Of a DNA stretch of 64,000 bases, positions 1 to 64,000 are shown piece by piece. Numbering within the stretch: the first letter of the stretch is position 1; the number at the start of each line of letters is the position of its first letter. The translations under genes were made by a program, and so were the position numbers. The notes beneath the pieces were generated by a model. It worked only from the letters and a program-made list of their open reading frames with translations. It did not search any database and had not been told where the DNA came from. The DNA lies in contig NZ_CP036298.1 of the NCBI RefSeq assembly GCF_007752135.1, positions 558,001 to 622,000 on the forward strand. The letters are read 5' to 3'. The DNA comes from Aureliella helgolandensis. Lineage in GTDB: Bacteria; Planctomycetota; Planctomycetia; Pirellulales; Pirellulaceae.

Positions 1-574
1 TTAAAAGGTCTTCCAACTTCAGTGGGTTGGAGCCAAATCGACGAATGGAAACTGAAGCACCATCTAGTGCCAGAGGAGGGATGATCGCATTGACCCGCGA
101 GCCGTCTTCCAACCGTGCATCGACCATGGGGCAGGTCTCATCAACACGCCGGCCAACTCGAGATACGATCCGGTCGATGATTTGCATGAGGTGCGTATTG
201 TCGCGAAACTCAACGTCGGTCTTCTCCAGACGGCCACGGCGTTCCACAAAGACGGCTTTGGGGCCGTTGATCATGATATCGCTGATCGACGAATCTTTGA
301 GCAGCAACTCCAAGGGGCCTAGGCCGAAGGTTTCGTCGAGCACTTCATCGACAATGCGATCGCGTTCCGAGCGATTGAGTAGTGTATTTTCTTGATCGCA
401 CAGGTGTTCCACGACCAGTCTGATTTCTCGTCGGAGCTGCTCACCCTTCATATCGCCAATGCGATTGAGGTCGAGTTTATCGACGAGCTTATTATGAATG
501 CGACGCTTGACGGCTTCGAATTCTTCAGCTTTGGATTGATCACTGTTACGGTGCGATGGGTTAATAGTCTTCAT
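1..574 (-). CDS. cpaF: CpaF/TadA-type secretion ATPase, N-terminal part (cut by window edge)
   Basis: ATPase that powers Flp/Tad-type pilus or type II/IV-like secretion. The reading frame starts with ATG at 574 and stays open to base 1, giving 191 residues with no stop. The Walker A and B boxes would lie outside the window. What is visible is the family's N-terminal domain: a basic helical start, then residues 84-112 (FGLGPLELLLKDSSISDIM and NGPKAVFVERRGR), and residues 130-180 with RIVSRVGRRVDETCPMVDAR and the SVSIRRF segment that precedes the nucleotide-binding core. This order matches CpaF rather than PilB or GspE. The gene reads out of the window, so the rest of a Tad locus may follow. 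The family is clear; the exact substrate is unknown. Confidence 0.88.
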   Translation of the reverse strand, partial: MKTINPSHRNSDQSKAEEFEAVKRRIHNKLVDKLDLNRIGDMKGEQLRREIRLVVEHLCDQENTLLNRSERDRIVDEVLDETFGLGPLELLLKDSSISDIMINGPKAVFVERRGRLEKTDVEFRDNTHLMQIIDRIVSRVGRRVDETCPMVDARLEDGSRVNAIIPPLALDGASVSIRRFGSNPLKLEDLL

Positions 575-745
575 AGAACCAAATCCTGCAAGTCAGAAGC
601 CAAAGCTACGTCACTGAGTGGTGTAAGTGACATTCCGGTGAGCGCATTCAATGCGACTCCACACGAGTACGCAAAACTCGCTTGGAAAACTTACATTACA
701 GTTTGCGTCGTGCTTGACGATTAGGTTTGGTTTGTCGAAAACTCC

Positions 746-1597
746 CTATTTTGCACCCGGTTGGGGTTTGCTAATTGCATCTGGAAAGCGATCGGCTAGA
801 TACACGCGGGCCGTATCAGCCATATAACCGTCAATACCGTAAGTGAGGCTCCGTTTGAGGTAGGTTTGGGCTTGTTCGGGGTTGTTTAGCGAATCGTAGT
901 AGAGCCCGACGTAAAGATCTGCGTAAAACTCAGCTAGCTTGCGCTGCGGCCCTACCGGCGTGGCCTCTTGTGCAGCGGAGAGGACCTGCTCGGGTTCAAG
1001 TTTCCCTTGCAGCATTTGCAGGATACTCATCATTGGCTGCCGCCCGTCGCCGCGACTTGGGATCACCGTTTTTCGGGCGGCCTCCAAACTCTGCGATTTG
1101 GCCACACAGAGGAAGTACCAAGCAGAATTTTCGACATCATCCGGATTAACGTCATGGTGTGTTTTAAACTGCTCAGCTCCCTCCTGAAACTTTCCACTGC
1201 TCCCCAGAGCAATGCCACGTTGCCAATTGTAAGGGGCGCGATCGGGGGCCAATTCTAGGGCGCGGTCAAAAAATTTGAGGCTGTCCTTGGACGCGCCAGC
1301 TCGATAGAGAATCTCTGCACTGAGTTGTTGGACGCGGTAGGCATCGGGGGTCGACATCCCCGCCTGGTCGGCCAACTTAGCGGCTCGTGCATACTCTTGT
1401 TCGGCCAACAATTGCTCGGCTTGTTGCAAGAGCTCCCCGGCGCTGCTCTCCGATTGGGCATCCGCCGTGCGACAGCCCATGCAGAGCAAGCTGAGCAGGA
1501 GGCCCCACGCAACGCCTTTAAGCCGGAGACTGGTGGGTGGGAAGTTGCTACGACAGGTTGCGAAATTGGATGTCTCAGAGTACCGTTGCCTTGTCAT
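746..1597 (-). CDS. TPR protein with N-terminal signal or lipid anchor
   Basis: 283 residues. The N-terminus has a basic stretch and a hydrophobic segment at about residues 28-41 ending in CMGC, with Cys42 as a possible lipidation site. The lipobox is imperfect, having Cys where Leu is usual at -3. Residues 50 to 150 form TPR-like helix pairs ([41 protein letters not shown]), and another pair follows near residue 235 ([12 protein letters not shown]). The layout resembles NlpI-type lipoproteins, which act as envelope adaptors, but identity with NlpI is not shown. It is divergent from pyrC, with only 37 bases between the starts, so the two promoters must be close or overlap the coding ends. Confidence 0.75.
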
Positions 1598-1634
1598 ACG
1601 CCGTTTACCTCAGCAGGTTCGAAAGCCAATTGAA

Positions 1635-2987
1635 ATGAGTAAGCACCGATTGCTTATCCGCCATGCGGATGTCGTCTTTCCCGACAAAGTGGCCAAGACG
1701 AATGTGTTGATCGAAGAGGGTAAGATTGTCGCAGTCGACGCGGCGGCCGACCAGCCCGCTGACGAGGCGATTGATGCTGCCGGTCTGACGCTTCTGCCCG
1801 GAGTGGTCGATGACCAAGTGCATTTTCGCGATCCAGGGGGCACCCACAAGGAAGATATTGAATCGGGAAGTATCGCTTGCGCCGCTGGTGGGGTAACGAC
1901 GTTCTTAGAGATGCCGAACACCAGTCCACCAGCCATTGCCGCCGAGGCGCTCGCCAAGAAATATCAACGGGGGAGTCAAGTAAGCCGAGTCAACTATGGC
2001 TTTTACATTGGGGCCACCGGCCATAACGTGGCAGAGTTGCAAGCCGCCCATCACGCCCCGGGCATCAAGATTTTCATCGGCTCGAGCACTGGAGATCTTT
2101 TGGTCGACGAGCAGGAGGCGCTGGAACGAATTTTCGCGGAGACCAGCCTGCCGATCTGTGCTCACTGCGAAGATGAGACAACGGTTCGCGCCAATCGCGC
2201 CGCGCTTGGGGACTCCCTGACAATTCACGACCATTCCCGGATTCGCGACCACGCAGCCGCCCTGATTGCCACGACGCGCGCGGTCGAGCTTGCCAAACGC
2301 CATCAGCATCGGTTTCACGTTTTGCATGTTAGCACGGCGGGAGAAATTCCTGTTGTTTCCGGCGGAGACCCCTACATCACTTCGGAAGTCTGTCCACACC
2401 ATTTGTTCTTCTCCATCGATGACTACGATCGGTTGGGGAGTCTTGTGCAGATGAATCCATCGGTGAAATCCCCTGAAGACACACGTTTGTTGTGGGACGC
2501 GCTCACCGATGGCAAGATTCAGGTGCTGGCTACCGATCATGCGCCCCATTTGTTGTCCGAGAAACAGGCCGCCTATCCGGATAGCCCCAGCGGATTGCCG
2601 GCAGTGGAAAACAGCCTGGCGCTCATGCTCAATCAAGTGCACTTGGGACGTTGCCGCTTAACGCAGGTTGCCTCGTGGATGAGCGATGCGCCGGCGCGCG
2701 TCTGGGATTTAGTCGGCAAGGGACGCATTTCCGTAGGCTACGATGCCGACCTCGTCCTCGTCGATCTCCAGCAAGAACGCACTATTCGCAATGCGGACCA
2801 AAAGACGCGTTGTGGTTGGAGCCCCTGGGATGGGCAGACTCTGACCGGATGGCCCGTTCGCACCATTGTGGGTGGGCAGACCGTGTATGTGGATGGAACG
2901 TTGGTCGAGTCGGTGCGAGGTCGTGGAGTGCTGTGCGATCATGCTCGAGGCGGCTACTGGGCCACTCCCGATGGAATTGGATACTAA
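1635..2987 (+). CDS. pyrC: Dihydroorotase, class I (cyclic amidohydrolase)
   Basis: Interconverts carbamoyl-aspartate and dihydroorotate in pyrimidine synthesis, in the cytoplasm. 450 residues from the ATG at 1635, which sits at the family's usual N-terminus; upstream in-frame codons belong to the promoter region. Visible motifs: [17 protein letters not shown] at residues 59-75, [12 protein letters not shown] at 85-96, the lysine of [11 protein letters not shown] (K145, the usual carboxylated metal bridge), H177 in CAHCED, LHVSTAG, and the catalytic aspartate of ATDHAPH. The first histidine of the usual HxH metal pair is Gln61. An allantoinase or hydantoinase role is less likely because of the [15 protein letters not shown] segment typical of dihydroorotase. 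One base separates it from the permease that follows. Confidence 0.88.
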
Positions 2988-2988
2988 G

Positions 2989-3813
2989 ATGACAACGTTC
3001 GAATGCGTGCTGTTGTTCATTGGTGCAGCGGGAATCGGATTTTCGAAAAGTGGATTTTCCGGTGTCAGTATGTTGCACGTGATTATCTTTGCTTTTGTGT
3101 TTGGTACCAAAGCCTCTACCGGTGTGCTCCTGCCGATGCTGGTTGTGGGAGATTTTTGCGCGATCTACTTTTTCGGTAAGAAAGCCAATTGGCCGCAGGT
3201 GCGCAAATTGCTCCCCCCTACCCTCATCGGCGTCGTGCTGGGAACATTGCTAATGGGGCAGCTCGATGAAGCCGTATTCAAGCCGCTGGTGGGAACTATT
3301 ATCTTGGGACTGACGATCGTTCAGATTACCCGTTTGTGGCGTCCCAAAGCCTTTGAGAGTATGCCCCACAATCGCGCCTTCGCTTGGAGTCTCGGGTTGT
3401 TGGCTGGTGTAACCACCATGTTGGCCAATGCTGCCGGGCCTATCATCGCCCTCTATTTGTTGGCGTTGATGCTTCCTAAACTGGAGTTGGTGGGAACGAG
3501 TGCTTGGTTGTTCCTCGTGATCAATGTCTTCAAATTGCCCTTCAGCTACTTTTTGGGATTGATCGATCTCAACACGCTGGGCATTGACCTGATTTTTGCT
3601 CCTGGAGTTCTAGTTGGGATGATGCTGGGGAGTTGGTTAGTGCATCGCATTGCGCAGAAGGCGTTCGATAGTTTTCTATTGGCTTTTACCGCCTTCGCCG
3701 CCTTGCGTTTGATCCTGGACCCGTGGATGGCGGCCAAGGTGGTGGAACACCCACCGGCCGCGGACGTGGCCACTATTCTCGAAGGCGAGGCCCAACATCG
3801 AAATTCAATCTGA
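2989..3813 (+). CDS. TauE/SafE-type sulfite exporter family permease
   Basis: 274 residues from ATG 2989, one base after the pyrC stop; an in-frame ATG at 2971 would add six residues and overlap pyrC. The protein is hydrophobic throughout, with about eight predicted membrane spans. It has the family's N-terminal glycine-rich helix (GAAGIGFSKSGFSG), a central VTTMLANAAGPIIALYLLAL segment and a C-terminal VLVGMMLGSW segment, which are the duplicated DUF81-type halves. The family exports sulfite, sulfoacetate or related organosulfur anions. The substrate here cannot be read from sequence. Its end overlaps the likely start of the FAD enzyme by 17 bases, suggesting translational coupling. Confidence 0.85.
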   Translation: MTTFECVLLFIGAAGIGFSKSGFSGVSMLHVIIFAFVFGTKASTGVLLPMLVVGDFCAIYFFGKKANWPQVRKLLPPTLIGVVLGTLLMGQLDEAVFKPLVGTIILGLTIVQITRLWRPKAFESMPHNRAFAWSLGLLAGVTTMLANAAGPIIALYLLALMLPKLELVGTSAWLFLVINVFKLPFSYFLGLIDLNTLGIDLIFAPGVLVGMMLGSWLVHRIAQKAFDSFLLAFTAFAALRLILDPWMAAKVVEHPPAADVATILEGEAQHRNSI

Positions 3814-5353
3814 GGTCTGCATCCTAGGCGCTGGTTTTGGAGGTTGTCTGCTCGGTTTGGCTCTGGCACGTCAGGGAAAATCGGTGGTAATGCTCGATCG
3901 CGGCACCCATCCCCGTTTTGCGATCGGGGAGTCTTCCACTCCTCTAGCCGATTTTTTGCTCGAACAGCTCGCCGATTCTTATGGGCTACCCGAGCTCAAG
4001 CCGCTGTGCCGCTGGGGCAGTTGGCAAGCGACCTACCCGCATCTTCAGGCTGGCAAGAAACGCGGCTTTAGCTACTTCTCGCATCAGCCTGGGGAGGAAT
4101 TTCGGGAGACGGCAAGCTACCAGCATAGCCTGCTGGTGGCGGCCAGCGTTGATGACGCACGCAGCGATACCCACTGGATGCGCAGCGATGTAGACGCGTG
4201 GATGTGCCAGTTGGCGGAGCAAGCTGGGGTTCGCTGGCTCGACCACTCCGCGGCTCAGAGAGTTCTGAAGACTGCTGCTGGCTGGCGGCTCGAAGGAAGT
4301 CGCACTAGCTCCTCTAAGGAGTCGCAGCCCTGGTCGATTTCGTGCCAGTTCCTAGTGGATGCGACGGGCGGCTCGGGGTGGTTGGCTCAGCAGCTCCAAT
4401 TGTCCAACAGGAATGAACAATTGCGTGTACGGACTGGCGCCCTGTTCGGCCATTTTTCGGGTGTGGGAGCCATGCACGAGGTATTGATGCAGCAGGGGCT
4501 GCCCGTGGAGGAGGACCCGTTCGATGCCGATGATGCCGCGCAGCATCACCTCTTGGGAACCGAGGGGTGGAGTTGGATGCTGCGATTCGGCAGTGGCGTC
4601 ACGTCGGTGGGACTCGTGTGTCCCTCCGAGGTCCTCTTCGGATTGCACGACCCGTTGAAGCGGTGGTCGAGGTGGGGGGATTGGCTCCGGCGCTACCCGA
4701 CTTTGTCCCATTTGATGGCGGACAGCCGCTTGATCGCGCCCCAATCCCCAATTTCTCAAGCTGCATCCGGCGTGGAGCTGGGATGGATTCCGCGCATCAG
4801 TCGTCTGTGGGGTGCTGCGGCGGGTCAGGGATGGGCCATGCTTCCAAGCACGGCGGGAGTGGTCGATCCGTTGCATAGTACGGGCATTGCCCACACGCTC
4901 AGTGGAGTGCAGCGGTTGCTCGAGATGCTCGCACACGCACCGCAATCGCAGCCGAGTTCAGCAGCGCTTGATGCCTATTCGACACAGGTCGTCTCCGAGA
5001 TTCTGTGGATCGATGCCATCGTCGATGTGTGTTACATCGCCAGCCGTCGCTCGTTTTCGCTTTTCACCGCAATGTGTAGTTTGTACTTTGTGGCAGCCAT
5101 TCACTGCGAGCGCGCGCTGGCGAATCGTTCCTCGATGACGACAGGTTTTCTCTGCTGCGGGTCGACCGAGCTCCAACAACTGTGCGAAGAAGCGAGACTC
5201 AAACTGCAGCGGCTGCCACTTGAGAATACCGACTCGCAGGCAGAACTCGCATTTATCGATTGGTTGCGTCAGCGACTGGCTCCTTGGAATGACGTGGGGT
5301 TGTTGGACCCCGCATCTCGCAATCGCATTGCTCGGTCTGCAGCTCCAAAGTAG
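3797..5353 (+). CDS. FAD-dependent oxidoreductase, halogenase-like; start codon not canonical
   Basis: About 518 residues if read from ATC 3797. The frame encodes a flavin-binding glycine motif ILGAGFGGCLLGLALARQGK and then MLDRG. The only nearby NTG start (TTG 3857) lies inside this motif and would delete it. Upstream to the in-frame TGA at 3710 there is no ATG, GTG, TTG or CTG. ATC 3797 has a purine-rich GAAGGCGAGG six bases before it. Further features are GESSTPLADFLLEQL, FLVDATGGSGWLA, GWSWMLRFGSGVTSVGLV and an aromatic-rich FAD site near AAGQGWAMLPSTAGVVDPLHSTG. These match the tryptophan-halogenase and geranylgeranyl-reductase group of flavoproteins. The canonical WxWxIP halogenase motif is not intact, so halogenation is not claimed. 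A sequencing error at the start is possible. Confidence 0.75.
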   Translation: MEIQSEVCILGAGFGGCLLGLALARQGKSVVMLDRGTHPRFAIGESSTPLADFLLEQLADSYGLPELKPLCRWGSWQATYPHLQAGKKRGFSYFSHQPGEEFRETASYQHSLLVAASVDDARSDTHWMRSDVDAWMCQLAEQAGVRWLDHSAAQRVLKTAAGWRLEGSRTSSSKESQPWSISCQFLVDATGGSGWLAQQLQLSNRNEQLRVRTGALFGHFSGVGAMHEVLMQQGLPVEEDPFDADDAAQHHLLGTEGWSWMLRFGSGVTSVGLVCPSEVLFGLHDPLKRWSRWGDWLRRYPTLSHLMADSRLIAPQSPISQAASGVELGWIPRISRLWGAAAGQGWAMLPSTAGVVDPLHSTGIAHTLSGVQRLLEMLAHAPQSQPSSAALDAYSTQVVSEILWIDAIVDVCYIASRRSFSLFTAMCSLYFVAAIHCERALANRSSMTTGFLCCGSTELQQLCEEARLKLQRLPLENTDSQAELAFIDWLRQRLAPWNDVGLLDPASRNRIARSAAPK

Positions 5354-5896
5354 CGGTCGCAGTTGGGCTTCAAGCGTGAGGGAGTCCAGTGGCTCAGCGA
5401 CTGGCTTGGCAAGTTGCAGAGCAGCTCGTCGCACGCTTGGCCATCTACGACTAGCAGCACGTTGCTGCAGCTGTTGCAACAGCGAGCACCCGTAATGGTT
5501 CCAGAGGTTTTTCCATTGTGATTATGCCCCATCGCTGTGGATCCTGCGGCCGCTCACGCAGCGTACTGGCTTGAAATCTGACCGGTGGGAGGCGTTGGGG
5601 AGGGGGGCGACATTGGCAGTACCCAACAATGGATAGAGAATTCTCCGCTTGGGGCGACATTGGCAATCGCATCCTCTAAGGACTCCCCAAGTTTTGCTTC
5701 CTGAACTCTTGTCGCGTGCTGCGGGGGAGAGGTCTTCCGAGCGGGCTGAGAAAAGCTGCTTCTTGCGTGAGTGGGAATGACGGCGGGCCACGGTGGCAGT
5801 AGCTAACACGCATGTCGACTTTTAGACCATGCCGCAAAATCTGCGAGCTTGGTAGAAACGCGGTTGCGTGTTGAACACCAGTAGACTCCTGACCGA
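5354..5896. other. Intergenic region without a convincing gene
   Basis: 543 bases between the FAD oxidoreductase and the DUF2786 protein, which converge here. Small reading frames exist on both strands but none has protein-like composition or a good start. The only structure seen is a pair of identical 15-base direct repeats, listed separately. Confidence 0.6.
5604..5665. repeat. Pair of 15-bp direct repeats
   Basis: GGGGCGACATTGGCA occurs at 5604-5618 and again at 5651-5665, 47 bases apart. A weaker partial match (GGTGGCAGTAGC) lies near 5790. Function unknown. Confidence 0.6.
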
Positions 5897-7075
5897 TTAG
5901 GTTAATCGCTTGGGGGCGTTGGGAACCGTGACTTCATGGGTTGAGCCATCGCGCTTACCTCGTTTTTCGGCGTTAGGGTCACGCTGGGATCGGCCTGCAC
6001 GGCGAACGGTGGTGAGACGGATGTTGCACTCTAGGGCCAACCACTCTAACGCGGTGGTGTGGAGCGTAAGGGTTCGGGCCTGAATCAATGCGCTGTTCTG
6101 CTGTTGCTGCGACGAAGGCACCTGCGAGTCTTTCACCGCTTTTCTGGGAAGCCCCTCAACGTAACCCTCGGCATAGGAGGCGCCACTACCTCGACTGTGT
6201 CCACCAAATTGCAGTTGGGCAGCGGTGGCAATGGTGAGCAGTAATTCACGGAACAGGGCGATGGTGTTCTTTACGTCAGCGACCGGGCCGTAAAACCAAA
6301 ACAGAGTGCGATGCCCACTTGCAGCAATGAACCATTGAGTTGTGGGAAAGATATGGTCGGTAACGTAGGCGGCGAGATGCTTCTCCCAATTGCAAGCGCG
6401 GCGGCCATTGACCGGGCAAGCAATCCTCGTGAACTGAACATGCTCGACATTGTCCTGGTCGACGATATCTTCACGACTGAGGTTGTGACGCAACATCAGG
6501 TTTTGCATCATCCGCAGTGCATTGTGCTTTTCCCCCTCGGTACTGCCGCCGTTGCTAGCGGTACGGTCTAGTGCCCGCAGCCGCTTCAAGATTTTATCGA
6601 ACTCGCTTTGGGTCAACTCTTGTTCGTGGTTGCTGCTTTGCTTGGGGCTTGCACTGGGAAGTCGATTGTCACTTTGCGCCGTCACTGAGGTCCAGTAGCT
6701 TTGCACCAAATAGCTTCCATCGTCGGCCGGATTCCACGTATCATGCACCACGTGATCAATTACGGTGGTCATGTGTTGGGAGCGATCGTGGCGGTCCGCT
6801 AGGTGGACGAGGACGACGCCATCGGGCAAGAGCAATGGGGAGAATCCAGCTTTGTTGCCGGAAAATATTTTCCAATCACGGGTTTTCAGATAGTCCGCGG
6901 CCACGTCGATTCGAACTCCATTACGTGGCGTTTTGTGGGCAGCGGCACCCAGGTCTTGGTAGACATCGCGGTAAGCTGTCCCAGTAGCGATGGCGAGAGC
7001 TCGCGAGACGCAATCGCCAGCCACACCTACGAAGCCGGACGCTGCTCGACCACCGTCATTCCAGATGAAATCCAT
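5897..7075 (-). CDS. DUF2786-type protein with an N-terminal papain-like cysteine domain
   Basis: 392 residues from ATG 7075. Residues 1-120 resemble small phage-associated proteins: NDGGRAASGF, then GDCVSRALAIATG with Cys22, and later QHMTTVIDHVVHDTW with His101 and Asp112. The C-H-D order fits a papain-like fold, but activity is inferred only. After a low-complexity linker (about residues 135-152), residues 155-205 (EFDKILKRLRALDRTAS, EKHNALRMMQNLMLRHNLS) match the helical DUF2786 domain. A domain of the kind that usually follows DUF2786 comes next, with NWEKHLAAYVTDHIF and FWFYGPVADV. The C-terminus is basic. The joined architecture is uncommon and suggests horizontal origin, although no phage genes flank it. 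It lies 105 bases downstream of the cyclase on the same strand. Confidence 0.7.
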   Translation of the reverse strand: MDFIWNDGGRAASGFVGVAGDCVSRALAIATGTAYRDVYQDLGAAAHKTPRNGVRIDVAADYLKTRDWKIFSGNKAGFSPLLLPDGVVLVHLADRHDRSQHMTTVIDHVVHDTWNPADDGSYLVQSYWTSVTAQSDNRLPSASPKQSSNHEQELTQSEFDKILKRLRALDRTASNGGSTEGEKHNALRMMQNLMLRHNLSREDIVDQDNVEHVQFTRIACPVNGRRACNWEKHLAAYVTDHIFPTTQWFIAASGHRTLFWFYGPVADVKNTIALFRELLLTIATAAQLQFGGHSRGSGASYAEGYVEGLPRKAVKDSQVPSSQQQQNSALIQARTLTLHTTALEWLALECNIRLTTVRRAGRSQRDPNAEKRGKRDGSTHEVTVPNAPKRLT

Positions 7076-7180
7076 TTCAATTCAACTCCGATTGAGCTGC
7101 TGCGACTGTCAAACCGATTGGGAGAGATTGGTGCGGATGCCACAGGCAGGTGGGCGTTCGATAGAAATCATCGAACCCGA

Positions 7181-8368
7181 CTACTTGGCGGCAGTTACTT
7201 GTTGTTGAGCACTGGTGGCGACCATATTCATCGCCTCGCGCATGACGCGGTGGTCAATGCTATGGACATCGACGGGCTGGGCCAACTGTTGCAGCATCGT
7301 GACCGTCAATTCACCTCCGAGATGTTGGCGGAATTCTTCCAGTCCATCGAAAATAACTTCCTCATTCAAGGCCGAGTCCCAGATTGGCAATTGGAGACCT
7401 TGGAAGAGTGCAAATGTTGCTTGGACGGTGGCGAGATCGAGGCCGTACTTGAGATGTGAGTAGGCGACATCGACGGCCACGCCAATGGCTACCGCTTCAC
7501 CGTGCCGCAGTCGGTAGTCGGTGATCGCTTCCAGCTTATGGGCGGACCAGTGACCGAAATCGAGTGGGCGTGCTTGTTGGAGTTCAAAGGGGTCACCACC
7601 ACGCGTGATGTGATGTAGGTGCAGCAGCACGGACTGTCGGATGGCTCGACTAGCCGGGGCCCGCTGGCGGGCGGAGATATCTGCAGCTGCGTGGACGAGG
7701 AATTCGAAGAACTCTGCGTCCTTGAGCATCGCAACCTTCACCGCTTCGGAAAAACCACAGCGATAATCGCGATCGCTGAGTCCGGTCAATAGATGTTCGT
7801 CGTTGACCACACCCCAGGGAGTGGCGAAGGTTCCTTTCCAATTCTTTTTGGCAAACCAGTTGACGGCATTTTTGACCCCTACTCCCGAATCTGCCTGTGC
7901 GAGGGTGGTGGTGGGGACGCGGATCAGCCGAATGCCACGGTGCGCGATCGAGGCGGCATAGCCAACCGTATCGAGGACCGCGCCGCCTCCCACGACAAGC
8001 ACATAGCTGCGACGGTCGAGATTGTCGCGATTGAAGGCGGTAAGCAAGGCATCGACGTAGCTCGGATCGTTCTTAATGACCTCTCCGCCTGGTAGGACTT
8101 CCACCTCGGCCACCAAGTCAATTTTAGCTGCGGAACGGAGGCAATGGGTGATGCGGGCGCACAGGGTTGGATCCCAATTGGCCAGTCCTTCGTCCACCCA
8201 CACTTGCACTCGAGCGTCGCGCGTTATCCCAGGTTCAAGCAACTTTCCCAAGACGTGAAAATCCTTGCCGAAGCAATCCTGGGTGAACCGCAAGCGATGA
8301 ACGAGTGGAACGCTGAAATCGATATCGAATTGATTGGAGTCAGCCGATTGGCCGAAAAGTTCACTCAT
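7181..8368 (-). CDS. 3-dehydroquinate synthase-like sugar phosphate cyclase (EboD-like)
   Basis: 395 residues. The NAD-binding GGGAVLDTVGYAAS, the PTTTLAQADSGVGVKNAVN strand, the FATPWGVVND loop, GFSEAVKVAML, and the metal-binding GHWSAHKLE and RHGEAVAIG motifs are all present, so this is the dehydroquinate synthase/sedulose-7-phosphate cyclase superfamily. The VNWFAKKNWKGTF segment and the longer N-terminus are closer to the EboD group, which belongs to ebo gene clusters, than to housekeeping AroB. No eboA, B, E or F genes are adjacent; a UbiA protein lies 15 kb away but need not be related. Start ATG 8368 was chosen because it opens directly before the conserved FDIDFSVPLVHRL segment. Confidence 0.78.
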   Translation of the reverse strand: MSELFGQSADSNQFDIDFSVPLVHRLRFTQDCFGKDFHVLGKLLEPGITRDARVQVWVDEGLANWDPTLCARITHCLRSAAKIDLVAEVEVLPGGEVIKNDPSYVDALLTAFNRDNLDRRSYVLVVGGGAVLDTVGYAASIAHRGIRLIRVPTTTLAQADSGVGVKNAVNWFAKKNWKGTFATPWGVVNDEHLLTGLSDRDYRCGFSEAVKVAMLKDAEFFEFLVHAAADISARQRAPASRAIRQSVLLHLHHITRGGDPFELQQARPLDFGHWSAHKLEAITDYRLRHGEAVAIGVAVDVAYSHLKYGLDLATVQATFALFQGLQLPIWDSALNEEVIFDGLEEFRQHLGGELTVTMLQQLAQPVDVHSIDHRVMREAMNMVATSAQQQVTAAK

Positions 8369-8700
8369 GAAAGCGTGGATCGTAGTGGGGCGGGATGGCG
8401 GGGATGGGAATTCTTACAAGGACAATTGTTGCGTGCAGGAGCGACAATGGGGGGGACTCTCAGTGCAATGCAGCCACTTGGCGTCCTGGCGAGTCTCATG
8501 GTAAAAGCGACCGGGCCGCCGTTTGCCGCTTATTGCTAAGTTGCTACGACTCACTATCTTAACTGCCCGCTCGATTCAGGGCACCCTAAGGCGAGCTTGA
8601 TTGTGCCGGTCCAATACGAATTAGGGTGATGCTTGCCCCTTGTAAACGCTAAAGTTTCCCTGTTTAAGCCTAGTCCAACACTCAACGCACCTCAATTCTT
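8369..8700. other. Divergent intergenic region
   Basis: 332 bases between the start of the cyclase and the start of the NUDIX gene. It should hold promoters for both. I see no convincing gene, tRNA or riboswitch. Confidence 0.5.
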
Positions 8701-9249
8701 ATGCAAAAATATGGTCCCTGGAAAATCCAGCATTCGTCCGATGTCTATGCAGATCCTTGGATTCGAGTCCAGCGAGATGAAGTGATCCGGCCTGACGGGG
8801 CCCCTGGAAGCTACGCGGTCGTTCACCTCAAATCGGGGGTATGCGTGATCGCCGTTGATCAGGCCGGTGACGTTCACCTCACGCAGGAATTTCATTATGC
8901 GGTGGGGAGAGAGACCATCGAGGGTGTTAGCGGAGGGATCGAGGCGGGGGAGAGTCCGCAGGTATCTGCGGCCCGCGAGTTGGCGGAAGAGCTAGGGCTG
9001 GAGGGAGCCAAGTGGACGCATTTGGGGCAAGTCGACCCCTTTACTGCGTCCATCGCTTCGACCGTCGATCTTTACTTGGCTCAGGACCTTTCGGAGTGTG
9101 TCGCATCTCCTGAGGGCACGGAGCTGATCGAGCATGTTGTCGTTCCCATGGCAGAAGCGCTGCAGTGGGTGCGGGATGGTCGCATTACCCATGCCCCTAC
9201 CTGTGTCGCCCTGATGCGCATCGCCCTCGACTCACCGCATTTGTGCTAA
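8701..9249 (+). CDS. NUDIX hydrolase, ADP-ribose pyrophosphatase type
   Basis: 182 residues from ATG 8701. The full NUDIX box is visible: GGIEAGESPQVSAARELAEELGL, matching GX5EX7REUXEEXGU, at about residues 80-102. The N-terminus (DPWIRVQRDEVIRPDGAPGSYAVVHLKSGVCVIAVD) and the PFTASIASTVDLYLAQDL segment are like NudF/ADP-ribose pyrophosphatases, which hydrolyse ADP-ribose and related dinucleotides in the cytoplasm. Substrate specificity is not certain. It lies 63 bases before nadC on the same strand, so a role in NAD-related nucleotide turnover is reasonable but inferred. Confidence 0.9.
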   Translation: MQKYGPWKIQHSSDVYADPWIRVQRDEVIRPDGAPGSYAVVHLKSGVCVIAVDQAGDVHLTQEFHYAVGRETIEGVSGGIEAGESPQVSAARELAEELGLEGAKWTHLGQVDPFTASIASTVDLYLAQDLSECVASPEGTELIEHVVVPMAEALQWVRDGRITHAPTCVALMRIALDSPHLC

Positions 9250-9312
9250 AACAGCAGCTAGCCAGCCGTTGTTTGCCGCTCCAGTTCAGCCTCTCATTCC
9301 TCACCAGAGCCG

Positions 9313-10251
9313 ATGTCTCCCATGCTCGAGAATCATCAAGACTTTGCACAGCAGACCCGCGACGAATTTCTACGCGACGATTTAGAGCAATTGGTGCGAT
9401 TGGCTATCCGGGAAGATCTATCGCGAGGCTTCGATTTAACCACCATTTCAGTTGTCCCCGAAGGGCTCACTGCCCAGGCGGCAATTGTGGCGCGTGAACC
9501 AGGAATTGCGTCTGGGGTGGAGTTGATCCCTTGGATCATCGAGACGATTGGAGCGGATATCCCAGTCCAGTTGCATCGTCGCGATGGAGAGAAGTTCACG
9601 GTGGGCGACCCGTTGGCAACACTCCGAGGGGAGGCGCGCGATGTGCTCACTTGTGAACGCACCATCTTGAATTTCCTTGGTCGATTGTGCGGAATCGCCA
9701 GTTGGACGAAGGAGCATGTGGACGTCATCAGCGGTTTAAAAGCTCAGTTGTATGACACTCGCAAGACCACTCCAGGCTGGCGCAGGCTGGAGAAATACGC
9801 CGTCGCCTGTGGCGGTGGACGCAATCATCGCAGCGGATTGTACGACGCGATTCTCATCAAGGATAATCACCTCGCCTGCCACCAAAGCGTGACCGGGAAA
9901 TTGCTGAGTCCAAGTGAAGCGATTGCCCATGCACGGCAGTTCTTGGCCGAGCAGGTGGATGCACCTGCTGGTGCAATTGTAGAGATCGAAGTCGACACGT
10001 TGGAGCAATTGGCCGACGCCCTGCAGTCGAATCCTGATATTGTGTTGCTCGATAATATGACCAACGATCAATTGTCCGAGGCCGTTCGGATTCGCGACCA
10101 GCAGAACGCGAGCGTGCAACTGGAAGCTTCTGGTGGCGTGCGTCTCGAAACACTACGTGGAATTGCCGAGACAGGGGTCGATCGCATCAGCGTGGGAGCC
10201 TTGACGCATTCTGCAGTGAATCTGGATCTAGGGCTGGATTGGACGTTATGA
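9313..10251 (+). CDS. nadC: Nicotinate-nucleotide pyrophosphorylase (carboxylating)
   Basis: Converts quinolinate and PRPP to nicotinate mononucleotide in de novo NAD synthesis. 312 residues, the usual size. Signature segments: CERTILNFLGRLCGIAS, YDTRKTTPGWRRLEKYAVACGGGRNHRSGLYDAILIKDNH (catalytic Arg, Lys and His residues), IVEIEVDTLEQL, VLLDNM, and LEASGGVRLETLRGIAETGVDRISVGALTHS at the C-terminal phosphate-binding loop. The start could be ATG 9313 or ATG 9322; the N-terminus is poorly conserved. The stop overlaps the next start by ATGA (10248-10251), so it is translationally coupled to the methyltransferase. Confidence 0.95.
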   Translation: MSPMLENHQDFAQQTRDEFLRDDLEQLVRLAIREDLSRGFDLTTISVVPEGLTAQAAIVAREPGIASGVELIPWIIETIGADIPVQLHRRDGEKFTVGDPLATLRGEARDVLTCERTILNFLGRLCGIASWTKEHVDVISGLKAQLYDTRKTTPGWRRLEKYAVACGGGRNHRSGLYDAILIKDNHLACHQSVTGKLLSPSEAIAHARQFLAEQVDAPAGAIVEIEVDTLEQLADALQSNPDIVLLDNMTNDQLSEAVRIRDQQNASVQLEASGGVRLETLRGIAETGVDRISVGALTHSAVNLDLGLDWTL

Positions 10252-11120
10252 GGCAGCGAGGGACAACGATGTTGCAGCGGCAAGAAGTGCGAGTGTTGCG
10301 ACGACAGCGACTTGGGAAAACGGGGGGGGCGATCACCCTTGCTCTGTTCCTGTTGAGTGCCCTTCTGCTGTGCTCGATTCTGTGGTGGCTAGTTGTGCAG
10401 AGCGCCCCCGGCGCGCCAGATGAATATCATTTCCACCTCGCCGATGAGACGGCAGAGGAGGTGGCGGCGCCCTCGATTAAAATTCGGCACTGGCATTTCG
10501 TCGCAGGTTTGCCCGATGAATTGGCACAGTTTGAAACCGTGTTTTGGGAGCCCAATGATACCGACTCGCTGCGGGCTTGGTTGGCTGAACCGGATCGGAT
10601 CGCTGGAGATTCTATCCTGGAGATTGGCACGGGATCGGGGCTGGTCGCACTGTGGTGCGTGGCGCATGGCGCAGCCCAAGTGGTGGCTACGGATATTAAT
10701 CCAGCCGCATGTGCCAACGCGTCGTACAACGCTCAGCATCTGGGATATGATCGGCAGATTGAGGTTCGGCAAGTGCGTGTCGGCAAGCCTGCTCCGTTCT
10801 CGACGGTCGAGGCATCCGAGCAATTTGATTTGATTATTTCGAATCCACCTTGGGAGGATGCCCCCGTCGACGAAGAGGCTGCTTATGCCCTGTATGATCC
10901 TGGTTTTCAATTGCTCGATAGCTTGCTCACAGACTCGCCAGCACACCTGCTACCCGGCGGGAAGCTCTTGCTGGCCTATGGAGCACGTGTGGCCATCGAG
11001 CGGATCGTAGAGCGAGCACCCGAGTTGGGGTGGAGCGTCCGTATCGTGGATGCTCGGGAGGTCGCTAGCCTCCCTTCCGTCTTCTTGCCTGGTATTCTGT
11101 TAGAGCTCACCAGGACTTGA
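10248..11120 (+). CDS. Membrane-anchored class I SAM methyltransferase
   Basis: 290 residues from ATG 10248, which overlaps the nadC stop as ATGA. A basic N-terminus is followed by one membrane span at about residues 25-48 (ITLALFLLSALLLCSILWWL). The soluble part has a SAM-binding motif ILEIGTGSGLVALWCVAHG, the acidic VVATDINPAAC loop, and FDLIISNPPWED, an NPPW motif like that of PrmA/PrmC and RsmC type enzymes that modify N or Gln side chains or RNA bases. PEHLLPGGKLLLAYG-like and C-terminal strands complete the fold. The substrate is unknown. The N-terminal anchor is unusual for this class. Confidence 0.82.
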   Translation: MRQRGTTMLQRQEVRVLRRQRLGKTGGAITLALFLLSALLLCSILWWLVVQSAPGAPDEYHFHLADETAEEVAAPSIKIRHWHFVAGLPDELAQFETVFWEPNDTDSLRAWLAEPDRIAGDSILEIGTGSGLVALWCVAHGAAQVVATDINPAACANASYNAQHLGYDRQIEVRQVRVGKPAPFSTVEASEQFDLIISNPPWEDAPVDEEAAYALYDPGFQLLDSLLTDSPAHLLPGGKLLLAYGARVAIERIVERAPELGWSVRIVDAREVASLPSVFLPGILLELTRT

Positions 11121-11478
11121 CCCTTCTCTAGTATCGCCTAAGGCTGAATTGTTCCCGCTGGCGCGAGGCCGCCGGGCCGGTTTGCGCGGTTTATTGGGAG
11201 ATTATGCAGGATGCGCTCCGCAAACGCGAGGGAATCCTGACCCGCTGCAGGCATTCACGCCCGACTCGTAAGCCAGTTGGGGCGCTGGAAGCGACGCTCC
11301 ACAACCGGCTACGCTGTGCTAAAACCACTTTGCTAGATGTCGGTGCCGGAATAGCAGACGGTAGAATCCGTGACGGCGGAAGTGAGGTGCGGGGCGCGAT
11401 CAATGCTATAACTCGTTCGCTAGCTGAGCGTGCCGTAGAAGCTTCTCAATGAACCACTAACTCCTCTTGCTGATTCCC
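11121..11478. other. Intergenic region, possible small ORF of low support
   Basis: 358 bases between the methyltransferase and the photolyase. An 82-codon frame (11204-11452, plus) has a GGGAG three bases before its ATG but no recognisable sequence features; a 70-codon frame on the other strand overlaps it. I do not call either as a gene. Confidence 0.4.
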
Positions 11479-12972
11479 ATGGACATACTCGATTCGATCA
11501 ACACTGACGTCCCGGCCGATAGGCTGAGGAGCGTGAACTCGCTCGCCATCAATCAATCCGGGGATTGGGTCGTCTATTGGATGACGGCGTTCCGGCGCAC
11601 GCGTTCCAATTTTGCGCTGCAGTACGCGAGAGATTGCGCTCAAGCATTGGGCAAGCCACTGGTGATTCTGGAGGCATTGCGCGTTCGTTATCGCTGGGCC
11701 AGCGACCGTTTTCATCGATTTGTGATCGAGGGAATGCGGGACAATGAGCAGGCATGTCGGTCTGCTGGCGCGCTCTACTATCCTTACGTTGAACCGCGGC
11801 CTGGAGCGGGAGCGGGTTTGTTAGCCGAGTTGGCCAAGCGGTCTTGCTTAGTGGTGAGCGACGATTTTCCCTGCTTTTTCCACCCACACCTGTATGCCAA
11901 ACTGGCTAGGACGCTTCCAGCGCGGTTGCAGTTGGTGGATTCGAATTGCCTCATGCCACTGGCCGTTCCCGAGCGGACGTTTACGGTGGCCCACTCCTAC
12001 CGCCGGTTCATGCAGAAGGAGCTGCCCAAGCATCTCGAGAGCTTTCCCGAGCAGCAGCCGTTGAGGGCATCCGCCACGCGTTCTTTGCCTCTGCTCAAGG
12101 CGTTGCCAACATCACTAAGGGAGACCTGGCCGCGCGCAGAACTCGAAGAACTGCTTAACGACGATGGACTTGCTGCACTGCCGATCGATCACGCCGTGGA
12201 ACCGACGAGCGTGGCCGGTGGAGCCACTGCTGCCGGTCAAACTCTCCGGCGGTTTATCCGAAGTAGATTGGCAAACTATGCAGACGCCCGGAATGAGCCG
12301 GATGAGGATGGATCGAGTGAGTTGAGCTCCTATCTGCACTTTGGGCAGCTCAGTGCGCACGAGGTGTTTGGGCAGGTGATGGAGACGGAGGGCTGGCAGC
12401 CGGGAAAAATCCAGCCGCCCAATGGAAAGGTCAACGGATTTTGGGGAGTATCAACTGGCTTGGAGGCGTTCATGGATCAGTTGTGCACCTGGCGGGAAAT
12501 TGGATTCAATATGTGTCGGCGCGAATCGAACTACGCAGATTTTGAGTCGCTGCCGACCTGGGCGCAAGCCACCTTGCAGGAACATGCCTCGGATAAGCGG
12601 CCCTTCGAGTACTCGGGGAGGCAGTTTGAGTTGGCTGAGACCCATGACCCGATTTGGAACGCAGCTCAACGACAACTGGTCCGTGAGGGGCGGATTCACA
12701 ACTATCTGCGTATGTTGTGGGGCAAAAAGATATTGCATTGGACTCGGTCTCCTGAGCAAGCCCTGGAGATCATGTTGGAATTGAACAACAAGTACGCGCT
12801 CGATGGCCGAGATCCCAATTCGTACAGCGGGATTTTCTGGGTGCTGGGGCGGTATGATCGGGCCTGGGGACCAGAACGGCCTATCTTCGGAAAAGTGCGT
12901 TATATGACGAGTGAAAATACCGCAAGGAAACATCACTTAAAGCAGTACCTGTTGCGTTTTGCAGAATCGTGA
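11479..12972 (+). CDS. Deoxyribodipyrimidine photolyase, class II
   Basis: Light-driven FAD enzyme that repairs cyclobutane pyrimidine dimers. 497 residues from ATG 11479; an in-frame TTG at 11467 would add four. The N-terminal alpha/beta domain has VVYWMTAFRRTRSNFALQYA. The C-terminal FAD domain has GVSTGLEAFMDQLCTWREIGFNMC, LPTWAQATLQEHASDKR, IHNYLRMLWGKKILHWT, YALDGRDPNSYSGIFWVLGRYDRAWG and ERPIFGKVRYM, all hallmarks of class II enzymes. A long N-terminal extension is absent. The upstream 358 bases would hold its promoter. Confidence 0.93.
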   Translation: MDILDSINTDVPADRLRSVNSLAINQSGDWVVYWMTAFRRTRSNFALQYARDCAQALGKPLVILEALRVRYRWASDRFHRFVIEGMRDNEQACRSAGALYYPYVEPRPGAGAGLLAELAKRSCLVVSDDFPCFFHPHLYAKLARTLPARLQLVDSNCLMPLAVPERTFTVAHSYRRFMQKELPKHLESFPEQQPLRASATRSLPLLKALPTSLRETWPRAELEELLNDDGLAALPIDHAVEPTSVAGGATAAGQTLRRFIRSRLANYADARNEPDEDGSSELSSYLHFGQLSAHEVFGQVMETEGWQPGKIQPPNGKVNGFWGVSTGLEAFMDQLCTWREIGFNMCRRESNYADFESLPTWAQATLQEHASDKRPFEYSGRQFELAETHDPIWNAAQRQLVREGRIHNYLRMLWGKKILHWTRSPEQALEIMLELNNKYALDGRDPNSYSGIFWVLGRYDRAWGPERPIFGKVRYMTSENTARKHHLKQYLLRFAES

Positions 12973-13209
12973 GATCCCGTCGCTTGCTCAGCAAGACTCC
13001 TCATTCAGCACTCGCCCCAGCGGATCGGTTATGCTGGAGCGGGGAGGGCTCGCAGCGGAGGGGGCTGGTTGAAGTGAGTCCGCCGGACACCTCGTGCACA
13101 CGCCTGAAGGAGTGTGAGTCGTGGAAGCGGTCGATGGACGCAATCCGCTTCGACAGATTGCAATCGGGTGAATCCGAGCCCCTAGCAACTCTTGAACGAA
13201 GGGGGAGCA

Positions 13210-14319
13210 ATGAACAGCGAGGCTCATTTAGCCGAGTACCTGCGACTCGTCCTAACGACGGGCGTTGGGCCTCAAACCCTGGCGAGATTGCTCAACCGTT
13301 TCGGCTCTCCTGAGGCGGTTTTTTCAGCCAGCCCTCTAGAATTGAGTGAGGTGGATGGAGTGGGGATCGCCTTGTCACGCCGCTTGCTGTCGACGGAGTT
13401 TCGCGATCAAGCTAGCTTCGTGATGGAGGAATGTCAGCAGCGGGATATACGCATCCTCCTGCCCACGGATGAAGAGTTTCCGCGGCTGCTGCTCGAAATT
13501 CCCGATCCTCCCAGTGTTCTGTATGTCAAAGGGCGACTTAGTCCTCGGGATGGTTTGGCCATCGGTATGGTGGGCACACGCAACGCAACTCAGTACGGAC
13601 GAAGCCAAACCGAGCGATTTGCCAAGAGTCTCGCGCGTGCGGGGCTGACAATCGTCAGTGGACTGGCTCGCGGCATTGATGCGACCGCGCATCGGGCGGC
13701 CATCGATGTTGAAGGACGCACGATTGCGGTGTTGAGCAGTGGAGTGGCGGAGATCTACCCGCCACAACATGCACAGTTGGCGGAAGAAATTTGCCAGCAG
13801 GGAGCGGTGATTAGCGAGATGCCCCCGGGCACGATACCCAAGAAGGGGATGTTTCCGCAACGCAACCGTTTGATTAGTGGACTGTCGCTAGGCACCATCG
13901 TATTGGAAGCGGCCGAGCGTTCAGGAGCTCTGATCACGGCACGCTTGGCAGGGGAGCAGGGACGCGAGGTTTTCGCTCTGCCGGGAATGGTCACCATGCC
14001 GAATGCGCGCGGCTGTCATCGCTTGATTCGTGACGGCGCGCACCTGATCGATTGTCCCGAAGATGTGCTCGACGCGCTGGGGCCGTTGGTGGAAGGGGTA
14101 ACGCTCGCGCCGGAGCAAGTGGTTCGAAATGCCGCAGAATTGCTGCTCAATGAACAGGAAAGTGCGGTCTTGCAGGCCATTTCGGCAGAACCTACCGATA
14201 TCAACCAGGTCGTGGTTGTCAGCGGGCTTCCCGTGCCGCGTGTCCTGAGTACCCTTAGTGTGCTTGAGATGCGGCACTTGGTCCGTCGCGTCAGTGGGCA
14301 ACTGGTTCAACGCATCTAG
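13210..14319 (+). CDS. dprA: DNA-processing protein DprA (DNA uptake, RecA loader)
   Basis: 369 residues from ATG 13210, preceded by a strong GGGGGAG at 13201-13207; a TTG at 13192 would add six residues. DprA binds incoming single-stranded DNA and loads RecA during natural transformation. The SAM-like N-terminus (helix-hairpin segment EVDGVGIALSRRLL) is followed by the Rossmann core: MVGTRNATQYGRSQTERFAK, IVSGLARGIDATAHRAAI, TIAVLSSGVAEIYPPQH, FPQRNRLISGLSLGTIVLEAAERSGALITARLA and GREVFALPG. A winged-helix C-terminus (EQESAVLQAIS, VLSTLSVLEMRHLV) ends it. It sits 62 bases before the helicase gene. Confidence 0.95.
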   Translation: MNSEAHLAEYLRLVLTTGVGPQTLARLLNRFGSPEAVFSASPLELSEVDGVGIALSRRLLSTEFRDQASFVMEECQQRDIRILLPTDEEFPRLLLEIPDPPSVLYVKGRLSPRDGLAIGMVGTRNATQYGRSQTERFAKSLARAGLTIVSGLARGIDATAHRAAIDVEGRTIAVLSSGVAEIYPPQHAQLAEEICQQGAVISEMPPGTIPKKGMFPQRNRLISGLSLGTIVLEAAERSGALITARLAGEQGREVFALPGMVTMPNARGCHRLIRDGAHLIDCPEDVLDALGPLVEGVTLAPEQVVRNAAELLLNEQESAVLQAISAEPTDINQVVVVSGLPVPRVLSTLSVLEMRHLVRRVSGQLVQRI

Positions 14320-14381
14320 GACTCGCTGGCGTGGACCGTTTCCCCTATTGCTCTCCGTTGCTAAGGTAAGGAACCGCTTTC

Positions 14382-16391
14382 TTGTCGCTCGATGTTAGTG
14401 CCATCCTCGGTCCTGAAGGCTCCATTGCGCGGCGGTTGAAGCAGTACGAGCAGAGGCCGCAGCAGCTCGCCATGGCCAATGCAACTGCCCAAGCGCTAGC
14501 AGCCAAGCAACACTTGCTAGCCGAAGCGGGGACCGGAGTTGGCAAGAGTTTTGCCTATTTGGTTCCAGCCATTCTATTTGCCACCGCCGATCAGCGAGAG
14601 GACAACGTCGATACGCAGGGGGAGGAAGCGAGTCGTCGAGTCGTTGTTAGTACGCACACCATCAGCTTGCAAGAGCAGCTGATCGACAAGGACCTGCCAC
14701 TGCTCAACGCAGTTATCCCTCGCGAATTCACTTCGGTGCTCGTCAAAGGACGCGGCAACTACGTCAGCCTGCGGCGATTCGAATTGGCCCGCAGCCGAGC
14801 GGTCAGCATGCTCAACGAGACCGAAATTCATCAATTGGACCAGATGAAATCATGGCTCAAGGAAACGCCCGACGGCTCGCTGAGTAGCCTAGGGTTCCGC
14901 CCGACGGGATCGGTGTGGGACGAAGTGGCCAGCGACAGCAACAATTGTTTGGGACGCAAATGCAAGTCGTTCGACAATTGTCACTACTACCGGGCGCGAC
15001 GACGCGTCCAGGGTGCTCAGATCTTGGTGGTCAACCACGCCCTTTTCTTCACCGACCTAGCGCTCCGCCGGGAGACGGGGTTCGGCATCATTCCGGACTA
15101 CGACGCGGCGATCTTGGACGAATGCCATACGCTCGAATCGGTGGCGAGTTCTCACCTGGGAATTAAGGTGTCCAATGGGCAAGTTCAATTCACGCTCAAC
15201 AAGCTGTACAACCCAAGTACCGGCAAGGGGTTGTTTCCCACGCTGGGGCTTGATCGTCTAACCGAGATGGTGCAAAAGGCGCACATGCTGATCGATCAAC
15301 TCGTGTTCGATCTCAACGAGTGGATGGGCAAGGACGATAGTACATCGCGGCGCGTGCGTCAGAAGCAGATTGTTCCCAATCTACTGAGCGATGTGCTGGC
15401 CGCGCTCTCGAAGCGTTTGGAGCACATGGCCGATAATGCTCAGGATGCTGCGCGTCGACAGGACATGACCTCAGCGGCCAAGCGACTCGAATCGCTGGCA
15501 CTCGACGCACAGGCTTGGCTCGAACAGAGTGACGATGAATCCGTGTATTGGTTGGAGAGAGTGTTGACTCGCAGAGGTGAGGTGCGGATGGAGATGCATG
15601 CATCCCCCATTGATATCTCTGGCAGGATGCGAGAAATGCTTTTTCAGGAGGTCCCGAGCGTCATCATGACGAGCGCCACCATATCGACAGGCCGCCAGGG
15701 GGGATTTGAGTTCTTTCAGTCGCGGATTGGAGCGAGTGGTAGCGCGACGATTAAGCTGGGAAGCCCCTTTAACTATGCTCAACAAGCCAAGCTCATTATC
15801 GTGGGCGACATGCCAGACCCCTCGGCGAATCGCCGCGAGTACGAGGCAGCGTTGCCAGTGATGATCCAGCGGTATTTGTTGCAGACCGGTGGCCATGCAT
15901 TCGTGCTGTTTACGAGCTACGGCTTGTTGCGGTCCACCGCCAGCAAACTTCAGCGATGGTTCGCCGAACAGAAGATGACCTTGTACAGTCAAGCCGACGG
16001 CACACCGCGCGGGCAATTGTTGGAGCAATTTAAGAAGAATCCTCGCGGTGCCCTCTTCGGTACCGACAGCTTTTGGCAGGGGGTGGATGTTCCTGGAGAA
16101 GCGTTGGGGAACGTGATTATTACGAAACTGCCATTTAGCGTTCCGGATCACCCGTTGTTGGAGGCGAGACTGGAGGCCATTCGAGCCGCCGGAGGCAATC
16201 CCTTTCGGGACTATCAGATTCCAGAAGCGGTGATCAAACTGCGCCAGGGGTTCGGGAGGCTGGTGCGCACCGCCACCGATACTGGCATCGTCGTTATCTT
16301 GGACTCTCGCGTGAAGACCAAGTACTACGGCCGCACGTTCCTGGCAGCTTTGCCTGAGTGCGAAGTGCGCTACGAGTCTGTGCAACTCTAA
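14382..16391 (+). CDS. ATP-dependent DNA helicase, DinG/YoaA (Rad3/XPD) family
   Basis: 669 residues from TTG 14382, with TAAGGTAAGG about 10 bases upstream; there is no nearby in-frame ATG. Walker A is [14 protein letters not shown] (residues 48-60), and motif II is [14 protein letters not shown] cysteine cluster ([19 protein letters not shown]) falls where the Fe-S cluster of XPD/YoaA proteins lies. The C-terminal half has [41 protein letters not shown] and [21 protein letters not shown]. This is a 5'-3' superfamily 2 helicase acting on damaged or structured DNA; the exact target is unknown. It is converging with tag, 12 bases apart. Confidence 0.92.
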
Positions 16392-16403
16392 TTTGGTTCG
16401 AGG

Positions 16404-17030
16404 TTAGGGGCGTTTGAGTTCGCGACGTAGCGTGTCGACCGTCTGCCAATGGTTGCACCCCGCGACGTGATCGTTGACCATTCCCATCGCCTGCATGAAG
16501 GCGTAGCAGGTGGTGGGGCCCACGAACGACCACCCGCGGCGTTTGAGATCTTTGCTCAGGGCTTGGGATTCTGCTGTCGTGGCCACCACGTCGGTCTGGG
16601 AGCGTATTTTTTTAGTTTTGGCGGGTTCGAAGCTCCAGAAATAGCCTGCGAGTGAATGCCGTTCAGCCTTCAGTTCTAAGGCTAGCCGGGCGTTCTTAAT
16701 GGCCGCTTCAATCTTGCCGCGATGCCGAACAATGCCCGCGTTTGCCAGCAATTGCTCGACGTTTCGTTCGGTATATCGAGCTACCTTTTCAATCTCAAAA
16801 CCCTGGAAGGCAACGCGGAAGGCCTCGCGCTTTCGCAAGATGGTCAACCAGCTCAGACCTGCCTGAAAGCCTTCCAGGCAGATTTTCTCAAACAAACGCA
16901 CGTCGTCGACTACCGGGTGTCCCCATTCGGTATCGTGGTAGTCGACATATTCTGCGTCGCTACCACACCACCAACAGCGAGTGATCGAGTCATTGCCGAG
17001 GACTAAGCCACGTTCTGTGTTCGTTGCCAC
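16404..17030 (-). CDS. tag: DNA-3-methyladenine glycosylase I
   Basis: Removes 3-methyladenine from alkylated DNA. 208 residues. RCWWCGSDAEYVDYHDTEWGHPV at the N-terminus (Cys19 and His32 as zinc ligands), FEKICLEGFQAGLSWLTILRKREAF, NAGIVRHRGKIEAAIKNAR, SFEP and FVGPTTCYAFMQAMGMVNDHVAGC at the C-terminus (His and Cys ligands) match the Tag family over its whole length. The start is ATG 17030, with a short N-terminal extension of about 15 residues before the conserved block. It is convergent with the helicase; the small upstream frame overlaps its 5' end. Confidence 0.95.
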   Translation of the reverse strand: MATNTERGLVLGNDSITRCWWCGSDAEYVDYHDTEWGHPVVDDVRLFEKICLEGFQAGLSWLTILRKREAFRVAFQGFEIEKVARYTERNVEQLLANAGIVRHRGKIEAAIKNARLALELKAERHSLAGYFWSFEPAKTKKIRSQTDVVATTAESQALSKDLKRRGWSFVGPTTCYAFMQAMGMVNDHVAGCNHWQTVDTLRRELKRP

Positions 17031-17293
17031 GGAGACGGTACCTTAGGTGAAGAGGAGGTGGGCAGAAAGGACGAGCTGGTTTGGGGGGAGGACGCTAGCG
17101 ATTGGTCCGCCGAGTTTTCAACGATTGCTTTAACGCCGTTGTAGGGAATATGCCGATAGGGAACGAGGTGCATGGAGCTTGAAGTACCGATGCGGATGGT
17201 CGAAATCTCGATCACAAACAGTTCCTCTGCAGTGCCATTCGTGGCGGCTAAGACTATAGTAAACGTTGTGCAACTTACAACCGTCGAGACCAT
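17003..17293 (-). CDS. Possible small protein upstream of tag (low support)
   Basis: A 96-codon frame from ATG 17293 (or 17320 for 105) that ends 28 bases inside tag. Its middle part (EELFVIEISTIRIGTSS, HLVPYRHIPYNGVKAIVENS) has codon use and composition like a real protein, while the C-terminus is Ser/Pro-rich and overlaps tag in another frame. No family is recognised. Its start would lie close to or inside the start of the divergent kinase gene. It may be real, degraded or spurious. Confidence 0.3.
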   Translation of the reverse strand: MVSTVVSCTTFTIVLAATNGTAEELFVIEISTIRIGTSSSMHLVPYRHIPYNGVKAIVENSADQSLASSPQTSSSFLPTSSSPKVPSPWQRTQNVA

Positions 17294-17302
17294 TCGCTCA
17301 CT

Positions 17303-18631
17303 ATGCTTCGCACTCGCCAACGCTTCGGGAAGTACATCATTCAGTGCCGATTGGCCGAGGGCGGATTCGCAGCCGTCTATCGCGCCATGGATACCATTGA
17401 AGGGGTGCGAGTTGCTCTAAAAGTGCCCCACCCGCACTTGATGACCGATTCCATGCTAACCACGTTCAAGCATGAGGCTCGGTTGGCAGCCAAGCTGGAT
17501 CACCCGAACATCTTGCAGCTCAAAAATGCGGATTTCATCGACGGCAAGTTCGTGCTGGTGACTCCGCTAAGCGAGACTTCGCTGGAATCGCGACTGCAGA
17601 AGCGGCTTGCCACTAGAACCGCTTTGGACTACTCGCTCCAATTGCTGGAGGCGGTTTCTTATGCACACGAACATAAGGTCGTTCATTGCGATATCAAGCC
17701 CGACAACCTGTTGTTGTTTCCCGAAAATCAGTTGCAGTTGGCTGACTTTGGAATTGCGCGCGTTGCCCACCGCACCCTGCAGTGTTCGGGTAGTGGGACC
17801 CTGGGATACGTGGCCCCAGAGCAGGCCATGGGCAAACCGTCCTTTCGTTCCGACGTCTTTTCCATGGGAATCGTGATCTATCGCATGCTGACAGGCGTGC
17901 TGCCCGAATGGCCCTATCAGTGGCCCTTGCAAGGGTTTTCACGATTGAAGGACCGTGTTACGGAGCCGATGGTTACACTGCTACGTCGCGCCACATCGGC
18001 CGACTGCAGCGATCGCTATGCCAATGCCGGGCAGATGCTGACCGCCTTCCGCCGGATCAAGAAGCCGTTGGTCTCGGAAATGGGGAAGTCGTCAAAGTCG
18101 TCAAAGTCGTCCAAATCGACGAAGCGTTCGGGCGGTTCCGACGGTGGGCATCGCTGGCAATTGCTCCGCCGCCAAGAGTTTCAAAAAGAGTATGGCAAGA
18201 TTTTGGAGACGCGTTGTTCGTGTTCCAAATGTGCTGGCCCCGTCTCCGAGGCGATGTTGGCCTGCCCTTGGTGCGGCACCGATCGCAAAGTGCTGCCAGA
18301 CGTTACGCGCTTCCCCATTTGTTGCCCGCGATGCAATCGCGGCTTGAAGGCCGATTGGCCCTATTGTCCGTGGTGTTACGGTACCGGATTTGAATTGGAA
18401 ACCAAGCGGACCTACACCGACCGGCGGTATACGGCCCGATGCACGAACAAGAAATGCACGCGGAAGAGTTTGATGCCCTTCATGCGCTATTGTTGCTGGT
18501 GTCGCCATCGCGTGAAACGCAAGTGGAAGATCGAGAATTCACCTCACACTTGCCACGGTTGTGGGTGGGGGATCGTCTCAGAGTATTGGAGTTTCTGCCC
18601 TTGGTGTGAAACACGTACGAGAGACAATTGA
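17303..18631 (+). CDS. Ser/Thr protein kinase with C-terminal zinc ribbons
   Basis: 442 residues. Kinase core: glycine loop LAEGGFAAVYRA, Lys40, Glu58, HCDIKPDN with Asp130, DFG at 148-150, GTLGYVAPEQ. The catalytic loop has Cys in place of the usual Arg (HCD not HRD), so activation-loop control may differ. Residues 275-290 are a Lys/Ser linker made of a short tandem repeat (KSSKSSKSSKST). The remainder holds eight CxxC-like pairs (CSKC, CPWC, CPRC, CPWC, CTNKKC, CCWC, CHGC, CPWC), enough for about four zinc ribbons. No membrane span is seen, so it is cytoplasmic. Its stop shares one base with the PP2C start, so the pair is probably co-transcribed. Confidence 0.9.
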   Translation: MLRTRQRFGKYIIQCRLAEGGFAAVYRAMDTIEGVRVALKVPHPHLMTDSMLTTFKHEARLAAKLDHPNILQLKNADFIDGKFVLVTPLSETSLESRLQKRLATRTALDYSLQLLEAVSYAHEHKVVHCDIKPDNLLLFPENQLQLADFGIARVAHRTLQCSGSGTLGYVAPEQAMGKPSFRSDVFSMGIVIYRMLTGVLPEWPYQWPLQGFSRLKDRVTEPMVTLLRRATSADCSDRYANAGQMLTAFRRIKKPLVSEMGKSSKSSKSSKSTKRSGGSDGGHRWQLLRRQEFQKEYGKILETRCSCSKCAGPVSEAMLACPWCGTDRKVLPDVTRFPICCPRCNRGLKADWPYCPWCYGTGFELETKRTYTDRRYTARCTNKKCTRKSLMPFMRYCCWCRHRVKRKWKIENSPHTCHGCGWGIVSEYWSFCPWCETRTRDN

Positions 18632-19455
18632 TGGAATCGTCCCAGACCTACACACCGCAATTGTTCTTGGCGGCGCACATGGCGTGTGGCGCAGAGATTG
18701 CCTTCGCCGGGGGGAGTGTCGCCTACTTTGCCGCACCGTCTCCAGACCGAACCGGCCCCAACGAAGATGCTTTCGCATTGCTTTCCGTCAATGAAAGCAT
18801 CGGAGTCTTGGTGCTGGCCGATGGGTGTGGTGGGCAAGCCAATGGCCAGCTCGCGTCCCAATTGGCTGTGGAGGCACTGACTGAAACCCTGGCAGGCGGG
18901 CTGGCGTCGACGGGCCTCCGCTCTCCGATCTTGGACGGTTTTGAGTTAGCGATGCAGCGCGTCCGACAACTTGGTACCGGAGCTGCCACTACGCTGCTAG
19001 CCGTGGAAATTGCCCACGGGAAACTGCGCACCTACCACGTGGGCGATTCCCAAGCCATGTTGGTCAGCAATCGCGGAAATATCAAACTCTTAACCCAAGC
19101 CCATTCCCCGATCGGTTATGCGGTCGAGTCGGGCATGATGAGCGAATCGGTCGCGTTGGAGCACGAAGATCGCCATCTCGTTTCTAATTTAGTGGGCGTG
19201 GATGATGCTCACATTGATGTGGGACTGATGCGCGAAATCTCTCCGCGGGACACCTTATTGCTTGCCTCGGACGGGTTGTTCGACAATCTCCGCATTCAGG
19301 AGATTGCCGAACTCATTCGCAAGGGCCCTCTGCTCGTAGCTCTGGAGTCGGTGCGCAGTTTGGCTAGCCAACGCATGCAAGCAGCCTGCGATCCGGAGGC
19401 CACGGAACCTGGCAAGCTGGATGATCTGTCGTTGTTGCTCTACCGACAGAATTGA
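18631..19455 (+). CDS. PP2C-type Ser/Thr protein phosphatase
   Basis: 274 residues from ATG 18631, overlapping the kinase stop in the TGATG form; a TTG three bases earlier is less likely. Metal-binding motifs are visible: GPNEDAFALL, LVLADGCGGQANGQLAS, GAATTLLAVEI, TYHVGDSQAMLVSNRG, LLLASDGLFDNL and KLDDLSLLLY at the C-terminus, all typical of PPM/PP2C metal-dependent phosphatases. No transmembrane or regulatory domain is attached. Most likely it dephosphorylates targets of the upstream kinase or the kinase itself, inferred from coupling. The gene is followed by a convergent esterase. Confidence 0.93.
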   Translation: MESSQTYTPQLFLAAHMACGAEIAFAGGSVAYFAAPSPDRTGPNEDAFALLSVNESIGVLVLADGCGGQANGQLASQLAVEALTETLAGGLASTGLRSPILDGFELAMQRVRQLGTGAATTLLAVEIAHGKLRTYHVGDSQAMLVSNRGNIKLLTQAHSPIGYAVESGMMSESVALEHEDRHLVSNLVGVDDAHIDVGLMREISPRDTLLLASDGLFDNLRIQEIAELIRKGPLLVALESVRSLASQRMQAACDPEATEPGKLDDLSLLLYRQN

Positions 19456-19491
19456 GCCCTAGCTGGTTGCTCTAACGCGTCGTCGCGAGCA

Positions 19492-20442
19492 CTACTTCGA
19501 CTTCAACCAGCCGGATGCGGCCAGCCACTCGGCACAGCGATCGGGCCAACTGGTGGCCTGGTGTTCGTTGCGACGCAAACCGAATCCATGGCCTCCCGTT
19601 GGGTAGAGATGCACTTCGCAGGGGACATTGGCTTTTTTCAACGCAAGTCCCATTCGCAAGATGTTCTCTGGCCCCACGCCATCGTCAAAGGCCATGGCCA
19701 TGAACATGGGAGGAGTGTCCTCGTCGACCGGAATCATCGAGGAGACCAAGCTGTCACTCTCCTTATCGAATAGATAGGCGGGATAGATTAGGATCGTGAA
19801 GTCGGGCCGGCAGTGGATGGAATCGGTTTCATCGATGGGAGCGTAAGCTCGCTCACGATAGTTGGTGCTCAGTCGGGCCGACAGGTGCCCTCCGGCTGAA
19901 AAACCCAGGACGCCAATCCGCTCAGGATCAATGCCCCATTCTGCAGCATGCTGTCGTGTTAGCGAGACTGCTCGCTGGGCATCCTGCAACGGTTCGATGG
20001 GACGGTTTTCCTTTCCCTGTCGCGGTACACGGTATTTCAACAGCACGCCGGTAACGCCGATGGATTGAAGCCACTCACAAACTTCGGTGCCTTCCAGATC
20101 GTAGGCCAGGATGCTGTAGCCTCCGCCGGGACACACGATGACCGCCGCGCCCGTGTTGTTCGATGCGGGAGCAGCATAGACCGTCAGCATCGGTTCGCTG
20201 ACGTGCCCCAAGCGAATTACCGGCTTATCCATCACCCGCCTACCATCGGGGCCCGAGGTGTCGGCTTCAGCCTCATCCGATTCCGTTTGGCCAGGTGGCT
20301 GCGCGGGCCACAGTTTCAATTCCGGTGGTTGAGCGAAGCCTGGCGTTGCAGTTAGTCCCAACAGCATAAGTGCACTGGCCAAGCAAGTGCCCATGTGAAA
20401 TCGTGTGCGGGGAACGTGGGGAATACGCCTAATGGGCAGCAT
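19492..20442 (-). CDS. Secreted alpha/beta hydrolase, acetyl-esterase/BD-FAE type
   Basis: 316 residues. N-terminal signal peptide (MGTCLASALMLLGLTATPGFA) after a basic stretch. Core motifs: AVIVCPGGGYSILAYDLEG (oxyanion), VLLKYRVPRQGK, DAQRAVSLTRQHAAEWGIDPERIGVLGFSAGGHLSARLS with the Ser nucleophile in GFSAGG, and C-terminal PCEVHLYPTGGHGFGLRR with His. This matches planctomycete proteins annotated as acetyl xylan esterase or endo-1,4-beta-xylanase-like, which trim sugar esters in the periplasm. The natural substrate is unknown. The gene is convergent with the phosphatase and divergent from the next gene. Confidence 0.87.
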   Translation of the reverse strand: MLPIRRIPHVPRTRFHMGTCLASALMLLGLTATPGFAQPPELKLWPAQPPGQTESDEAEADTSGPDGRRVMDKPVIRLGHVSEPMLTVYAAPASNNTGAAVIVCPGGGYSILAYDLEGTEVCEWLQSIGVTGVLLKYRVPRQGKENRPIEPLQDAQRAVSLTRQHAAEWGIDPERIGVLGFSAGGHLSARLSTNYRERAYAPIDETDSIHCRPDFTILIYPAYLFDKESDSLVSSMIPVDEDTPPMFMAMAFDDGVGPENILRMGLALKKANVPCEVHLYPTGGHGFGLRRNEHQATSWPDRCAEWLAASGWLKSK

Positions 20443-20618
20443 GGTAGTTAGTCCTGTCGATCAAGTGTTGGTTTTTATCGAGGAGTGAAGAGCAGGCTGA
20501 TATTCTAGCAGAGCGCAGGCACGGAGTTGAAATTCTATTGAGTTCCCGGCCACAATACGTTAACACGACTTGGCCGTCGCAACTGTTTGGCTAGCAATTC
20601 TTCGTAGTAAATCGTTCT

Positions 20619-21815
20619 ATGACTTCACCTGAAACCTCAACTCCTCGCGCTACTCCCATTAAGCGACGGGCTGTATTTTTAGTCGGCGGCTACGAACCGA
20701 AATCGTCCGCAGCATTCTTTGCGAGAACTCGCCGTGAATTGGCTCGATTCTGCGATACTTGGCAGGTGACCGCTGAGATGGAGCAAGCCACTACCAGTCC
20801 AGATGGCATGATTGCTTCGGCACACATTGAAGCCGAAATCGATGAGAAGTCGGTGGCCACCGCGATTCATTTTTTGGTTTGGAATGACATCGTCCTGCAT
20901 GACTTTGGCCGGCCTAAATTGCTACGTGTTGCCAAGTATCTGGGGACGCTCGCCAACTACCTTTTCACTGGGACCTTCCATCGCATCGTCACTTCTGCCT
21001 GGCGGGTGGCGCTCTTCTTTCTCTATCCCGGAATCATGCTGGCCGCATTCTGCTGGCTGGCAGGAATCCTTGGTTGGGCCGTCTCACGCTTGGCATTTCC
21101 GGGAGCGACAGCGTGCGGAGTCCTAGCCGCTGTCGCACTCCTCTGGGGCTTGCTGCAGTACTCTGGCCAGCGCTGGTTTGTGACACACCTTATGGATCTC
21201 TGGTCATTCTCGCTGCAATATCTGCGGGACCGACGCCCGGAAGTGCAGCAGCATGTCGATCGGTTTGCAGAAGCGATCGTAGATCAAGCGCGGACGGGGG
21301 ACGAGGATGAAATTGTCTTGGTAGGCCACAGTGCGGGCGGAACTCTCATCCTCGATATTGCCGCCCGAGCCTTGGAGTTATTTCCCGAGCTAGGGCAGAG
21401 CGGCCCGCGAGTGATTATCCTGACACTCGGATCGATTGCCCTCAACGTGGGGCTCCACCCCGCCGCTAAGACTTTTCGACGGAAGGTGCAGAGTTTGGTA
21501 GATGCTCCCAGCCTGGAGTGGATCGAGTGTCAGGCGCACGTGGACATCGTCAATTTTTATCGTACCGATCCCGTGGCTGCCATGAAATTGCATTCAACGC
21601 GTCCAGGACAGTTCCCAGAAGTCCACATCGTGAGGATTCGCAAGACGGTTTCTCCGGAGTTTTACAAACGCTATCGCTACAGCCTATTTCGCTTCCACTA
21701 TCAATTCATCATGGCCAATACGACTCGGTATCCCTACGATTTTTTCATGATGTGCTGTGGCCCAGAACCATTTCGGGAGTCGTTGGGGCAGGAACTGCGT
21801 TACAATCCTCACTAA
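20619..21815 (+). CDS. Membrane alpha/beta hydrolase-fold protein of unknown function
   Basis: 398 residues. AVFLVGGYEPKSS at the start resembles a lipase-type first strand. Two membrane spans are likely at about residues 129-150 and 163-182 (ALFFLYPGIMLAAFCWLAGI, CGVLAAVALLWGLLQYSG). The lipase elbow VLVGHSAGGTLILDIAARAL (Ser in GHSAGG) follows at about residue 235. Then come VIILTLGSIALNVGLHP and a C-terminal region ending in PYDFFMMCCGPEPF. The family name is not recognised; a membrane-bound esterase or lipase is the reasonable guess. It precedes, by 67 bases, the peptidoglycan-binding protein. Confidence 0.75.
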   Translation: MTSPETSTPRATPIKRRAVFLVGGYEPKSSAAFFARTRRELARFCDTWQVTAEMEQATTSPDGMIASAHIEAEIDEKSVATAIHFLVWNDIVLHDFGRPKLLRVAKYLGTLANYLFTGTFHRIVTSAWRVALFFLYPGIMLAAFCWLAGILGWAVSRLAFPGATACGVLAAVALLWGLLQYSGQRWFVTHLMDLWSFSLQYLRDRRPEVQQHVDRFAEAIVDQARTGDEDEIVLVGHSAGGTLILDIAARALELFPELGQSGPRVIILTLGSIALNVGLHPAAKTFRRKVQSLVDAPSLEWIECQAHVDIVNFYRTDPVAAMKLHSTRPGQFPEVHIVRIRKTVSPEFYKRYRYSLFRFHYQFIMANTTRYPYDFFMMCCGPEPFRESLGQELRYNPH

Positions 21816-21882
21816 GGATTTGTCAGCAGAAAGTAGCCGGCGAAATCCTCGGATATTCGAATTCGCTGGAAGGTTTTACTCA

Positions 21883-22815
21883 ATGCACACCTCAGGTTTA
21901 TGTCTCGTTGCCCCCGTCCTCCTTGGATTATGCATGGCTGCCCAGGCAGTGGGTGAGGATCTCGTCGGCTCCGTCGGCAAGGCGGGGCAGAATCAAGCCA
22001 ACGACGTACTGACGATCCAACTGCTGCTCAACCAATTGCCTGCCGCAGAGGGAGATTCACAGCCCGCTTCGGAGGACCAGGCAGGCGGGACCGTATTGCT
22101 TGATCCCGATGGGGTAATGGGACCTGCAACCCTGGCAGCCATCCGAAGTTTTCAAGCGGCTCAATTGAGTGAAGCGGAGGTCACTGGTCTGGTTGAACCC
22201 GATAGCCCAACGCTTCAGCGGCTCAACGCGCTAGTTTCTAGTCAACCGTTGAGAGATCGCATTGTGCGTGTGTCGCTCGGGGAACGCCGTTTTTGGCGCA
22301 ATGGACAGCGAACGGAAAGAGATCCACGCGTGTCTGCACGGCTCCAACTCTATTGGCAGTGCGCGCGGCAATCCTACGAATTGAAGGAGTTTCAAGACTC
22401 GGAATTCCAATCGGGACATCCCTGGAGCGCCGTGTATATCTCTTGGGTAATGCTTCGCGCCGGAGCTGGCGAGCACTTTGCCTACAACGATTCGCACTGG
22501 GAATACGTGGCGGCGGCCAAACGGAATCGAATTGAAGGGAATGCGAGTCCCTTCAAAGCCTACCGACCCCACGAAGGGGAATTCAAGCTCGGGGATGTCG
22601 TCGTAAAACGTCGAAGCACGAGTACCGCGACCTACGATAATATCGAGCTAGGTCATCCCACTCATGGCGATATTGTCGTGGCCATTAGCGCGACGGAGCT
22701 GGTGACGATTGGTGGCAACGTTAGCGATAGTGTTACCACGACGCGTGTGCCCCTAGACTCCAACGGGAAGATCGCTGACGCCAAATACTTTGCCGTCGTC
22801 AAGGTTGAAGAATAG
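21883..22815 (+). CDS. Secreted peptidoglycan-binding protein with DUF2272
   Basis: 310 residues from ATG 21883, which opens a clear signal peptide (MHTSGLCLVAPVLLGLCMAAQAVG). Residues 80-110 (LDPDGVMGPATLAAIRSFQ) are a PG-binding-1 repeat, and the C-terminal part (SARLQLYWQCARQSYELKE, GHPWSAVYISWVMLRAGAGE, HWEYVAAAKRN, GELQ-like end) matches DUF2272, an NlpC/P60-type fold. The His/Asp catalytic set is suggested by HWEY and HPTHGDIVVAI. It probably acts in the periplasm on or near cell wall material. Planctomycetes have a thin wall, so this is of interest. The family match is by visible motifs only. Confidence 0.8.
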   Translation: MHTSGLCLVAPVLLGLCMAAQAVGEDLVGSVGKAGQNQANDVLTIQLLLNQLPAAEGDSQPASEDQAGGTVLLDPDGVMGPATLAAIRSFQAAQLSEAEVTGLVEPDSPTLQRLNALVSSQPLRDRIVRVSLGERRFWRNGQRTERDPRVSARLQLYWQCARQSYELKEFQDSEFQSGHPWSAVYISWVMLRAGAGEHFAYNDSHWEYVAAAKRNRIEGNASPFKAYRPHEGEFKLGDVVVKRRSTSTATYDNIELGHPTHGDIVVAISATELVTIGGNVSDSVTTTRVPLDSNGKIADAKYFAVVKVEE

Positions 22816-22823
22816 TGCGTTGG

Positions 22824-23837
22824 CTAGCGCAGCCAGGCGTCAATTCCCATCGCCAGGGATAGGCAAAAGCTGATCATTGCATTGATATTGAAAAAGGCAA
22901 TGTTGATGCGCCCCAGATCGTTGGGGCTCACGATGGCATGTTGGCGAATGATGAGCACGGTTACTACCAGCAATGCGGAGTAGTAAAGCCAGCCAAGGGC
23001 GAGTTGAGGGGCGAGTTGGGGGAGTGCCCCCAGCACGACCAGCATGGCTAGGTGAAACGCCGCTGACAGGCGAAGTGCTCCCACCACCCCTAAGCTTGCC
23101 GGAATGCTTCTCAAGCCTGCTGAGCGATCAAAATCGGCATCTTGGCAGGCGTAGATGATGTCGAAGCCAGCAACCCAAAATGCGATCGCCAGGGCAAGCC
23201 ATACCGCTGGCATTACGTCTGCTGGGTTGGCTAGGCACGCTTCCCCACGCAGGGCAATCCACGCGCAGATCGGCGACATGGCCAAGGCGATTCCGAGCCA
23301 TGCATGGGCCGCTGAGGTGAATCGCTTGGCGAGGCTGTAACCGCAGATCCATAGTAGGACTGGGACGGATAACGCCAAGGGGAGCCAGTTGGGGAGGAAC
23401 AATCCGCAACTCGCAAAAAAACCGAGGCACATCAGTGCAAAGAAGCTCCACGCCTGCCGCGCCGATAGTAGCCCGGCAGGGAGATGGCGGCTAGCTGTGC
23501 GAGGATTCGCCGCATCAATTTTTGCGTCCACCAATCGATTGAATGCCATCGCCGCAGAGCGTGCGAAGACCATGCAGGCCAGCACCCCCAGCAACCGACT
23601 GGCGATCTGCGCACCCGGTAAGCTCGGAAGCGGATTGGGAACACTCAGAGCCAGTACGCAAGCCAGCGCAGCGAAAGGAAGGGCAAATACGGTATGGCTA
23701 AATCGAATGAGCCCCAGAAAACGCCCACAGAGGCTCGTTGGTTGCTGAGCCCCTGCAGTTGCTTCCGGCGGAGTGTTTTGGGTCGATGTAGAGTCCACTT
23801 GTTGCTCCGTCGAATGCAAACCGCAAACGGCACGCAA
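22824..23837 (-). CDS. UbiA-family prenyltransferase (quinone side-chain attachment)
   Basis: 337 residues. Typical UbiA motifs: IRFSHTVFALPFAALACVLA, FARSAAMAFNRLVDAKIDAANPRTASRHLPAG (first Asp-rich prenyl diphosphate site) and CQDADFDRSAGLRSIPASLG (second Asp-rich site). About eight hydrophobic helices. The SHTVFALPFA segment is like the MqnP/UbiA enzymes that prenylate the menaquinone precursor in futalosine-pathway bacteria; which quinone is made cannot be decided here. The start is uncertain: TTG 23837 is the outermost, a GTG at 23798 is possible. The first 35 residues are low-complexity. Confidence 0.88.
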   Translation of the reverse strand: MRAVCGLHSTEQQVDSTSTQNTPPEATAGAQQPTSLCGRFLGLIRFSHTVFALPFAALACVLALSVPNPLPSLPGAQIASRLLGVLACMVFARSAAMAFNRLVDAKIDAANPRTASRHLPAGLLSARQAWSFFALMCLGFFASCGLFLPNWLPLALSVPVLLWICGYSLAKRFTSAAHAWLGIALAMSPICAWIALRGEACLANPADVMPAVWLALAIAFWVAGFDIIYACQDADFDRSAGLRSIPASLGVVGALRLSAAFHLAMLVVLGALPQLAPQLALGWLYYSALLVVTVLIIRQHAIVSPNDLGRINIAFFNINAMISFCLSLAMGIDAWLR

Positions 23838-23896
23838 CGATTAACAGGCATTTTCTGCGATTGCTAGGTCGATGGGCCGATTTTTCAGCCATCGTA

Positions 23897-23924
23897 GATG
23901 ACATGCCAACGCTGGCAAGTCATC
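23897..23924. terminator. Strong hairpin between gyrB and the UbiA gene
   Basis: GATGAC and GTCATC flank TGCCA and TGGCA with one A/A mismatch and a 4-base loop. It lies just downstream of the gyrB stop on the minus strand. No U tract follows in that direction, so it is only a possible terminator or processing hairpin. Confidence 0.35.
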
Positions 23925-23940
23925 GCGTCCCACGTGCTTC

Positions 23941-26439
23941 CTAGACGTCCAGATTGCGCACTTCGAGGGCATGCTTTTCGATAAACTTCCGTCGTGGTTC
24001 CACTTTATCGCCCATGAGGACGCGGAACATTTCATCGGCAGCGGCAGCATCGGTCAGCGAGACTTGGACGAGTGTGCGATTGTCTCGGTTGAGGGTCGTT
24101 TCCCGCAGTTCCTCGGGATTCATTTCCCCCAGTCCTTTAAAGCGAGTGACTTGCATTCCCTTTTCACCGGCGGCTCGAATGGCGGGGAGCAAAGCTCGCA
24201 GGTCATCGATCCCGGAACGGTTTTCCTCGCGGTTGAGATGGAATTTCGAGTCCGTGGATCCCGTCCGCTCTTCTGGGATCAAGTCTTGGATGGAGAAGCC
24301 GAACTCGGCAAGTTGCTTGAGTCCGCTATTGATGGTTTTAACTTCGTGCATTTCCACGATGTGCGCCAATAGGCGTTCTTCTTCTTCGACGGGAGGTGTT
24401 CCGTCAGGCGTCTCAGCAGCGGATGCCTCCAGTTCTGCTTTGGTCTCCGTCGTCAGGTTCTCCTTCTCGAGGAAGGCTTCCAGAGCATCGCGAGATTGGA
24501 ACCAGTGGAAATCATTTCCGACCGTTACTAAGAAGACCGGCAATCGCAATTCCTGGTCCATCCGCGCCGCATGGGCTTTGAGGCCAACACCGCGACGTTC
24601 CAGTGCGATTAAGGCCTCTTCCATGGCGGAGAGCGCTTCGCAGAGCTTGCGCATTTCGGTGCCATCGACGCGCCGGCCATTTTCCATTTCCAGCCAGCTA
24701 TCGGAAAGGCCACGCTCGAGGAGTTGCGTTTTCATCTCCTCTTCGGACTGCACGTAGTAGCGATTGGATTTACCACGCAGCACGCGGAACAGTGGCGGCT
24801 GGGCGAGGTAGACGTGGCCACCCGCGACCAGGTGGTACATTTGACGGTAGAAGAAGCAGAGCAGCAGGGTTCGGATGTGCGAGCCGTCGACATCGGCATC
24901 CGTCATGATAATGATCTTGTTGTAACGCCGCTTGGAGATGTCTTGGTCGAGGCCGATGCCGCAGCCGATCGCTTGGATCATGCTTTGGACTTCCTCGTTG
25001 GCCAGGACTTTGTCCTCTCGGCTCTTGTAGGCGTTAATGATCTTACCACGCAGAGGCAAGATGGCTTGAAAATCACGATAGCGACCGCCTTCAGCACTTC
25101 CGCCGGCCGAATCACCTTCCACTAGGTAGACTTCACACTCTTCCATCTTATTGCTGATGCAATCGCGGAGTTTTCCGGGAAGGCCACCACCACTGAGCGC
25201 GTCCTTCCGCTTGCGCAACAAGTCTTTTGCTTTGCGAGCTGCCTCGCGGGCCTCGCAGGCAATGAGTCCCTTTTTGATAATCAGCCTGGCGTTCTTGGGG
25301 TTTTCTTCCAAGTACTTCTGAAGGGCCTCGCCCAACGTTGCGTTGACAATACCCTCCACTTCGCTGTTACCGAGCTTGGTTTTGGTCTGGCCTTCAAATT
25401 GCGGATGTGGAACGCGAATGCTGATGACGGCAGTCAGACCTTCGCGGAAATCGTCTCCGGTGGGAGCCAAGTCCTTGAACATGTTCTCTTTTTTGCCATA
25501 GTTGTTCAACGTGCGGGTGAGGGCGGAACGGAATCCAGAAACGTGGGTTCCCCCTTCAATCGTATGGATATTGTTGACGTACGACTGGACGTTCTCGGTG
25601 TATTCTGTCGAGTACTGCAGAGCGACTTGCAGCTTCACTCCATCTCGGGATTCTTCGACGAGGAGAACGTCTGGGTGCACCGCATCGCTGGCGCGATTCA
25701 AGTGTTCGACGAATTCAACGATACCACGTTCGTAATAGAACTCATCTCCTTCGTTGATTCGCTCATCGAGATACTTGATCCGCACGCCGCTATTGAGGAA
25801 GGCGAGTTCTTGGAGTCGCTTGTATAGCGTATCGAAATTAAATTTAACGTTCGGGAAAATCGATCCGTCAGGCTTGAACGTCGTCTTGGTACCCCGTTTT
25901 TGCGTGGCATGGCCCTTAACGACCAATCCGGTAGCCACGCCCCGCTCGTAGCTTTGGGTCCAAACGTGTCCATCACGATAGACTTCCACTTCGCACCATT
26001 GTGATAGGAAGTTTACGACGGTAACCCCCACGCCGTGCAGCCCACCCGACGTTTCATAGGCCTTCTTCTCGAACTTCCCACCAAACTTGAGGACCGTCAT
26101 TACCCCTTCGAGTGTGCTGACTTCTCGGTCCATCTCCAGTGAGAGTTGCTCGTGCTTCGAGGTCGGAATGCCGCGTCCATCATCAATGACGGTCACCGAG
26201 CCGTCGGAGTTGATTTGAACGGAGACCGACTTGGCGTAATCGGCCATCACTTCGTCGATGGAATTGTCGACGACTTCGTAGACCAAATGGTGCAGGCCCT
26301 TGAGTGTGGTGTCCCCGATATACATTCCGGGGCGTTCACGGACGTGCTCCATGTCACTTAAGTGCTTCAAATCCTCCGAGTTGTAATTCGAAGCATCGAT
26401 GGAGATTTCGTCGTCCGCAGGCTTATTTTCGTCGGTCAT
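23941..26439 (-). CDS. gyrB: DNA gyrase subunit B
   Basis: ATPase and TOPRIM subunit of the topoisomerase that introduces negative supercoils. 832 residues from ATG 26439 (MTDENKPADDE); a longer frame to 26493 is less likely. Motifs in order: ERPGMYIGDTTLKGLHHLVYEVVDNSIDEVMADY (ATP site), DDGRGIP, GGLHGVGVTVVNFLS, EGDSAGGSAEGGRYRDFQAILPLRGKIINAYKSR (TOPRIM), IIIMTDADVDGSHIRTLLLCFFYRQ, and a C-terminal RFKGLGEMNPEELRETTLN. An insertion of about 170 residues between TOPRIM and the tail matches long gyrB of Gram-negative bacteria. gyrA is not in the window. ParE is possible but the length and tail favour GyrB. Confidence 0.95.
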   Translation of the reverse strand: MTDENKPADDEISIDASNYNSEDLKHLSDMEHVRERPGMYIGDTTLKGLHHLVYEVVDNSIDEVMADYAKSVSVQINSDGSVTVIDDGRGIPTSKHEQLSLEMDREVSTLEGVMTVLKFGGKFEKKAYETSGGLHGVGVTVVNFLSQWCEVEVYRDGHVWTQSYERGVATGLVVKGHATQKRGTKTTFKPDGSIFPNVKFNFDTLYKRLQELAFLNSGVRIKYLDERINEGDEFYYERGIVEFVEHLNRASDAVHPDVLLVEESRDGVKLQVALQYSTEYTENVQSYVNNIHTIEGGTHVSGFRSALTRTLNNYGKKENMFKDLAPTGDDFREGLTAVISIRVPHPQFEGQTKTKLGNSEVEGIVNATLGEALQKYLEENPKNARLIIKKGLIACEAREAARKAKDLLRKRKDALSGGGLPGKLRDCISNKMEECEVYLVEGDSAGGSAEGGRYRDFQAILPLRGKIINAYKSREDKVLANEEVQSMIQAIGCGIGLDQDISKRRYNKIIIMTDADVDGSHIRTLLLCFFYRQMYHLVAGGHVYLAQPPLFRVLRGKSNRYYVQSEEEMKTQLLERGLSDSWLEMENGRRVDGTEMRKLCEALSAMEEALIALERRGVGLKAHAARMDQELRLPVFLVTVGNDFHWFQSRDALEAFLEKENLTTETKAELEASAAETPDGTPPVEEEERLLAHIVEMHEVKTINSGLKQLAEFGFSIQDLIPEERTGSTDSKFHLNREENRSGIDDLRALLPAIRAAGEKGMQVTRFKGLGEMNPEELRETTLNRDNRTLVQVSLTDAAAADEMFRVLMGDKVEPRRKFIEKHALEVRNLDV

Positions 26440-26886
26440 TCGCTTATTTCTGAGCCGTCCGCTCAGTTCCTTGTACGCGGCCCTGGGGGCCATGTCCGAA
26501 CTCCTTCAGGGAGCACTCTTGGGAAGGGGGTGCCCCTGAAGCCGTAAGCGCACGATTCTACCATGAAACGCTGGGTTTGACTGTGCCACATTGGGCTTGC
26601 GGCTGCCAATAATATTGGGTTTTGGCACGACGGCAGCCAGTGGGCGAGCTGGCTTTGCCGAATCCACCACATTTCAGGTCCTAATGCAAGAATGGCCGCC
26701 CGCCGCCGATGAGAAAGGCGGCTTCCAGTGCCTTGCGTGCGAGGCTTGCGTGCGAGACTTGCGGATCGAGTGATGGAGCGTGGAGGGGCTCGCTTGGCAA
26801 CTGCGCTCCCATCTTGCCGCGAAGGCAGCGTTCCCCAAAACATGCGGCAGCAACGACACCAAGCTGCCTTGCGCTGCTGGTTACGA
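26440..26886. other. Region upstream of gyrB
   Basis: 447 bases between the gyrB start and the end of the large peptidase gene, both on the minus strand; it must hold the gyrB promoter. A G/C-rich palindrome similar to the scattered repeat (CGGCCCTGGGGGCCATG, about 26478-26494) lies at its gyrB-proximal end. No gene is convincing. Confidence 0.5.
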
Positions 26887-29800
26887 TTAAGGCACGCCAC
26901 TCGCGGGAGTCGTCTGCTTCAGCCGCTGGTGCAGGAAGTCAGTCATCATGCGGTGCAGGTGAAAGCGTTGCTGCGCGTCGGTAATGCCGTGGCGATTTTT
27001 GGGGTATATCATCAGATCAAATTGTTTCCCCGACTCTTGCAAGGCGTGCACCAACTGCAGGGTATTGCTCATATGGACGTTGTCGTCTCGCTCCCCATGC
27101 ACGATCAACAGCCGACCATGCAACGCATTGGCCGCTTGGACCACACTGCTGGACTCATATCCGGCAGGATTCGTGGCCGGTAAATCCATGTAGCGTTCGG
27201 TGTAGATCGCATCGTAATTGCGCCAATCGGTGACGGGGGCACCAGCGATTCCAGCGCGAAATAGCTGGCTATGCGTCATCGCATAACTGGTGAGGTAGCC
27301 CCCGTAGCTCCAGCCCCACAGTCCGATGCGACTAGCGTCTGCCCACTCCTGGGCGCCTACCCAACGGACCGCATCCTCCAGATCTTGTAGTTCGATCCTG
27401 CCCAGATCGCCTCGGATGGACCAAGTGTCCTGCACGCCTCTCCCTAGGGCAGAGCGGTTGTCGCACAGGACCACGGCAAACCCTTGTTGGCAAAGCATCT
27501 GATGCCACCAGTAGTTCCGGCCTCCCCAGCTATTGCGTACGGTGGGTGCTTGCGGTCCTCCATAGACGTAGAACAGCACGGGCAGTGCTTCCAGCGGCTC
27601 TCGGGCATCGCTGATCTGCGGGAGCATCAGCATGGCCTGCATGGGGAATTCGTCGCGTGAGGGGATCGTGGTTAATTGTGGTGTCCGAAGGTCCAGGTAC
27701 TCATGGCGATCGGAGGTTGGTGCATCGATCACGCGCAGCATCTGCCCGCTGATGGAGTGCAAGCTGGAGATCGGAGGGGTCGTTAAGCTGCTGTGCTGGT
27801 CCAGAAAGTAGTTTCCCGAGGCATCGACGCTGGCGGTGTGCGTACCGGGGCCCGAGGTGAGCTGGTGGTAGGTGCCTTGCTGTAGATCGACGGCGATCAA
27901 CTGCGTGTCGCTAGGTGCCGAGACGTTGCCACTCACATAGGCGGTGGTGTCGTCGTTAGCCACCGATAGTAGTGACCCGACGTCCCAGTCTCCGTGCGTC
28001 AAAGTGCTGCGACTGCCATCGACGGCGTCAATCAAGTAGAGATGTGTGCGACCGTGCGGCAGGTCGCTGAGCCACAGGAAGTTCCCATTATTTAAGAAAT
28101 GAGGAGTGCCTCGGACTTCTATCCAACCTGGACTCGACTCGCTCAGCAAGGTGTGTGCAGCGCCCGTCTGAGGATCGACACGCACTAGATCTTGGCGATT
28201 CTGCACTCGATTAAGAACTTGCAACCACAACTCTCCCTGGGGAGACCAAGTCACGCGGGCGACCAACCGGTCCTCGGCGGGAAAGCCTGACAAGTCAACT
28301 TGCCGTAGCTGACCGCTCAAAACATCCACGATCCAGACTTCTACCGTTGGAATTGGCTCACCCGCTTTGGGGTAGCGGGTTTCTTCCAGGCTTTGCCCGA
28401 AATGAATACTGTCCGAGACTCGATAGTGTGGGACTTGTGATTGGTTGAGTTGCAGGAATGCTATCTGCTCGCCATTGGGGCTCCACCAGAAACCCTTGAA
28501 ATTGCCCCTGCCGTAAAGTTCTTCTTGATAGACCCAATCGAGGATGCCCTGCAGGAGTTCCTCGGAGCCGTCGTGAGTGAGTTGCTTGAGCTCGGTGGTT
28601 TGGCAATTGACAACCCACAGGTTGTGATCTCGCACGAAGGCCGCGTGCGTTCCAGGCGGGTTGAGTTCGGCGAGTTGTTCAGGGGAGTCTGGCGAGTGCG
28701 TTAACTGCCGGGCAATGTCGGCTTGAGCCTCGAAGTAATAGAGGTCCTGCTGATGGTGGATGAGAGCGTGTCGCCAGTCGCGATCGAAAACATCGATGGT
28801 CGCCGCGGCCACGGCTTGGCTGTGGGTAAACGCGTCCAGCTGCGACAATTTATCGCGCAAGCGTTGCACCTCCTCCAGTTCTCGCACGGCACCGCTGGCT
28901 GCATCTACGACGGTGTACTTCCCTCCATCGCCGACCACATAACTACGACTCTCTTTGAGCCAGCTGGCGGTGGCACGCTTGCCTCCTGAGTAGTCGTAGG
29001 CTTGCTGAGGCGACATCAACCGTTCAAGAGAGAGGCGTTCGGTGGCCGCGACCGACTCCACCGCTTGCAAGCTCCCCGACTGCGGCAGGTCCTCCAGGCG
29101 AACCACTGGATAGAGACCGCCGACCGCCAAATCGGGATCGAAGAAATTCCATTTGGCCAAGCTATCGTCAGACTCTACTTCCAGCAGGTAGCCTGCTAGG
29201 GCACCGAGCGGTTGGTCGGTATCGACGATGTAGTCGCCAGTTTGCAGACGCGTGCCGCCAATCTGAGGTTCAACTTCAATGTCGAGCAGTCGGTGCCCTT
29301 GGAATGTCGGTGTTTTCTTCAGTTCCACAATGCGTTGCTGGGGACCCGACGTGGAGAAATCTTCGGTCAATTGCAGCAAGTGGATGCCGTGGCGTTGGAG
29401 TCGACCGACTGCCCAGGCGTATTGGGCTGGGATGGCATAAGCGGCGGGTAGCGCAACGGAGAGCGTTGGCTCCGCGCGGTTGTTGAGCGTGGTGATGTAC
29501 GTTTGGGGCAGCAGCGCGGTGGCGGAATCGGGGCCGTAGGGACCTGTGGGCGGCGTTCCGTCCTGTTGGACAAAGCCGAGAACGGGGACTCCCTCAGCAG
29601 TTTTGGCAAGCTCCGCTCGGATCGGTAGCTCAGCCGGTCTTTCGTTTGCTGACTGGTCCAACAATGAGTTAATCGCTTGCACGTTCTCGGAGACTTTTTG
29701 GAGGATTCTGCGGACGAATGCGTGCGAGGCAGCAGTCCGCGTGCGATACGGCGCGTAGGAGTACGATTCCGCTAGGATGCCGATCTTGCCTCGCAGCCCC

Positions 29801-30849
29801 ATGTACTCGGTGCTGTAGCGAGGCTCATGGCCATAGGTGCTCCAGTTGCGATGCTCTTTATCGAAGTTGCCATAATAGAACGCTGAAAATCCAGCCTCTG
29901 CCATGCGGTCCTTCACCGAGGGCATTAATTCCGATCGCAGCCAGCGGTCGATTGTCCGTGGCGTGGCTGGGTTGTGCGGAATGTCGTAGGTGAGTTGGTA
30001 CTGGTGCAGCGATCCGTTGGTGGTGTGGGTGTCGATCAGGATGTCGACATCGTATTGGTTGATCGCGGCGACGAGGCTACGCACTTCGGGTGACTCCAGC
30101 TTGATGAAATCACGGTTGAGGTCGAGGCCTTGTGCGTTTTCGCGTAGTCCCATGCCCTGGACGGGACCCGCTTGCCCAGGTCGGTGGTGCGGAGATCGCC
30201 GCTCGTTGGCGTCGGCATTGAAGTTCGGAACGAAGATTAGGCGGACCTCTCGCCACCATTGCTCCTGCGGGGCGGTGAAGGCCATGTCGCGCGCGAGGGC
30301 TAGTAGGGCTTCCTTCCCATCGCACTCGCCGGCGTGGATCCCTCCCAGCATCAGCACTGTCAGTGGAGTTGACGGTGTTGTCGGAATACTTGCTCCTTCT
30401 TTCTCGGGCGTTTTTGTGCCCTCGTCGACTTCTTCAGTCGCAGCCAATTGTGGTTCGACGACCACCGCCCAGATCGGACGACCTTCAATGGTTTGCCCCA
30501 GCGAAGTCAATTCCGACTCGGGCCACTGGCTGGTGAGTCGACGCAGGAAGGTTTCGACTTCGGCCCCGGTTGCGGTGGCTTGAAACTCGCTCGATTCTGC
30601 GATCGTTGGGAGTGGGCTCAGGGCCGCCATGCCGACTTCGGCTTGAGCATTGGTCGGGATGGTTGGCTCTGGCTGCAGGGACGCCAATTGGGCCAGCGAT
30701 GGTGAGGCCGTCCATTGGAGCAAGAGCGTTATGCAGAGGAACGCTCCGGGAGCCACATGCCATTTGAATAGTGAATTCCCTGTTGCAGCCATCCCGGCAT
30801 GGGACACTAGCGGCAGAACGGTTGGGTTGGGGTTTGAGGGCTGGTGCAT
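26887..30849 (-). CDS. Two-peptidase fusion: M14 carboxypeptidase + S9 dipeptidyl-peptidase IV type
   Basis: 1320 residues, probably secreted (hydrophobic segment at about residues 33-48). N-terminal part: M14 zinc carboxypeptidase signature with MLGGIHAGECDGKEALLALARDM (His172 and Glu175 as zinc ligands), DILIDTHTTNGSLHQY (third ligand) and GILAESYSYAPYRTR (catalytic Glu). Middle: beta-propeller of the DPP-IV N-terminal type, about residues 640-1000. C-terminal: S9 peptidase domain with GWSYGGYLTSYAMTH (Ser1181), HGERDDNVHM (Asp about 1255) and KNRHG (His1287). It could degrade peptides from both ends. The usual M14 and S9 genes are separate. Start 30849 lies in a repeat; an ATG at 30792 that opens the hydrophobic signal is an alternative. 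Confidence 0.88.
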   Translation of the reverse strand: MHQPSNPNPTVLPLVSHAGMAATGNSLFKWHVAPGAFLCITLLLQWTASPSLAQLASLQPEPTIPTNAQAEVGMAALSPLPTIAESSEFQATATGAEVETFLRRLTSQWPESELTSLGQTIEGRPIWAVVVEPQLAATEEVDEGTKTPEKEGASIPTTPSTPLTVLMLGGIHAGECDGKEALLALARDMAFTAPQEQWWREVRLIFVPNFNADANERRSPHHRPGQAGPVQGMGLRENAQGLDLNRDFIKLESPEVRSLVAAINQYDVDILIDTHTTNGSLHQYQLTYDIPHNPATPRTIDRWLRSELMPSVKDRMAEAGFSAFYYGNFDKEHRNWSTYGHEPRYSTEYMGLRGKIGILAESYSYAPYRTRTAASHAFVRRILQKVSENVQAINSLLDQSANERPAELPIRAELAKTAEGVPVLGFVQQDGTPPTGPYGPDSATALLPQTYITTLNNRAEPTLSVALPAAYAIPAQYAWAVGRLQRHGIHLLQLTEDFSTSGPQQRIVELKKTPTFQGHRLLDIEVEPQIGGTRLQTGDYIVDTDQPLGALAGYLLEVESDDSLAKWNFFDPDLAVGGLYPVVRLEDLPQSGSLQAVESVAATERLSLERLMSPQQAYDYSGGKRATASWLKESRSYVVGDGGKYTVVDAASGAVRELEEVQRLRDKLSQLDAFTHSQAVAAATIDVFDRDWRHALIHHQQDLYYFEAQADIARQLTHSPDSPEQLAELNPPGTHAAFVRDHNLWVVNCQTTELKQLTHDGSEELLQGILDWVYQEELYGRGNFKGFWWSPNGEQIAFLQLNQSQVPHYRVSDSIHFGQSLEETRYPKAGEPIPTVEVWIVDVLSGQLRQVDLSGFPAEDRLVARVTWSPQGELWLQVLNRVQNRQDLVRVDPQTGAAHTLLSESSPGWIEVRGTPHFLNNGNFLWLSDLPHGRTHLYLIDAVDGSRSTLTHGDWDVGSLLSVANDDTTAYVSGNVSAPSDTQLIAVDLQQGTYHQLTSGPGTHTASVDASGNYFLDQHSSLTTPPISSLHSISGQMLRVIDAPTSDRHEYLDLRTPQLTTIPSRDEFPMQAMLMLPQISDAREPLEALPVLFYVYGGPQAPTVRNSWGGRNYWWHQMLCQQGFAVVLCDNRSALGRGVQDTWSIRGDLGRIELQDLEDAVRWVGAQEWADASRIGLWGWSYGGYLTSYAMTHSQLFRAGIAGAPVTDWRNYDAIYTERYMDLPATNPAGYESSSVVQAANALHGRLLIVHGERDDNVHMSNTLQLVHALQESGKQFDLMIYPKNRHGITDAQQRFHLHRMMTDFLHQRLKQTTPASGVP

Positions 30850-31606
30850 GAAAGCGTCTCACCGAGTCTCGGTTGGAAGGTTGATTGAACAGCTAGCGAG
30901 GGTATGCAGCGAGGCGCGATACGCCGTAGTAGCATGGACCCTCGGTCCGTGTGGGTGAACAAGAAGACAATAGTCACACTCTACACGGTCCGGGGGACCA
31001 TGCTACTTGAGTGTGGCAAATCCTGCGTTGGTGCAATGTTGGTATTAGACACTAGCAGTAAAACGGTTGGATTGGGGTGTGAGGGCTGGTGCATGAAAGC
31101 GTCTCACCGAGTCTCGGTTGGAAGGTTGATTGAATAGCTAGCGAGGGTATGCAGCGAGGCGCGATACGCCGTAGTAGCATGGACCCCCGGTCCGTGTGGG
31201 TGAACAAGAAAACAATAGTCACACTCTACACGGTCCGGGGGACCATGCTACTGGTGTGTGCGCTACACGGTCCAGGGGGCCGTGCTACTTGAGTGTGGCA
31301 AATCCTGCGTTGGTGCAATGTTGGTATTAGACACTAGCAGTAAGACGGTTGGGTTGGGTGTGAGGGCTGGTGCATGAAAGCGTCTCACCGTGTCTCGGTT
31401 GGAAGATTGATTGAATAGCTAGCGAGGGTATGCAGCGAGGCGCGATACGCCGTAGTAGCATGGACCCCCGGTCCGTGTGGGTAAACAAGGAAACAATAGT
31501 CACACTCTACACGGTCCGGGGGACCATGCTACTGGTGTGTGCGCTACACGGTCCAGGGGACCATGCTACTGGTGTGCGCAACACGGTCCGGGGGACCGTG
31601 CTACTT
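30803..31606. repeat. Three-copy tandem repeat overlapping the 5' end of the peptidase gene
   Basis: Copies begin at 30803, 31048 and 31330 with GACACTAGC and are about 245, 282 and 277 bases long. Each holds a copy of the peptidase start region, including the TGCACCAGCCC start (minus strand), and a long imperfect hairpin whose arms are GTAGCATGGACCC and its near-complement GGACCATGCTAC (about 30929-31006, 31174-31251, 31455-31532). Copies 2 and 3 carry one and two extra partial hairpin arms. The peptidase's first 16 codons lie in copy 1, so copies 2 and 3 look like upstream duplications of its 5' end. Confidence 0.85.
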
Positions 31607-31776
31607 GTTTATTTACATCGACCGGGGTGGCCCTGAGGCAGGGGCTATTCTCGTGGGAGACGCCCATACTAAGGGGCATTTAACCGCATTGGCCTGGACG
31701 CGTTGAAGCGGTTCCTGATAACGTGCCCTGTGACGGAAAATGCTTCAGATATGGGTTTGTTTTGAGGGAGTCTTCA

Positions 31777-32553
31777 ATGTTGGGACGAGTCACGCTGATG
31801 GTAGCCACAATTTTATCTACTGCTCTCCTGGTCGAGTCGACTTCCGCACAATCTGCAACCGCCAATCATCGAGGGTTCCGAGTCGAAACCGATGTGTTTG
31901 TGGCAGAAACCGTTGAACCATTTCAGCAAACGGTCACGCTGTTCTACGACGGCGTTGCCTACGATATTCCTCGAGATCAGGGAATCATCACGGTCGTTGA
32001 TCCCAAACGCAATCGAATGGTATTGTTGGATGAACTCAAGAAGCAGAGGACCGAAGTTGATTTGGCGGTGCTCGCTCAGTTGATGGAGAGTGCCAAGACC
32101 AGTGCTGCGGCTACCGATCTGGCGCCGATCATTGCAGACGCCGGTCGCATCCGTACTGAGGAGGAACGCATTATCGTGGGCGAAGCTATCTTGCAGTACG
32201 AAACGACTCTTCAAACACCACCGGCCACAGAGATGGCCGATGAATACGCCGCTTGTGCGGACGCCCTCAAGCTCTTCAACGCCTGGCGCAATCCCCGCGA
32301 CTTACCCTTCGCACGACTCAGTCTGAACAAAGCCGTCGCCGAACGCCACGCACTGCCTAAAGAGATTACTCTAACTCAAAAACCTTCGACCAAAATCCGT
32401 TGCTTGTTGCACGCGACGTGGCGATTGTCTCGGGATGATGATGCTCGGATCAGCGAAATCGGAACGATGTTGGTTTCGTACGATCTGGTTTCACAGCACG
32501 ATTTCTTTGCCCTAAGTCCGCGTGTTGCTGCCGCTACCGCCGTACAAAAGTAA
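31777..32553 (+). CDS. Secreted protein of unknown function
   Basis: 258 residues from ATG 31777, preceded by GAGGGAG at 31763-31769. An N-terminal signal (MLGRVTLMVATILSTALLVESTSAQS) is clear. The mature part is soluble, with segments VTLFYDGVAYDIPRDQ, ITVVDPKRNRMVLLDELKKQRTEVDL and a helical middle. It resembles planctomycete-conserved secreted proteins, but no family is recognised and no catalytic motif is seen. It lies 22 bases before the GlmU-like gene and may be co-transcribed with it; no functional link is obvious. Confidence 0.75.
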   Translation: MLGRVTLMVATILSTALLVESTSAQSATANHRGFRVETDVFVAETVEPFQQTVTLFYDGVAYDIPRDQGIITVVDPKRNRMVLLDELKKQRTEVDLAVLAQLMESAKTSAAATDLAPIIADAGRIRTEEERIIVGEAILQYETTLQTPPATEMADEYAACADALKLFNAWRNPRDLPFARLSLNKAVAERHALPKEITLTQKPSTKIRCLLHATWRLSRDDDARISEIGTMLVSYDLVSQHDFFALSPRVAAATAVQK

Positions 32554-32575
32554 GCTACAAGGTTGCTCAACCACC

Positions 32576-33835
32576 GTGTCTATTCTGCTATTTGAAGATT
32601 CTGCCGTCGCGCAATTGACTCCGATCACCTCGGCGCGTCCGGCCTTTTGCATCACCGCTGGATCGTTTCACTTGCTGGACTTGCTGTCTGCTTTGGAAGA
32701 GCCACTGGTGGCGCAGGTGCGACCATTCTTACGAGCGTTGTGTGAACTCGATTGTCGCGGATTGCGACTGGTCGGTGACGTTTCGCTACCGGCAGACGAG
32801 CGGCCTCGACTGGCGCTGAACGCACGGATTGTCCCTAGCGTGTCTACCTTGAAGACGATTCAGTCTCTGCTGGTTTCTGGTCCGAAGCAACCCAGTGTTG
32901 TTTGGCATGGAGAGCAGATCGCAGCGGTCATCGCACCGACCTGGGCTTGGTCGGAACTGGCCGACAAGTCGAATAGTGATTGGGCGAGCTTATTGCAGGT
33001 TGCAGCCACTCTACCGCGATTCGATTGCTCACTTCCACTGATGAGCTTTCCACACGATGTGATCGCGGCCAACATGCAGGTCATCGCTGAAAATCTCCAG
33101 TATCGGATCGAGAGCGGACGCTATGAACAGCAGGCCGACGGAGTGTTTGTCGCGGCGGGCGCCAAACTGGGGCAATATGTGCTGACGGAAACGGATACGG
33201 GGCCCATTGTGATTGACGAGGGGGCTTCGGTCGGTCCCTACACCTTGCTACGCGGCCCGATCTATATTGGTCCCAAGGCACGCATCCTGGAGCATGCTGC
33301 AATCAAAGATGCCGTTTCACTGGGGCACACCACGAAAATTGGTGGCGAAGTGGAAGCCGCCGTCGTCGAACCGTATTCCAACAAGCAACACCACGGTTTT
33401 CTAGGACACAGCTATCTAGGCAGCTGGATCAATTTGGGCGCGGGAACTTGCAATTCGGACCTTAAAAATACCTACGGAACGGTCAATATGGAGTATCCTG
33501 GAGGAAAGGCTGCCACTGGCATGCAATTCCTTGGATGCGTCATGGGCGACTATAGCAAGACGGCTATCAACACCGGTATTTTCACGGGTAAAGTCATCGG
33601 TGTGTGCAGCATGATGTACGGATTCGTGACCAGCAATGTACCTAGCTACGTGAACTATGCTAGATTATTCGGCCAAATGGCTACGCTGCCGCCGGAGGTG
33701 ATGATCGCGACGCAACAACGCATGTTCTCGCGACGGAAGGTAGAGCAACGCCCGTGTGATATGCAATTGTTGCACGACATGTATCGTCATACCCAACCAG
33801 AACGCGATCGCTTCGGTGATGAGTTGGCGTTCTAG
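32576..33835 (+). CDS. GlmU-like protein with left-handed beta-helix (sugar nucleotidyl/acyl transferase type)
   Basis: 419 residues from GTG 32576; an upstream in-frame frame to 32522 overlaps the previous gene and is less likely. The N-terminal half (SILLFEDSAVAQLTPITSARPAFCITAGSFHLLDLL) matches the alternative GlmU subfamily, which has a degenerate nucleotidyltransferase half. The C-terminal half is a hexapeptide repeat helix: IVIDEGASVGPYTLLRGPIYIGPKARILEHAAIKDAVSLGHTTKIGGEVEA. The repeats SYLGSWINLGAGTCNSDLKNTYG and VMGDYSKTAINTGIFTGKVIGVCSMMYGFV follow. Roles in UDP-GlcNAc synthesis are likely from family, not proved. It is upstream of, but 145 bases from, fhcB. Confidence 0.82.
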   Translation: MSILLFEDSAVAQLTPITSARPAFCITAGSFHLLDLLSALEEPLVAQVRPFLRALCELDCRGLRLVGDVSLPADERPRLALNARIVPSVSTLKTIQSLLVSGPKQPSVVWHGEQIAAVIAPTWAWSELADKSNSDWASLLQVAATLPRFDCSLPLMSFPHDVIAANMQVIAENLQYRIESGRYEQQADGVFVAAGAKLGQYVLTETDTGPIVIDEGASVGPYTLLRGPIYIGPKARILEHAAIKDAVSLGHTTKIGGEVEAAVVEPYSNKQHHGFLGHSYLGSWINLGAGTCNSDLKNTYGTVNMEYPGGKAATGMQFLGCVMGDYSKTAINTGIFTGKVIGVCSMMYGFVTSNVPSYVNYARLFGQMATLPPEVMIATQQRMFSRRKVEQRPCDMQLLHDMYRHTQPERDRFGDELAF

Positions 33836-33980
33836 CGTTTCGGCAAGTTTTCGTTTTAGGGTTCGCGTTAGAAACGAGGGCTGAAGCCCCAAGCCAACAA
33901 TTCGAAGGATGCTTCGCATGGCTGGTTCGCCCCCGTTTCAGTTCTGTGAGCGATCACTCTATTCTTCAACAACTTGCGCC

Positions 33981-35303
33981 ATGCCACAACTCGACCACTG
34001 CTGTCTCTGTAGCTTGCTGTGCCCAGCAGTCCCGGTATCGGATGAGACATCGCTCGAACGCTGCACACGCAGGCAAGCTTGGCAAAAACAGTCGCTGCAC
34101 GCTCCTCACTCGATCCAAGACGATTCGACGCTAGCATCGTTTGCTCGGGAAGTGGTCGATTTGCTGGATGTCGACCAATCGCTATTGTGGGTCGATGCGG
34201 CAGATGTCAATACCATGCGAGCGGCAGTGACACTCGCTCAGCAGTTGGGATGCACCCTGCACGTTGGGCAAGGAACTGGAGCCGAGGTGGTAAAGCGCGT
34301 GACTGCGAGTGAGGGGTGGTTGAGCACGACGCTGGCAGAGGTTTCAGCTAGAGCGGACTTGGTGATCACTCTGGGAGATTCCATCCTGTCAGAAGCCCCT
34401 TTGCTGGCGGACCGTTTTTTACATCGAGCTGGTGCTGCAGCAGGTGAAGTTGTGCAGCTGGAGTGGATGCATATTGGCTCCCCGTCTTCGACTCCACCCA
34501 AGGGGTGTACCCAAGTCATCGAACTTAGTCGTACTGCATGGTACGCCGAGTTGACCGACCTCTTGCTGGCGCTTCGTAGCGGACAGGCATCGCTGCTTGA
34601 GAATAGTCCGCTGACTCCCTTGTACGCCAAGCTTCAGACAGCACGGTATGCAGTTTGGCTTTGGGAGACGGATGAATTCGTGGATTCCATTGACGAGCTT
34701 ACCGTTCGACGTCTGGCCGCCTTGGCGCGTTGGCAGACGGAACAAGCCCGCGGAAGCTTGCTCTGCCTCGATTCCAATCTCGGGCGTGTGACGGCAGAAG
34801 AAACGCTACTTTGGTTAACCGGTTGCAAGACGACGGCGCGTTGGGACGGTGCGCAGTGGCATTCGCCCCCGTCGCTTCGCGAGTATTCAATGGATGATTG
34901 GCGTCAAGCTTTTGCTGCGCGGTTGATCCTCCGCAGCGTCCCCACGGTTGAACCTTTGCCAGACCTGGACGCGAGTATATTGATTGTTCCCGCCGGCCAG
35001 GCACTGACCGCTTCAGCTGGGGATCGCCGTGTTGTTCGTGTTCCCGCGGTCGGCGAATCTAGCTGTGGGCTTTTGTTCCGCGGTGATCGCGGTACGGTGG
35101 CAACCGTGAGGCAAGCCTGTGCTGCCGGTCCGGCAGTCGGGGGAGCCGTCGAATCCTCCAGGACGAGTCGCCAGTCAGCAACGGCGCCCTCGGATGAGTC
35201 GCTGGCGTCGGCTGAAGCACTCTTGCGACGCGCCGCTAAGCTGCGAGAACCGAGTCGCATTCGCCTACCGAATCAATCTGGGAGTGCCAACCATGCTCAC
35301 TGA
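33981..35303 (+). CDS. fhcB: Formyltransferase/hydrolase complex subunit B (formylmethanofuran dehydrogenase B-like)
   Basis: 440 residues from ATG 33981. First gene of an fhcBADC set that releases formate from formyl groups passed along the tetrahydromethanopterin/methanofuran-type C1 route. The N-terminal CCLCSLLC has CxxCxxxC spacing similar to the Fe-S motif of formylmethanofuran dehydrogenase B. Later segments are SLLWVDAADVNTMRAAVTLAQQLGC, ADLVITLGDS and SILIVPAGQALTASAGDRRVVRVPA. No obvious Mo/W-ligand cysteine or selenocysteine is seen in the middle, as in the bacterial hydrolytic version. Its end overlaps fhcA by 11 bases. The identification depends on the operon as well as on motifs. 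Confidence 0.85.
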   Translation: MPQLDHCCLCSLLCPAVPVSDETSLERCTRRQAWQKQSLHAPHSIQDDSTLASFAREVVDLLDVDQSLLWVDAADVNTMRAAVTLAQQLGCTLHVGQGTGAEVVKRVTASEGWLSTTLAEVSARADLVITLGDSILSEAPLLADRFLHRAGAAAGEVVQLEWMHIGSPSSTPPKGCTQVIELSRTAWYAELTDLLLALRSGQASLLENSPLTPLYAKLQTARYAVWLWETDEFVDSIDELTVRRLAALARWQTEQARGSLLCLDSNLGRVTAEETLLWLTGCKTTARWDGAQWHSPPSLREYSMDDWRQAFAARLILRSVPTVEPLPDLDASILIVPAGQALTASAGDRRVVRVPAVGESSCGLLFRGDRGTVATVRQACAAGPAVGGAVESSRTSRQSATAPSDESLASAEALLRRAAKLREPSRIRLPNQSGSANHAH

Positions 35304-36978
35304 GCTGCGCAATGGCCGGATCGTGGATCCGCTTCATCCGCTGCATGGGCAGACAGCCAGTCTGTATATTCGCGATGGGCGGTTTGTCGATGCACCCGGT
35401 AGCACCTCTCGGAAGAGACCTGGCGTTGCAGACCAAGTAGTTCCGAACCATGTAATCGAGCTCGACAATGCGCTGGTCCTAGCCGGTGGAATTGATATTC
35501 ATACCCACATCGGTGGTGGTAAAGTCAACTTGGCACGCATGCTCATGGCGGAGCAGTCGTTGGCGGAACGCAGTGTGTGGCCGACGCCGCATACCGGAAT
35601 GCTGTACAACCAAATGGGCTACACTTCCTGTTTTGAGCCCGCCATGGTGCTTTCCACCGCGCGGCATACCCACCTGGAATTAGCTGACACTCCCTATTTG
35701 GATAGCGGAGCCTACGTGGTTCTAGGCAATGAAGACTGGCTGCTGGAGTCGCTGGGACGTGGCTTGGAGAACTCCGTGCTCGACGCCTGGATTGCCTGGG
35801 CCGTCAATGCCTCCCAAGCCTTGGCCGTCAAAGTCGTGAACCCTGGAGGAATTAGCGCGTTCAAGTTCAACCAACGAACTCTGGATGTGGACGAGCCCCA
35901 TGTGGCCTACGGCGTGACACCACGCCAAGTGATCGCGCGTCTGACGGCGGCCGTGGATCGTCTGCAACTGCCGCATCCGTTGCACCTGCATGCCAGCAAC
36001 CTCGGAATGCCTGGTAATGTGCAGGCTGCGCTGGCAATTCTCGATGCCGCTGAAGGACGACGACTGCATCTGACTCATGCGCAATTCAATAGTTACTCCA
36101 GTGATGGTCCGATGGGAATGGGAAGTGGTGCCCAGCAATTGGCTGACTATGTCAACGCGCACGACAATATTTCACTGGACGTTGGACAGGTCGTGTTTGG
36201 GCAAACGGTGACCATCTCTGCCGATGCGCAGGCGCAATACCGAAACCGTCGCTATGCACAACCCAAACAGTGGCTGGTCAGTGATACCGAATGCCAAGCG
36301 GGGTGCGGAGTGGTGCCGATCAAGTACCAGGACCGCCAGTATGTCCACAGTTTGCAGTGGACGATTGGATTGGAATTGATGTTGTTGGTGGAGGACCCGT
36401 GGCGAGTCTTCTTGACCACCGATCATCCCAATGGAGGTCCGTTCACGAGTTATCCGCATCTGATTCGCCTGCTTATGGACCGCACCTTCCGCCAATCTGT
36501 TTTGGAGACGATTCATCCACTAGCCGCCGAGCGTTCTCTGCTGAACGATATCGAACGCGAGTACACGCTGGACGAGATTGCATTGGTCACCCGCGCCGCT
36601 CCAGCTCGCATCCTCGGGCTGGCGGATCGTGGCACCCTAACGACGGGCGCTCTGGCCGATGTTGCCGTCTACCGACGCAAGGCCGATTGGGAGCAGACGT
36701 TTACGACCGCAGATCATGTTTTGAAACGCGGTGTTTCCTTAGTCGAACAGGGGCAATGCACCGGTGCGACGGTTTTGTGCGAGACGCTTACCGCACGCCC
36801 TGAGTTTGAATTGGGAGCACTCCGCTCACTCAGGTCGCAAGTTGAACAAACTTTGCGGCATCCCTTGCAGGCGTTGGAAATTGGGGATGCTGAGTTGGGG
36901 GATTTGATTCGCCGACCGCAAGGTTACGCTGGACCTTGTCCAACCTCAACTCTTTGGGGAGGTGGCCATGCAGATTAA
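35293..36978 (+). CDS. fhcA: Formyltransferase/hydrolase complex subunit A (formylmethanofuran dehydrogenase A-like)
   Basis: 561 residues from ATG 35293, overlapping fhcB by 11 bases. An amidohydrolase-type protein: GGIDIHTHIGGGKVNLARM holds His70 and His72 as metal ligands. Further segments are MLYNQMGYTSCFEPAM, GISAFKFNQRT, LPHPLHLHASNLGMPGN, RLHLTHAQFNSY and VFLTTDHPNGGPFTSYPHLIRLLM with the catalytic Asp. This matches FhcA/FmdA, which hydrolyses the formyl group in the bacterial complex. The alternative outer start at 35119 overlaps fhcB by 185 bases and is rejected. Overlap with fhcD is also 11 bases. Confidence 0.93.
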   Translation: MLTELRNGRIVDPLHPLHGQTASLYIRDGRFVDAPGSTSRKRPGVADQVVPNHVIELDNALVLAGGIDIHTHIGGGKVNLARMLMAEQSLAERSVWPTPHTGMLYNQMGYTSCFEPAMVLSTARHTHLELADTPYLDSGAYVVLGNEDWLLESLGRGLENSVLDAWIAWAVNASQALAVKVVNPGGISAFKFNQRTLDVDEPHVAYGVTPRQVIARLTAAVDRLQLPHPLHLHASNLGMPGNVQAALAILDAAEGRRLHLTHAQFNSYSSDGPMGMGSGAQQLADYVNAHDNISLDVGQVVFGQTVTISADAQAQYRNRRYAQPKQWLVSDTECQAGCGVVPIKYQDRQYVHSLQWTIGLELMLLVEDPWRVFLTTDHPNGGPFTSYPHLIRLLMDRTFRQSVLETIHPLAAERSLLNDIEREYTLDEIALVTRAAPARILGLADRGTLTTGALADVAVYRRKADWEQTFTTADHVLKRGVSLVEQGQCTGATVLCETLTARPEFELGALRSLRSQVEQTLRHPLQALEIGDAELGDLIRRPQGYAGPCPTSTLWGGGHAD

Positions 36979-37864
36979 CGGAGTCGAAATTCAGGACACG
37001 TTTGCCGAGGCGTTTCCGATGACTGCCACGCGACTTATCATTACCGCCGCCGATCGGTTTTGGGCGCGCAGGGCCGCCGAGTCGATGACCGGGTTTGCGA
37101 CGAGTGTGATTGGCTGTGGTTGTGAAGCTGGAATTGAGAAAGAGCTCGACCCTAGCCAGACGCCCGACGGACGGCCGGGGATTGCGGTACTCATTTTCAG
37201 CGTGTCAGGCAAAGAGCTGGAAAAACAGGTCGTACGACGTGTGGGACAGTGCGTCTTGACCTGTCCATCGACGAGTGTCTTTGCTGGAATGCAGGGTGAA
37301 AAGAAAGTTGCGTTGGGAAGTCACTTACGCTATTTCGGCGACGGTTTTCAACTTTCCAAAGTGATTGGCGACCGACGCTATTGGCGAATTCCTGTCATGG
37401 ATGGTGAGTTTGTTTGCGAGGAATCGACGGCGCGTTGTAAGGCGGTGGGAGGCGGCAATTTCTTAGTGCTGAGTGAGTCTCTGTCGGGTGCCTTGAAGGC
37501 TTGTGAATCGGCCATGCATGCGATGCGTCAAATTCCCAACGTGATCATGCCCTTCCCTGGAGGTGTTGCCCGCAGTGGCTCCAAAGTCGGCTCCAAATAC
37601 AAATCCCTAAATGCATCGACCAATGACGCCTATTGCCCCACCTTGCGCACCGTGACCACCTCGCTATTGCCAGTGGGCGTCACTGCCGCATTGGAAGTGG
37701 TGATTGACGGCTTGACGCAGAGTGATGTGGAGCGAGCCATGCGGGTTGGTATCTTGGCGGCATGCGAAGTTGGCGAACGCCATGGTCTGCGCGCAATCGC
37801 TGGCGGCAATTATGGCGGAAAACTGGGGCCCTATCACTTCCATCTGCATGAGATTCTTGGATGA
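36968..37864 (+). CDS. fhcD: Formylmethanofuran--tetrahydromethanopterin N-formyltransferase
   Basis: 298 residues from ATG 36968, overlapping fhcA by 11 bases; a GTG at 36962 is possible. Transfers the formyl group between tetrahydromethanopterin and the methanofuran analogue. Motifs EIQDTFAEAFPMTATRLIITA at the start, TGFATSVIGCGCEAGIEKELD, GLIV-like CVLTCPSTSVFAGM, FVCEESTARCKAVGGGNFLVLSES, and NASTNDAYCPTLR match the Ftr family along the full length, with the two-domain alpha/beta layout. The last bases overlap fhcC as ATGA. Confidence 0.95.
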   Translation: MQINGVEIQDTFAEAFPMTATRLIITAADRFWARRAAESMTGFATSVIGCGCEAGIEKELDPSQTPDGRPGIAVLIFSVSGKELEKQVVRRVGQCVLTCPSTSVFAGMQGEKKVALGSHLRYFGDGFQLSKVIGDRRYWRIPVMDGEFVCEESTARCKAVGGGNFLVLSESLSGALKACESAMHAMRQIPNVIMPFPGGVARSGSKVGSKYKSLNASTNDAYCPTLRTVTTSLLPVGVTAALEVVIDGLTQSDVERAMRVGILAACEVGERHGLRAIAGGNYGGKLGPYHFHLHEILG

Positions 37865-38757
37865 CTTCTCTCTCGATTCATCGCATGGTAGATCCCACCG
37901 CAACAGGCACAGCCTTAAGCGATGTGGAGGCGCCCATCGACCTGCATGGAGTGGTTCCAGACCAAGTCTTGGATTGCAGTGTGCCAGATATTGGCGCCTT
38001 GCCGATTCAGGTCTCGGGGCGCACCGCGCGATTGGGAGACTATTTTGAGGTCCGTGAAGGGACTCGCGACAAGCTCGTACTCAGCGGCCGACTTGCTGCA
38101 TGCCATGCGGTAGGCGGAGGGATGCAAAGTGGCATCTTGGACGTGGTTGGCGACGTCGGAGATTCTTTGGGACGCGGGATGCGGGGAGGTAAGTTAACCG
38201 TGTCCGGCAACGCAGGCCGCTGCGCGTGTAGCGGGTTGCGCGGTGGAACGGTTGTGGTGCAGGGTAGTGTCGGAGACTATGCTGCCGGAGCTGCTCCTGG
38301 GAATCGCCTTGGAATGCGGGGTGGCACCCTTGTCGTTCACGGGGACTGCGGGATGTGGTTGGCCACGCGCATGCGACGTGGGCTGGTGATTGCGGTGGGC
38401 AGTGTGGCTGCCGGCGTCGCCTCGCGATTGATCGCTGGAACGGTCGTTTTGTGCGGTGAGCTGCAACCACCGATCGCAGCGGACATGCGGCGAGGGACTT
38501 TGCTGTTATTAGGTGAAGCGGCTCGTGTGGCAGAGGGGCGAGTGCCTGGCTTTACCACGGGCATTCAAGCTGAAATGTCGTTCCTGCCAATCTTGTTGCG
38601 CGAATTGAAGTCGCATTTGCCCCCTACGTTGGTACCTGCGGAACGCACGGACGTGGTCATGCGTTCCTTGGGGGACCGGGCCTCAGGTGGCTTGGGCGAA
38701 CTGATGTGGTACGCTTCGCCGGTGCCTGTCGAATCGCTTTATACCGATCGATCCTAG
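37861..38757 (+). CDS. fhcC: Formyltransferase/hydrolase complex subunit C (formylmethanofuran dehydrogenase C-like)
   Basis: 298 residues from ATG 37861, an ATGA overlap with fhcD. A right-handed beta-helix of the FmdC/GltB-C type: repeated G-G-x-[ML] turns such as GGGMQSGILDVVGDVGDSLG, GMRGGKLTVSGNAGR, GLRGGTVVVQGSVGDYA and GMRGGTLVVHGDCGMW, spaced about 20 residues. This subunit scaffolds the complex. FhcB, A, D and C in this order, all overlapping, form one translation unit. Downstream is a short intergenic stretch and a convergent hydrolase. No mch, mtdB or fae genes are in the window. Confidence 0.93.
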   Translation: MTSLSIHRMVDPTATGTALSDVEAPIDLHGVVPDQVLDCSVPDIGALPIQVSGRTARLGDYFEVREGTRDKLVLSGRLAACHAVGGGMQSGILDVVGDVGDSLGRGMRGGKLTVSGNAGRCACSGLRGGTVVVQGSVGDYAAGAAPGNRLGMRGGTLVVHGDCGMWLATRMRRGLVIAVGSVAAGVASRLIAGTVVLCGELQPPIAADMRRGTLLLLGEAARVAEGRVPGFTTGIQAEMSFLPILLRELKSHLPPTLVPAERTDVVMRSLGDRASGGLGELMWYASPVPVESLYTDRS

Positions 38758-38807
38758 CTCTCTCTCTCTCGGGAATTGCTTCGCTCACCAGCGTGTTGAC
38801 TGGATCG

Positions 38808-40928
38808 TTACTTCCATTGCCAGTCCTCGCTGAAGAAGCCCGCGTCTAGGATCTTGCCAGGATACTGGCTGGTCGCTCCCTCGCGAATGTCGACAATCGC
38901 CCAATCGGGAAGCATCGGGATTTGTCGCGCATTGTTGAGGTAGGCGAATTCGCGATAGGTAAATCCACTGTTCAGAACGATGTAGCGTGTGGGATTCAGC
39001 GGGTTGGGATAAATCAGTACGGGGACGCACTCTGCAGCAGAGTACTCTTCGCCGTTGCCGCGAACCACTTGCTCGGTCCACTCGATGGGGATTTGTGGTA
39101 AGAGTTGCGCAATCAATGGATTGGTTTGAGGTGTACCAAATAGTACCAAGTGGCTGTCTGCCATTAGAGCGGCATCGACATCTTGAGCTTGAACCTCGAC
39201 GATGTCCCCTCGGAAGTGCCGTTTCCATTCTCCGGTAGCATGGCGATACTCTTGAGCGACCCACTGGTCAACTTTCGAAGGAGTGCCCTTCTCCGCTGCT
39301 AAGGCAGTGTCCGCTTGAGGTGGTACAAACACAAAGCGATCCATGAAAGCGTCATCGATGGGCCCCTGCAGGCCGGGCCGCTTACGGAGTGCGGTTGCCG
39401 CTGCTGCCGGCGTTTCATCAATGGACCAAGTCTCGGACTGGAGGCTCAATGCAACTGGCCAAATTTCCTGTTCCCGTTTATCCGAATTGGCGGTGCTTGC
39501 ATCGATTGGCAGTGAAAGAATTTGCTCGTCGATCTCGACAGTCAACGTTGTTGCATCGCTGGAGAGTTGCCCTAGCGGTAAGTGGAGCGTAAGGTGCGTC
39601 ACGTTGTTGGTTGTCAGATGAATTCCTTGGTCGTCCCAGGTGCCTTGCACTCGGGCCTCTGTCCAGTGTTGCCCAAGCCCCGTGATTTCCATCCAGCCCA
39701 CTCGGTTGTAACGCAGTGAATAGGTGGTCAGGTCGATCTTGCGGGGTGTTGGGCTTTTTCCGGTCGCCAGTTTCTCAGCTAAAAACGCTTCGATCAGAAC
39801 CTTGGAATCGCCATCAATCTTGTGCCCCATCTGAGGTCCGATGACGTGGGGCAGCTCCATTCCTTGCTTCGCAAACGCAGCCGCCATAACGTCGGCTGCC
39901 TGTTTTTGGCGGTCAATCTCACCGCTGTAGGCGATGGTTGGGACATGTCGCAGGTTGTTGGTCCAATCGGGACAGTCGTACCAGTGCAACAGTTGCTGCT
40001 GGTACGGTGTGGGCTTGAATTCCTCGTCTTGGAAGACTCGCAAAAACTCCGTCGTCTCACTAAAACCGGCTCCCGGATTTGCGGCAGCCCACAGGTTGGG
40101 GTAATGCACGGCCAATTGCCAGCAGCCTGCGCCTCCCATGGAAAAGCCCCGGATGGCCAACTTCTGCTGGTCGATCGCGAAGAGGGTCTGCACGTGTTCC
40201 AAGGCTTCGATCACGTCAATCTCGCCTGCGAATTTGAACGCATTGCAATATCGGCCGTAGGGATGCAGGACAATGGTGTCGGCGGGAGTGTATTCTCCGG
40301 CTGAGCCGAGTCGTTGTGAAAGGAAGCTCGATTCACTAACGCGTTCTCCACGGCCATGAAGCCAGACGTCGAGCCGAAGCGCGGGCGAGGAGTTGGACGG
40401 GGATGGATTCGCGGACGATTGACGCAAGTGGCTGAGTTGAAATTGGGAGGGGAGCACGAGTCCGTAGGGTTGGATGGAGCCGTCAATGCGCGACGCGTAG
40501 CCCGCCACCACCAGCTGTGGCTCCGGCTGGGGGGAGTCTTGGATTCCCAGCAGGAGCTGGAGCGAAGCGCCCATTTTCGCAGCGGCTAGACGCCGCTCGG
40601 CTTCGGCCAGTAACGCGTTCGTTTGTTCCAGCTCGCGAGGCGAGTAGATCATGTTGGTATCAAGGGTCATTCGAACCGCTCGTGGAAACACTGCGATCAG
40701 CGGATGGAGCTTCGCAGGAATGGAGCTCGACCCCAGCTCTCTCTCAATTGCGGTGCAGCGGGCCAAGATCCTTGCGCGATCATCGTCTGAAACGTCGATG
40801 CCAATAGCCGGAACGGGGCGGACGGTCTGAGGATTGTTGTCGGCCGGGCCATCTGCGAACGCGTGACCCGCTAGCAGGATCAGCCAAGGAGCTAGGGGCA
40901 GTAAAGTTGAGCGGACGAGAGTCAGCAT
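38808..40928 (-). CDS. Large secreted alpha/beta hydrolase (prolyl-oligopeptidase or esterase-like)
   Basis: 706 residues. N-terminal signal (LTLVRSTLLPLAPWLILLAGHAFA). A central hydrolase core has LDVWLHGRGERVSES, TIVLHPYGRYCNAFKFAGEIDVIEALEHV, LAIRGFSMGGAGCWQLAVHYP with the Ser of GFSMGG, and an Asp/His region (TPRK-DLTTYSLRYN tail) that is less clear. The C-terminal half of about 250 residues is an unassigned beta-rich domain. Planctomycetes have many such proteins, related to feruloyl esterase-like or PHB-depolymerase-type hydrolases; the substrate is unknown. It is convergent with fhcC at about 50 bases. Confidence 0.8.
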   Translation of the reverse strand: MLTLVRSTLLPLAPWLILLAGHAFADGPADNNPQTVRPVPAIGIDVSDDDRARILARCTAIERELGSSSIPAKLHPLIAVFPRAVRMTLDTNMIYSPRELEQTNALLAEAERRLAAAKMGASLQLLLGIQDSPQPEPQLVVAGYASRIDGSIQPYGLVLPSQFQLSHLRQSSANPSPSNSSPALRLDVWLHGRGERVSESSFLSQRLGSAGEYTPADTIVLHPYGRYCNAFKFAGEIDVIEALEHVQTLFAIDQQKLAIRGFSMGGAGCWQLAVHYPNLWAAANPGAGFSETTEFLRVFQDEEFKPTPYQQQLLHWYDCPDWTNNLRHVPTIAYSGEIDRQKQAADVMAAAFAKQGMELPHVIGPQMGHKIDGDSKVLIEAFLAEKLATGKSPTPRKIDLTTYSLRYNRVGWMEITGLGQHWTEARVQGTWDDQGIHLTTNNVTHLTLHLPLGQLSSDATTLTVEIDEQILSLPIDASTANSDKREQEIWPVALSLQSETWSIDETPAAAATALRKRPGLQGPIDDAFMDRFVFVPPQADTALAAEKGTPSKVDQWVAQEYRHATGEWKRHFRGDIVEVQAQDVDAALMADSHLVLFGTPQTNPLIAQLLPQIPIEWTEQVVRGNGEEYSAAECVPVLIYPNPLNPTRYIVLNSGFTYREFAYLNNARQIPMLPDWAIVDIREGATSQYPGKILDAGFFSEDWQWK

Positions 40929-41422
40929 TGGGGTGGTTCCAAGCGTCGCGGAAGGGTGAGGTGGGATGTCAAAAACGCGGTCCTAAATTCTACGCGATCG
41001 TTGGAGTGCGGAGAGCTTCCAGAGAAAAAAATGCTTTTGCCCTCGATAATTGGGCCGTTGCAGCGAATTACTTCTGCGGAAATGCTAAATGTTCTCCCCG
41101 TGCACGTACTGGTGGCGCGTCTCCAGGAGAAATTATTGGACAAAGCAGGTGGGGTTGGAGCATCCTGCGCCCTCGCGAAACCACGGCATTCACAGTACGA
41201 TTGCGGTTTTGGTAGGCCATTTGGCCCCTGAGGATTGGCTTGGGGGCTCTGTGGCGTGGGCACCGGTTGCTCGTCTCCCGGACGGGTCTCCAGCACATCC
41301 TCCTCCCCCGCCTCCAATTCCCATCGAGGAGTCAGCTCCGGAGGGGGATTCAACAACCGATCAATGATCCCAGTACTTTAGTTCTGGGCATACAAAAAAC
41401 AGACAATGTCACTGAGTAGCCA
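40929..41422. other. Region upstream of btaA; overlapping weak ORFs
   Basis: 494 bases between the divergent hydrolase and btaA. A 144-codon minus-strand frame (40922-41356) and a 92-codon plus-strand frame (41089-41367) overlap; both are Pro-rich and neither has a family or a good start. I treat it as a promoter and leader region. At 41406 and 41423 there is a 17-base tandem duplication of the btaA start (see findings). Confidence 0.45.
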
Positions 41423-42610
41423 ATGTCACTGAGAAACTGGATCAGCGGACGCGTTTTTAAGTTCGTCCACGGAAATAACCTCGTCTACAACACCTGTTGG
41501 GAAGACCCGCGTCTTGATCGCGAAGCCCTGGAATTGACCAGCGAAGACCGCGTTCTGGTAATTACCTCAGCCGGTTGCAATGCGCTCGACTACGCCCTGG
41601 CGGGCCCCAAGCACGTGTATGCGGTGGATATGAATCCGCGTCAGAATGCGTTGCTCGAATTGAAAATGGCTTGTATTCGCAAGCTTCAGTACGAGGATTT
41701 CTTTGGGCTCTTCGGAGCCGGACATCACAAGCAAGCGGCCAAGCTGTACCAGTCGACACTTCGCGCCGAGCTCAGCCCCTGGGCGCAAACCTATTGGGAT
41801 CGATGGATCAAGTTCTTTGACAATCCGCGACGCACCTTCTACTACCGCGGAACGTCAGGCGCCTTTGCTCGAATGATTGCCTACTACATCGATCGAGTGG
41901 CTAAGATTCGTCCCGAGATCAACGAGATTTTGGAAGCTCAATCGGTTGCGGAACAGCAAGAGGTCTACGATCGCATTCGCGACAAGTTTTGGAGTCGTAC
42001 GATGCGTTTCGCTCTGAACCGCGATACGACGCTATCGATGCTAGGGGTGCCCAAGGCCCAGCGGCAGCAGATTGAGAATCAGTATCCTGGCGGAATCCTC
42101 AGCTTTATTCAGGATTCCATGGAAGCGGTGTTTTCGAAATTGCCAGCGCACGACAATTACTTTTGGCGCGTCTACATCACTGGTAGCTACACGCCTGAAT
42201 GCTGTCCTGAGTATTTGAAGCCAGACAACTTTCAGCGTCTGAAAGCTGATGATATTTCCAATGTCTCAGTGCACACCGACAGCGTGCAAGGTTTTCTGGA
42301 AAAGGGAGATACTCCCATCTCACGCTTTATCCTGCTTGACCATATGGACTGGCTTTCGGATCACTTCTTCCCGCTGCTAGAATCGGAATGGCAAGCCATT
42401 CTGGGGAGGGCCGCTCCTCAAACTCGCGTGCTGTGGCGCAGCGGTGGTTTGCGAACCGACTTTATCGATCGCGTGCAAGTCACCTACCAGGGCAAGCAGG
42501 TGTTGCTGCCTGAATTGCTAAAGTACCATCCTGAGCAGGCTGCCCGCTTGCACGAACTGGATCGAGTGCACACCTACGGTAGTTTCTATATCGCTGACAT
42601 TGCAGGATAG
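41423..42610 (+). CDS. btaA: Diacylglycerol 3-amino-3-carboxypropyltransferase (betaine lipid synthesis)
   Basis: 395 residues. Uses SAM to add a homoserine unit to diacylglycerol, the first step to DGTS betaine lipid, at the membrane. YNTCWEDPRLDREAL, VITSAGCNALDYALAG and VYAVDMNPRQNALLELKMACIRKL make the SAM-binding N-terminus of the DUF3419/BtaA family. RTFYYRGTSGAFARM, FWSRTMRFALNRDTTLSMLGVP, NYFWRVYITGSYTPECCPEYL and FILLDHMDWLSD follow in the right order. btaB follows after 9 bases. The start was set at ATG 41423, the second of two duplicated ATG-TCACTGAG copies, because only it keeps the frame open. Confidence 0.93.
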   Translation: MSLRNWISGRVFKFVHGNNLVYNTCWEDPRLDREALELTSEDRVLVITSAGCNALDYALAGPKHVYAVDMNPRQNALLELKMACIRKLQYEDFFGLFGAGHHKQAAKLYQSTLRAELSPWAQTYWDRWIKFFDNPRRTFYYRGTSGAFARMIAYYIDRVAKIRPEINEILEAQSVAEQQEVYDRIRDKFWSRTMRFALNRDTTLSMLGVPKAQRQQIENQYPGGILSFIQDSMEAVFSKLPAHDNYFWRVYITGSYTPECCPEYLKPDNFQRLKADDISNVSVHTDSVQGFLEKGDTPISRFILLDHMDWLSDHFFPLLESEWQAILGRAAPQTRVLWRSGGLRTDFIDRVQVTYQGKQVLLPELLKYHPEQAARLHELDRVHTYGSFYIADIAG

Positions 42611-42619
42611 GTTGGTTTC

Positions 42620-43351
42620 ATGGGGCTTTTCCAAGACATGAAGATTCTCTACCACTTGGCGCTCCGCCCAGTGCGAGGGAAGAATCATGCCGAACGCATG
42701 GAGAGTTTTTACTCCGGGCAGGCCGAGGCATACGACGATTTTCGTAAGCGATTGCTGCATGGACGGGAAGAGCTCTTCCAAGCCATTGAAGTGCCTGAAG
42801 GCGGAGTTTGGGTAGATTTAGGAGGAGGGACTGGCGCGAATATGGAGTTTATCGCCGATCGCGTTCCCCAGCTCGGCCAAGCCTATGTGGTCGACCTCGC
42901 CTCTTCGCTCCTGAAAGTTGCCAGTAGCCGATTTGAGAGCCATGGTTGGGACCATGTTTCTGCCGTCGAGGCCGATGCGACCAAGTGGCAGCCACCCGAG
43001 GGCCAGGCCGATGTGGTTACCTTCTCCTACTCGCTGACCATGATTCCCGACTGGTTCTCGGCCATCGAAAATGCACTGCGAATGCTCAAGCCTGGTGGAC
43101 AGATCGGCGTCGTCGACTTCTATGCAACGCGGAAACATGCCGCCGAAGGCATGCAGCGACATGGATGGTTCACCCGGACGTTTTGGCCGGTGTGGTTCTC
43201 TACCGATAATGTCTTTCCATCCACCGATCATCTGCCCTTCCTGCGCTCGCATTGCGAGACCGTCTTGTGCAATGAACGTCGTTCCAAAGTGCCGTATATC
43301 CCGTTGATTCGTACGCCCTATTATCAATACATCGGTCGGAAACGCGGCTGA
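42620..43351 (+). CDS. btaB: Betaine lipid N-methyltransferase
   Basis: 243 residues. Trimethylates the homoserine lipid made by BtaA to DGTS. A SAM motif [63 protein letters not shown] and an amphipathic N-terminus match BtaB. The start is ATG 42620, nine bases after btaA. The pair is self-contained and transcribed together. In bacteria that have it, this pathway replaces phospholipids when phosphorus is scarce; the promoter here shows no obvious Pho box. A hairpin follows at 43378. Confidence 0.92.
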
Positions 43352-43377
43352 TCAATTGCCTGCCCACCTTGCCGCCA

Positions 43378-43395
43378 TTCCCGCCCACGCGGGAA
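43378..43395. terminator. Perfect 7-bp-stem hairpin between convergent genes
   Basis: TTCCCGC-CCAC-GCGGGAA, 27 bases after the btaB stop and 35 before the propeller gene end. No U tract follows in either direction, so a weak or bidirectional terminator is only suggested. Confidence 0.35.
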
Positions 43396-43429
43396 CAACG
43401 ACTGATTGGACGGTAGGTATGCAGCCGGA

Positions 43430-44911
43430 CTACTGGGCGATGCAGTAGAGGTGTTTCCTGCCACGCAGGAAGATTTCATTGCCGACGATTGCACCGGAGG
43501 CATCAATGTCGTCATCAAGCTTGTTGGTGGCGACCACCGTCAGGGACTTGCCGTGGTCGAGCACCAGAGTCGTTCCGTCGCGACCAGTCAAGTAAATGTG
43601 ATCGGCGGCGGCTACCGGTGAGGCGTAGACCGAGGAAATGTTCGGCAAACGGGTTTGGTCAATCAGCAATTCACCGGTCCGGGCATCACGCGATACGAGA
43701 ATCCCATTGTTGGATTTGACGAAGTAGAGTTGGCCTTTGTAGAGTAGCGGAGAAGGTACATAGGGAGCCGCGTCTTCGCCGTGCCATGTAATGGTAGCGC
43801 TGTCAGTTACATCGCCCTGGGCATCTAGCGGGACCGAGTAGATCGCATTGCCGCGGAAGCCTGTCATCACGATGACGTTGTCTTCAAAACGCACGGGGGA
43901 TGGAATAGGGTTGCCAGCTTGTCCGCCGCATTCCCAAATCAGCTCGCCGGTCGCAAGGTCGTAACTGCGGACGCGATTCGAGCCGTTCGCAATGACCTGG
44001 GCACGTCCGTTGAACTCTGTGATCAATGGAGTCGACCAAGTGGTTTGTTCGTCGCGTGGTTGTCGCCATTTTTCTTTGCCCGTGAGGGCGTCGAGCGCCA
44101 CCATGAAGGAATCCCCTTCATGGTCCCATTGCACGACGAGTGTCTGGTTGTGAACCGCAGGCGAACTCCCTTCACCGAACTGGTTCCGGGTGGTCATTCG
44201 TCCCAGATTCACTTCCCACAGTTGTTGACCATCGAGGTCGAGGCAGAACACGCCTCGCGAACCGAACGACACGTATAGTCGCTCGCCATCGGTGATGGGG
44301 GAGGAGGAGGCGAAGCTGTTGTCGCTGTGGCCCGCTTCGTGAGGGAGTTGTTGCGTCAGCGTAGTCCGCCAAACCTCCTGGCCACTTCCGCGTTCGTAGG
44401 CGATGACATTGAAGTCGTAATAGTTGGTGGGGGATGCTCCGCCGCGGGAACCACCCCGGCCTCTTCCGCCAGGACCACCCTGCCCTCTTGCACCTTCGCC
44501 TCCAAATCCGCGTCCTCCTCCCGAAGCGTCCTGCCTGCCACGTCCCGACTCGCCACGCGCACTTTCGGGGCGACCGCTTCCGCGTTCGCCCTGAGGCCGA
44601 GTCGCTTCGGGAGGTTGTGCGTCAGCTCCATCGCTAGCTTCCCCCACTCGATCGGTTTTGAGGGCCGTGCTGACGTAAATTCGGTCGCCCAGCACGATCG
44701 GGGTGCTGTTGCCGGTGCCAGGCACTTCAATCTTCCACTTGATATTCTCGGATTCGCTCCAGGTCGTGGGTGGATTGGAATTGAGTGCCACGCCTGACGC
44801 GTCTGGGCCACGCCATTGTGGCCAGCTTTGGTCTGGTTCGTTGCCACGCGTAGTAAGGGAGAGCGTCCCTAAGGCCAACCCAAGCATGCTCATGGAAATA
44901 GTGTGTCGCAA
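43430..44911 (-). CDS. PQQ-type beta-propeller protein with RG-rich insertion
   Basis: 493 residues. N-terminal signal-like segment (SMLGLALGTLSLTTRG). Propeller repeats include WPQWRGPDASGVA, DRIYVSTAL, VIAYERGSGQEVWRTTL, GERLYVSFGSRGVFCLDLDGQQLWEVNLG, VALDALTGKEKWRQP, RSYDLATGELIWECGG and KLDDDIDASGAIVGNEIFLRGRKHLYCI, as in BamB-like and PQQ enzymes. Residues 105-165 are an unusual Gly/Arg/Ala-rich low-complexity stretch (RGSGRPESARGESGRGR, RGGSRGG) inserted between the first blade and the rest. It lacks the quinone-binding disulfide and Ca-binding site of true dehydrogenases that I can see, so a binding or sorting role is more likely. Confidence 0.82.
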   Translation of the reverse strand: MRHTISMSMLGLALGTLSLTTRGNEPDQSWPQWRGPDASGVALNSNPPTTWSESENIKWKIEVPGTGNSTPIVLGDRIYVSTALKTDRVGEASDGADAQPPEATRPQGERGSGRPESARGESGRGRQDASGGGRGFGGEGARGQGGPGGRGRGGSRGGASPTNYYDFNVIAYERGSGQEVWRTTLTQQLPHEAGHSDNSFASSSPITDGERLYVSFGSRGVFCLDLDGQQLWEVNLGRMTTRNQFGEGSSPAVHNQTLVVQWDHEGDSFMVALDALTGKEKWRQPRDEQTTWSTPLITEFNGRAQVIANGSNRVRSYDLATGELIWECGGQAGNPIPSPVRFEDNVIVMTGFRGNAIYSVPLDAQGDVTDSATITWHGEDAAPYVPSPLLYKGQLYFVKSNNGILVSRDARTGELLIDQTRLPNISSVYASPVAAADHIYLTGRDGTTLVLDHGKSLTVVATNKLDDDIDASGAIVGNEIFLRGRKHLYCIAQ

Positions 44912-45314
44912 GTGTCGTACTCCAATAGTTCAGCGAGTTCAGCGGATGCAGTGCCAGTGGTTTGTACCGCTAGCCCGTTTGCTTCTAAACCCAGTTCGGG
45001 GGTTCAAGTTCCGAAATCGAAGGCTGACGCTACGGTGTTCTGTCGAATCGTGTCACGAACACCGCTGCGCACAGAAGGACGGAATGCTAGCTACTGGCTG
45101 GCAAGTCGCGGGAAAAGGGGGAGATGCTCTACGGTGTGCCACCAGGATTTTCCAGTTCCCAGTGGGTTTGCGAATCCCGCGCCGTCCCCTTACCCTCTAT
45201 TTAGCGAGACCGTCAACCGTTCCAGCAGCGTGCGTGGTATTGCTCAAAGATAGCTTTATGGGAAGTGCGCGTCACTTCCATCCTCTGAGACACCCAGCAT
45301 TCCAGAGTACCGAC
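44912..45314. other. Divergent intergenic region
   Basis: 403 bases between the propeller gene and the TPR methyltransferase; it should contain both promoters. A short segment resembling a tRNA T-arm at about 44990-45020 does not extend into a full tRNA fold. No gene is called. Confidence 0.45.
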
Positions 45315-46649
45315 ATGGCAAAGAAGCGTCCCAGGCGGCCTCTTCCGGCTTCCGCGGCTGACCAAGGCGAAGCTCTCGCGGCCGCTCTGAAGTTGCATCA
45401 GCACGGGCAATTCCCGCGGGCGGAGAAAGCCTATGGGAAGATTTTGCTGCTCGACTCCAAGAATGCAGTGGTTCATCATCTCCTTGGCAGGCTTTACTTC
45501 CAGACGGATCGTCGAGACGCTGCCATAGCCGCGTTGCAGCAAGCGGTCGTTTTGCAGCCCGAATATCCCGATGCGCTGCTGGATCTGGCCAATATGTTGC
45601 ACGAGGTCGGTTCTCTGACCCAGGCAGAAAATTGCTTGCATCAATTAATTCGGCTGCGTCCGGAGCATGCCCTAGCTTTAAATAATTTGGGGGTGCTCTA
45701 TAAAGATCAACAGAGATTCGACGAGGCGATTGGAGCCTACCGTAGCTCGCTCCAATTGGACGCTTGCAATGCAGAAGTCCTCTGCAATCTCGCTCATGCA
45801 TTGACCTGCATCGATGACCTGGAGGGAGCCGTCCAGACCTATCGTAGAGTGCTAGACTTGGAGCCTGCCAGCGTCGAGGCGCATCGCTGTCTCGTTTCAC
45901 TTTTGCGCCGAGCTGGCCAGCATGCGGAAGCAATTGAAATCCTGTCGAGTTGGCTAGAGCTGGAACCGGATAATCCCGTGGCACGCCATTTGGTTTCAGC
46001 GGGAAGTCGTACGGAGGTTCCCCAGCGTGCATCCGACGAATATGTCCGAGACGTCTTTGATAAGTTTGCCGTCACGTTTGAAGCAGATCTCGCTCGATTA
46101 AAATATCGTGGACCCTTGATCGTTGAGCAAGCTTTGACGCGAGAGTTGGGAAGTCCCGAGCCTTTACCAAGCGTATTAGATGCAGGTTGCGGCACGGGCT
46201 TGTGTGGCCCCGTGTTGCGGCCCTTCGCACAGCGATTGGTCGGCGTCGACATCTCCCGCAAGATGCTTGAGGTAGCCGGGCAACGCAGGCTCTACGATGA
46301 GCTTGTTGAAGCCGAATTGGGAGACTACCTGTCAAGGCAGTCTTCGCTTTTTGATTTGATTGCCAGCGCCGATACGTTTGGCTATTTTGGCGATCTGGCC
46401 GCCTTGTTCCTGTCGGCGCATGCAGCCCTTGTCCCAGGCGGTTTGCTGCTTGCAACCATCGAACTCAGCAGCGATGCGTCGGAGCTTGGTTACCATCTCC
46501 AGTCCTCGGGACGATATTGTCACGATCGGAATTATGTCTCCGGAAGCTGTGAAGCAGCCGGCTTCACCATTCGGAACCTTGTCGACGACGTATTGCGCGT
46601 AGAAGCCGAGCAGGACGTTCGGGTAGTCGTCTTGGCGGCTCAGAAGTAG
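45315..46649 (+). CDS. TPR-repeat class I methyltransferase (COG4976 type)
   Basis: 444 residues from ATG 45315; a longer frame upstream overlaps the divergent gene and is rejected. Residues 15-240 hold about six TPR units (LLGRLYFQTDRRDAAIAALQQAV, ALALNNLGVLYKDQQRFDEAIGAYRSSLQLD, VLCNLAHALTCIDDLEGAVQTYRRVLDLEP). After a linker, residues 265-440 hold a methyltransferase: SVLDAGCGTGLCGPVLRP, VGVDISRKMLEVA, LFDLIASADTFGYFGD and VPGGLLLATIELS. The KYRGPLIVEQAL stretch is typical of the family. The substrate is unknown, and protein-methylating or metabolite roles are both possible. No operon partner. Confidence 0.87.
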   Translation: MAKKRPRRPLPASAADQGEALAAALKLHQHGQFPRAEKAYGKILLLDSKNAVVHHLLGRLYFQTDRRDAAIAALQQAVVLQPEYPDALLDLANMLHEVGSLTQAENCLHQLIRLRPEHALALNNLGVLYKDQQRFDEAIGAYRSSLQLDACNAEVLCNLAHALTCIDDLEGAVQTYRRVLDLEPASVEAHRCLVSLLRRAGQHAEAIEILSSWLELEPDNPVARHLVSAGSRTEVPQRASDEYVRDVFDKFAVTFEADLARLKYRGPLIVEQALTRELGSPEPLPSVLDAGCGTGLCGPVLRPFAQRLVGVDISRKMLEVAGQRRLYDELVEAELGDYLSRQSSLFDLIASADTFGYFGDLAALFLSAHAALVPGGLLLATIELSSDASELGYHLQSSGRYCHDRNYVSGSCEAAGFTIRNLVDDVLRVEAEQDVRVVVLAAQK

Positions 46650-47042
46650 GCATCCGAGGATCTGGCCTGCACCATTAGTGTTTGGCTCTGAAGTCGTGTT
46701 CGTGGTTGAGGTGTCTTCTGTCCCCTAGCCGAGAGGTCTTAGAGGGAACATGTGGCTGCTGGGATTACCAATCGCTGGGGGCGCGGTTTAGGGGGCCTCG
46801 GTTGTGTGGGACTTGGGGTGTTGTGTGGGACTTGGGGTGTTGTGTGGGACTTGGGGTAGTGAGTTTTGGGTAGTGCGACCCGGCCCAGGGGGCCAGGCTA
46901 CCGGGGCTGCGGTGACTCGCAGAGGTGGTTGGAGCCTGCAAGGACGCTGGGACGATCGGCATGCCAATTCACGCTTCGGCAATATGGCTAGGTGCTGCAC
47001 TGCCTGGCGCTGCGGTTGGAGATTGGACGAGTTGCTCGCCGG
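46650..47042. other. Intergenic region with short repeats
   Basis: 393 bases between the TPR methyltransferase and the ThuA protein. It holds a 19-base tandem triplicate and a copy of the scattered G/C palindrome (GGCCCAGGGGGCCAGGCTAC, about 46883-46902). No gene is convincing. Confidence 0.5.
46801..46857. repeat. Three tandem copies of a 19-bp unit
   Basis: GTTGTGTGGGACTTGGGGT is repeated exactly at 46801, 46820 and 46839, and is followed by a partial degenerate copy (GAGTTTTGGGTAGTG). Confidence 0.85.
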
Positions 47043-47819
47043 CTATTGGCTGGGAGGGCGAGGGGCAATCGGGCTGAGAGGCTGCTCGATATGCCGCCCC
47101 TCGAATTGATAATTTCCCGAGTCGCTACGTGCCCACAATACTGCGTTGGAGATGACACGCAAGATCTGCGGGTTGTAGTAGATTGGATAGGTTTCGTGAC
47201 CGGGACGAAAGTAGAAAATCTTGCCTTGCCCACGTTGAAAAGTGCAGCCGCTGCGAAAGACTTCCCCACCCTCGAACCAGCTGACTAGCAGCAGTTCCTC
47301 GGGCGAGGGGATGTCAAAATGTTCCCCGTACATTTCGGCTTGGGGCAGTTCGATGTAGTCTCCTTCGATTCCGGCTAAGATCGGATGCCCTGGTGAGGTG
47401 ATCCACAGCCGCTCGGTCTCAGCCGCCTCTCGCCAGCGAAGCATGCAACTGGTTCCCATCAACCGCTGGAAAATCTTCGAAGCATGTCCGCTATGCAGCA
47501 CGATTAATCCCATGCCATCCAGAACACGTCGATGTACCTTAGCGACGATTTCTTCCTCGACCCGGTCATGAGCGGTATGCCCCCACCAGAGCATGACGTC
47601 GGTCGCAGCTAGGATGTCATCGGTTAATCCATGCTGAGGTTCATCCAGCGTAGCACACCGCAGATCGACCGTATCGCCCAATTGTTGGGCAATACCCGTC
47701 TGCAGTGCAGTGTGGATGCCCGCCGGATAGATCTTCTCCACGATCGGGTTGTTTCGCTCATGAACGAACTCGTTCCAGATTGTCACGCGCACACGAGCAT
47801 TGGGGCTTGCGATTGTCAT
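47043..47819 (-). CDS. ThuA-like protein (glutamine amidotransferase-like fold)
   Basis: 258 residues from ATG 47819; a GTG at 47843 would add eight. [121 protein letters not shown] and [12 protein letters not shown] match ThuA-domain proteins, abundant in planctomycetes. The domain has a class I amidotransferase-like fold; roles in sugar (trehalose) use are known for the founding member, but the role here is not clear. It is upstream of acsA only in position: 44 bases downstream of the acsA stop, same strand. Confidence 0.88.
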
Positions 47820-47863
47820 TGGGTCATACCTAATTTCGATCACGGCGGTAGGATCAGCTCGAT

Positions 47864-49831
47864 TTACTCTTCGTCACCTCGAAGGCTGGCCAGCACGCTG
47901 TAGTCTTCGAGCGTGGAAGTGTCACCGGTTTGCGCCTTGCCGGACGCAATGTCACGCAGCAGACGCCGCATGATTTTTCCGCTTCGCGTCTTGGGTAAGG
48001 AGTTGGTGAATCGAATGGCGTCGGGTTGTGCCAAGGCTCCGATTTCTTTACGGACGTGCATTAGCAATTCCTTGCGCAGCTCTTCGGTCGGTTCGGCAAC
48101 GCGTAGCGTCACGAAGGCGGCAATCGCTTGTCCTTTGATTTCATCCGGCTTGGCGACGACAGCAGCTTCGGCGACGGCAGGGTGCGACACCAAGGCGCTT
48201 TCGACTTCGATGGTGCTTAGACGGTGACCGGAGACATTGATCACATCGTCGATGCGTCCCATGATCCAGTAGTAACCATCGCTGTCTTGTCGCGCGTTGT
48301 CTCCGGTCAAGTACATCCCTGGAACCTTCGACCAGTATTGTTCTTGGAATCGCTCGGGATCGCCCCAGATGCCTCGTAGCATGCCTGGCCAGGGGTGGTC
48401 GATGCAGAGCATGCCACCACGTCCTCGGGCGACTTCTTGACCGTCTTCACCGATGATTTTGGGCACAACTCCTGGCAGCGGCTTCGTGCAGCTACCCGGT
48501 TTGGTAGCGATGGCGCCAGGCAATGGTGACATCATGATGCCGCCGGTTTCGGTTTGCCACCAGGTGTCGACGATGGGGCATCGTCCGCCGCCGATTTTGT
48601 TGTAGTACCACATCCACGCTTCGGGGTTGATACCTTCACCGACACTTCCCAAGACTCGCAGACTGCTTAAATCGTGCTTGTCGACATGCTCGTCTCCCCA
48701 CTTGATGAAGGCGCGAATCGCGGTTGGCGCCGTGTAGAGGATCGAGACTTTGTACTTTTCGATGATCTCCCAGAAGCGATCCTCAGCTGGATAATTGGGG
48801 GCACCCTCGTACATCAGGATCGTAGCACCTGCCGAGAGTGGACCGTAGACTACATAGCTATGGCCGGTGATCCAGCCGCAGTCGGCGGTGCACCAGTAAA
48901 TGTCGTCTTCTTGATGGTCGAATACCCATTGAAACGTTCGCTTGGCAAACAGGTTGTAGCCAGCGGTCGAGTGTCGAATGCCTTTGGGCGTTCCGGTTGA
49001 TCCACTTGTGTAGAGGATGAACAGCGGTGCTTCGCTATCGAGAGGTGTGGCAGGGCAATCGTCAGACTCTTGGGCAATCAAGTCGTGCCACCACAGATCG
49101 CGTCCTTCCTGCATTGCGACCTCATTGCCAGCTCGTCGCAAAACGATGCATTTTTCAACTGTCTGGCTCTTTGCTAGGGCTTCGTCGACCGTTGCCTTGA
49201 GCGGCAGGACTTTGCCGCGACGGTAGAGTCCGTCACTGGTGATCTGCAGTTTGACGCCCGCATCGTTGTTGCGATCTGCGATAGCTTCGGCGGAAAAACC
49301 AGCAAAAATGACGCTGTGCACCGCACCGACGCGTGCACAAGCCAACATGGCAATCGCCAGCTCGGGAGTCATCGGCATGTAGATGCTGACCACGTCACCA
49401 GGAACAATGCCGAGTCGCTTGAGGACGTTGGCAAACCGGCAGACTTCGCGATGCAGTTCGTTAAACGTTAGCTTCAGAGAATCGCCCGGTTCCCCTTCCC
49501 ACAGGAGGGCGGTGCGATCACCTCGACCGGCAGCAATTTGAGCGTCAAGACAATTGTAACTGGCATTGGTCTTGCCACCAAGAAACCACTGTGCGTCTGG
49601 GGTTTCCCACTGAAGGGTCTGGGTGAAGGGCTCGAACCAATGCAGGTGCTCGCGGGCTTCGGCTGCCCAGAAGGCCTCGGGGTCTTTGGCGGCGGTATCG
49701 TAGAGCTCTTGGTATTCTTCCAGACTTTTGATGCGAGCCGCTTGCGAAAACTCTGGGCTAGGTGGGAAGAGTCGGGTCTCCACCATAACGGTGTCGATGT
49801 CGCCACTGGATTGTGATTGTTGCTCACTCAT
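47864..49831 (-). CDS. acsA: Acetyl-CoA synthetase
   Basis: Makes acetyl-CoA from acetate, ATP and CoA. 655 residues, the normal length, from ATG 49831. Motifs: [54 protein letters not shown] (P-loop-like), [76 protein letters not shown] and [21 protein letters not shown] with the acetylation-sensitive Lys. All expected AMP-binding motifs are complete. It and the ThuA gene may be co-transcribed. Confidence 0.96.
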
Positions 49832-50061
49832 AGAATATCTCTCTTTCGCAATCGATCGATAAGTTGCTGACGCCCATGACGGGAGCTGTCAGGCAAGCGT
49901 GGTAGGAGGTTTTTATGGGGGGAGTGCCTAGGAACCCGCTGTCTTGCAGGCTCCACCGGGTAATGGTTGGCGGTCGAGGGGGAGCCTCGCGTGCAGTGCG
50001 TTCCCGGGCAACGCCAGGGAACGAGGGGTTCTCCAAGCGGACGGGAGCTTAAAGGGTGGGC

Positions 50062-51135
50062 TTAGTTGTCTGCATCACTCTTGCTGTTGGGCCCTAAATG
50101 GCTTTGCAGATAGGATGCTCGCTCAATATTGCGATCTGCCACTGATAAGTGTTGCCCACGCAGTTTCTGCAAATGTGCGGGCTGCGTTTGCACGAAAAGC
50201 TTATTGATCGTCTCAATTTCGATGGAGCGGATCAAGCCTAAGTTGACTCCCATTCTCACCTTCGACAAATAGTGTAGCGTTTCTTCGCTACTGATTTTCT
50301 TGGCCGTGCACAAAATTCCATAGGCCCGGCTAACATCGTCGTGCAGATCTTGCTCACTCTCGTTGACCAAGAACTCGCGGGCACGGCGTTCGTACTCGAT
50401 GATGCGCGGAACCACCTCATTGACGGTCGTGACCAATTCAGCTTCGGTGCGCCCCAAAGTGATTTGATTGCTGATCTGATAGAAATCTCCCATGAATTGG
50501 GAGCCTTCACCGTACAGCCCCCGGACCGCGACATTGATCTTCTGAAGACTGCGAAAGACCTTCTCTATCTCTCGAGTAATGACCAACGCCGGCAAGTGCA
50601 TCATGACGCTGACGCGCATGCCGGTGCCAACATTGGTGGGGCAAGCGGTCAGAAATCCGAGGGTATCGTGGAAGGCATAGGTGAGCTTCTCCCCCAGTTC
50701 ATCATCGAGCTTGTCGATGCGTTCCCAGGCGGTTTGCAAGTCGAGACCGCTGCACATGACCTGCAATCGCAAGTGATCCTCTTCGTTGACCATGATGCTG
50801 AAACGCTCATTGGGATCGATGGCTACGGCTCGGTCCCCCTTGGCCTCCGCCATCTCGCGGCTCATGAGCTGCCGTTCCACCAAGAACTGACGGTCGACTT
50901 CATCTAAGGACTGGATGTCGACGTACAGCAAATCGGGCCAAGATTTGATGGAATCCATCTTGGCATGCACCAATTGGGAAATCTGAGTCCGCTCGCTATC
51001 GTTCGCCTTGCGGATAAAAGGGAACTCCGCCAGATTGCGAGCAAGTCGAACACGGCTACTGATGACGATATCAGATTCTGGGCCTGTACCGAGTAACCAT
51101 TCACCACATTTGCCTGCCAGTTCGTCGAGTTTCAC
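50062..51135 (-). CDS. mcsB: Protein-arginine kinase McsB
   Basis: 357 residues. Phosphorylates arginine side chains on proteins, marking them for ClpCP in Firmicutes; here ClpC/CtsR are not in the window. GPESDIVISSRVRLARNLAEFPF, LSREMAEAKGDRAVAI, NEEDHLRLQVMCSG, TYAFHDTLGFLTACPTNVGTGMRVSVMMHLPAL, AVRGLYGEGSQ and NQITLGRTEAELV match the phosphagen-kinase-type active site including the CPTNVGTG loop. The C-terminal helical region with PLSKVRMGVNLGLI-like sequence is complete. mcsA lies 124 bases upstream on the same strand, so they form a pair. Confidence 0.95.
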   Translation of the reverse strand: MKLDELAGKCGEWLLGTGPESDIVISSRVRLARNLAEFPFIRKANDSERTQISQLVHAKMDSIKSWPDLLYVDIQSLDEVDRQFLVERQLMSREMAEAKGDRAVAIDPNERFSIMVNEEDHLRLQVMCSGLDLQTAWERIDKLDDELGEKLTYAFHDTLGFLTACPTNVGTGMRVSVMMHLPALVITREIEKVFRSLQKINVAVRGLYGEGSQFMGDFYQISNQITLGRTEAELVTTVNEVVPRIIEYERRAREFLVNESEQDLHDDVSRAYGILCTAKKISSEETLHYLSKVRMGVNLGLIRSIEIETINKLFVQTQPAHLQKLRGQHLSVADRNIERASYLQSHLGPNSKSDADN

Positions 51136-51259
51136 TTCGGTGGTTTCAAACTAAAGAGGGTGGTTGGGAACCGTTTCAATTAACACGTAGTTGCACGCTG
51201 CAACCGCCAGCTCAATTGGCCGGCCTGAGAACCTCATGCGGCTGACCGATGTCAGTCGG

Positions 51260-51835
51260 CTAGGTCGAGCCGCTGTTGGGATCGGAGTCTGAGTCGGGGG
51301 CCGCATCCGGAGAGGGAGGAGCTCCTGGTAGATCGCCACCGTTCTCGATGTCTTGGATTGTATCTCGCAACTCCCCGGCCCGTTCATATTGCTCGGCGGT
51401 GACTGCCTCATGCATTTCGCGGCGGAGCTGGATCAACTTGTGTTGTCGATCAGGGGAGCCTGTACCGCGGGCTGGACGCTTGCCCTTGTGGGTCTTGGAG
51501 CCGTGGATACTGAGCAGCAGCGCGCCCAAGTCGTCTTCAAAACAAACGTAGTCGTAGGCACAGCCCAGTCGGCCCGCTTGCCTAAATTCTGCAAACGTGA
51601 TGCCGCATACCGGGCAGGTCTTCTTATCCAGTTTGGCGAGCTGGTCCGCTGTTTGTTCGAGTTTGAGCTGCTTGGCCAGCATGCCAGCGAGGGCATTGGT
51701 CGGAGAGTCCGAATTTTCCTGCGAAAGGTAGGTCCGCGCGTGCTCCTCGCACAAATGTACCATGACTGGACCGGTTGGCTCGGTCAGTTCCGTAATGTGG
51801 AACGTCGCAGGTTTTTCGCATTGCTGGCATTTCAT
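51260..51835 (-). CDS. mcsA: McsA-like activator of McsB (UVR-motif protein)
   Basis: 191 residues. N-terminal zinc site MKCQQCEKPATFHITELTEP...HLCEEHA, a second zinc region (CPVCGITFAEFRQAGRLGCAYDYVCF), and a C-terminal UVR motif (LIQLRREMHEAVTAEQYERAGELRDTIQDIE). McsA activates McsB and couples it to substrates. In the second zinc region the usual GCxxCY is GCAYDY followed by VCF, so the cysteine spacing differs from Firmicutes McsA. The C-terminal tail is acidic and Pro/Gly/Ser-rich. Gene order mcsA-mcsB is the usual one. Confidence 0.9.
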   Translation of the reverse strand: MKCQQCEKPATFHITELTEPTGPVMVHLCEEHARTYLSQENSDSPTNALAGMLAKQLKLEQTADQLAKLDKKTCPVCGITFAEFRQAGRLGCAYDYVCFEDDLGALLLSIHGSKTHKGKRPARGTGSPDRQHKLIQLRREMHEAVTAEQYERAGELRDTIQDIENGGDLPGAPPSPDAAPDSDSDPNSGST

Positions 51836-52308
51836 GCCCGGTTATCCGCCGAATACTACTGAGTCTATGTGTGATGGAAACCCAACGTGTGGATGGCTGT
51901 GTTCCAAGGATGAAGTTTGGGAAAGCGATCGAATCGAAGTTTGCAGGTTCCCTCGATCATGCCCGCTCACCAACTCTGCATCGGAAATGCCGTCCCGAGG
52001 TGTGGGAGGGTAATCATACCCTGGATGCGCCGAGCAGTTGAGGCTCAAGCCGCAAGCCTACGGGCCGCAAATCTCTTGTGCAAAGTTGATTGTCGGTGGA
52101 CATTTCGACCGAGTGGCCCCCGATAGGCTCCAATCATAACCATTTCAACGGGTTCCTACGACTCGTCTGCCGCCGAGTTTTTGCCTGGCGGCGGTTCCGA
52201 TCGATTCAAACTCTCTAGGGAGTGCGGAAATCGTTCGTCAGAGTACAATGCCCAAGTTGAATCGCTGGAATTCCCTTGTCCTTTGAAGATGCAGCCAGAG
52301 AGCCGGTC
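51836..52308. other. Intergenic region between mcsA and trpE
   Basis: 473 bases between divergent genes; promoters for both are expected. An inverted pair GCCGCC/GGCGGC surrounds a T-rich loop at about 52170-52195, 115 bases before the trpE start, but no Trp-codon leader peptide is evident. No gene is convincing. Confidence 0.45.
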
Positions 52309-53823
52309 ATGCTTGTAAGCCCAGTTTTGGAACGATTTGCCCAGTTGGCTCAGAATCACGAATTGGTGCCCGTCTATCGCCAGCTCCTGAGCGATGCATT
52401 GACGCCCGTCTCTGCATTTTCACTGCTGGATGACGGCGAATCGGCTGCCTGCTTGTTCGAGAGCGTCATTGGTGGGGAGAAAGTAGGTCGCTATAGCTTC
52501 ATTGCCGTTCGACCTCGCGGCCGGATTTTCGCACATGGGTTGGAAGTTACCACCAATTTTGGTGGACAGGAAAAAACGGAGACGGTCGCCGATCCACTGG
52601 ACAGTCTGTGGGATACGGTGGCTGGCAAACGCATCGCCGATTTGCCCGAATTGCCTCCCCTGTCTGGTGGGGCGATCGGCTACGCGGGGTACGACGTCGT
52701 GCGGTATGTCGAGCATCTTCCCAATGCCCCCGAGGATGATCGGGGGCTGCCCGATATCGATTTCTCCATTTTCGATGACCTCGTCATCTTCGATCATGTC
52801 ACCAAATCACTGTTTGTAGTGGCCATCATGCACTGTGATGAGTTCGACAGTGCCGAAGCGGCCTACGCGGCGGGCAGCCAGCGTTTGCAGGAATTGACCG
52901 AGCAACTGCAGCAGCCTCACCGGGGTCTGACCGCTACCGATTTTTGTACCGGTGAATCAGAGCCACTCCAGCCGATAAGCAATTTCACGCAAGCCGAGTT
53001 TGAAGCGGCGGTTGAAAAGTGCACGGAGTACATCCGGGCAGGCGATATTTTTCAAGTGGTGATTAGCCAGCGAATGGAGCTGCCCAATCTGTGCGAGCCC
53101 TTTGAGGTCTATCGCTCGCTGCGGGTCGTGAACCCCAGTCCCTTTATGTTCTACGTGCGCACCCCGGCAGTCACGCTGGTGGGGGCGTCGCCCGAAGTGA
53201 TGTGTCGGGTCGTGGGGGGCGTGATGACGGTGCGACCTCTGGCCGGAACGCGAAAACGTGGCAAGACCGCCCGCGAAGATACGGAGCTGGCTGCAGAACT
53301 TTTGGCCGATCCCAAGGAGCGGGCCGAACATGTGATGTTGGTCGACCTGGGACGCAACGATGTTGGTCGCGTCGCTAAGTATGGAACCGTAGAGTTGAGC
53401 GATGTGATGACGGTTGAACACTACAGCCATGTGATGCACATCAGTTCGAATGTGCAGGGAGAATTACGCGAGGGCTTGACCGCCATGGATGGGCTAAAAG
53501 CCAGCTTGCCGGCCGGAACGGTGAGCGGGGCGCCGAAGGTGCGGGCCATGGAAGTGATTGACGAAATTGAACCGCACCGACGTGGCCCCTACGCGGGCGC
53601 CGTCGGCTATATCGATTATTCCGGGGATATGGATACTTGCATCGCCCTCCGAACTCTGGTGTTCAGTGGTGATAAGATTTATGTGCAGGCAGGTGCCGGT
53701 ATCGTCGCGGACAGCATCCCGAGTGAAGAGTTTCAAGAGACGCTGAATAAAGCTGGCGCCATGCTAAAAGCGATCGAAACCACTGTCGCCCGCACCGGTA
53801 AGTCCAATACAGCCCACTCGTAG
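52309..53823 (+). CDS. trpE: Anthranilate synthase component I
   Basis: 504 residues from ATG 52309; TTG 52276 would add 11 residues. Converts chorismate and glutamine or ammonia to anthranilate. N-terminal PVYRQLLSDALTPVSAF and SVIGGEKVGRYSFIA; C-terminal catalytic blocks AGDIFQVVISQRMELP, NPSPFMFYVRTPAVTLVGASPEVMCRV, TVRPLAGTRKRGKTAREDTELAAELLADPKERAEHVMLVDLGRNDVGRV, VEHYSHVMHISSNV, PAGTVSGAPKVRAMEVIDEIEPHRRGPYAGAVGYI and RTLVFSGDKIYVQAGAGIVADS. No trpG or other trp gene follows. The stop TAG (53821-53823) lies in the first unit of the 199-bp repeat array. Confidence 0.95.
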   Translation: MLVSPVLERFAQLAQNHELVPVYRQLLSDALTPVSAFSLLDDGESAACLFESVIGGEKVGRYSFIAVRPRGRIFAHGLEVTTNFGGQEKTETVADPLDSLWDTVAGKRIADLPELPPLSGGAIGYAGYDVVRYVEHLPNAPEDDRGLPDIDFSIFDDLVIFDHVTKSLFVVAIMHCDEFDSAEAAYAAGSQRLQELTEQLQQPHRGLTATDFCTGESEPLQPISNFTQAEFEAAVEKCTEYIRAGDIFQVVISQRMELPNLCEPFEVYRSLRVVNPSPFMFYVRTPAVTLVGASPEVMCRVVGGVMTVRPLAGTRKRGKTAREDTELAAELLADPKERAEHVMLVDLGRNDVGRVAKYGTVELSDVMTVEHYSHVMHISSNVQGELREGLTAMDGLKASLPAGTVSGAPKVRAMEVIDEIEPHRRGPYAGAVGYIDYSGDMDTCIALRTLVFSGDKIYVQAGAGIVADSIPSEEFQETLNKAGAMLKAIETTVARTGKSNTAHS

Positions 53824-53970
53824 AATGGCCCCCCGGGCCGTTGTAGCTGTTTCGTCTCCATGGTCTCCTCCTTCCATCCGCAAATTGCCGTTAGGATCGC
53901 GGTTTCAGTCTTGCTGTGCTGACAGCCTCCTCAGACCACCTTGTAGCATCGATCACTCTTCCTCGCTCAC

Positions 53971-54086
53971 CGGGCTGTTGAAATAGTAACCCGCCGCGTG
54001 AGCAAGGGGAGATAACCTCTGCTACAAGGGAATTAAGGATGCTACCTCCGCATTAAGATTCGATTTGCTATTAAATCAACAGCCCG
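53971..54086. mobile_element. MITE-like element, 116 bp, with TIRs and 4-bp target duplication
   Basis: Begins CGGGCTGTTGA and ends TCAACAGCCCG, an 11-base perfect terminal inverted repeat. It is flanked by TCAC at 53967-53970 and 54087-54090; the other array units have one TCAC at this place (TTGCTCACGCGGCGG). The interior has no coding potential. It carries GTAACCCGCCGCGTGAGCAAGG, itself the reverse complement of the target module. A diverged copy lies at the window's right edge. Confidence 0.85.
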
Positions 54087-54148
54087 TCACGCGGCGGGTT
54101 GCAATAGAAAGCGTCTGTAGCCGTCACTGCCAGCCCTCCGGTAGAATG

Positions 54149-54171
54149 CCCCCCCCCCCCCCCCCCCCCCC
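54149..54171. repeat. Poly-C tract of 23 bases
   Basis: Unit 2 of array 1 has 23 consecutive C where sister units have six or seven. This is consistent with slippage, or with an assembly or sequencing artefact. Confidence 0.9.
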
Positions 54172-55243
54172 GGGCCGTTGCCACTGTTTCTCCCCATCGT
54201 CTCCTGATTCATCCGCAAGATGCCGTTAGGATCGCGGTTTCAGTCTTGCTGTGCTGGCAGCCTCCGCAGAACACGCTTGTAGCATCGACCACTCTTCCTC
54301 GCTCACGCGGCGGTTTACATTTGGAAGCGTCTGTAGCCGTCACTGCCATCCCTCCGGTAGAATGGCCCCCCGGGCCGTTACCACTGTTTCTCCCCATCGT
54401 CTCCTGATTCATCCGCAAGATGCCGTTAGGATCGCGGTTTCAGTCTTGCTGTGCTGGTAGCCTTCTCAGACCACCTTGTTGCATCGGCCACTTTTCCTTG
54501 CTCACGCGGCGGGTTACAATTGGAAGCGTCTGTAGCCGTCACTGCCATCCCTCCGGTAGAATGGCCCCCCGGGCCGTTGCCACTGTTTCTCCCCATCGTC
54601 TCCTGATTCATCCGCAAGATGCCGTTAGGATCGCGGTTTCAGTCTTGCTGTGCTGGTAGCCTCCGCAGAACACGCTTGTAGCATCGATCACTCTTCCTTG
54701 CTCACGCGCGGGTTACAATTGAAAGCGTCTGTAGCCGTCACTGCCATCCCTCCGGTAGAATGGCCCCCCGGGCCGTTACCACTGTTTCTCCCCATCGTCT
54801 CCTGATTCATCCGCAAGATGCCGTTAGGATCGCGGTTTCAGTCTTGCTGTGCTGGTAGCCTTCTCAGACCACCTTGTTGCATCGGCCACTCTTCCTTGCT
54901 CACGCGGCGGTTTACAATTGGAAGCGTCTGTAGCCGTCACTGCCAGCCCTCCGGTAGAATGGCCCCCCGGGCCGTTACCACTGTTTCTCCCCATCGTCTC
55001 CTGATTCATCCGCAAGATGCCGTTAGGATCGCGGTTTCAGTCTTGCTGTGCTGGTAGCCTTCTCAGACCACCTTGTTGTATCGGCCACTCTTCCTTGCTC
55101 ACGCGGCGGTTTACAATTGGAAGCGTCTGTAGCCGTCACTGCCATCCCTCCGGTAGAATGCCCCCCCGGGCCGTTGCCACTGTTTCTCCTCATTTCTTTT
55201 CGTTGGCCCCCTCCATTCGACTGCGAGGAGCGACCGGCATTGG

Positions 55244-56470
55244 TTATACCTCAGGAGCAGGTGCCGTATTTGTTTCTTGGAGTTCAGGGAGGGCGGCAGG
55301 CTCTGCCGATATGGGCTGTGGAGGAGTTTCTGTGGGGGCCGTTAGTTGTTCTGGATCGGTTGGCGGAAGTGCTGCAGAAGTTTCGGGAGGCTGCGGTGCG
55401 TTTGCTGGGGTGGGGGATAGGAAAGTGGGAGAGGGTGTTTGAGGTGAAATGGTTTGTTCAGCTTCAAGAGGTGCTGGAGAGCTGGGTTGTATTGGCGCTA
55501 TCGATCGTGGTCGCTGCGAATCGAAGGTGTTCGGTGCATACGCACCGCCCCTTGCGGCATTTCCTGGGTCGAAGCTTCGATCGAAGCCTCGGTCTGAGCT
55601 TCGGTCTGAGCTTCGGTCTGAGCTTCGTGCTGGGGGCGTTGTCATGGCACCAGTTGTTATGCCATAACTGCCACCGAAGTTGTTGGGAAGCGTGTTTTGG
55701 AGCGGTTCATACTCCCAGTCGAGTGCATCGCGCTGGCCGAGCAGTGAACGGAAGTGGCGGTCGATGATCTGGTCGCGTTGTTCCTGCCTCTGGGACAATA
55801 CCGCAGCAGCCTCTTGGGTTGCCTCTTGAATCACTCGCAGTTTTTCTAGCTGCGCGGCATGCCTTTCGTCAAACTCCTGCTCAAGCAGCTTTTTGAGTTC
55901 TTCCAGCTGGGCCGGTTGTCGCTGGTTGTTGGGTTGCGATTGCAAACTAAGCAGCAGTGCTCGTCGTTGCATCTCAAGCGGGGTCGGCTGGCGGGGGCGC
56001 GCGGTCCCTTTTGCCGAAGGAGAGGGGCCGCTGAGGTGGCCGTAGGGAACTATGTCGCTAGTCGAATTGTATGGGACAGAACTGCCAAACTGCTGAATAC
56101 CGGGGCGTCCCGCGGGGATCGAGGTGGTCGTGGGCTGCGCAGCGTATTCCGTCGGGTAGCCATCTCCCGCGTACGACGCGACTGGTTGGCGATTGCTAGT
56201 GCTTTGCCTGCCGCCGGGAGCAGACTGAGCCGTTTCGTAGGGCCTCGCTGGTGCATCCCGGCGCTCGCTGGATGGCTCACTGAAATTCTGCACCACTGAC
56301 GTCGTTTCAAGAATCGGTTGGCGGGGAGGGAATATTCCCCAGTCTCGCGAAGAGGTGTTGAGGCTCAGGCCAATGGCCAAGGCTCCCCCACCGACGATCG
56401 CGCTGGAGATATATCGTACGGCCTGCTTTCGCCACAGTTTGGGAGCAGATGCTTGTTGGGTCATTGTCAA
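55244..56470 (-). CDS. Membrane-anchored, Pro/Ser-rich protein with central coiled coil
   Basis: 408 residues. One N-terminal membrane span (about residues 18-35, AVRYISSAIVGGGALAIGLSL). Residues 165-255 are Gln/Glu-rich and likely coiled coil (LEELKKLLEQEFDERHAAQLEKLRVIQEATQEAAAVLSQRQEQ). Residues 280-300 contain a tandem SSDR repeat (SSDRSSDRSSDRGFDR) from a 12-base DNA repeat at about 55575-55630. The C-terminal 80 residues are Pro/Ala/Thr-rich. No family is recognised. It lies 70 bases downstream of the kinase gene on the same strand, so it may belong to the sigma-kinase operon. The C-terminus ends 51 bases beyond repeat array 1. Confidence 0.65.
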   Translation of the reverse strand: MTMTQQASAPKLWRKQAVRYISSAIVGGGALAIGLSLNTSSRDWGIFPPRQPILETTSVVQNFSEPSSERRDAPARPYETAQSAPGGRQSTSNRQPVASYAGDGYPTEYAAQPTTTSIPAGRPGIQQFGSSVPYNSTSDIVPYGHLSGPSPSAKGTARPRQPTPLEMQRRALLLSLQSQPNNQRQPAQLEELKKLLEQEFDERHAAQLEKLRVIQEATQEAAAVLSQRQEQRDQIIDRHFRSLLGQRDALDWEYEPLQNTLPNNFGGSYGITTGAMTTPPARSSDRSSDRSSDRGFDRSFDPGNAARGGAYAPNTFDSQRPRSIAPIQPSSPAPLEAEQTISPQTPSPTFLSPTPANAPQPPETSAALPPTDPEQLTAPTETPPQPISAEPAALPELQETNTAPAPEV

Positions 56471-56539
56471 AACTCCATTTCAAAGGGATCATCGTCGTAG
56501 GCACGCAACGTCCATTGGCCAGTGGGTGCCATTGGTGAT

Positions 56540-58066
56540 TTATTGTCTTATGAGTGGTAGTGGTGGCAGCCCTAGCTCGGTTCGGAGTTCATTGAGTTTG
56601 AGCTCAATGTCGCCCATCATTTGCCACCGCATCTCGTCGACCCTTTCTTTGGATTCGTGGACTTCTGCAACAGTGCTCGAAGGCGGGGCAGCCGCTGCCG
56701 AAAAGTCTTGAAGTCTGGGAGAGCCGGTTGGTTCATCTAGTTTTGCGGCGAGCCAGGGCGTCGCGATAGTGGCACCTAAAACGAGCAATCCTACCAGTCC
56801 AGCCAGCACGCTCCAGCCCCAGGTAGCACGCTTCCAGTTGGCCGCGGAGCCTTGCATCGACTTGGGAAGTGGGGTTTGATGGGGAGCCCGGCTGTGGGCC
56901 AAGCAAGCTCTCAGCAGTTGCGCCGCCTCTTCTGCACTGGCGATCCTGTGGTTGACGTCGGGCGCCATCAGGACTGCTAGAAGCCTATCAAACCACGCCG
57001 GGTAGCGCTCATTGAGTTGCAACACGAGATCGCGAGGCGCTTCGCCGATCGAACGTAGAATCTCAAAGGTCGAACTGCCTTGGACTGGCGGACGGCCGGT
57101 CGCCAGGGCGTAGAGCACTCCGCCGAGTGAATAGAGGTCGCTGCGGTGATCGATCGAACTGCTTCGCGCCTGTTCGGGACTCATGTACTGGGGCGTGCCC
57201 GCTAGCATGCCGCTGCCAGTCAGGGTGGCGTCGTCCAGGGCGCGAGCCAATCCAAAATCGGTAATGAGGACACGAAAGCCGCCTTCATCGAGCATTAGAT
57301 TGGCCGGCTTAATGTCGCGATGCACAATCCCCTGCTCGTGAGCTGCCGAAAGGCCCTCGGCGATTTGGAGTCCGATCGAAAGCACTCGCTCGAGCGGCAA
57401 GGGGCCTTCTGCGTCGAGATGCTGTTGTAGATTGCCTCCGGCAATGTAGGGCATGACCAGATAAGGAAGACTGCGTTCGGTGGAAATCGCGTAAATGGGG
57501 ACGATGTTGGGATGCACGATCGCTGCTGCCGCTTGCGCCTCGCGGAAGAAGCGTTGTCGCGCTGCACCGGTCGTGGCCAGCATCGGTGACAATAACTTGA
57601 TGGCTAAACTGCGTTGTAAGTGTGGGTCGCGGGCTCTCAACACGACTCCCATACCCCCCTGCCCCACCACGTGGCTGACAGGCAGGCCATCGAGTTGCCC
57701 CAAGATTGCTTGGCCGGACGCGTCGATTGCCTCCGTCGGCGGTTGCAGTAATCCCAAGACCCAGTGCTCGTGGTCAAACTGAGTGGCTGAGGACTTTTCG
57801 GCGGTAGGTGGTTGGTCCGTGGGCGATTTTGGCGTAAGTTCTGCGTCACGTTGCGTGTCGGATGCCTGGAGTGCGAATTGGGACAACACTTCCCGCGCGT
57901 CGTTCCACCAGCGAGTTTCGCCAGCTAAAGCCTCCAATTGATGCTGGCAATCATGGCAATGGCTCAGATGCTCCGCCACGCTTTGTTGGTCTTGGCCGCT
58001 GAGTTGATCGTCGAGCAGTTCGGCGAGAGCTGTGGGATCGCACTGGTTTCCTCCTCGGGCAATCAT
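56540..58066 (-). CDS. Ser/Thr kinase with N-terminal anti-sigma-type zinc finger
   Basis: 508 residues from ATG 58066, which overlaps the sigma-factor stop by 4 bases. Residues 12-42 carry a zf-HC2-like pattern (VAEHLSHCHDCQHQLEAL), as in anti-sigma factors. The kinase domain follows with GQGGMGVVLRARDPHLQRSLAIKLL, HRDIKPANLML, ITDFGLARAL and GTPQYMSPEQARSS. One membrane span lies near residues 420-440 (SVLAGLVGLLVLGATIATPWL), then a short C-terminal coiled segment outside. The kinase may control the sigma factor through the zinc finger and phosphorylation; this is inferred from the operon. Confidence 0.92.
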   Translation of the reverse strand: MIARGGNQCDPTALAELLDDQLSGQDQQSVAEHLSHCHDCQHQLEALAGETRWWNDAREVLSQFALQASDTQRDAELTPKSPTDQPPTAEKSSATQFDHEHWVLGLLQPPTEAIDASGQAILGQLDGLPVSHVVGQGGMGVVLRARDPHLQRSLAIKLLSPMLATTGAARQRFFREAQAAAAIVHPNIVPIYAISTERSLPYLVMPYIAGGNLQQHLDAEGPLPLERVLSIGLQIAEGLSAAHEQGIVHRDIKPANLMLDEGGFRVLITDFGLARALDDATLTGSGMLAGTPQYMSPEQARSSSIDHRSDLYSLGGVLYALATGRPPVQGSSTFEILRSIGEAPRDLVLQLNERYPAWFDRLLAVLMAPDVNHRIASAEEAAQLLRACLAHSRAPHQTPLPKSMQGSAANWKRATWGWSVLAGLVGLLVLGATIATPWLAAKLDEPTGSPRLQDFSAAAAPPSSTVAEVHESKERVDEMRWQMMGDIELKLNELRTELGLPPLPLIRQ

Positions 58067-58719
58067 TCGCCGCTCTCCCTGAAAGGTTCAACGAGTTGTT
58101 TGATCTTAGCCAACGTGCGGCAGCGGGCAACGTAGACCGCTCCTACGGTAATTCCCAGCTGCGATGCAACCTGTTCACAGGATTGCTCCTCGATGGTCGT
58201 TTGCCAGAAAGCGAGCCAGGTGGTTTCACTGATTCCGCGCCGCGTCTGCTCGGCAGCCCAGAGGAATTGTTCGCGTCGCGCCTCCTGGTCGAATATCCGT
58301 GATTGTTCATTCCGGTTCAGCGGAGCGGGGCCCTGTCTTGGGGAAAGGTCTGGAGGCTGCGCGTCTCCCTCCCCTGCTTCGGCTCGGTTGCTGGCTTCCA
58401 GCTTGGATGGGCTAACGCCATTTTTAGCTTGGTGTTTGCGGTTCTTGCGTAGAAGATCAATAGTGGCATTGTGGGCGATGACAGACAGCCAGGCACGAAA
58501 CCGCCCATCGAGTTGAGGATCGAACCGATGGATTCGGCGGCTAAGCGTTAGCAGAACTTCTTGGGAAACCTCGCGTGCATCGGCATCTTGCAATCCATGC
58601 CGCCGGGCGATGCTATAGATCGCACGCTCGTAAATCGCACAAAACTCGGTCCAGGCACTGCTATCCCGGCCATCGTGCAGGCGTTGGAGTAGGGTCACAC
58701 GTGTGTCGGGAAGTACCAT
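58063..58719 (-). CDS. ECF-type RNA polymerase sigma factor
   Basis: 218 residues from ATG 58719. Region 2: AIYSIARRHGLQDADAREVSQEVLLTLSRRIHRFD and RAWLSVIAHNATIDLLRK. An unusually long linker (about residues 95-150, Gln/Pro/Asp-rich) separates it from region 4: EEQSCEQVASQLGITVGAVYVARCRTLAKIKQLV. This type, followed directly by a kinase with a zinc finger, is typical of planctomycete ECF groups. The genes are translationally coupled (ATGA). Target promoters cannot be named from this window. Confidence 0.92.
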   Translation of the reverse strand: MVLPDTRVTLLQRLHDGRDSSAWTEFCAIYERAIYSIARRHGLQDADAREVSQEVLLTLSRRIHRFDPQLDGRFRAWLSVIAHNATIDLLRKNRKHQAKNGVSPSKLEASNRAEAGEGDAQPPDLSPRQGPAPLNRNEQSRIFDQEARREQFLWAAEQTRRGISETTWLAFWQTTIEEQSCEQVASQLGITVGAVYVARCRTLAKIKQLVEPFRESGE

Positions 58720-59237
58720 GGAGCGAGTTGGATTCTCAAGCAGAGGTTATCGAAACTTTCAGCAAAAAGCGTAGCTCTACAAGGTAACACGTGGCGGCTC
58801 GATCGAATCTTACAGCCAATCGAGAAAATTGTGAGAAATTGGAAACGCGATAACGAGCATCGCTGTGGTATGGCTTTGCAGAGACAATTGGTTGTGTCGG
58901 GATGTGGAGTGGTCGAGCGAGGAAGTGTGCTTTGGCCACAGACTCGCTGTTGGGGACGAAGCTCTACTATCGCCGTTGACGTCAGGTTGCCGGGCAAGAA
59001 AGCTACGACGAGTCGCAGCAGTCCATATGGAGTGCGAGGACTTGTCCTCGCTTTGGATTGGTTGTTTGGGTGAGCGAGGTTTGCCCACCGAGCGGTAGAT
59101 TTTGAGCGACAGGAGCTCTTCTCTCTGGCCCCGGCTTCGGGGTACTGGCGAATCGTCAGGTTGCCGGGCAAGAAAGCTACGACGAGTCGCAGCAGTCCCT
59201 ATAAAAACGTTACCATTAGCCGAAACGCACTGTTGTA
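58720..59237. other. Intergenic region with 44-bp direct repeats
   Basis: 518 bases between the sigma-factor start and the esterase end, both on the minus strand. Two identical 44-base segments (58981-59024 and 59155-59198; core GCCGGGCAAGAAAGCTACGA) lie 174 bases apart. The sigma operon promoter should be near 58720-58800. No gene is convincing. Confidence 0.55.
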
Positions 59238-60413
59238 TCACTCCGTTGCTTTCAAAAAGTGCTCGAAGAACGCGTAGATGGCGGCATTGGATTGCGGATC
59301 GGGCGAGTGCTCAGGACGGTTGGTCATACCAACTCGCTGGTGGTATCCGAGCATTTCATTGACTTGGATCGTATGGTTGAGCGCGGCCCATCGGCTTGCC
59401 GGATCCTCCGATCCCCCCGACACCAAGAAGGGACGCGGCGCCATCAGCGCGTGCAACTCATGCAAGTCGCGGCCCTGTGCCACGAGCTTAGGGTAGAGTC
59501 CGCGTGCTGGGTTCTCTTCCGTAATTAGACCGCGCTGACGCCACGGTTGAGGGTGATAGCCAAGGTACCAGGGCTCCCAGTAATTGACACTGGATCGAGA
59601 TTCGTCCAGTACGATGCCGGGATCGGACCAGGCGGCGCAGGCGTATTGTTCGAACAGGCAGGATGCGAACATGGCCCATTTCCCACCAAAGGAATGCCCC
59701 ACGATTCCGATTCGTTGGGCATCCACTTCGGGACGTTTGGCTAGGGCGTGCCAGGCATTGGCAGCCGCACAGGCCAGCATGGACAGGGGTTGCACTTCGG
59801 CCGCTTCAAGGCTCGGGTAGTACAGCGAATAAGTCTTCGCTTGCGTGGCTTCGGTCGTTCCGAGAGACAGCACGACAAAACCGCGTCGGACGAGTTGCAA
59901 GGCGAAGTCGCGATGGGGCTTGCCCCCTTCTCCGATTGCGGTTTCCGGTTCATAGAACACGGTTACGACAGCCGGCAGCGGACCCTGGGCTTGGGGGGCC
60001 AGCAGATATCCTTGGGTTTTTTCACCGGGCATCCACTCGAATTCGATGCGATGCTGCGTGAAGTCCTCGCGCTGCACTGAGTCGATAATTTGCAGCTCTT
60101 GTTCGGTAAGTAGGGGGGGCCACTCTCCCAAGAGTTGCTGCCATTGCGCCAGGATCTCACGGCGCCGAAGCGCCCAATCGCTGGCGGTCTGAACGAGGCT
60201 TCCATCTTCAAAGATTAGCGGTGAACGGTAGTCTCCCAGCTCGCTCTGCCATTCGTCAGGAGCGTTGAAGTGTGATTCGATCGTCTCCCATGGAGTTTCT
60301 TGGGCGAAGCTCAGCGTTGCTGGCTGATGGGGGAAGGCAAGGAGAATCAGGATTGCGGCTAGCTTGGTCGAAGCCGGCATATACGGACAGCAAGGTGAGG
60401 GCAGACGCATCAT
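59238..60413 (-). CDS. Secreted acetyl-esterase/dienelactone-hydrolase-type hydrolase
   Basis: 391 residues from ATG 60413, which opens a signal peptide (MPASTKLAAILILLAFPHQPATLSFAQ begins at a further ATG, 60380). A longer frame to 60536 is less likely. Motifs: PAVVTVFYEPETAIGE, FALQLVRRGFVVLSLG, RIGVVGHSFGGKWAMFASCLFEQYACAAWSDPG with the Ser of GHSFGG, and a C-terminal APRPFLVSGGSEDPASRW (Asp) and RPEHSPDP (His). It is a large-family hydrolase acting on esters outside the cell; the substrate is unknown. It lies upstream of the sigma operon and downstream of rsmE on the same strand. Confidence 0.82.
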   Translation of the reverse strand: MMRLPSPCCPYMPASTKLAAILILLAFPHQPATLSFAQETPWETIESHFNAPDEWQSELGDYRSPLIFEDGSLVQTASDWALRRREILAQWQQLLGEWPPLLTEQELQIIDSVQREDFTQHRIEFEWMPGEKTQGYLLAPQAQGPLPAVVTVFYEPETAIGEGGKPHRDFALQLVRRGFVVLSLGTTEATQAKTYSLYYPSLEAAEVQPLSMLACAAANAWHALAKRPEVDAQRIGIVGHSFGGKWAMFASCLFEQYACAAWSDPGIVLDESRSSVNYWEPWYLGYHPQPWRQRGLITEENPARGLYPKLVAQGRDLHELHALMAPRPFLVSGGSEDPASRWAALNHTIQVNEMLGYHQRVGMTNRPEHSPDPQSNAAIYAFFEHFLKATE

Positions 60414-60599
60414 GAAGTCAAAGCTTTCCACGGGGTGAGGGGCGGAGGTGATGGGGTGGGAATCAATTGAAGGTACTGGTGAACGTGGTTTGGCGGCTGA
60501 TGGAGCGTCGGAATCGTAACCCGCCTGATAGGCCACGAAGGGTGGTAGCCGCTGCAGGATGATGGAGGTGCGACTTTCGCGGCAAGACGGATAACGGGT

Positions 60600-61349
60600 T
60601 TAGGACGACAAGCCGCTCTGGGGCTGCAAGCTGGCGTGAATACTGGCAATTGCAATTGCAGCCATTTCAATCCTTAATATCCGTGGACCAAGGCTGAACT
60701 GCAACCAACCGCTGTCCTGGAGCTCCGCAACCTCCGCGGCCGTAAAGCCCCCCTCTGGTCCCACGGCAATCTCGACGTTCTTGGGGTTCGGTAAGGAGGC
60801 ATTGGCATCCAGGATTTGCCGTGCGGTGGCAGCTGTGCCGTAGGGGTGTGCGAACATCCGCAGGGTTGGTTCGGTCGTTGACTGGCTCAAGTTGGCTAGA
60901 GGGATAGGTGGTGCGATGCGCATAAGATGGTTGCGCCGGCATTGTTTACTAGCTTCAATCACCATCCGTTCCAAACGCAAAATCGCCTTGCCGGTGGGTT
61001 GTGCTACGCCACGTTGGCAATGAAGAGGCACCAAATTGGTTACGCCCAATTGTACCAAACCCTCGACAAGCGTTTTTTGGCGGTCTCCTTTGGGAAGGGC
61101 AATATCGAGAGTGAGTGGCCAGTGGAGTTCGCGATTGGCATCGGTTCGCGCATCGATATTCAGTTCGACGGACCGCTTTTGAATTTGCACGATTCGCGCC
61201 TGGGCTTCGCCTCCCTGACCGTCGAAGACCTCCACCGCATCGCCGACCTGAAGACGTAGGACACCGCAAGCATGCCGCGACTCTGCCTCATCCAGATCGA
61301 GCGGACCGCTGTTGGGCAATTGGGGAACGAGGAATCGTGGAGGTGACAT
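60600..61349 (-). CDS. rsmE: 16S rRNA (uracil-1498-N3)-methyltransferase
   Basis: 249 residues from ATG 61349. Methylates U1498 of 16S rRNA. N-terminal PUA-like part: RFLVPQLPN, ESRHACGVLRLQVGDAVEVFDGQGGEAQARI. SPOUT part: LTLDIALPKGDRQKTLVEGLVQLGVTNLVPLHCQRGVAQ, ASKQCRRNHLMRI, IAVGPEGGFTAAEVAEL and SLGPRILRIEMAAIAIASIHA. The last segment is the conserved knot. Size and order are normal. The gene is isolated; the short upstream region holds no other feature. Confidence 0.94.
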   Translation of the reverse strand: MSPPRFLVPQLPNSGPLDLDEAESRHACGVLRLQVGDAVEVFDGQGGEAQARIVQIQKRSVELNIDARTDANRELHWPLTLDIALPKGDRQKTLVEGLVQLGVTNLVPLHCQRGVAQPTGKAILRLERMVIEASKQCRRNHLMRIAPPIPLANLSQSTTEPTLRMFAHPYGTAATARQILDANASLPNPKNVEIAVGPEGGFTAAEVAELQDSGWLQFSLGPRILRIEMAAIAIASIHASLQPQSGLSS

Positions 61350-61514
61350 GGAAGAAGACTCTGCGCACTGTGGGGATCATTGCTGGCTATTGGTAGTCTT
61401 TAACAGTTGTAGCGATTGTGCTCAAGTTTGCGAGCCTGGACGTCGATCGAATCCGATGGTGGAGCGGTCTGAACCGCTTTTAGAATTAACGACCACAGAG
61501 CAGGGGCAAAACAG

Positions 61515-62318
61515 GTGAGTTACTGGCGTTATTGGCAACTAAACGGTGCCCCATTTTCCAGCGATAGCGTTCAGCCCTTGTTCCGCGGAGCATCGGTCGA
61601 AGAGGCACTCGCCAGAATTGAGTTTCTGGTGAGCAATCGGCGCAATTTAGGGGCTCTGGTGGGACCGAGCGGGGTTGGCAAGTCGAGCCTCTTGAGGCAT
61701 TGTGCGGCTTGTCCTCCGGTGAGTCCCGAGGTCCCAACCCTGCAAATGCTGCGAACATCGATCTTGGGGATGTCCGGCGGTGAATTGCTGGTCGATCTAG
61801 CCACACGGCTTACCGGGAGCCGCAAGGTGCCGGTACCGGCAACGGCCTGGAATGTCCTGTGCGACTATTTTCAAGCCGCTAGCCGTGAAGGGGTGCAAAC
61901 CGTTCTCTTGATCGACGATACCGAAAGCAGTACGACCGCAGCAGAGGCTGATCTCAGTCGCCTGCTCTCGATGGCCTTTCCGCTGACGGTCATCTTTGCC
62001 GTCGAAAGTCAGCTTGTCAGTGCAGTCAGCCGTTCCTTGTTTGAACGCACCGAGCTGCAGATCGAACTGCCAGGCTGGGAGCAAACGCAAACGGCCGATT
62101 TCTTGCGCTGGTCCTTCCTGCGCCAGGGGCGTTCCGAGCCAGTCTTTACGGCAGGTGCGATTGAACGCCTCCAAGAGCTGAGTCAGGGATTGCCTAGACG
62201 CATTGTGCAATTAGCCGATTTGTCGCTGGTTGCAGGGGCGGTTTCTCAAACCGATCTCGTGGACACCGACTGTGTCGACCAAGTAGCTTGGGAGCTCCCC
62301 AAGTCGTTGGCTGCCTAG
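61515..62318 (+). CDS. ExeA/GspA-like AAA ATPase
   Basis: 267 residues from GTG 61515. The start motif YWRYWQLNGAPFSSDSV is typical of the ExeA family. Walker A is GALVGPSGVGKSSLLRH and Walker B is VQTVLLIDDTESS, then sensor-like VIFAVESQLVSAVSRSL and a C-terminal helical lid (RIVQLADLSLVAGAVSQ). ExeA-type ATPases work with secretion-pore assembly proteins or with transposition systems. No partner such as ExeB or a transposase is adjacent. It is followed directly by repeat array 2, 18 bases after the stop. Confidence 0.85.
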   Translation: MSYWRYWQLNGAPFSSDSVQPLFRGASVEEALARIEFLVSNRRNLGALVGPSGVGKSSLLRHCAACPPVSPEVPTLQMLRTSILGMSGGELLVDLATRLTGSRKVPVPATAWNVLCDYFQAASREGVQTVLLIDDTESSTTAAEADLSRLLSMAFPLTVIFAVESQLVSAVSRSLFERTELQIELPGWEQTQTADFLRWSFLRQGRSEPVFTAGAIERLQELSQGLPRRIVQLADLSLVAGAVSQTDLVDTDCVDQVAWELPKSLAA

Positions 62319-62329
62319 CAAGTCACTCC

Positions 62330-63905
62330 AAATCGCAACCCGCTGCGTGAGCAAGGAAGAGTGGTCGCGGCTGTTGGGTGCTGTTGGGCGCTGTCTTTGC
62401 GGTCTGCCTAAAACTGCGTTTTAAGAAGTCACCGTTGTGTGTGGGTGTTGTGGGCTCTCTTGGTGCGGGGAGTGGTTTGGGGTGGCGATGACTGGAGAAC
62501 GCGTGGCGACGGCCCGGGGGGGCCATTCTACGGCCACGCTTGGAATGCGTTGCTTGAAATCGCAACCCGCTGCGTGAGCAAGGAAGAGTGGTCGCGGCTG
62601 CTGGGTGCTGTTGGACGCTGTCTTTGCGTTTCGCCTAAAACTGCGTTTTAAGAAGTCACCGTTGTGTGTGGGTGTTGTGGGCTCTCTTGGTGCGGTGAGT
62701 GGTTTGGGTTGGCGATGACTGGAGAACGCGTGGCGACGGCCCGGGGGGCCATTCTACGGCCACGCTTGGAGTGCGTTGCTTGAAATCGCAACCCGCTGCG
62801 TAAGCAAGGAAGGGTGGTCGCGGCTGTTGGGTGCTGTTGGACGCTGTCTTTGCGTTTCGCCTAAAACTGCGTTTTAGGAAGTCACCGTTGTGTGTGGGCG
62901 TTGTGGGCACTCTTGGTGCGGTGAGTGGTTTGGGTTGGCGATGACTGGAGAACGCGTGGCGACGGCCCGGGGGGCCATTCTACGGCCACGCTTGGAGTGC
63001 GTTGCTTGAAATCGCAACCCGCTGCGTAAGCAAGGAAGAGTGGTCGCGGCTGCTGGGTGCTGTTGGACGCTGTCTTTGCGGTCCGCCTAAAACTGCGTTT
63101 TAGGAAGTCACCGTTGTGTGTGGGCGTTGTGGGCACTCTTGGTGCGGTGAGTGGTTTGGGTTGGCGATGACTGGAGAACGCGTGGCGACGGCCCGGGGGC
63201 CATTCTACGGCCACGCTTGGAACGCGTTGCTTGAAATCGCAACCCGCTGCGTAAGCAAGGAAGAGTGGTCGCGGCTGTTGGGTGCTGTTGGGCGCTGTCT
63301 TTGCGGTCTGCCTAAAACTGCGTTTTAGGAAGTCACCGTTGTGTGTGGGTGTTTGGGGCTCTCTTGGTGCGGTGAGTGGTTTGGGTTGGCGATGACTGGA
63401 GAACGCGTGGCGACGGCCCGGGGGCCATTCTACGGCCACGCTTGGAACGCGTTGCTTGAACTCGCAACCCGCTGCGTGAGCAAGGAAGAGTGGTCGCGGC
63501 TGTTGGGTGCTGTTGGGCGGTGTCTTTGCGGTCCGCCTAAAACTGCGGTTTAGGAAGTCACCGTTGTGTGTGAGCGTTGTGGGCACTCTTGGTGCGGTGA
63601 GTGGTTTGGGGTGGCGATGCCTGGAGGACGCGTGGCGACGGCCCGGGGGGCCATTCTACGGCCACGCTTGGAACGCGTTGCTTGAAATCGCAACCCGCTG
63701 CGTAAGCAAGGAAGGGTGGTCGCGGCTGTTGGGTGCTGTTGGACGCTGTCTTTGCGTTTCGCCTAAAACTGCGTTTTAGGAAGTCACCGTTGTGTGTGGG
63801 CGTTGTGGGCACTCTTGGTGCGGTGAGTGGTTTGGGTTGGCGATGACTGGAGAACGCGTGGCGACGGCCCGGGGGGCCATTCTACGGCCACGCTTGGAGT
63901 GCGTT
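62330..63905. repeat. 226-bp tandem repeat array 2
   Basis: Seven units marked by CAACCCGCTGCG at 62336, 62563, 62789, 63014, 63240, 63464 and 63691, and a related TAACCCGCTGCG at 63917; spacing 224-227. Each unit has GTGAGCAAGGAAG, GTTTTAGGAAGTCACCG, the palindrome GGCCCGGGGGGCC and CATTCTACGG. A 234-codon minus-strand frame (62882-63586) is an artefact of near-multiple-of-three spacing. Confidence 0.93.
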
Positions 63906-64000
63906 GCTTGAAATAGTAACCCGCTGCGTGAGCAAGGAAAGATAGTTGCCGCTACAAGGCAGTTTGGGCGCAACCTCCGCGTTAAAATTCAAATTGCTAT
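63906..64000. mobile_element. MITE-like element copy 2, cut by the window edge
   Basis: From about 63906 the sequence (TTGAAATAGTAACCCGCTGC, then a GCTACAAGG block, then ACCTCCGCGTTAAAATTC) aligns with most of the 116-bp element at 53971. It is in the same orientation and about 95 bases long, and cannot be followed past 64000. The right-hand inverted repeat is not visible. Confidence 0.6.

Follow-up and report, generated by a model that had tools for sequence, protein, structure and literature searches.

A 116-bp segment downstream of trpE in the planctomycete Aureliella helgolandensis is very probably a non-autonomous DNA transposon (MITE) that is moved in trans by a transposase located outside the window (the whole stretch of 64,000 nucleotides analyzed here), inserts at a targeted sequence and nests within other members of its own family. 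The site choice of this MITE is non-random and its targeting is real: among the copies flanked by an exact duplication, 21 of 33 lie on one motif, at a single base position (61-copy union, defined below), and a copy of that motif is carried inside the element itself. The targeting is not absolute, since the other 12 of the 33 lie elsewhere.

The element in the window

The MITE starts 147 bases past the stop codon of trpE and lies in the first unit of a tandem array (array 1). Its two ends both read CGGGCTGTTGA inwards and are identical at 11/11 bp. The relevant features are as follows.

52276..53823, + strand: trpE, an ORF matching TIGR00564 with 566.3 bits (cut-off 517.7)
53824..54165, - strand: array 1, first unit, interrupted and containing the MITE (repeat comparison)
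53967..53970, no strand: left TCAC of the 4-bp target duplication, four bases being the length typical for the MITE family
53971..54086, + strand: MITE, complete copy of 116 bp, with ends and length read from the window and a profile match of 128 bits
53971..53981, + strand: left terminal inverted repeat CGGGCTGTTGA, from the window sequence
53986..54007, + strand: internal copy of the target motif, GTAACCCGCCGCGTGAGCAAGG, from the window sequence
53998..54001, + strand: GTGA at element positions 28-31, predicted landing site for another copy (site model and junction positions)
54076..54086, - strand: right terminal inverted repeat CGGGCTGTTGA, from the window sequence
54087..54090, no strand: right TCAC of the 4-bp target duplication, from the window sequence
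54166..55193, - strand: array 1, 199-bp period, 5.2 copies (tandem repeat scan and profile)

The original prediction described an element of 116 bp whose 11-bp inverted ends are perfect and which is flanked by a TCAC duplication, as the letters of the window bear out. It also gave one TCAC at the same position in the sister units, and this too is the case: five uninterrupted units of array 1 have a single TCAC at the homologous place (54303, 54502, 54702, 54900 and 55099), the unit with TCAC at 54702 being one base out of step. The segment itself is absent from these sister units. That it was ancestral to all units of array 1 and later lost from the sisters finds no support and has next to no probability, given the undisturbed site with one TCAC in the sister units and the presence of the same element at unrelated places with other duplications.

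The interior of the element had been taken for the reverse complement of the target module. This holds at 20/22 bases, the rebuilt real target (with a single TCAC) differing from the reverse complement of GTAACCCGCCGCGTGAGCAAGG at 2/22; the window contains a single exact reverse complement of GTAACCCGCCGCGTGAGCAAGG, at 54496. The claim that the element is inserted into a copy of the motif in its interior holds here and in the examined rest of the genome. The copy in the window did enter a reverse complement; this orientation is without meaning, however, because the on-motif insertions are 11 in the forward and 10 in the reverse orientation.

The element has the attributes of a MITE: it is 116 bp long (the limit being under about 600 bp) and without a transposase gene, and it has inverted ends, a constant 4-bp duplication and a dispersed multi-copy family. 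The statement that the transposase is not in the window is in line with the absence there of a second pair of MITE ends, judged by the ends. When folded as DNA together with its duplications, the element exceeds all of 200 shuffled sequences in stability (z -3.0), which is explained by its inverted ends, as these give such a fold.

A dispersed family with a 4-bp duplication

The genome (8.44 Mb, one contig) contains 222 copies of the perfect 11-mer end, compared with 15 for the reversed pattern. The third base after the 11-mer is T in 207/222, as at both MITE ends, and is not T in 15; the reversed pattern gives 14. The ends are therefore not a product of chance, given this difference (222 vs 15) and the dispersed copies with their own 4-bp duplications at the same boundaries. 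A genome search with the window element, in which 40 of 280 candidates were scored, gave at least 46 matches, at least 40 of them complete or nearly so; at least 39 further complete or near-complete copies among these scored candidates are 89-93% identical to the MITE of the window.

A profile was built from 30 copies, themselves found with the window copy, and identified 47 complete copies in a 2.084-Mb sample that was non-random, as several blocks had been picked for known copies and one block had 2500 masked bases. The flanking duplications of these 47 copies are exact at 4 bp in 25 and at 2 bp in 2, and none is exact at 3 or at 5-9 bp; 34/47 have at most one mismatch at the 4-bp duplication. 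The profile copies of the 2.084-Mb sample and the copies from the element search together make up a union of 61 complete copies, in which the 4-bp duplication is exact in 33, has one base different in 14 and more than one in 14. The recurrence of the duplication in other copies, on which the original prediction had been staked, is thus found in 33/61 exactly and in 47/61 with at most one mismatch. Between nearest neighbours, the complete copies have a median identity of 94.8%. Related copies are more numerous: an iterated profile matched 199 in 1.684 Mb and 0 in the reversed sequence, and a broad profile matched 221 in 2.084 Mb.

At E 1e-5 the MITE was detected in none of 14 other congeneric genomes; a 23-base pattern of its ends had 0 matches in a collection of genome contigs from which its own genome was possibly left out. 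The two Rfam matches, both with animal RNA families, remained under the gathering score and gave no lead.

Target preference

Each rebuilt site was scored in register against AACCCGCNGC[GTNA]GCNAGG (17 fixed bases), and sites with a score of 12 or more were considered on-motif. In the 2.084-Mb sample 19/25 exact-duplication copies were on-motif (at least 12/17; 9 forward, 10 reverse), one of the 19, at 4264097 (duplication TCTT), only just reaching the threshold of 12; random positions reach this score with a probability of 4.2e-4 (200,000 positions). The most used site is the 20-bp motif AACCCGCYGC-GTSA-GCAAGG. It would be very improbable that there is no targeting and that one motif insertion was multiplied with its flanks by recombination or gene conversion between repeats. 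Such a process is suggested by the numerous and nested copies and by the 28/61 without an exact duplication, as nested recombination would give; against it, the on-motif insertions occur both ways (11 and 10), their duplicated bases vary (GTGA, GTAA, GTCA, GCGA, ATGA and complements) and their outer flanks differ.

The 12 off-motif sites alone, with both strands counted, have a palindromic consensus, nnCCCnnnnCTnnAGnnnnGGGnn, which amounts to about CCC, then G-C before and after the TNNA duplication, then GGG. In a leave-one-out assessment of the model built from these 12 sites, the median rank of a site left out of the model is 0.04% among 50,000 random 24-mers, and the worst is 0.85%. On-motif sites rank under the same model at a median of 0.09% (worst 1.9%), and in the MITE family consensus the GTGA at positions 28-31 is the best internal site, at 0.1%, the next one being at 6%. 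The motif is thus in accord with a preference that emerges separately from unrelated sites, and this argues for recognition by the transposase.

What the 12-site model leaves unexplained is the share taken by the motif: 2353 sample sites equal or exceed the score that the site carried by the element has under this model, and 172 of them are motif-like, yet 19/25 insertions are found on the motif. A per-site comparison with the motif score set at 12 carries little weight, as chance alone (4.2e-4 of 2.08 million) would produce about 875 of the 938 positions. The large share could also come from tethering, in which the motif would be a transposase-binding site near the end of the element, old copies with bound protein would draw new ones and the target sequence would matter less. 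The motif begins 7 bp inside the left inverted repeat and is taken far above its share of equally scoring sites, as tethering would have it. We consider it rather unlikely, however, as the off-motif insertions have a palindromic consensus in common with the motif, one exact base is used in both orientations with no spread nearby, and two other kinds of elements (described below) also use the motif. This last point indicates that the motif attracts by itself.

Nesting, ladders and tandem arrays

In the 2.084-Mb sample, 32/47 complete copies adjoin another match of the MITE family, and 35/44 junctions with adjoining family members fall at model positions 28-32. In one such nest, positions 1-31 (7534149-7534179) are followed by a complete copy and then by positions 28-116 (7534296-7534384), with GCGA duplicated. 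The nesting of copies within copies and the resulting ladders of 31-nt footprints would follow from the targeting of the motif, the GTGA within the element scoring highest among its internal sites. Eighteen ladders were detected, with either two or three footprints each, the depth of three being reached twice; in the same scan neither the reversed sequence nor any of ten scrambled units gave a ladder. Some copies, e.g., that at 246362, have unlike flanks, GTGA at one end and TCAC at the opposite end. These mismatched flanks may be the result of recombination between nested copies, which may also explain some of the 28/61 copies that have no exact duplication.

A second tandem array occurs near the end of the window.

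62330..63939, + strand: array 2, 226-bp period, 7.1 copies, with 8 MITE-family matches, two of which span only positions 8-39

By their matches to the MITE model, the units of array 1 and array 2 are classed as decayed members of the MITE family, which accounts for the target motif in both arrays. Each of the five array-1 units has a decayed relative of the MITE (positions 8-102 in four and 12-102 in one; E 3e-4 to 4e-8), and the stretch 53895-53977 of the interrupted unit is a weak match (positions 21-102, E 0.27). In the 1.684-Mb sample 64/199 related copies are inside tandem arrays of period at least 60, and 12/23 such arrays have a MITE-family copy, the arrays representing 0.9% of the sample.

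Tandem arrays of varied periods with one MITE-family copy per unit are also present at genome positions 8109426-8111419 and 6879652-6880382. Array 1 includes a run of 23 C (window 54149-54171) where sister units have 6 or 7 C. At another locus (L061, 3061-4243), a 1183-bp unit between MITE-type 11-bp ends contains 241-bp tandem repeats with the motif in each and has non-matching flanks (GTGA and TCAC).

Other elements that use the motif

The first of the two other kinds of elements is a 1532-bp insertion sequence (IS) with a 444-codon transposase that matches NF033551 with 333.1 bits (cut-off 270). It belongs to the IS1182 family, as its transposase is above the cut-off and it has inverted ends, which read TAGGCTGTGAA on 17/17 copies. 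The 17 copies (loci L081-L097) encode proteins 98-100% alike, and there is in addition one short distant match. All 17 are inserted at the same place, AACCC[GCY]GCG, with an exact 3-bp duplication in 15/17; 15/17 of the sites score at least 11/17 for the motif, and two (L086 and L096) share only the core.

This IS would be an obvious candidate for the driver, with the MITE as its derivative and one transposase reading the motif for both. The ends are alike (TAGGCTGTGAA vs CGGGCTGTTGA, with GGCTGT and GA in common), all 17 IS copies occupy the motif that the MITE uses, a few bases away from the MITE site, and inverted repeats enclose at least four relatives found in other genomes of the class (L209, L211, L212 and L216, judged by eye at 27 loci). 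The IS was nevertheless rejected as driver on duplication length (3 vs 4 bp) and site, the duplication (exact in 15/17 of its copies) involving other bases of the motif. The identity of its proteins (98-100%) compared with the median of 94.8% among the MITE copies implies, moreover, that the two bursts differ in age. In its ends and duplication length the MITE differs from the single IS1182 element examined, although its partner may be a more distant member of that family. We regard the 1532-bp IS as an improbable driver, and movement of the MITE by another transposase is preferred.

The second kind is a group II intron-type element of 2.2 kb located inside a MITE copy (6516636-6518886; L189, 16636-18886). 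It encodes a reverse transcriptase/maturase of 404 codons (TIGR04416, 385.2 bits, cut-off 300) with a GIIM domain, and TGAGCGAGG of the motif comes directly after the 3' end of the element. Another copy, alike over 704 bp (6874618-6875321; L206, 14618-15321), ends at the same base in another member of the MITE family, so that 2/2 copies seen are on the motif. Rfam detected no group II RNA at this element at E 0.1.

Search for the driver transposase

The original prediction had proposed looking for a full-length transposon with the same ends. None was found in the 2.084-Mb sample. Nor did inspection by eye of the first 100 perfect ends in the genome listing, which reach 3.97 Mb, give an end pair with a transposase. 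The 2.084 Mb include four cases in which two MITE-type ends lie 0.6-4 kb from each other and have matching 4-bp flanks: two contain an IS1182-family copy each, one, spanning 2251 bp, contains a group II intron-type element, and one consists of two MITEs around a JetD-like gene. A JetD_C gene (PF09983, 119.6 bits; DUF3322) is found between two MITE copies at L240, 17508-18725.

Among the PF01609, PF13546 and PF13701 transposase groups whose ends were examined, none fits the MITE. A second PF01609 group, of 470 codons (L099-L109 and L112), sits at palindromes GGTGTCCGACACC of another repeat family and was rejected as driver on account of its insertion in a different palindromic repeat, and the IS701-like and IS1380-like groups were rejected because their ends are unrelated to the MITE ends. 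The driver would be either in the part of the genome beyond this search, or an element with diverged ends, or lost. Since no transposase with MITE ends was found, the agent of the targeting is one that we infer.

The motif outside this genome

The pattern AACCCGCNGCGTNAGCNAGG has 251 matches in this genome and 1-20 matches in 13/59 other genomes of the taxonomic family; its reversed form has none in any of the 60 genomes. A strict form of the motif was found in 3/99 other genomes of the taxonomic family, in one copy each. At 13 places outside this genome the match to the MITE model lies within positions 7-40, which correspond to the motif and not to the rest of the element, and 6/13 of these places have an inverted partner no more than 200 nt away (with 6/20 bases different at most). 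Because the outside matches are confined to the motif and in part have inverted partners, they suggest that the motif is an older REP-like repeat that the MITE would have taken up. In this genome 1/7 places with a Y1 transposase has a MITE-family copy in its 1.5-kb flank; there is no clear link of the motif to these 7 places, and homology to the repeats at Y1 transposases gave no lead.

Comparison with known systems

Bacterial elements that choose repeats have been described. ISPsy8, ISPa11, ISPpu9/ISPpu10 and ISRm22 have a 'type 1' association with REP sequences, in which every copy breaks the same repeat at the same base; ISPsy8 produces a 3-bp duplication, and ISPpu9 and ISPpu10 are dissimilar elements on one common repeat (Tobes and Pareja, 2006; PMC1525189). 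The IS1182-family element of A. helgolandensis is of this type, with 17/17 copies at the same base and 15/17 with an exact 3-bp duplication. In the type 1 ISs as described there, all copies are on the repeat, and the target is a host repeat outside the element, whereas the MITE uses its motif non-exclusively (21/33 exact-duplication copies, which places it outside type 1) and has its target inside itself, so that its own spread makes targets (PMC1525189). Some members of the IS1182 family are reported to target palindromes, and IS1272 is inverted-repeat-replacing, in contrast to the 3-bp duplication inside the motif that is made by the IS1182-family element here (PMC5678879).

Self-directed insertion is already known from IS30, whose dual target specificity comprises near-palindromic hot spots and sites beside its own inverted repeats (PMC9333248). 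IS30 is described as landing beside its own ends; the MITE, in contrast, is non-autonomous and lands at internal positions 28-31, a site of the same kind as its outside sites (PMC9333248). Like REPIN/REP sequences as presented in the sources cited, the MITE family is short and high-copy, and its 20-bp motif recurs in 13/59 other genomes of the taxonomic family; unlike them, it is a 116-bp MITE with inverted ends and a 4-bp duplication (PMC3116915, PMC3733652). In the openly licensed literature, mostly titles and abstract openings, no bacterial MITE with its own target inside and no report of this family was found.

Proposed mechanism and biological meaning

Insertion of the element produces a 4-bp duplication at a non-random site; the motif is carried beside the left end, and both older copies and decayed relatives, among them the array-1 unit, contain insertions of further copies at positions 28-31. 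The site preference would be a property of the missing transposase and not of homology between donor and target. Each new copy would add a target by way of its own landing site, and insertions would then pile up on older copies. A broader reading, which we offer tentatively as a possibility that falls short of being probable, is that of a self-seeding element: the MITE would have taken up a repeat common to its bacterial family and preferred by its own transposase, each insertion would provide a fresh landing site, and the resulting nests would serve as a sink, as landing pads for two unrelated kinds of elements and as founders of tandem arrays.

Although bacterial elements that choose repeats were already known, in this family the target is part of the element, and consequently the supply of targets rises as copies accumulate. 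In the 31-nt ladders and the duplicated GTGA sites the genome keeps a natural record for reading the order of insertions, and the family provides a case for testing whether self-targeting shields a genome from its own transposons.
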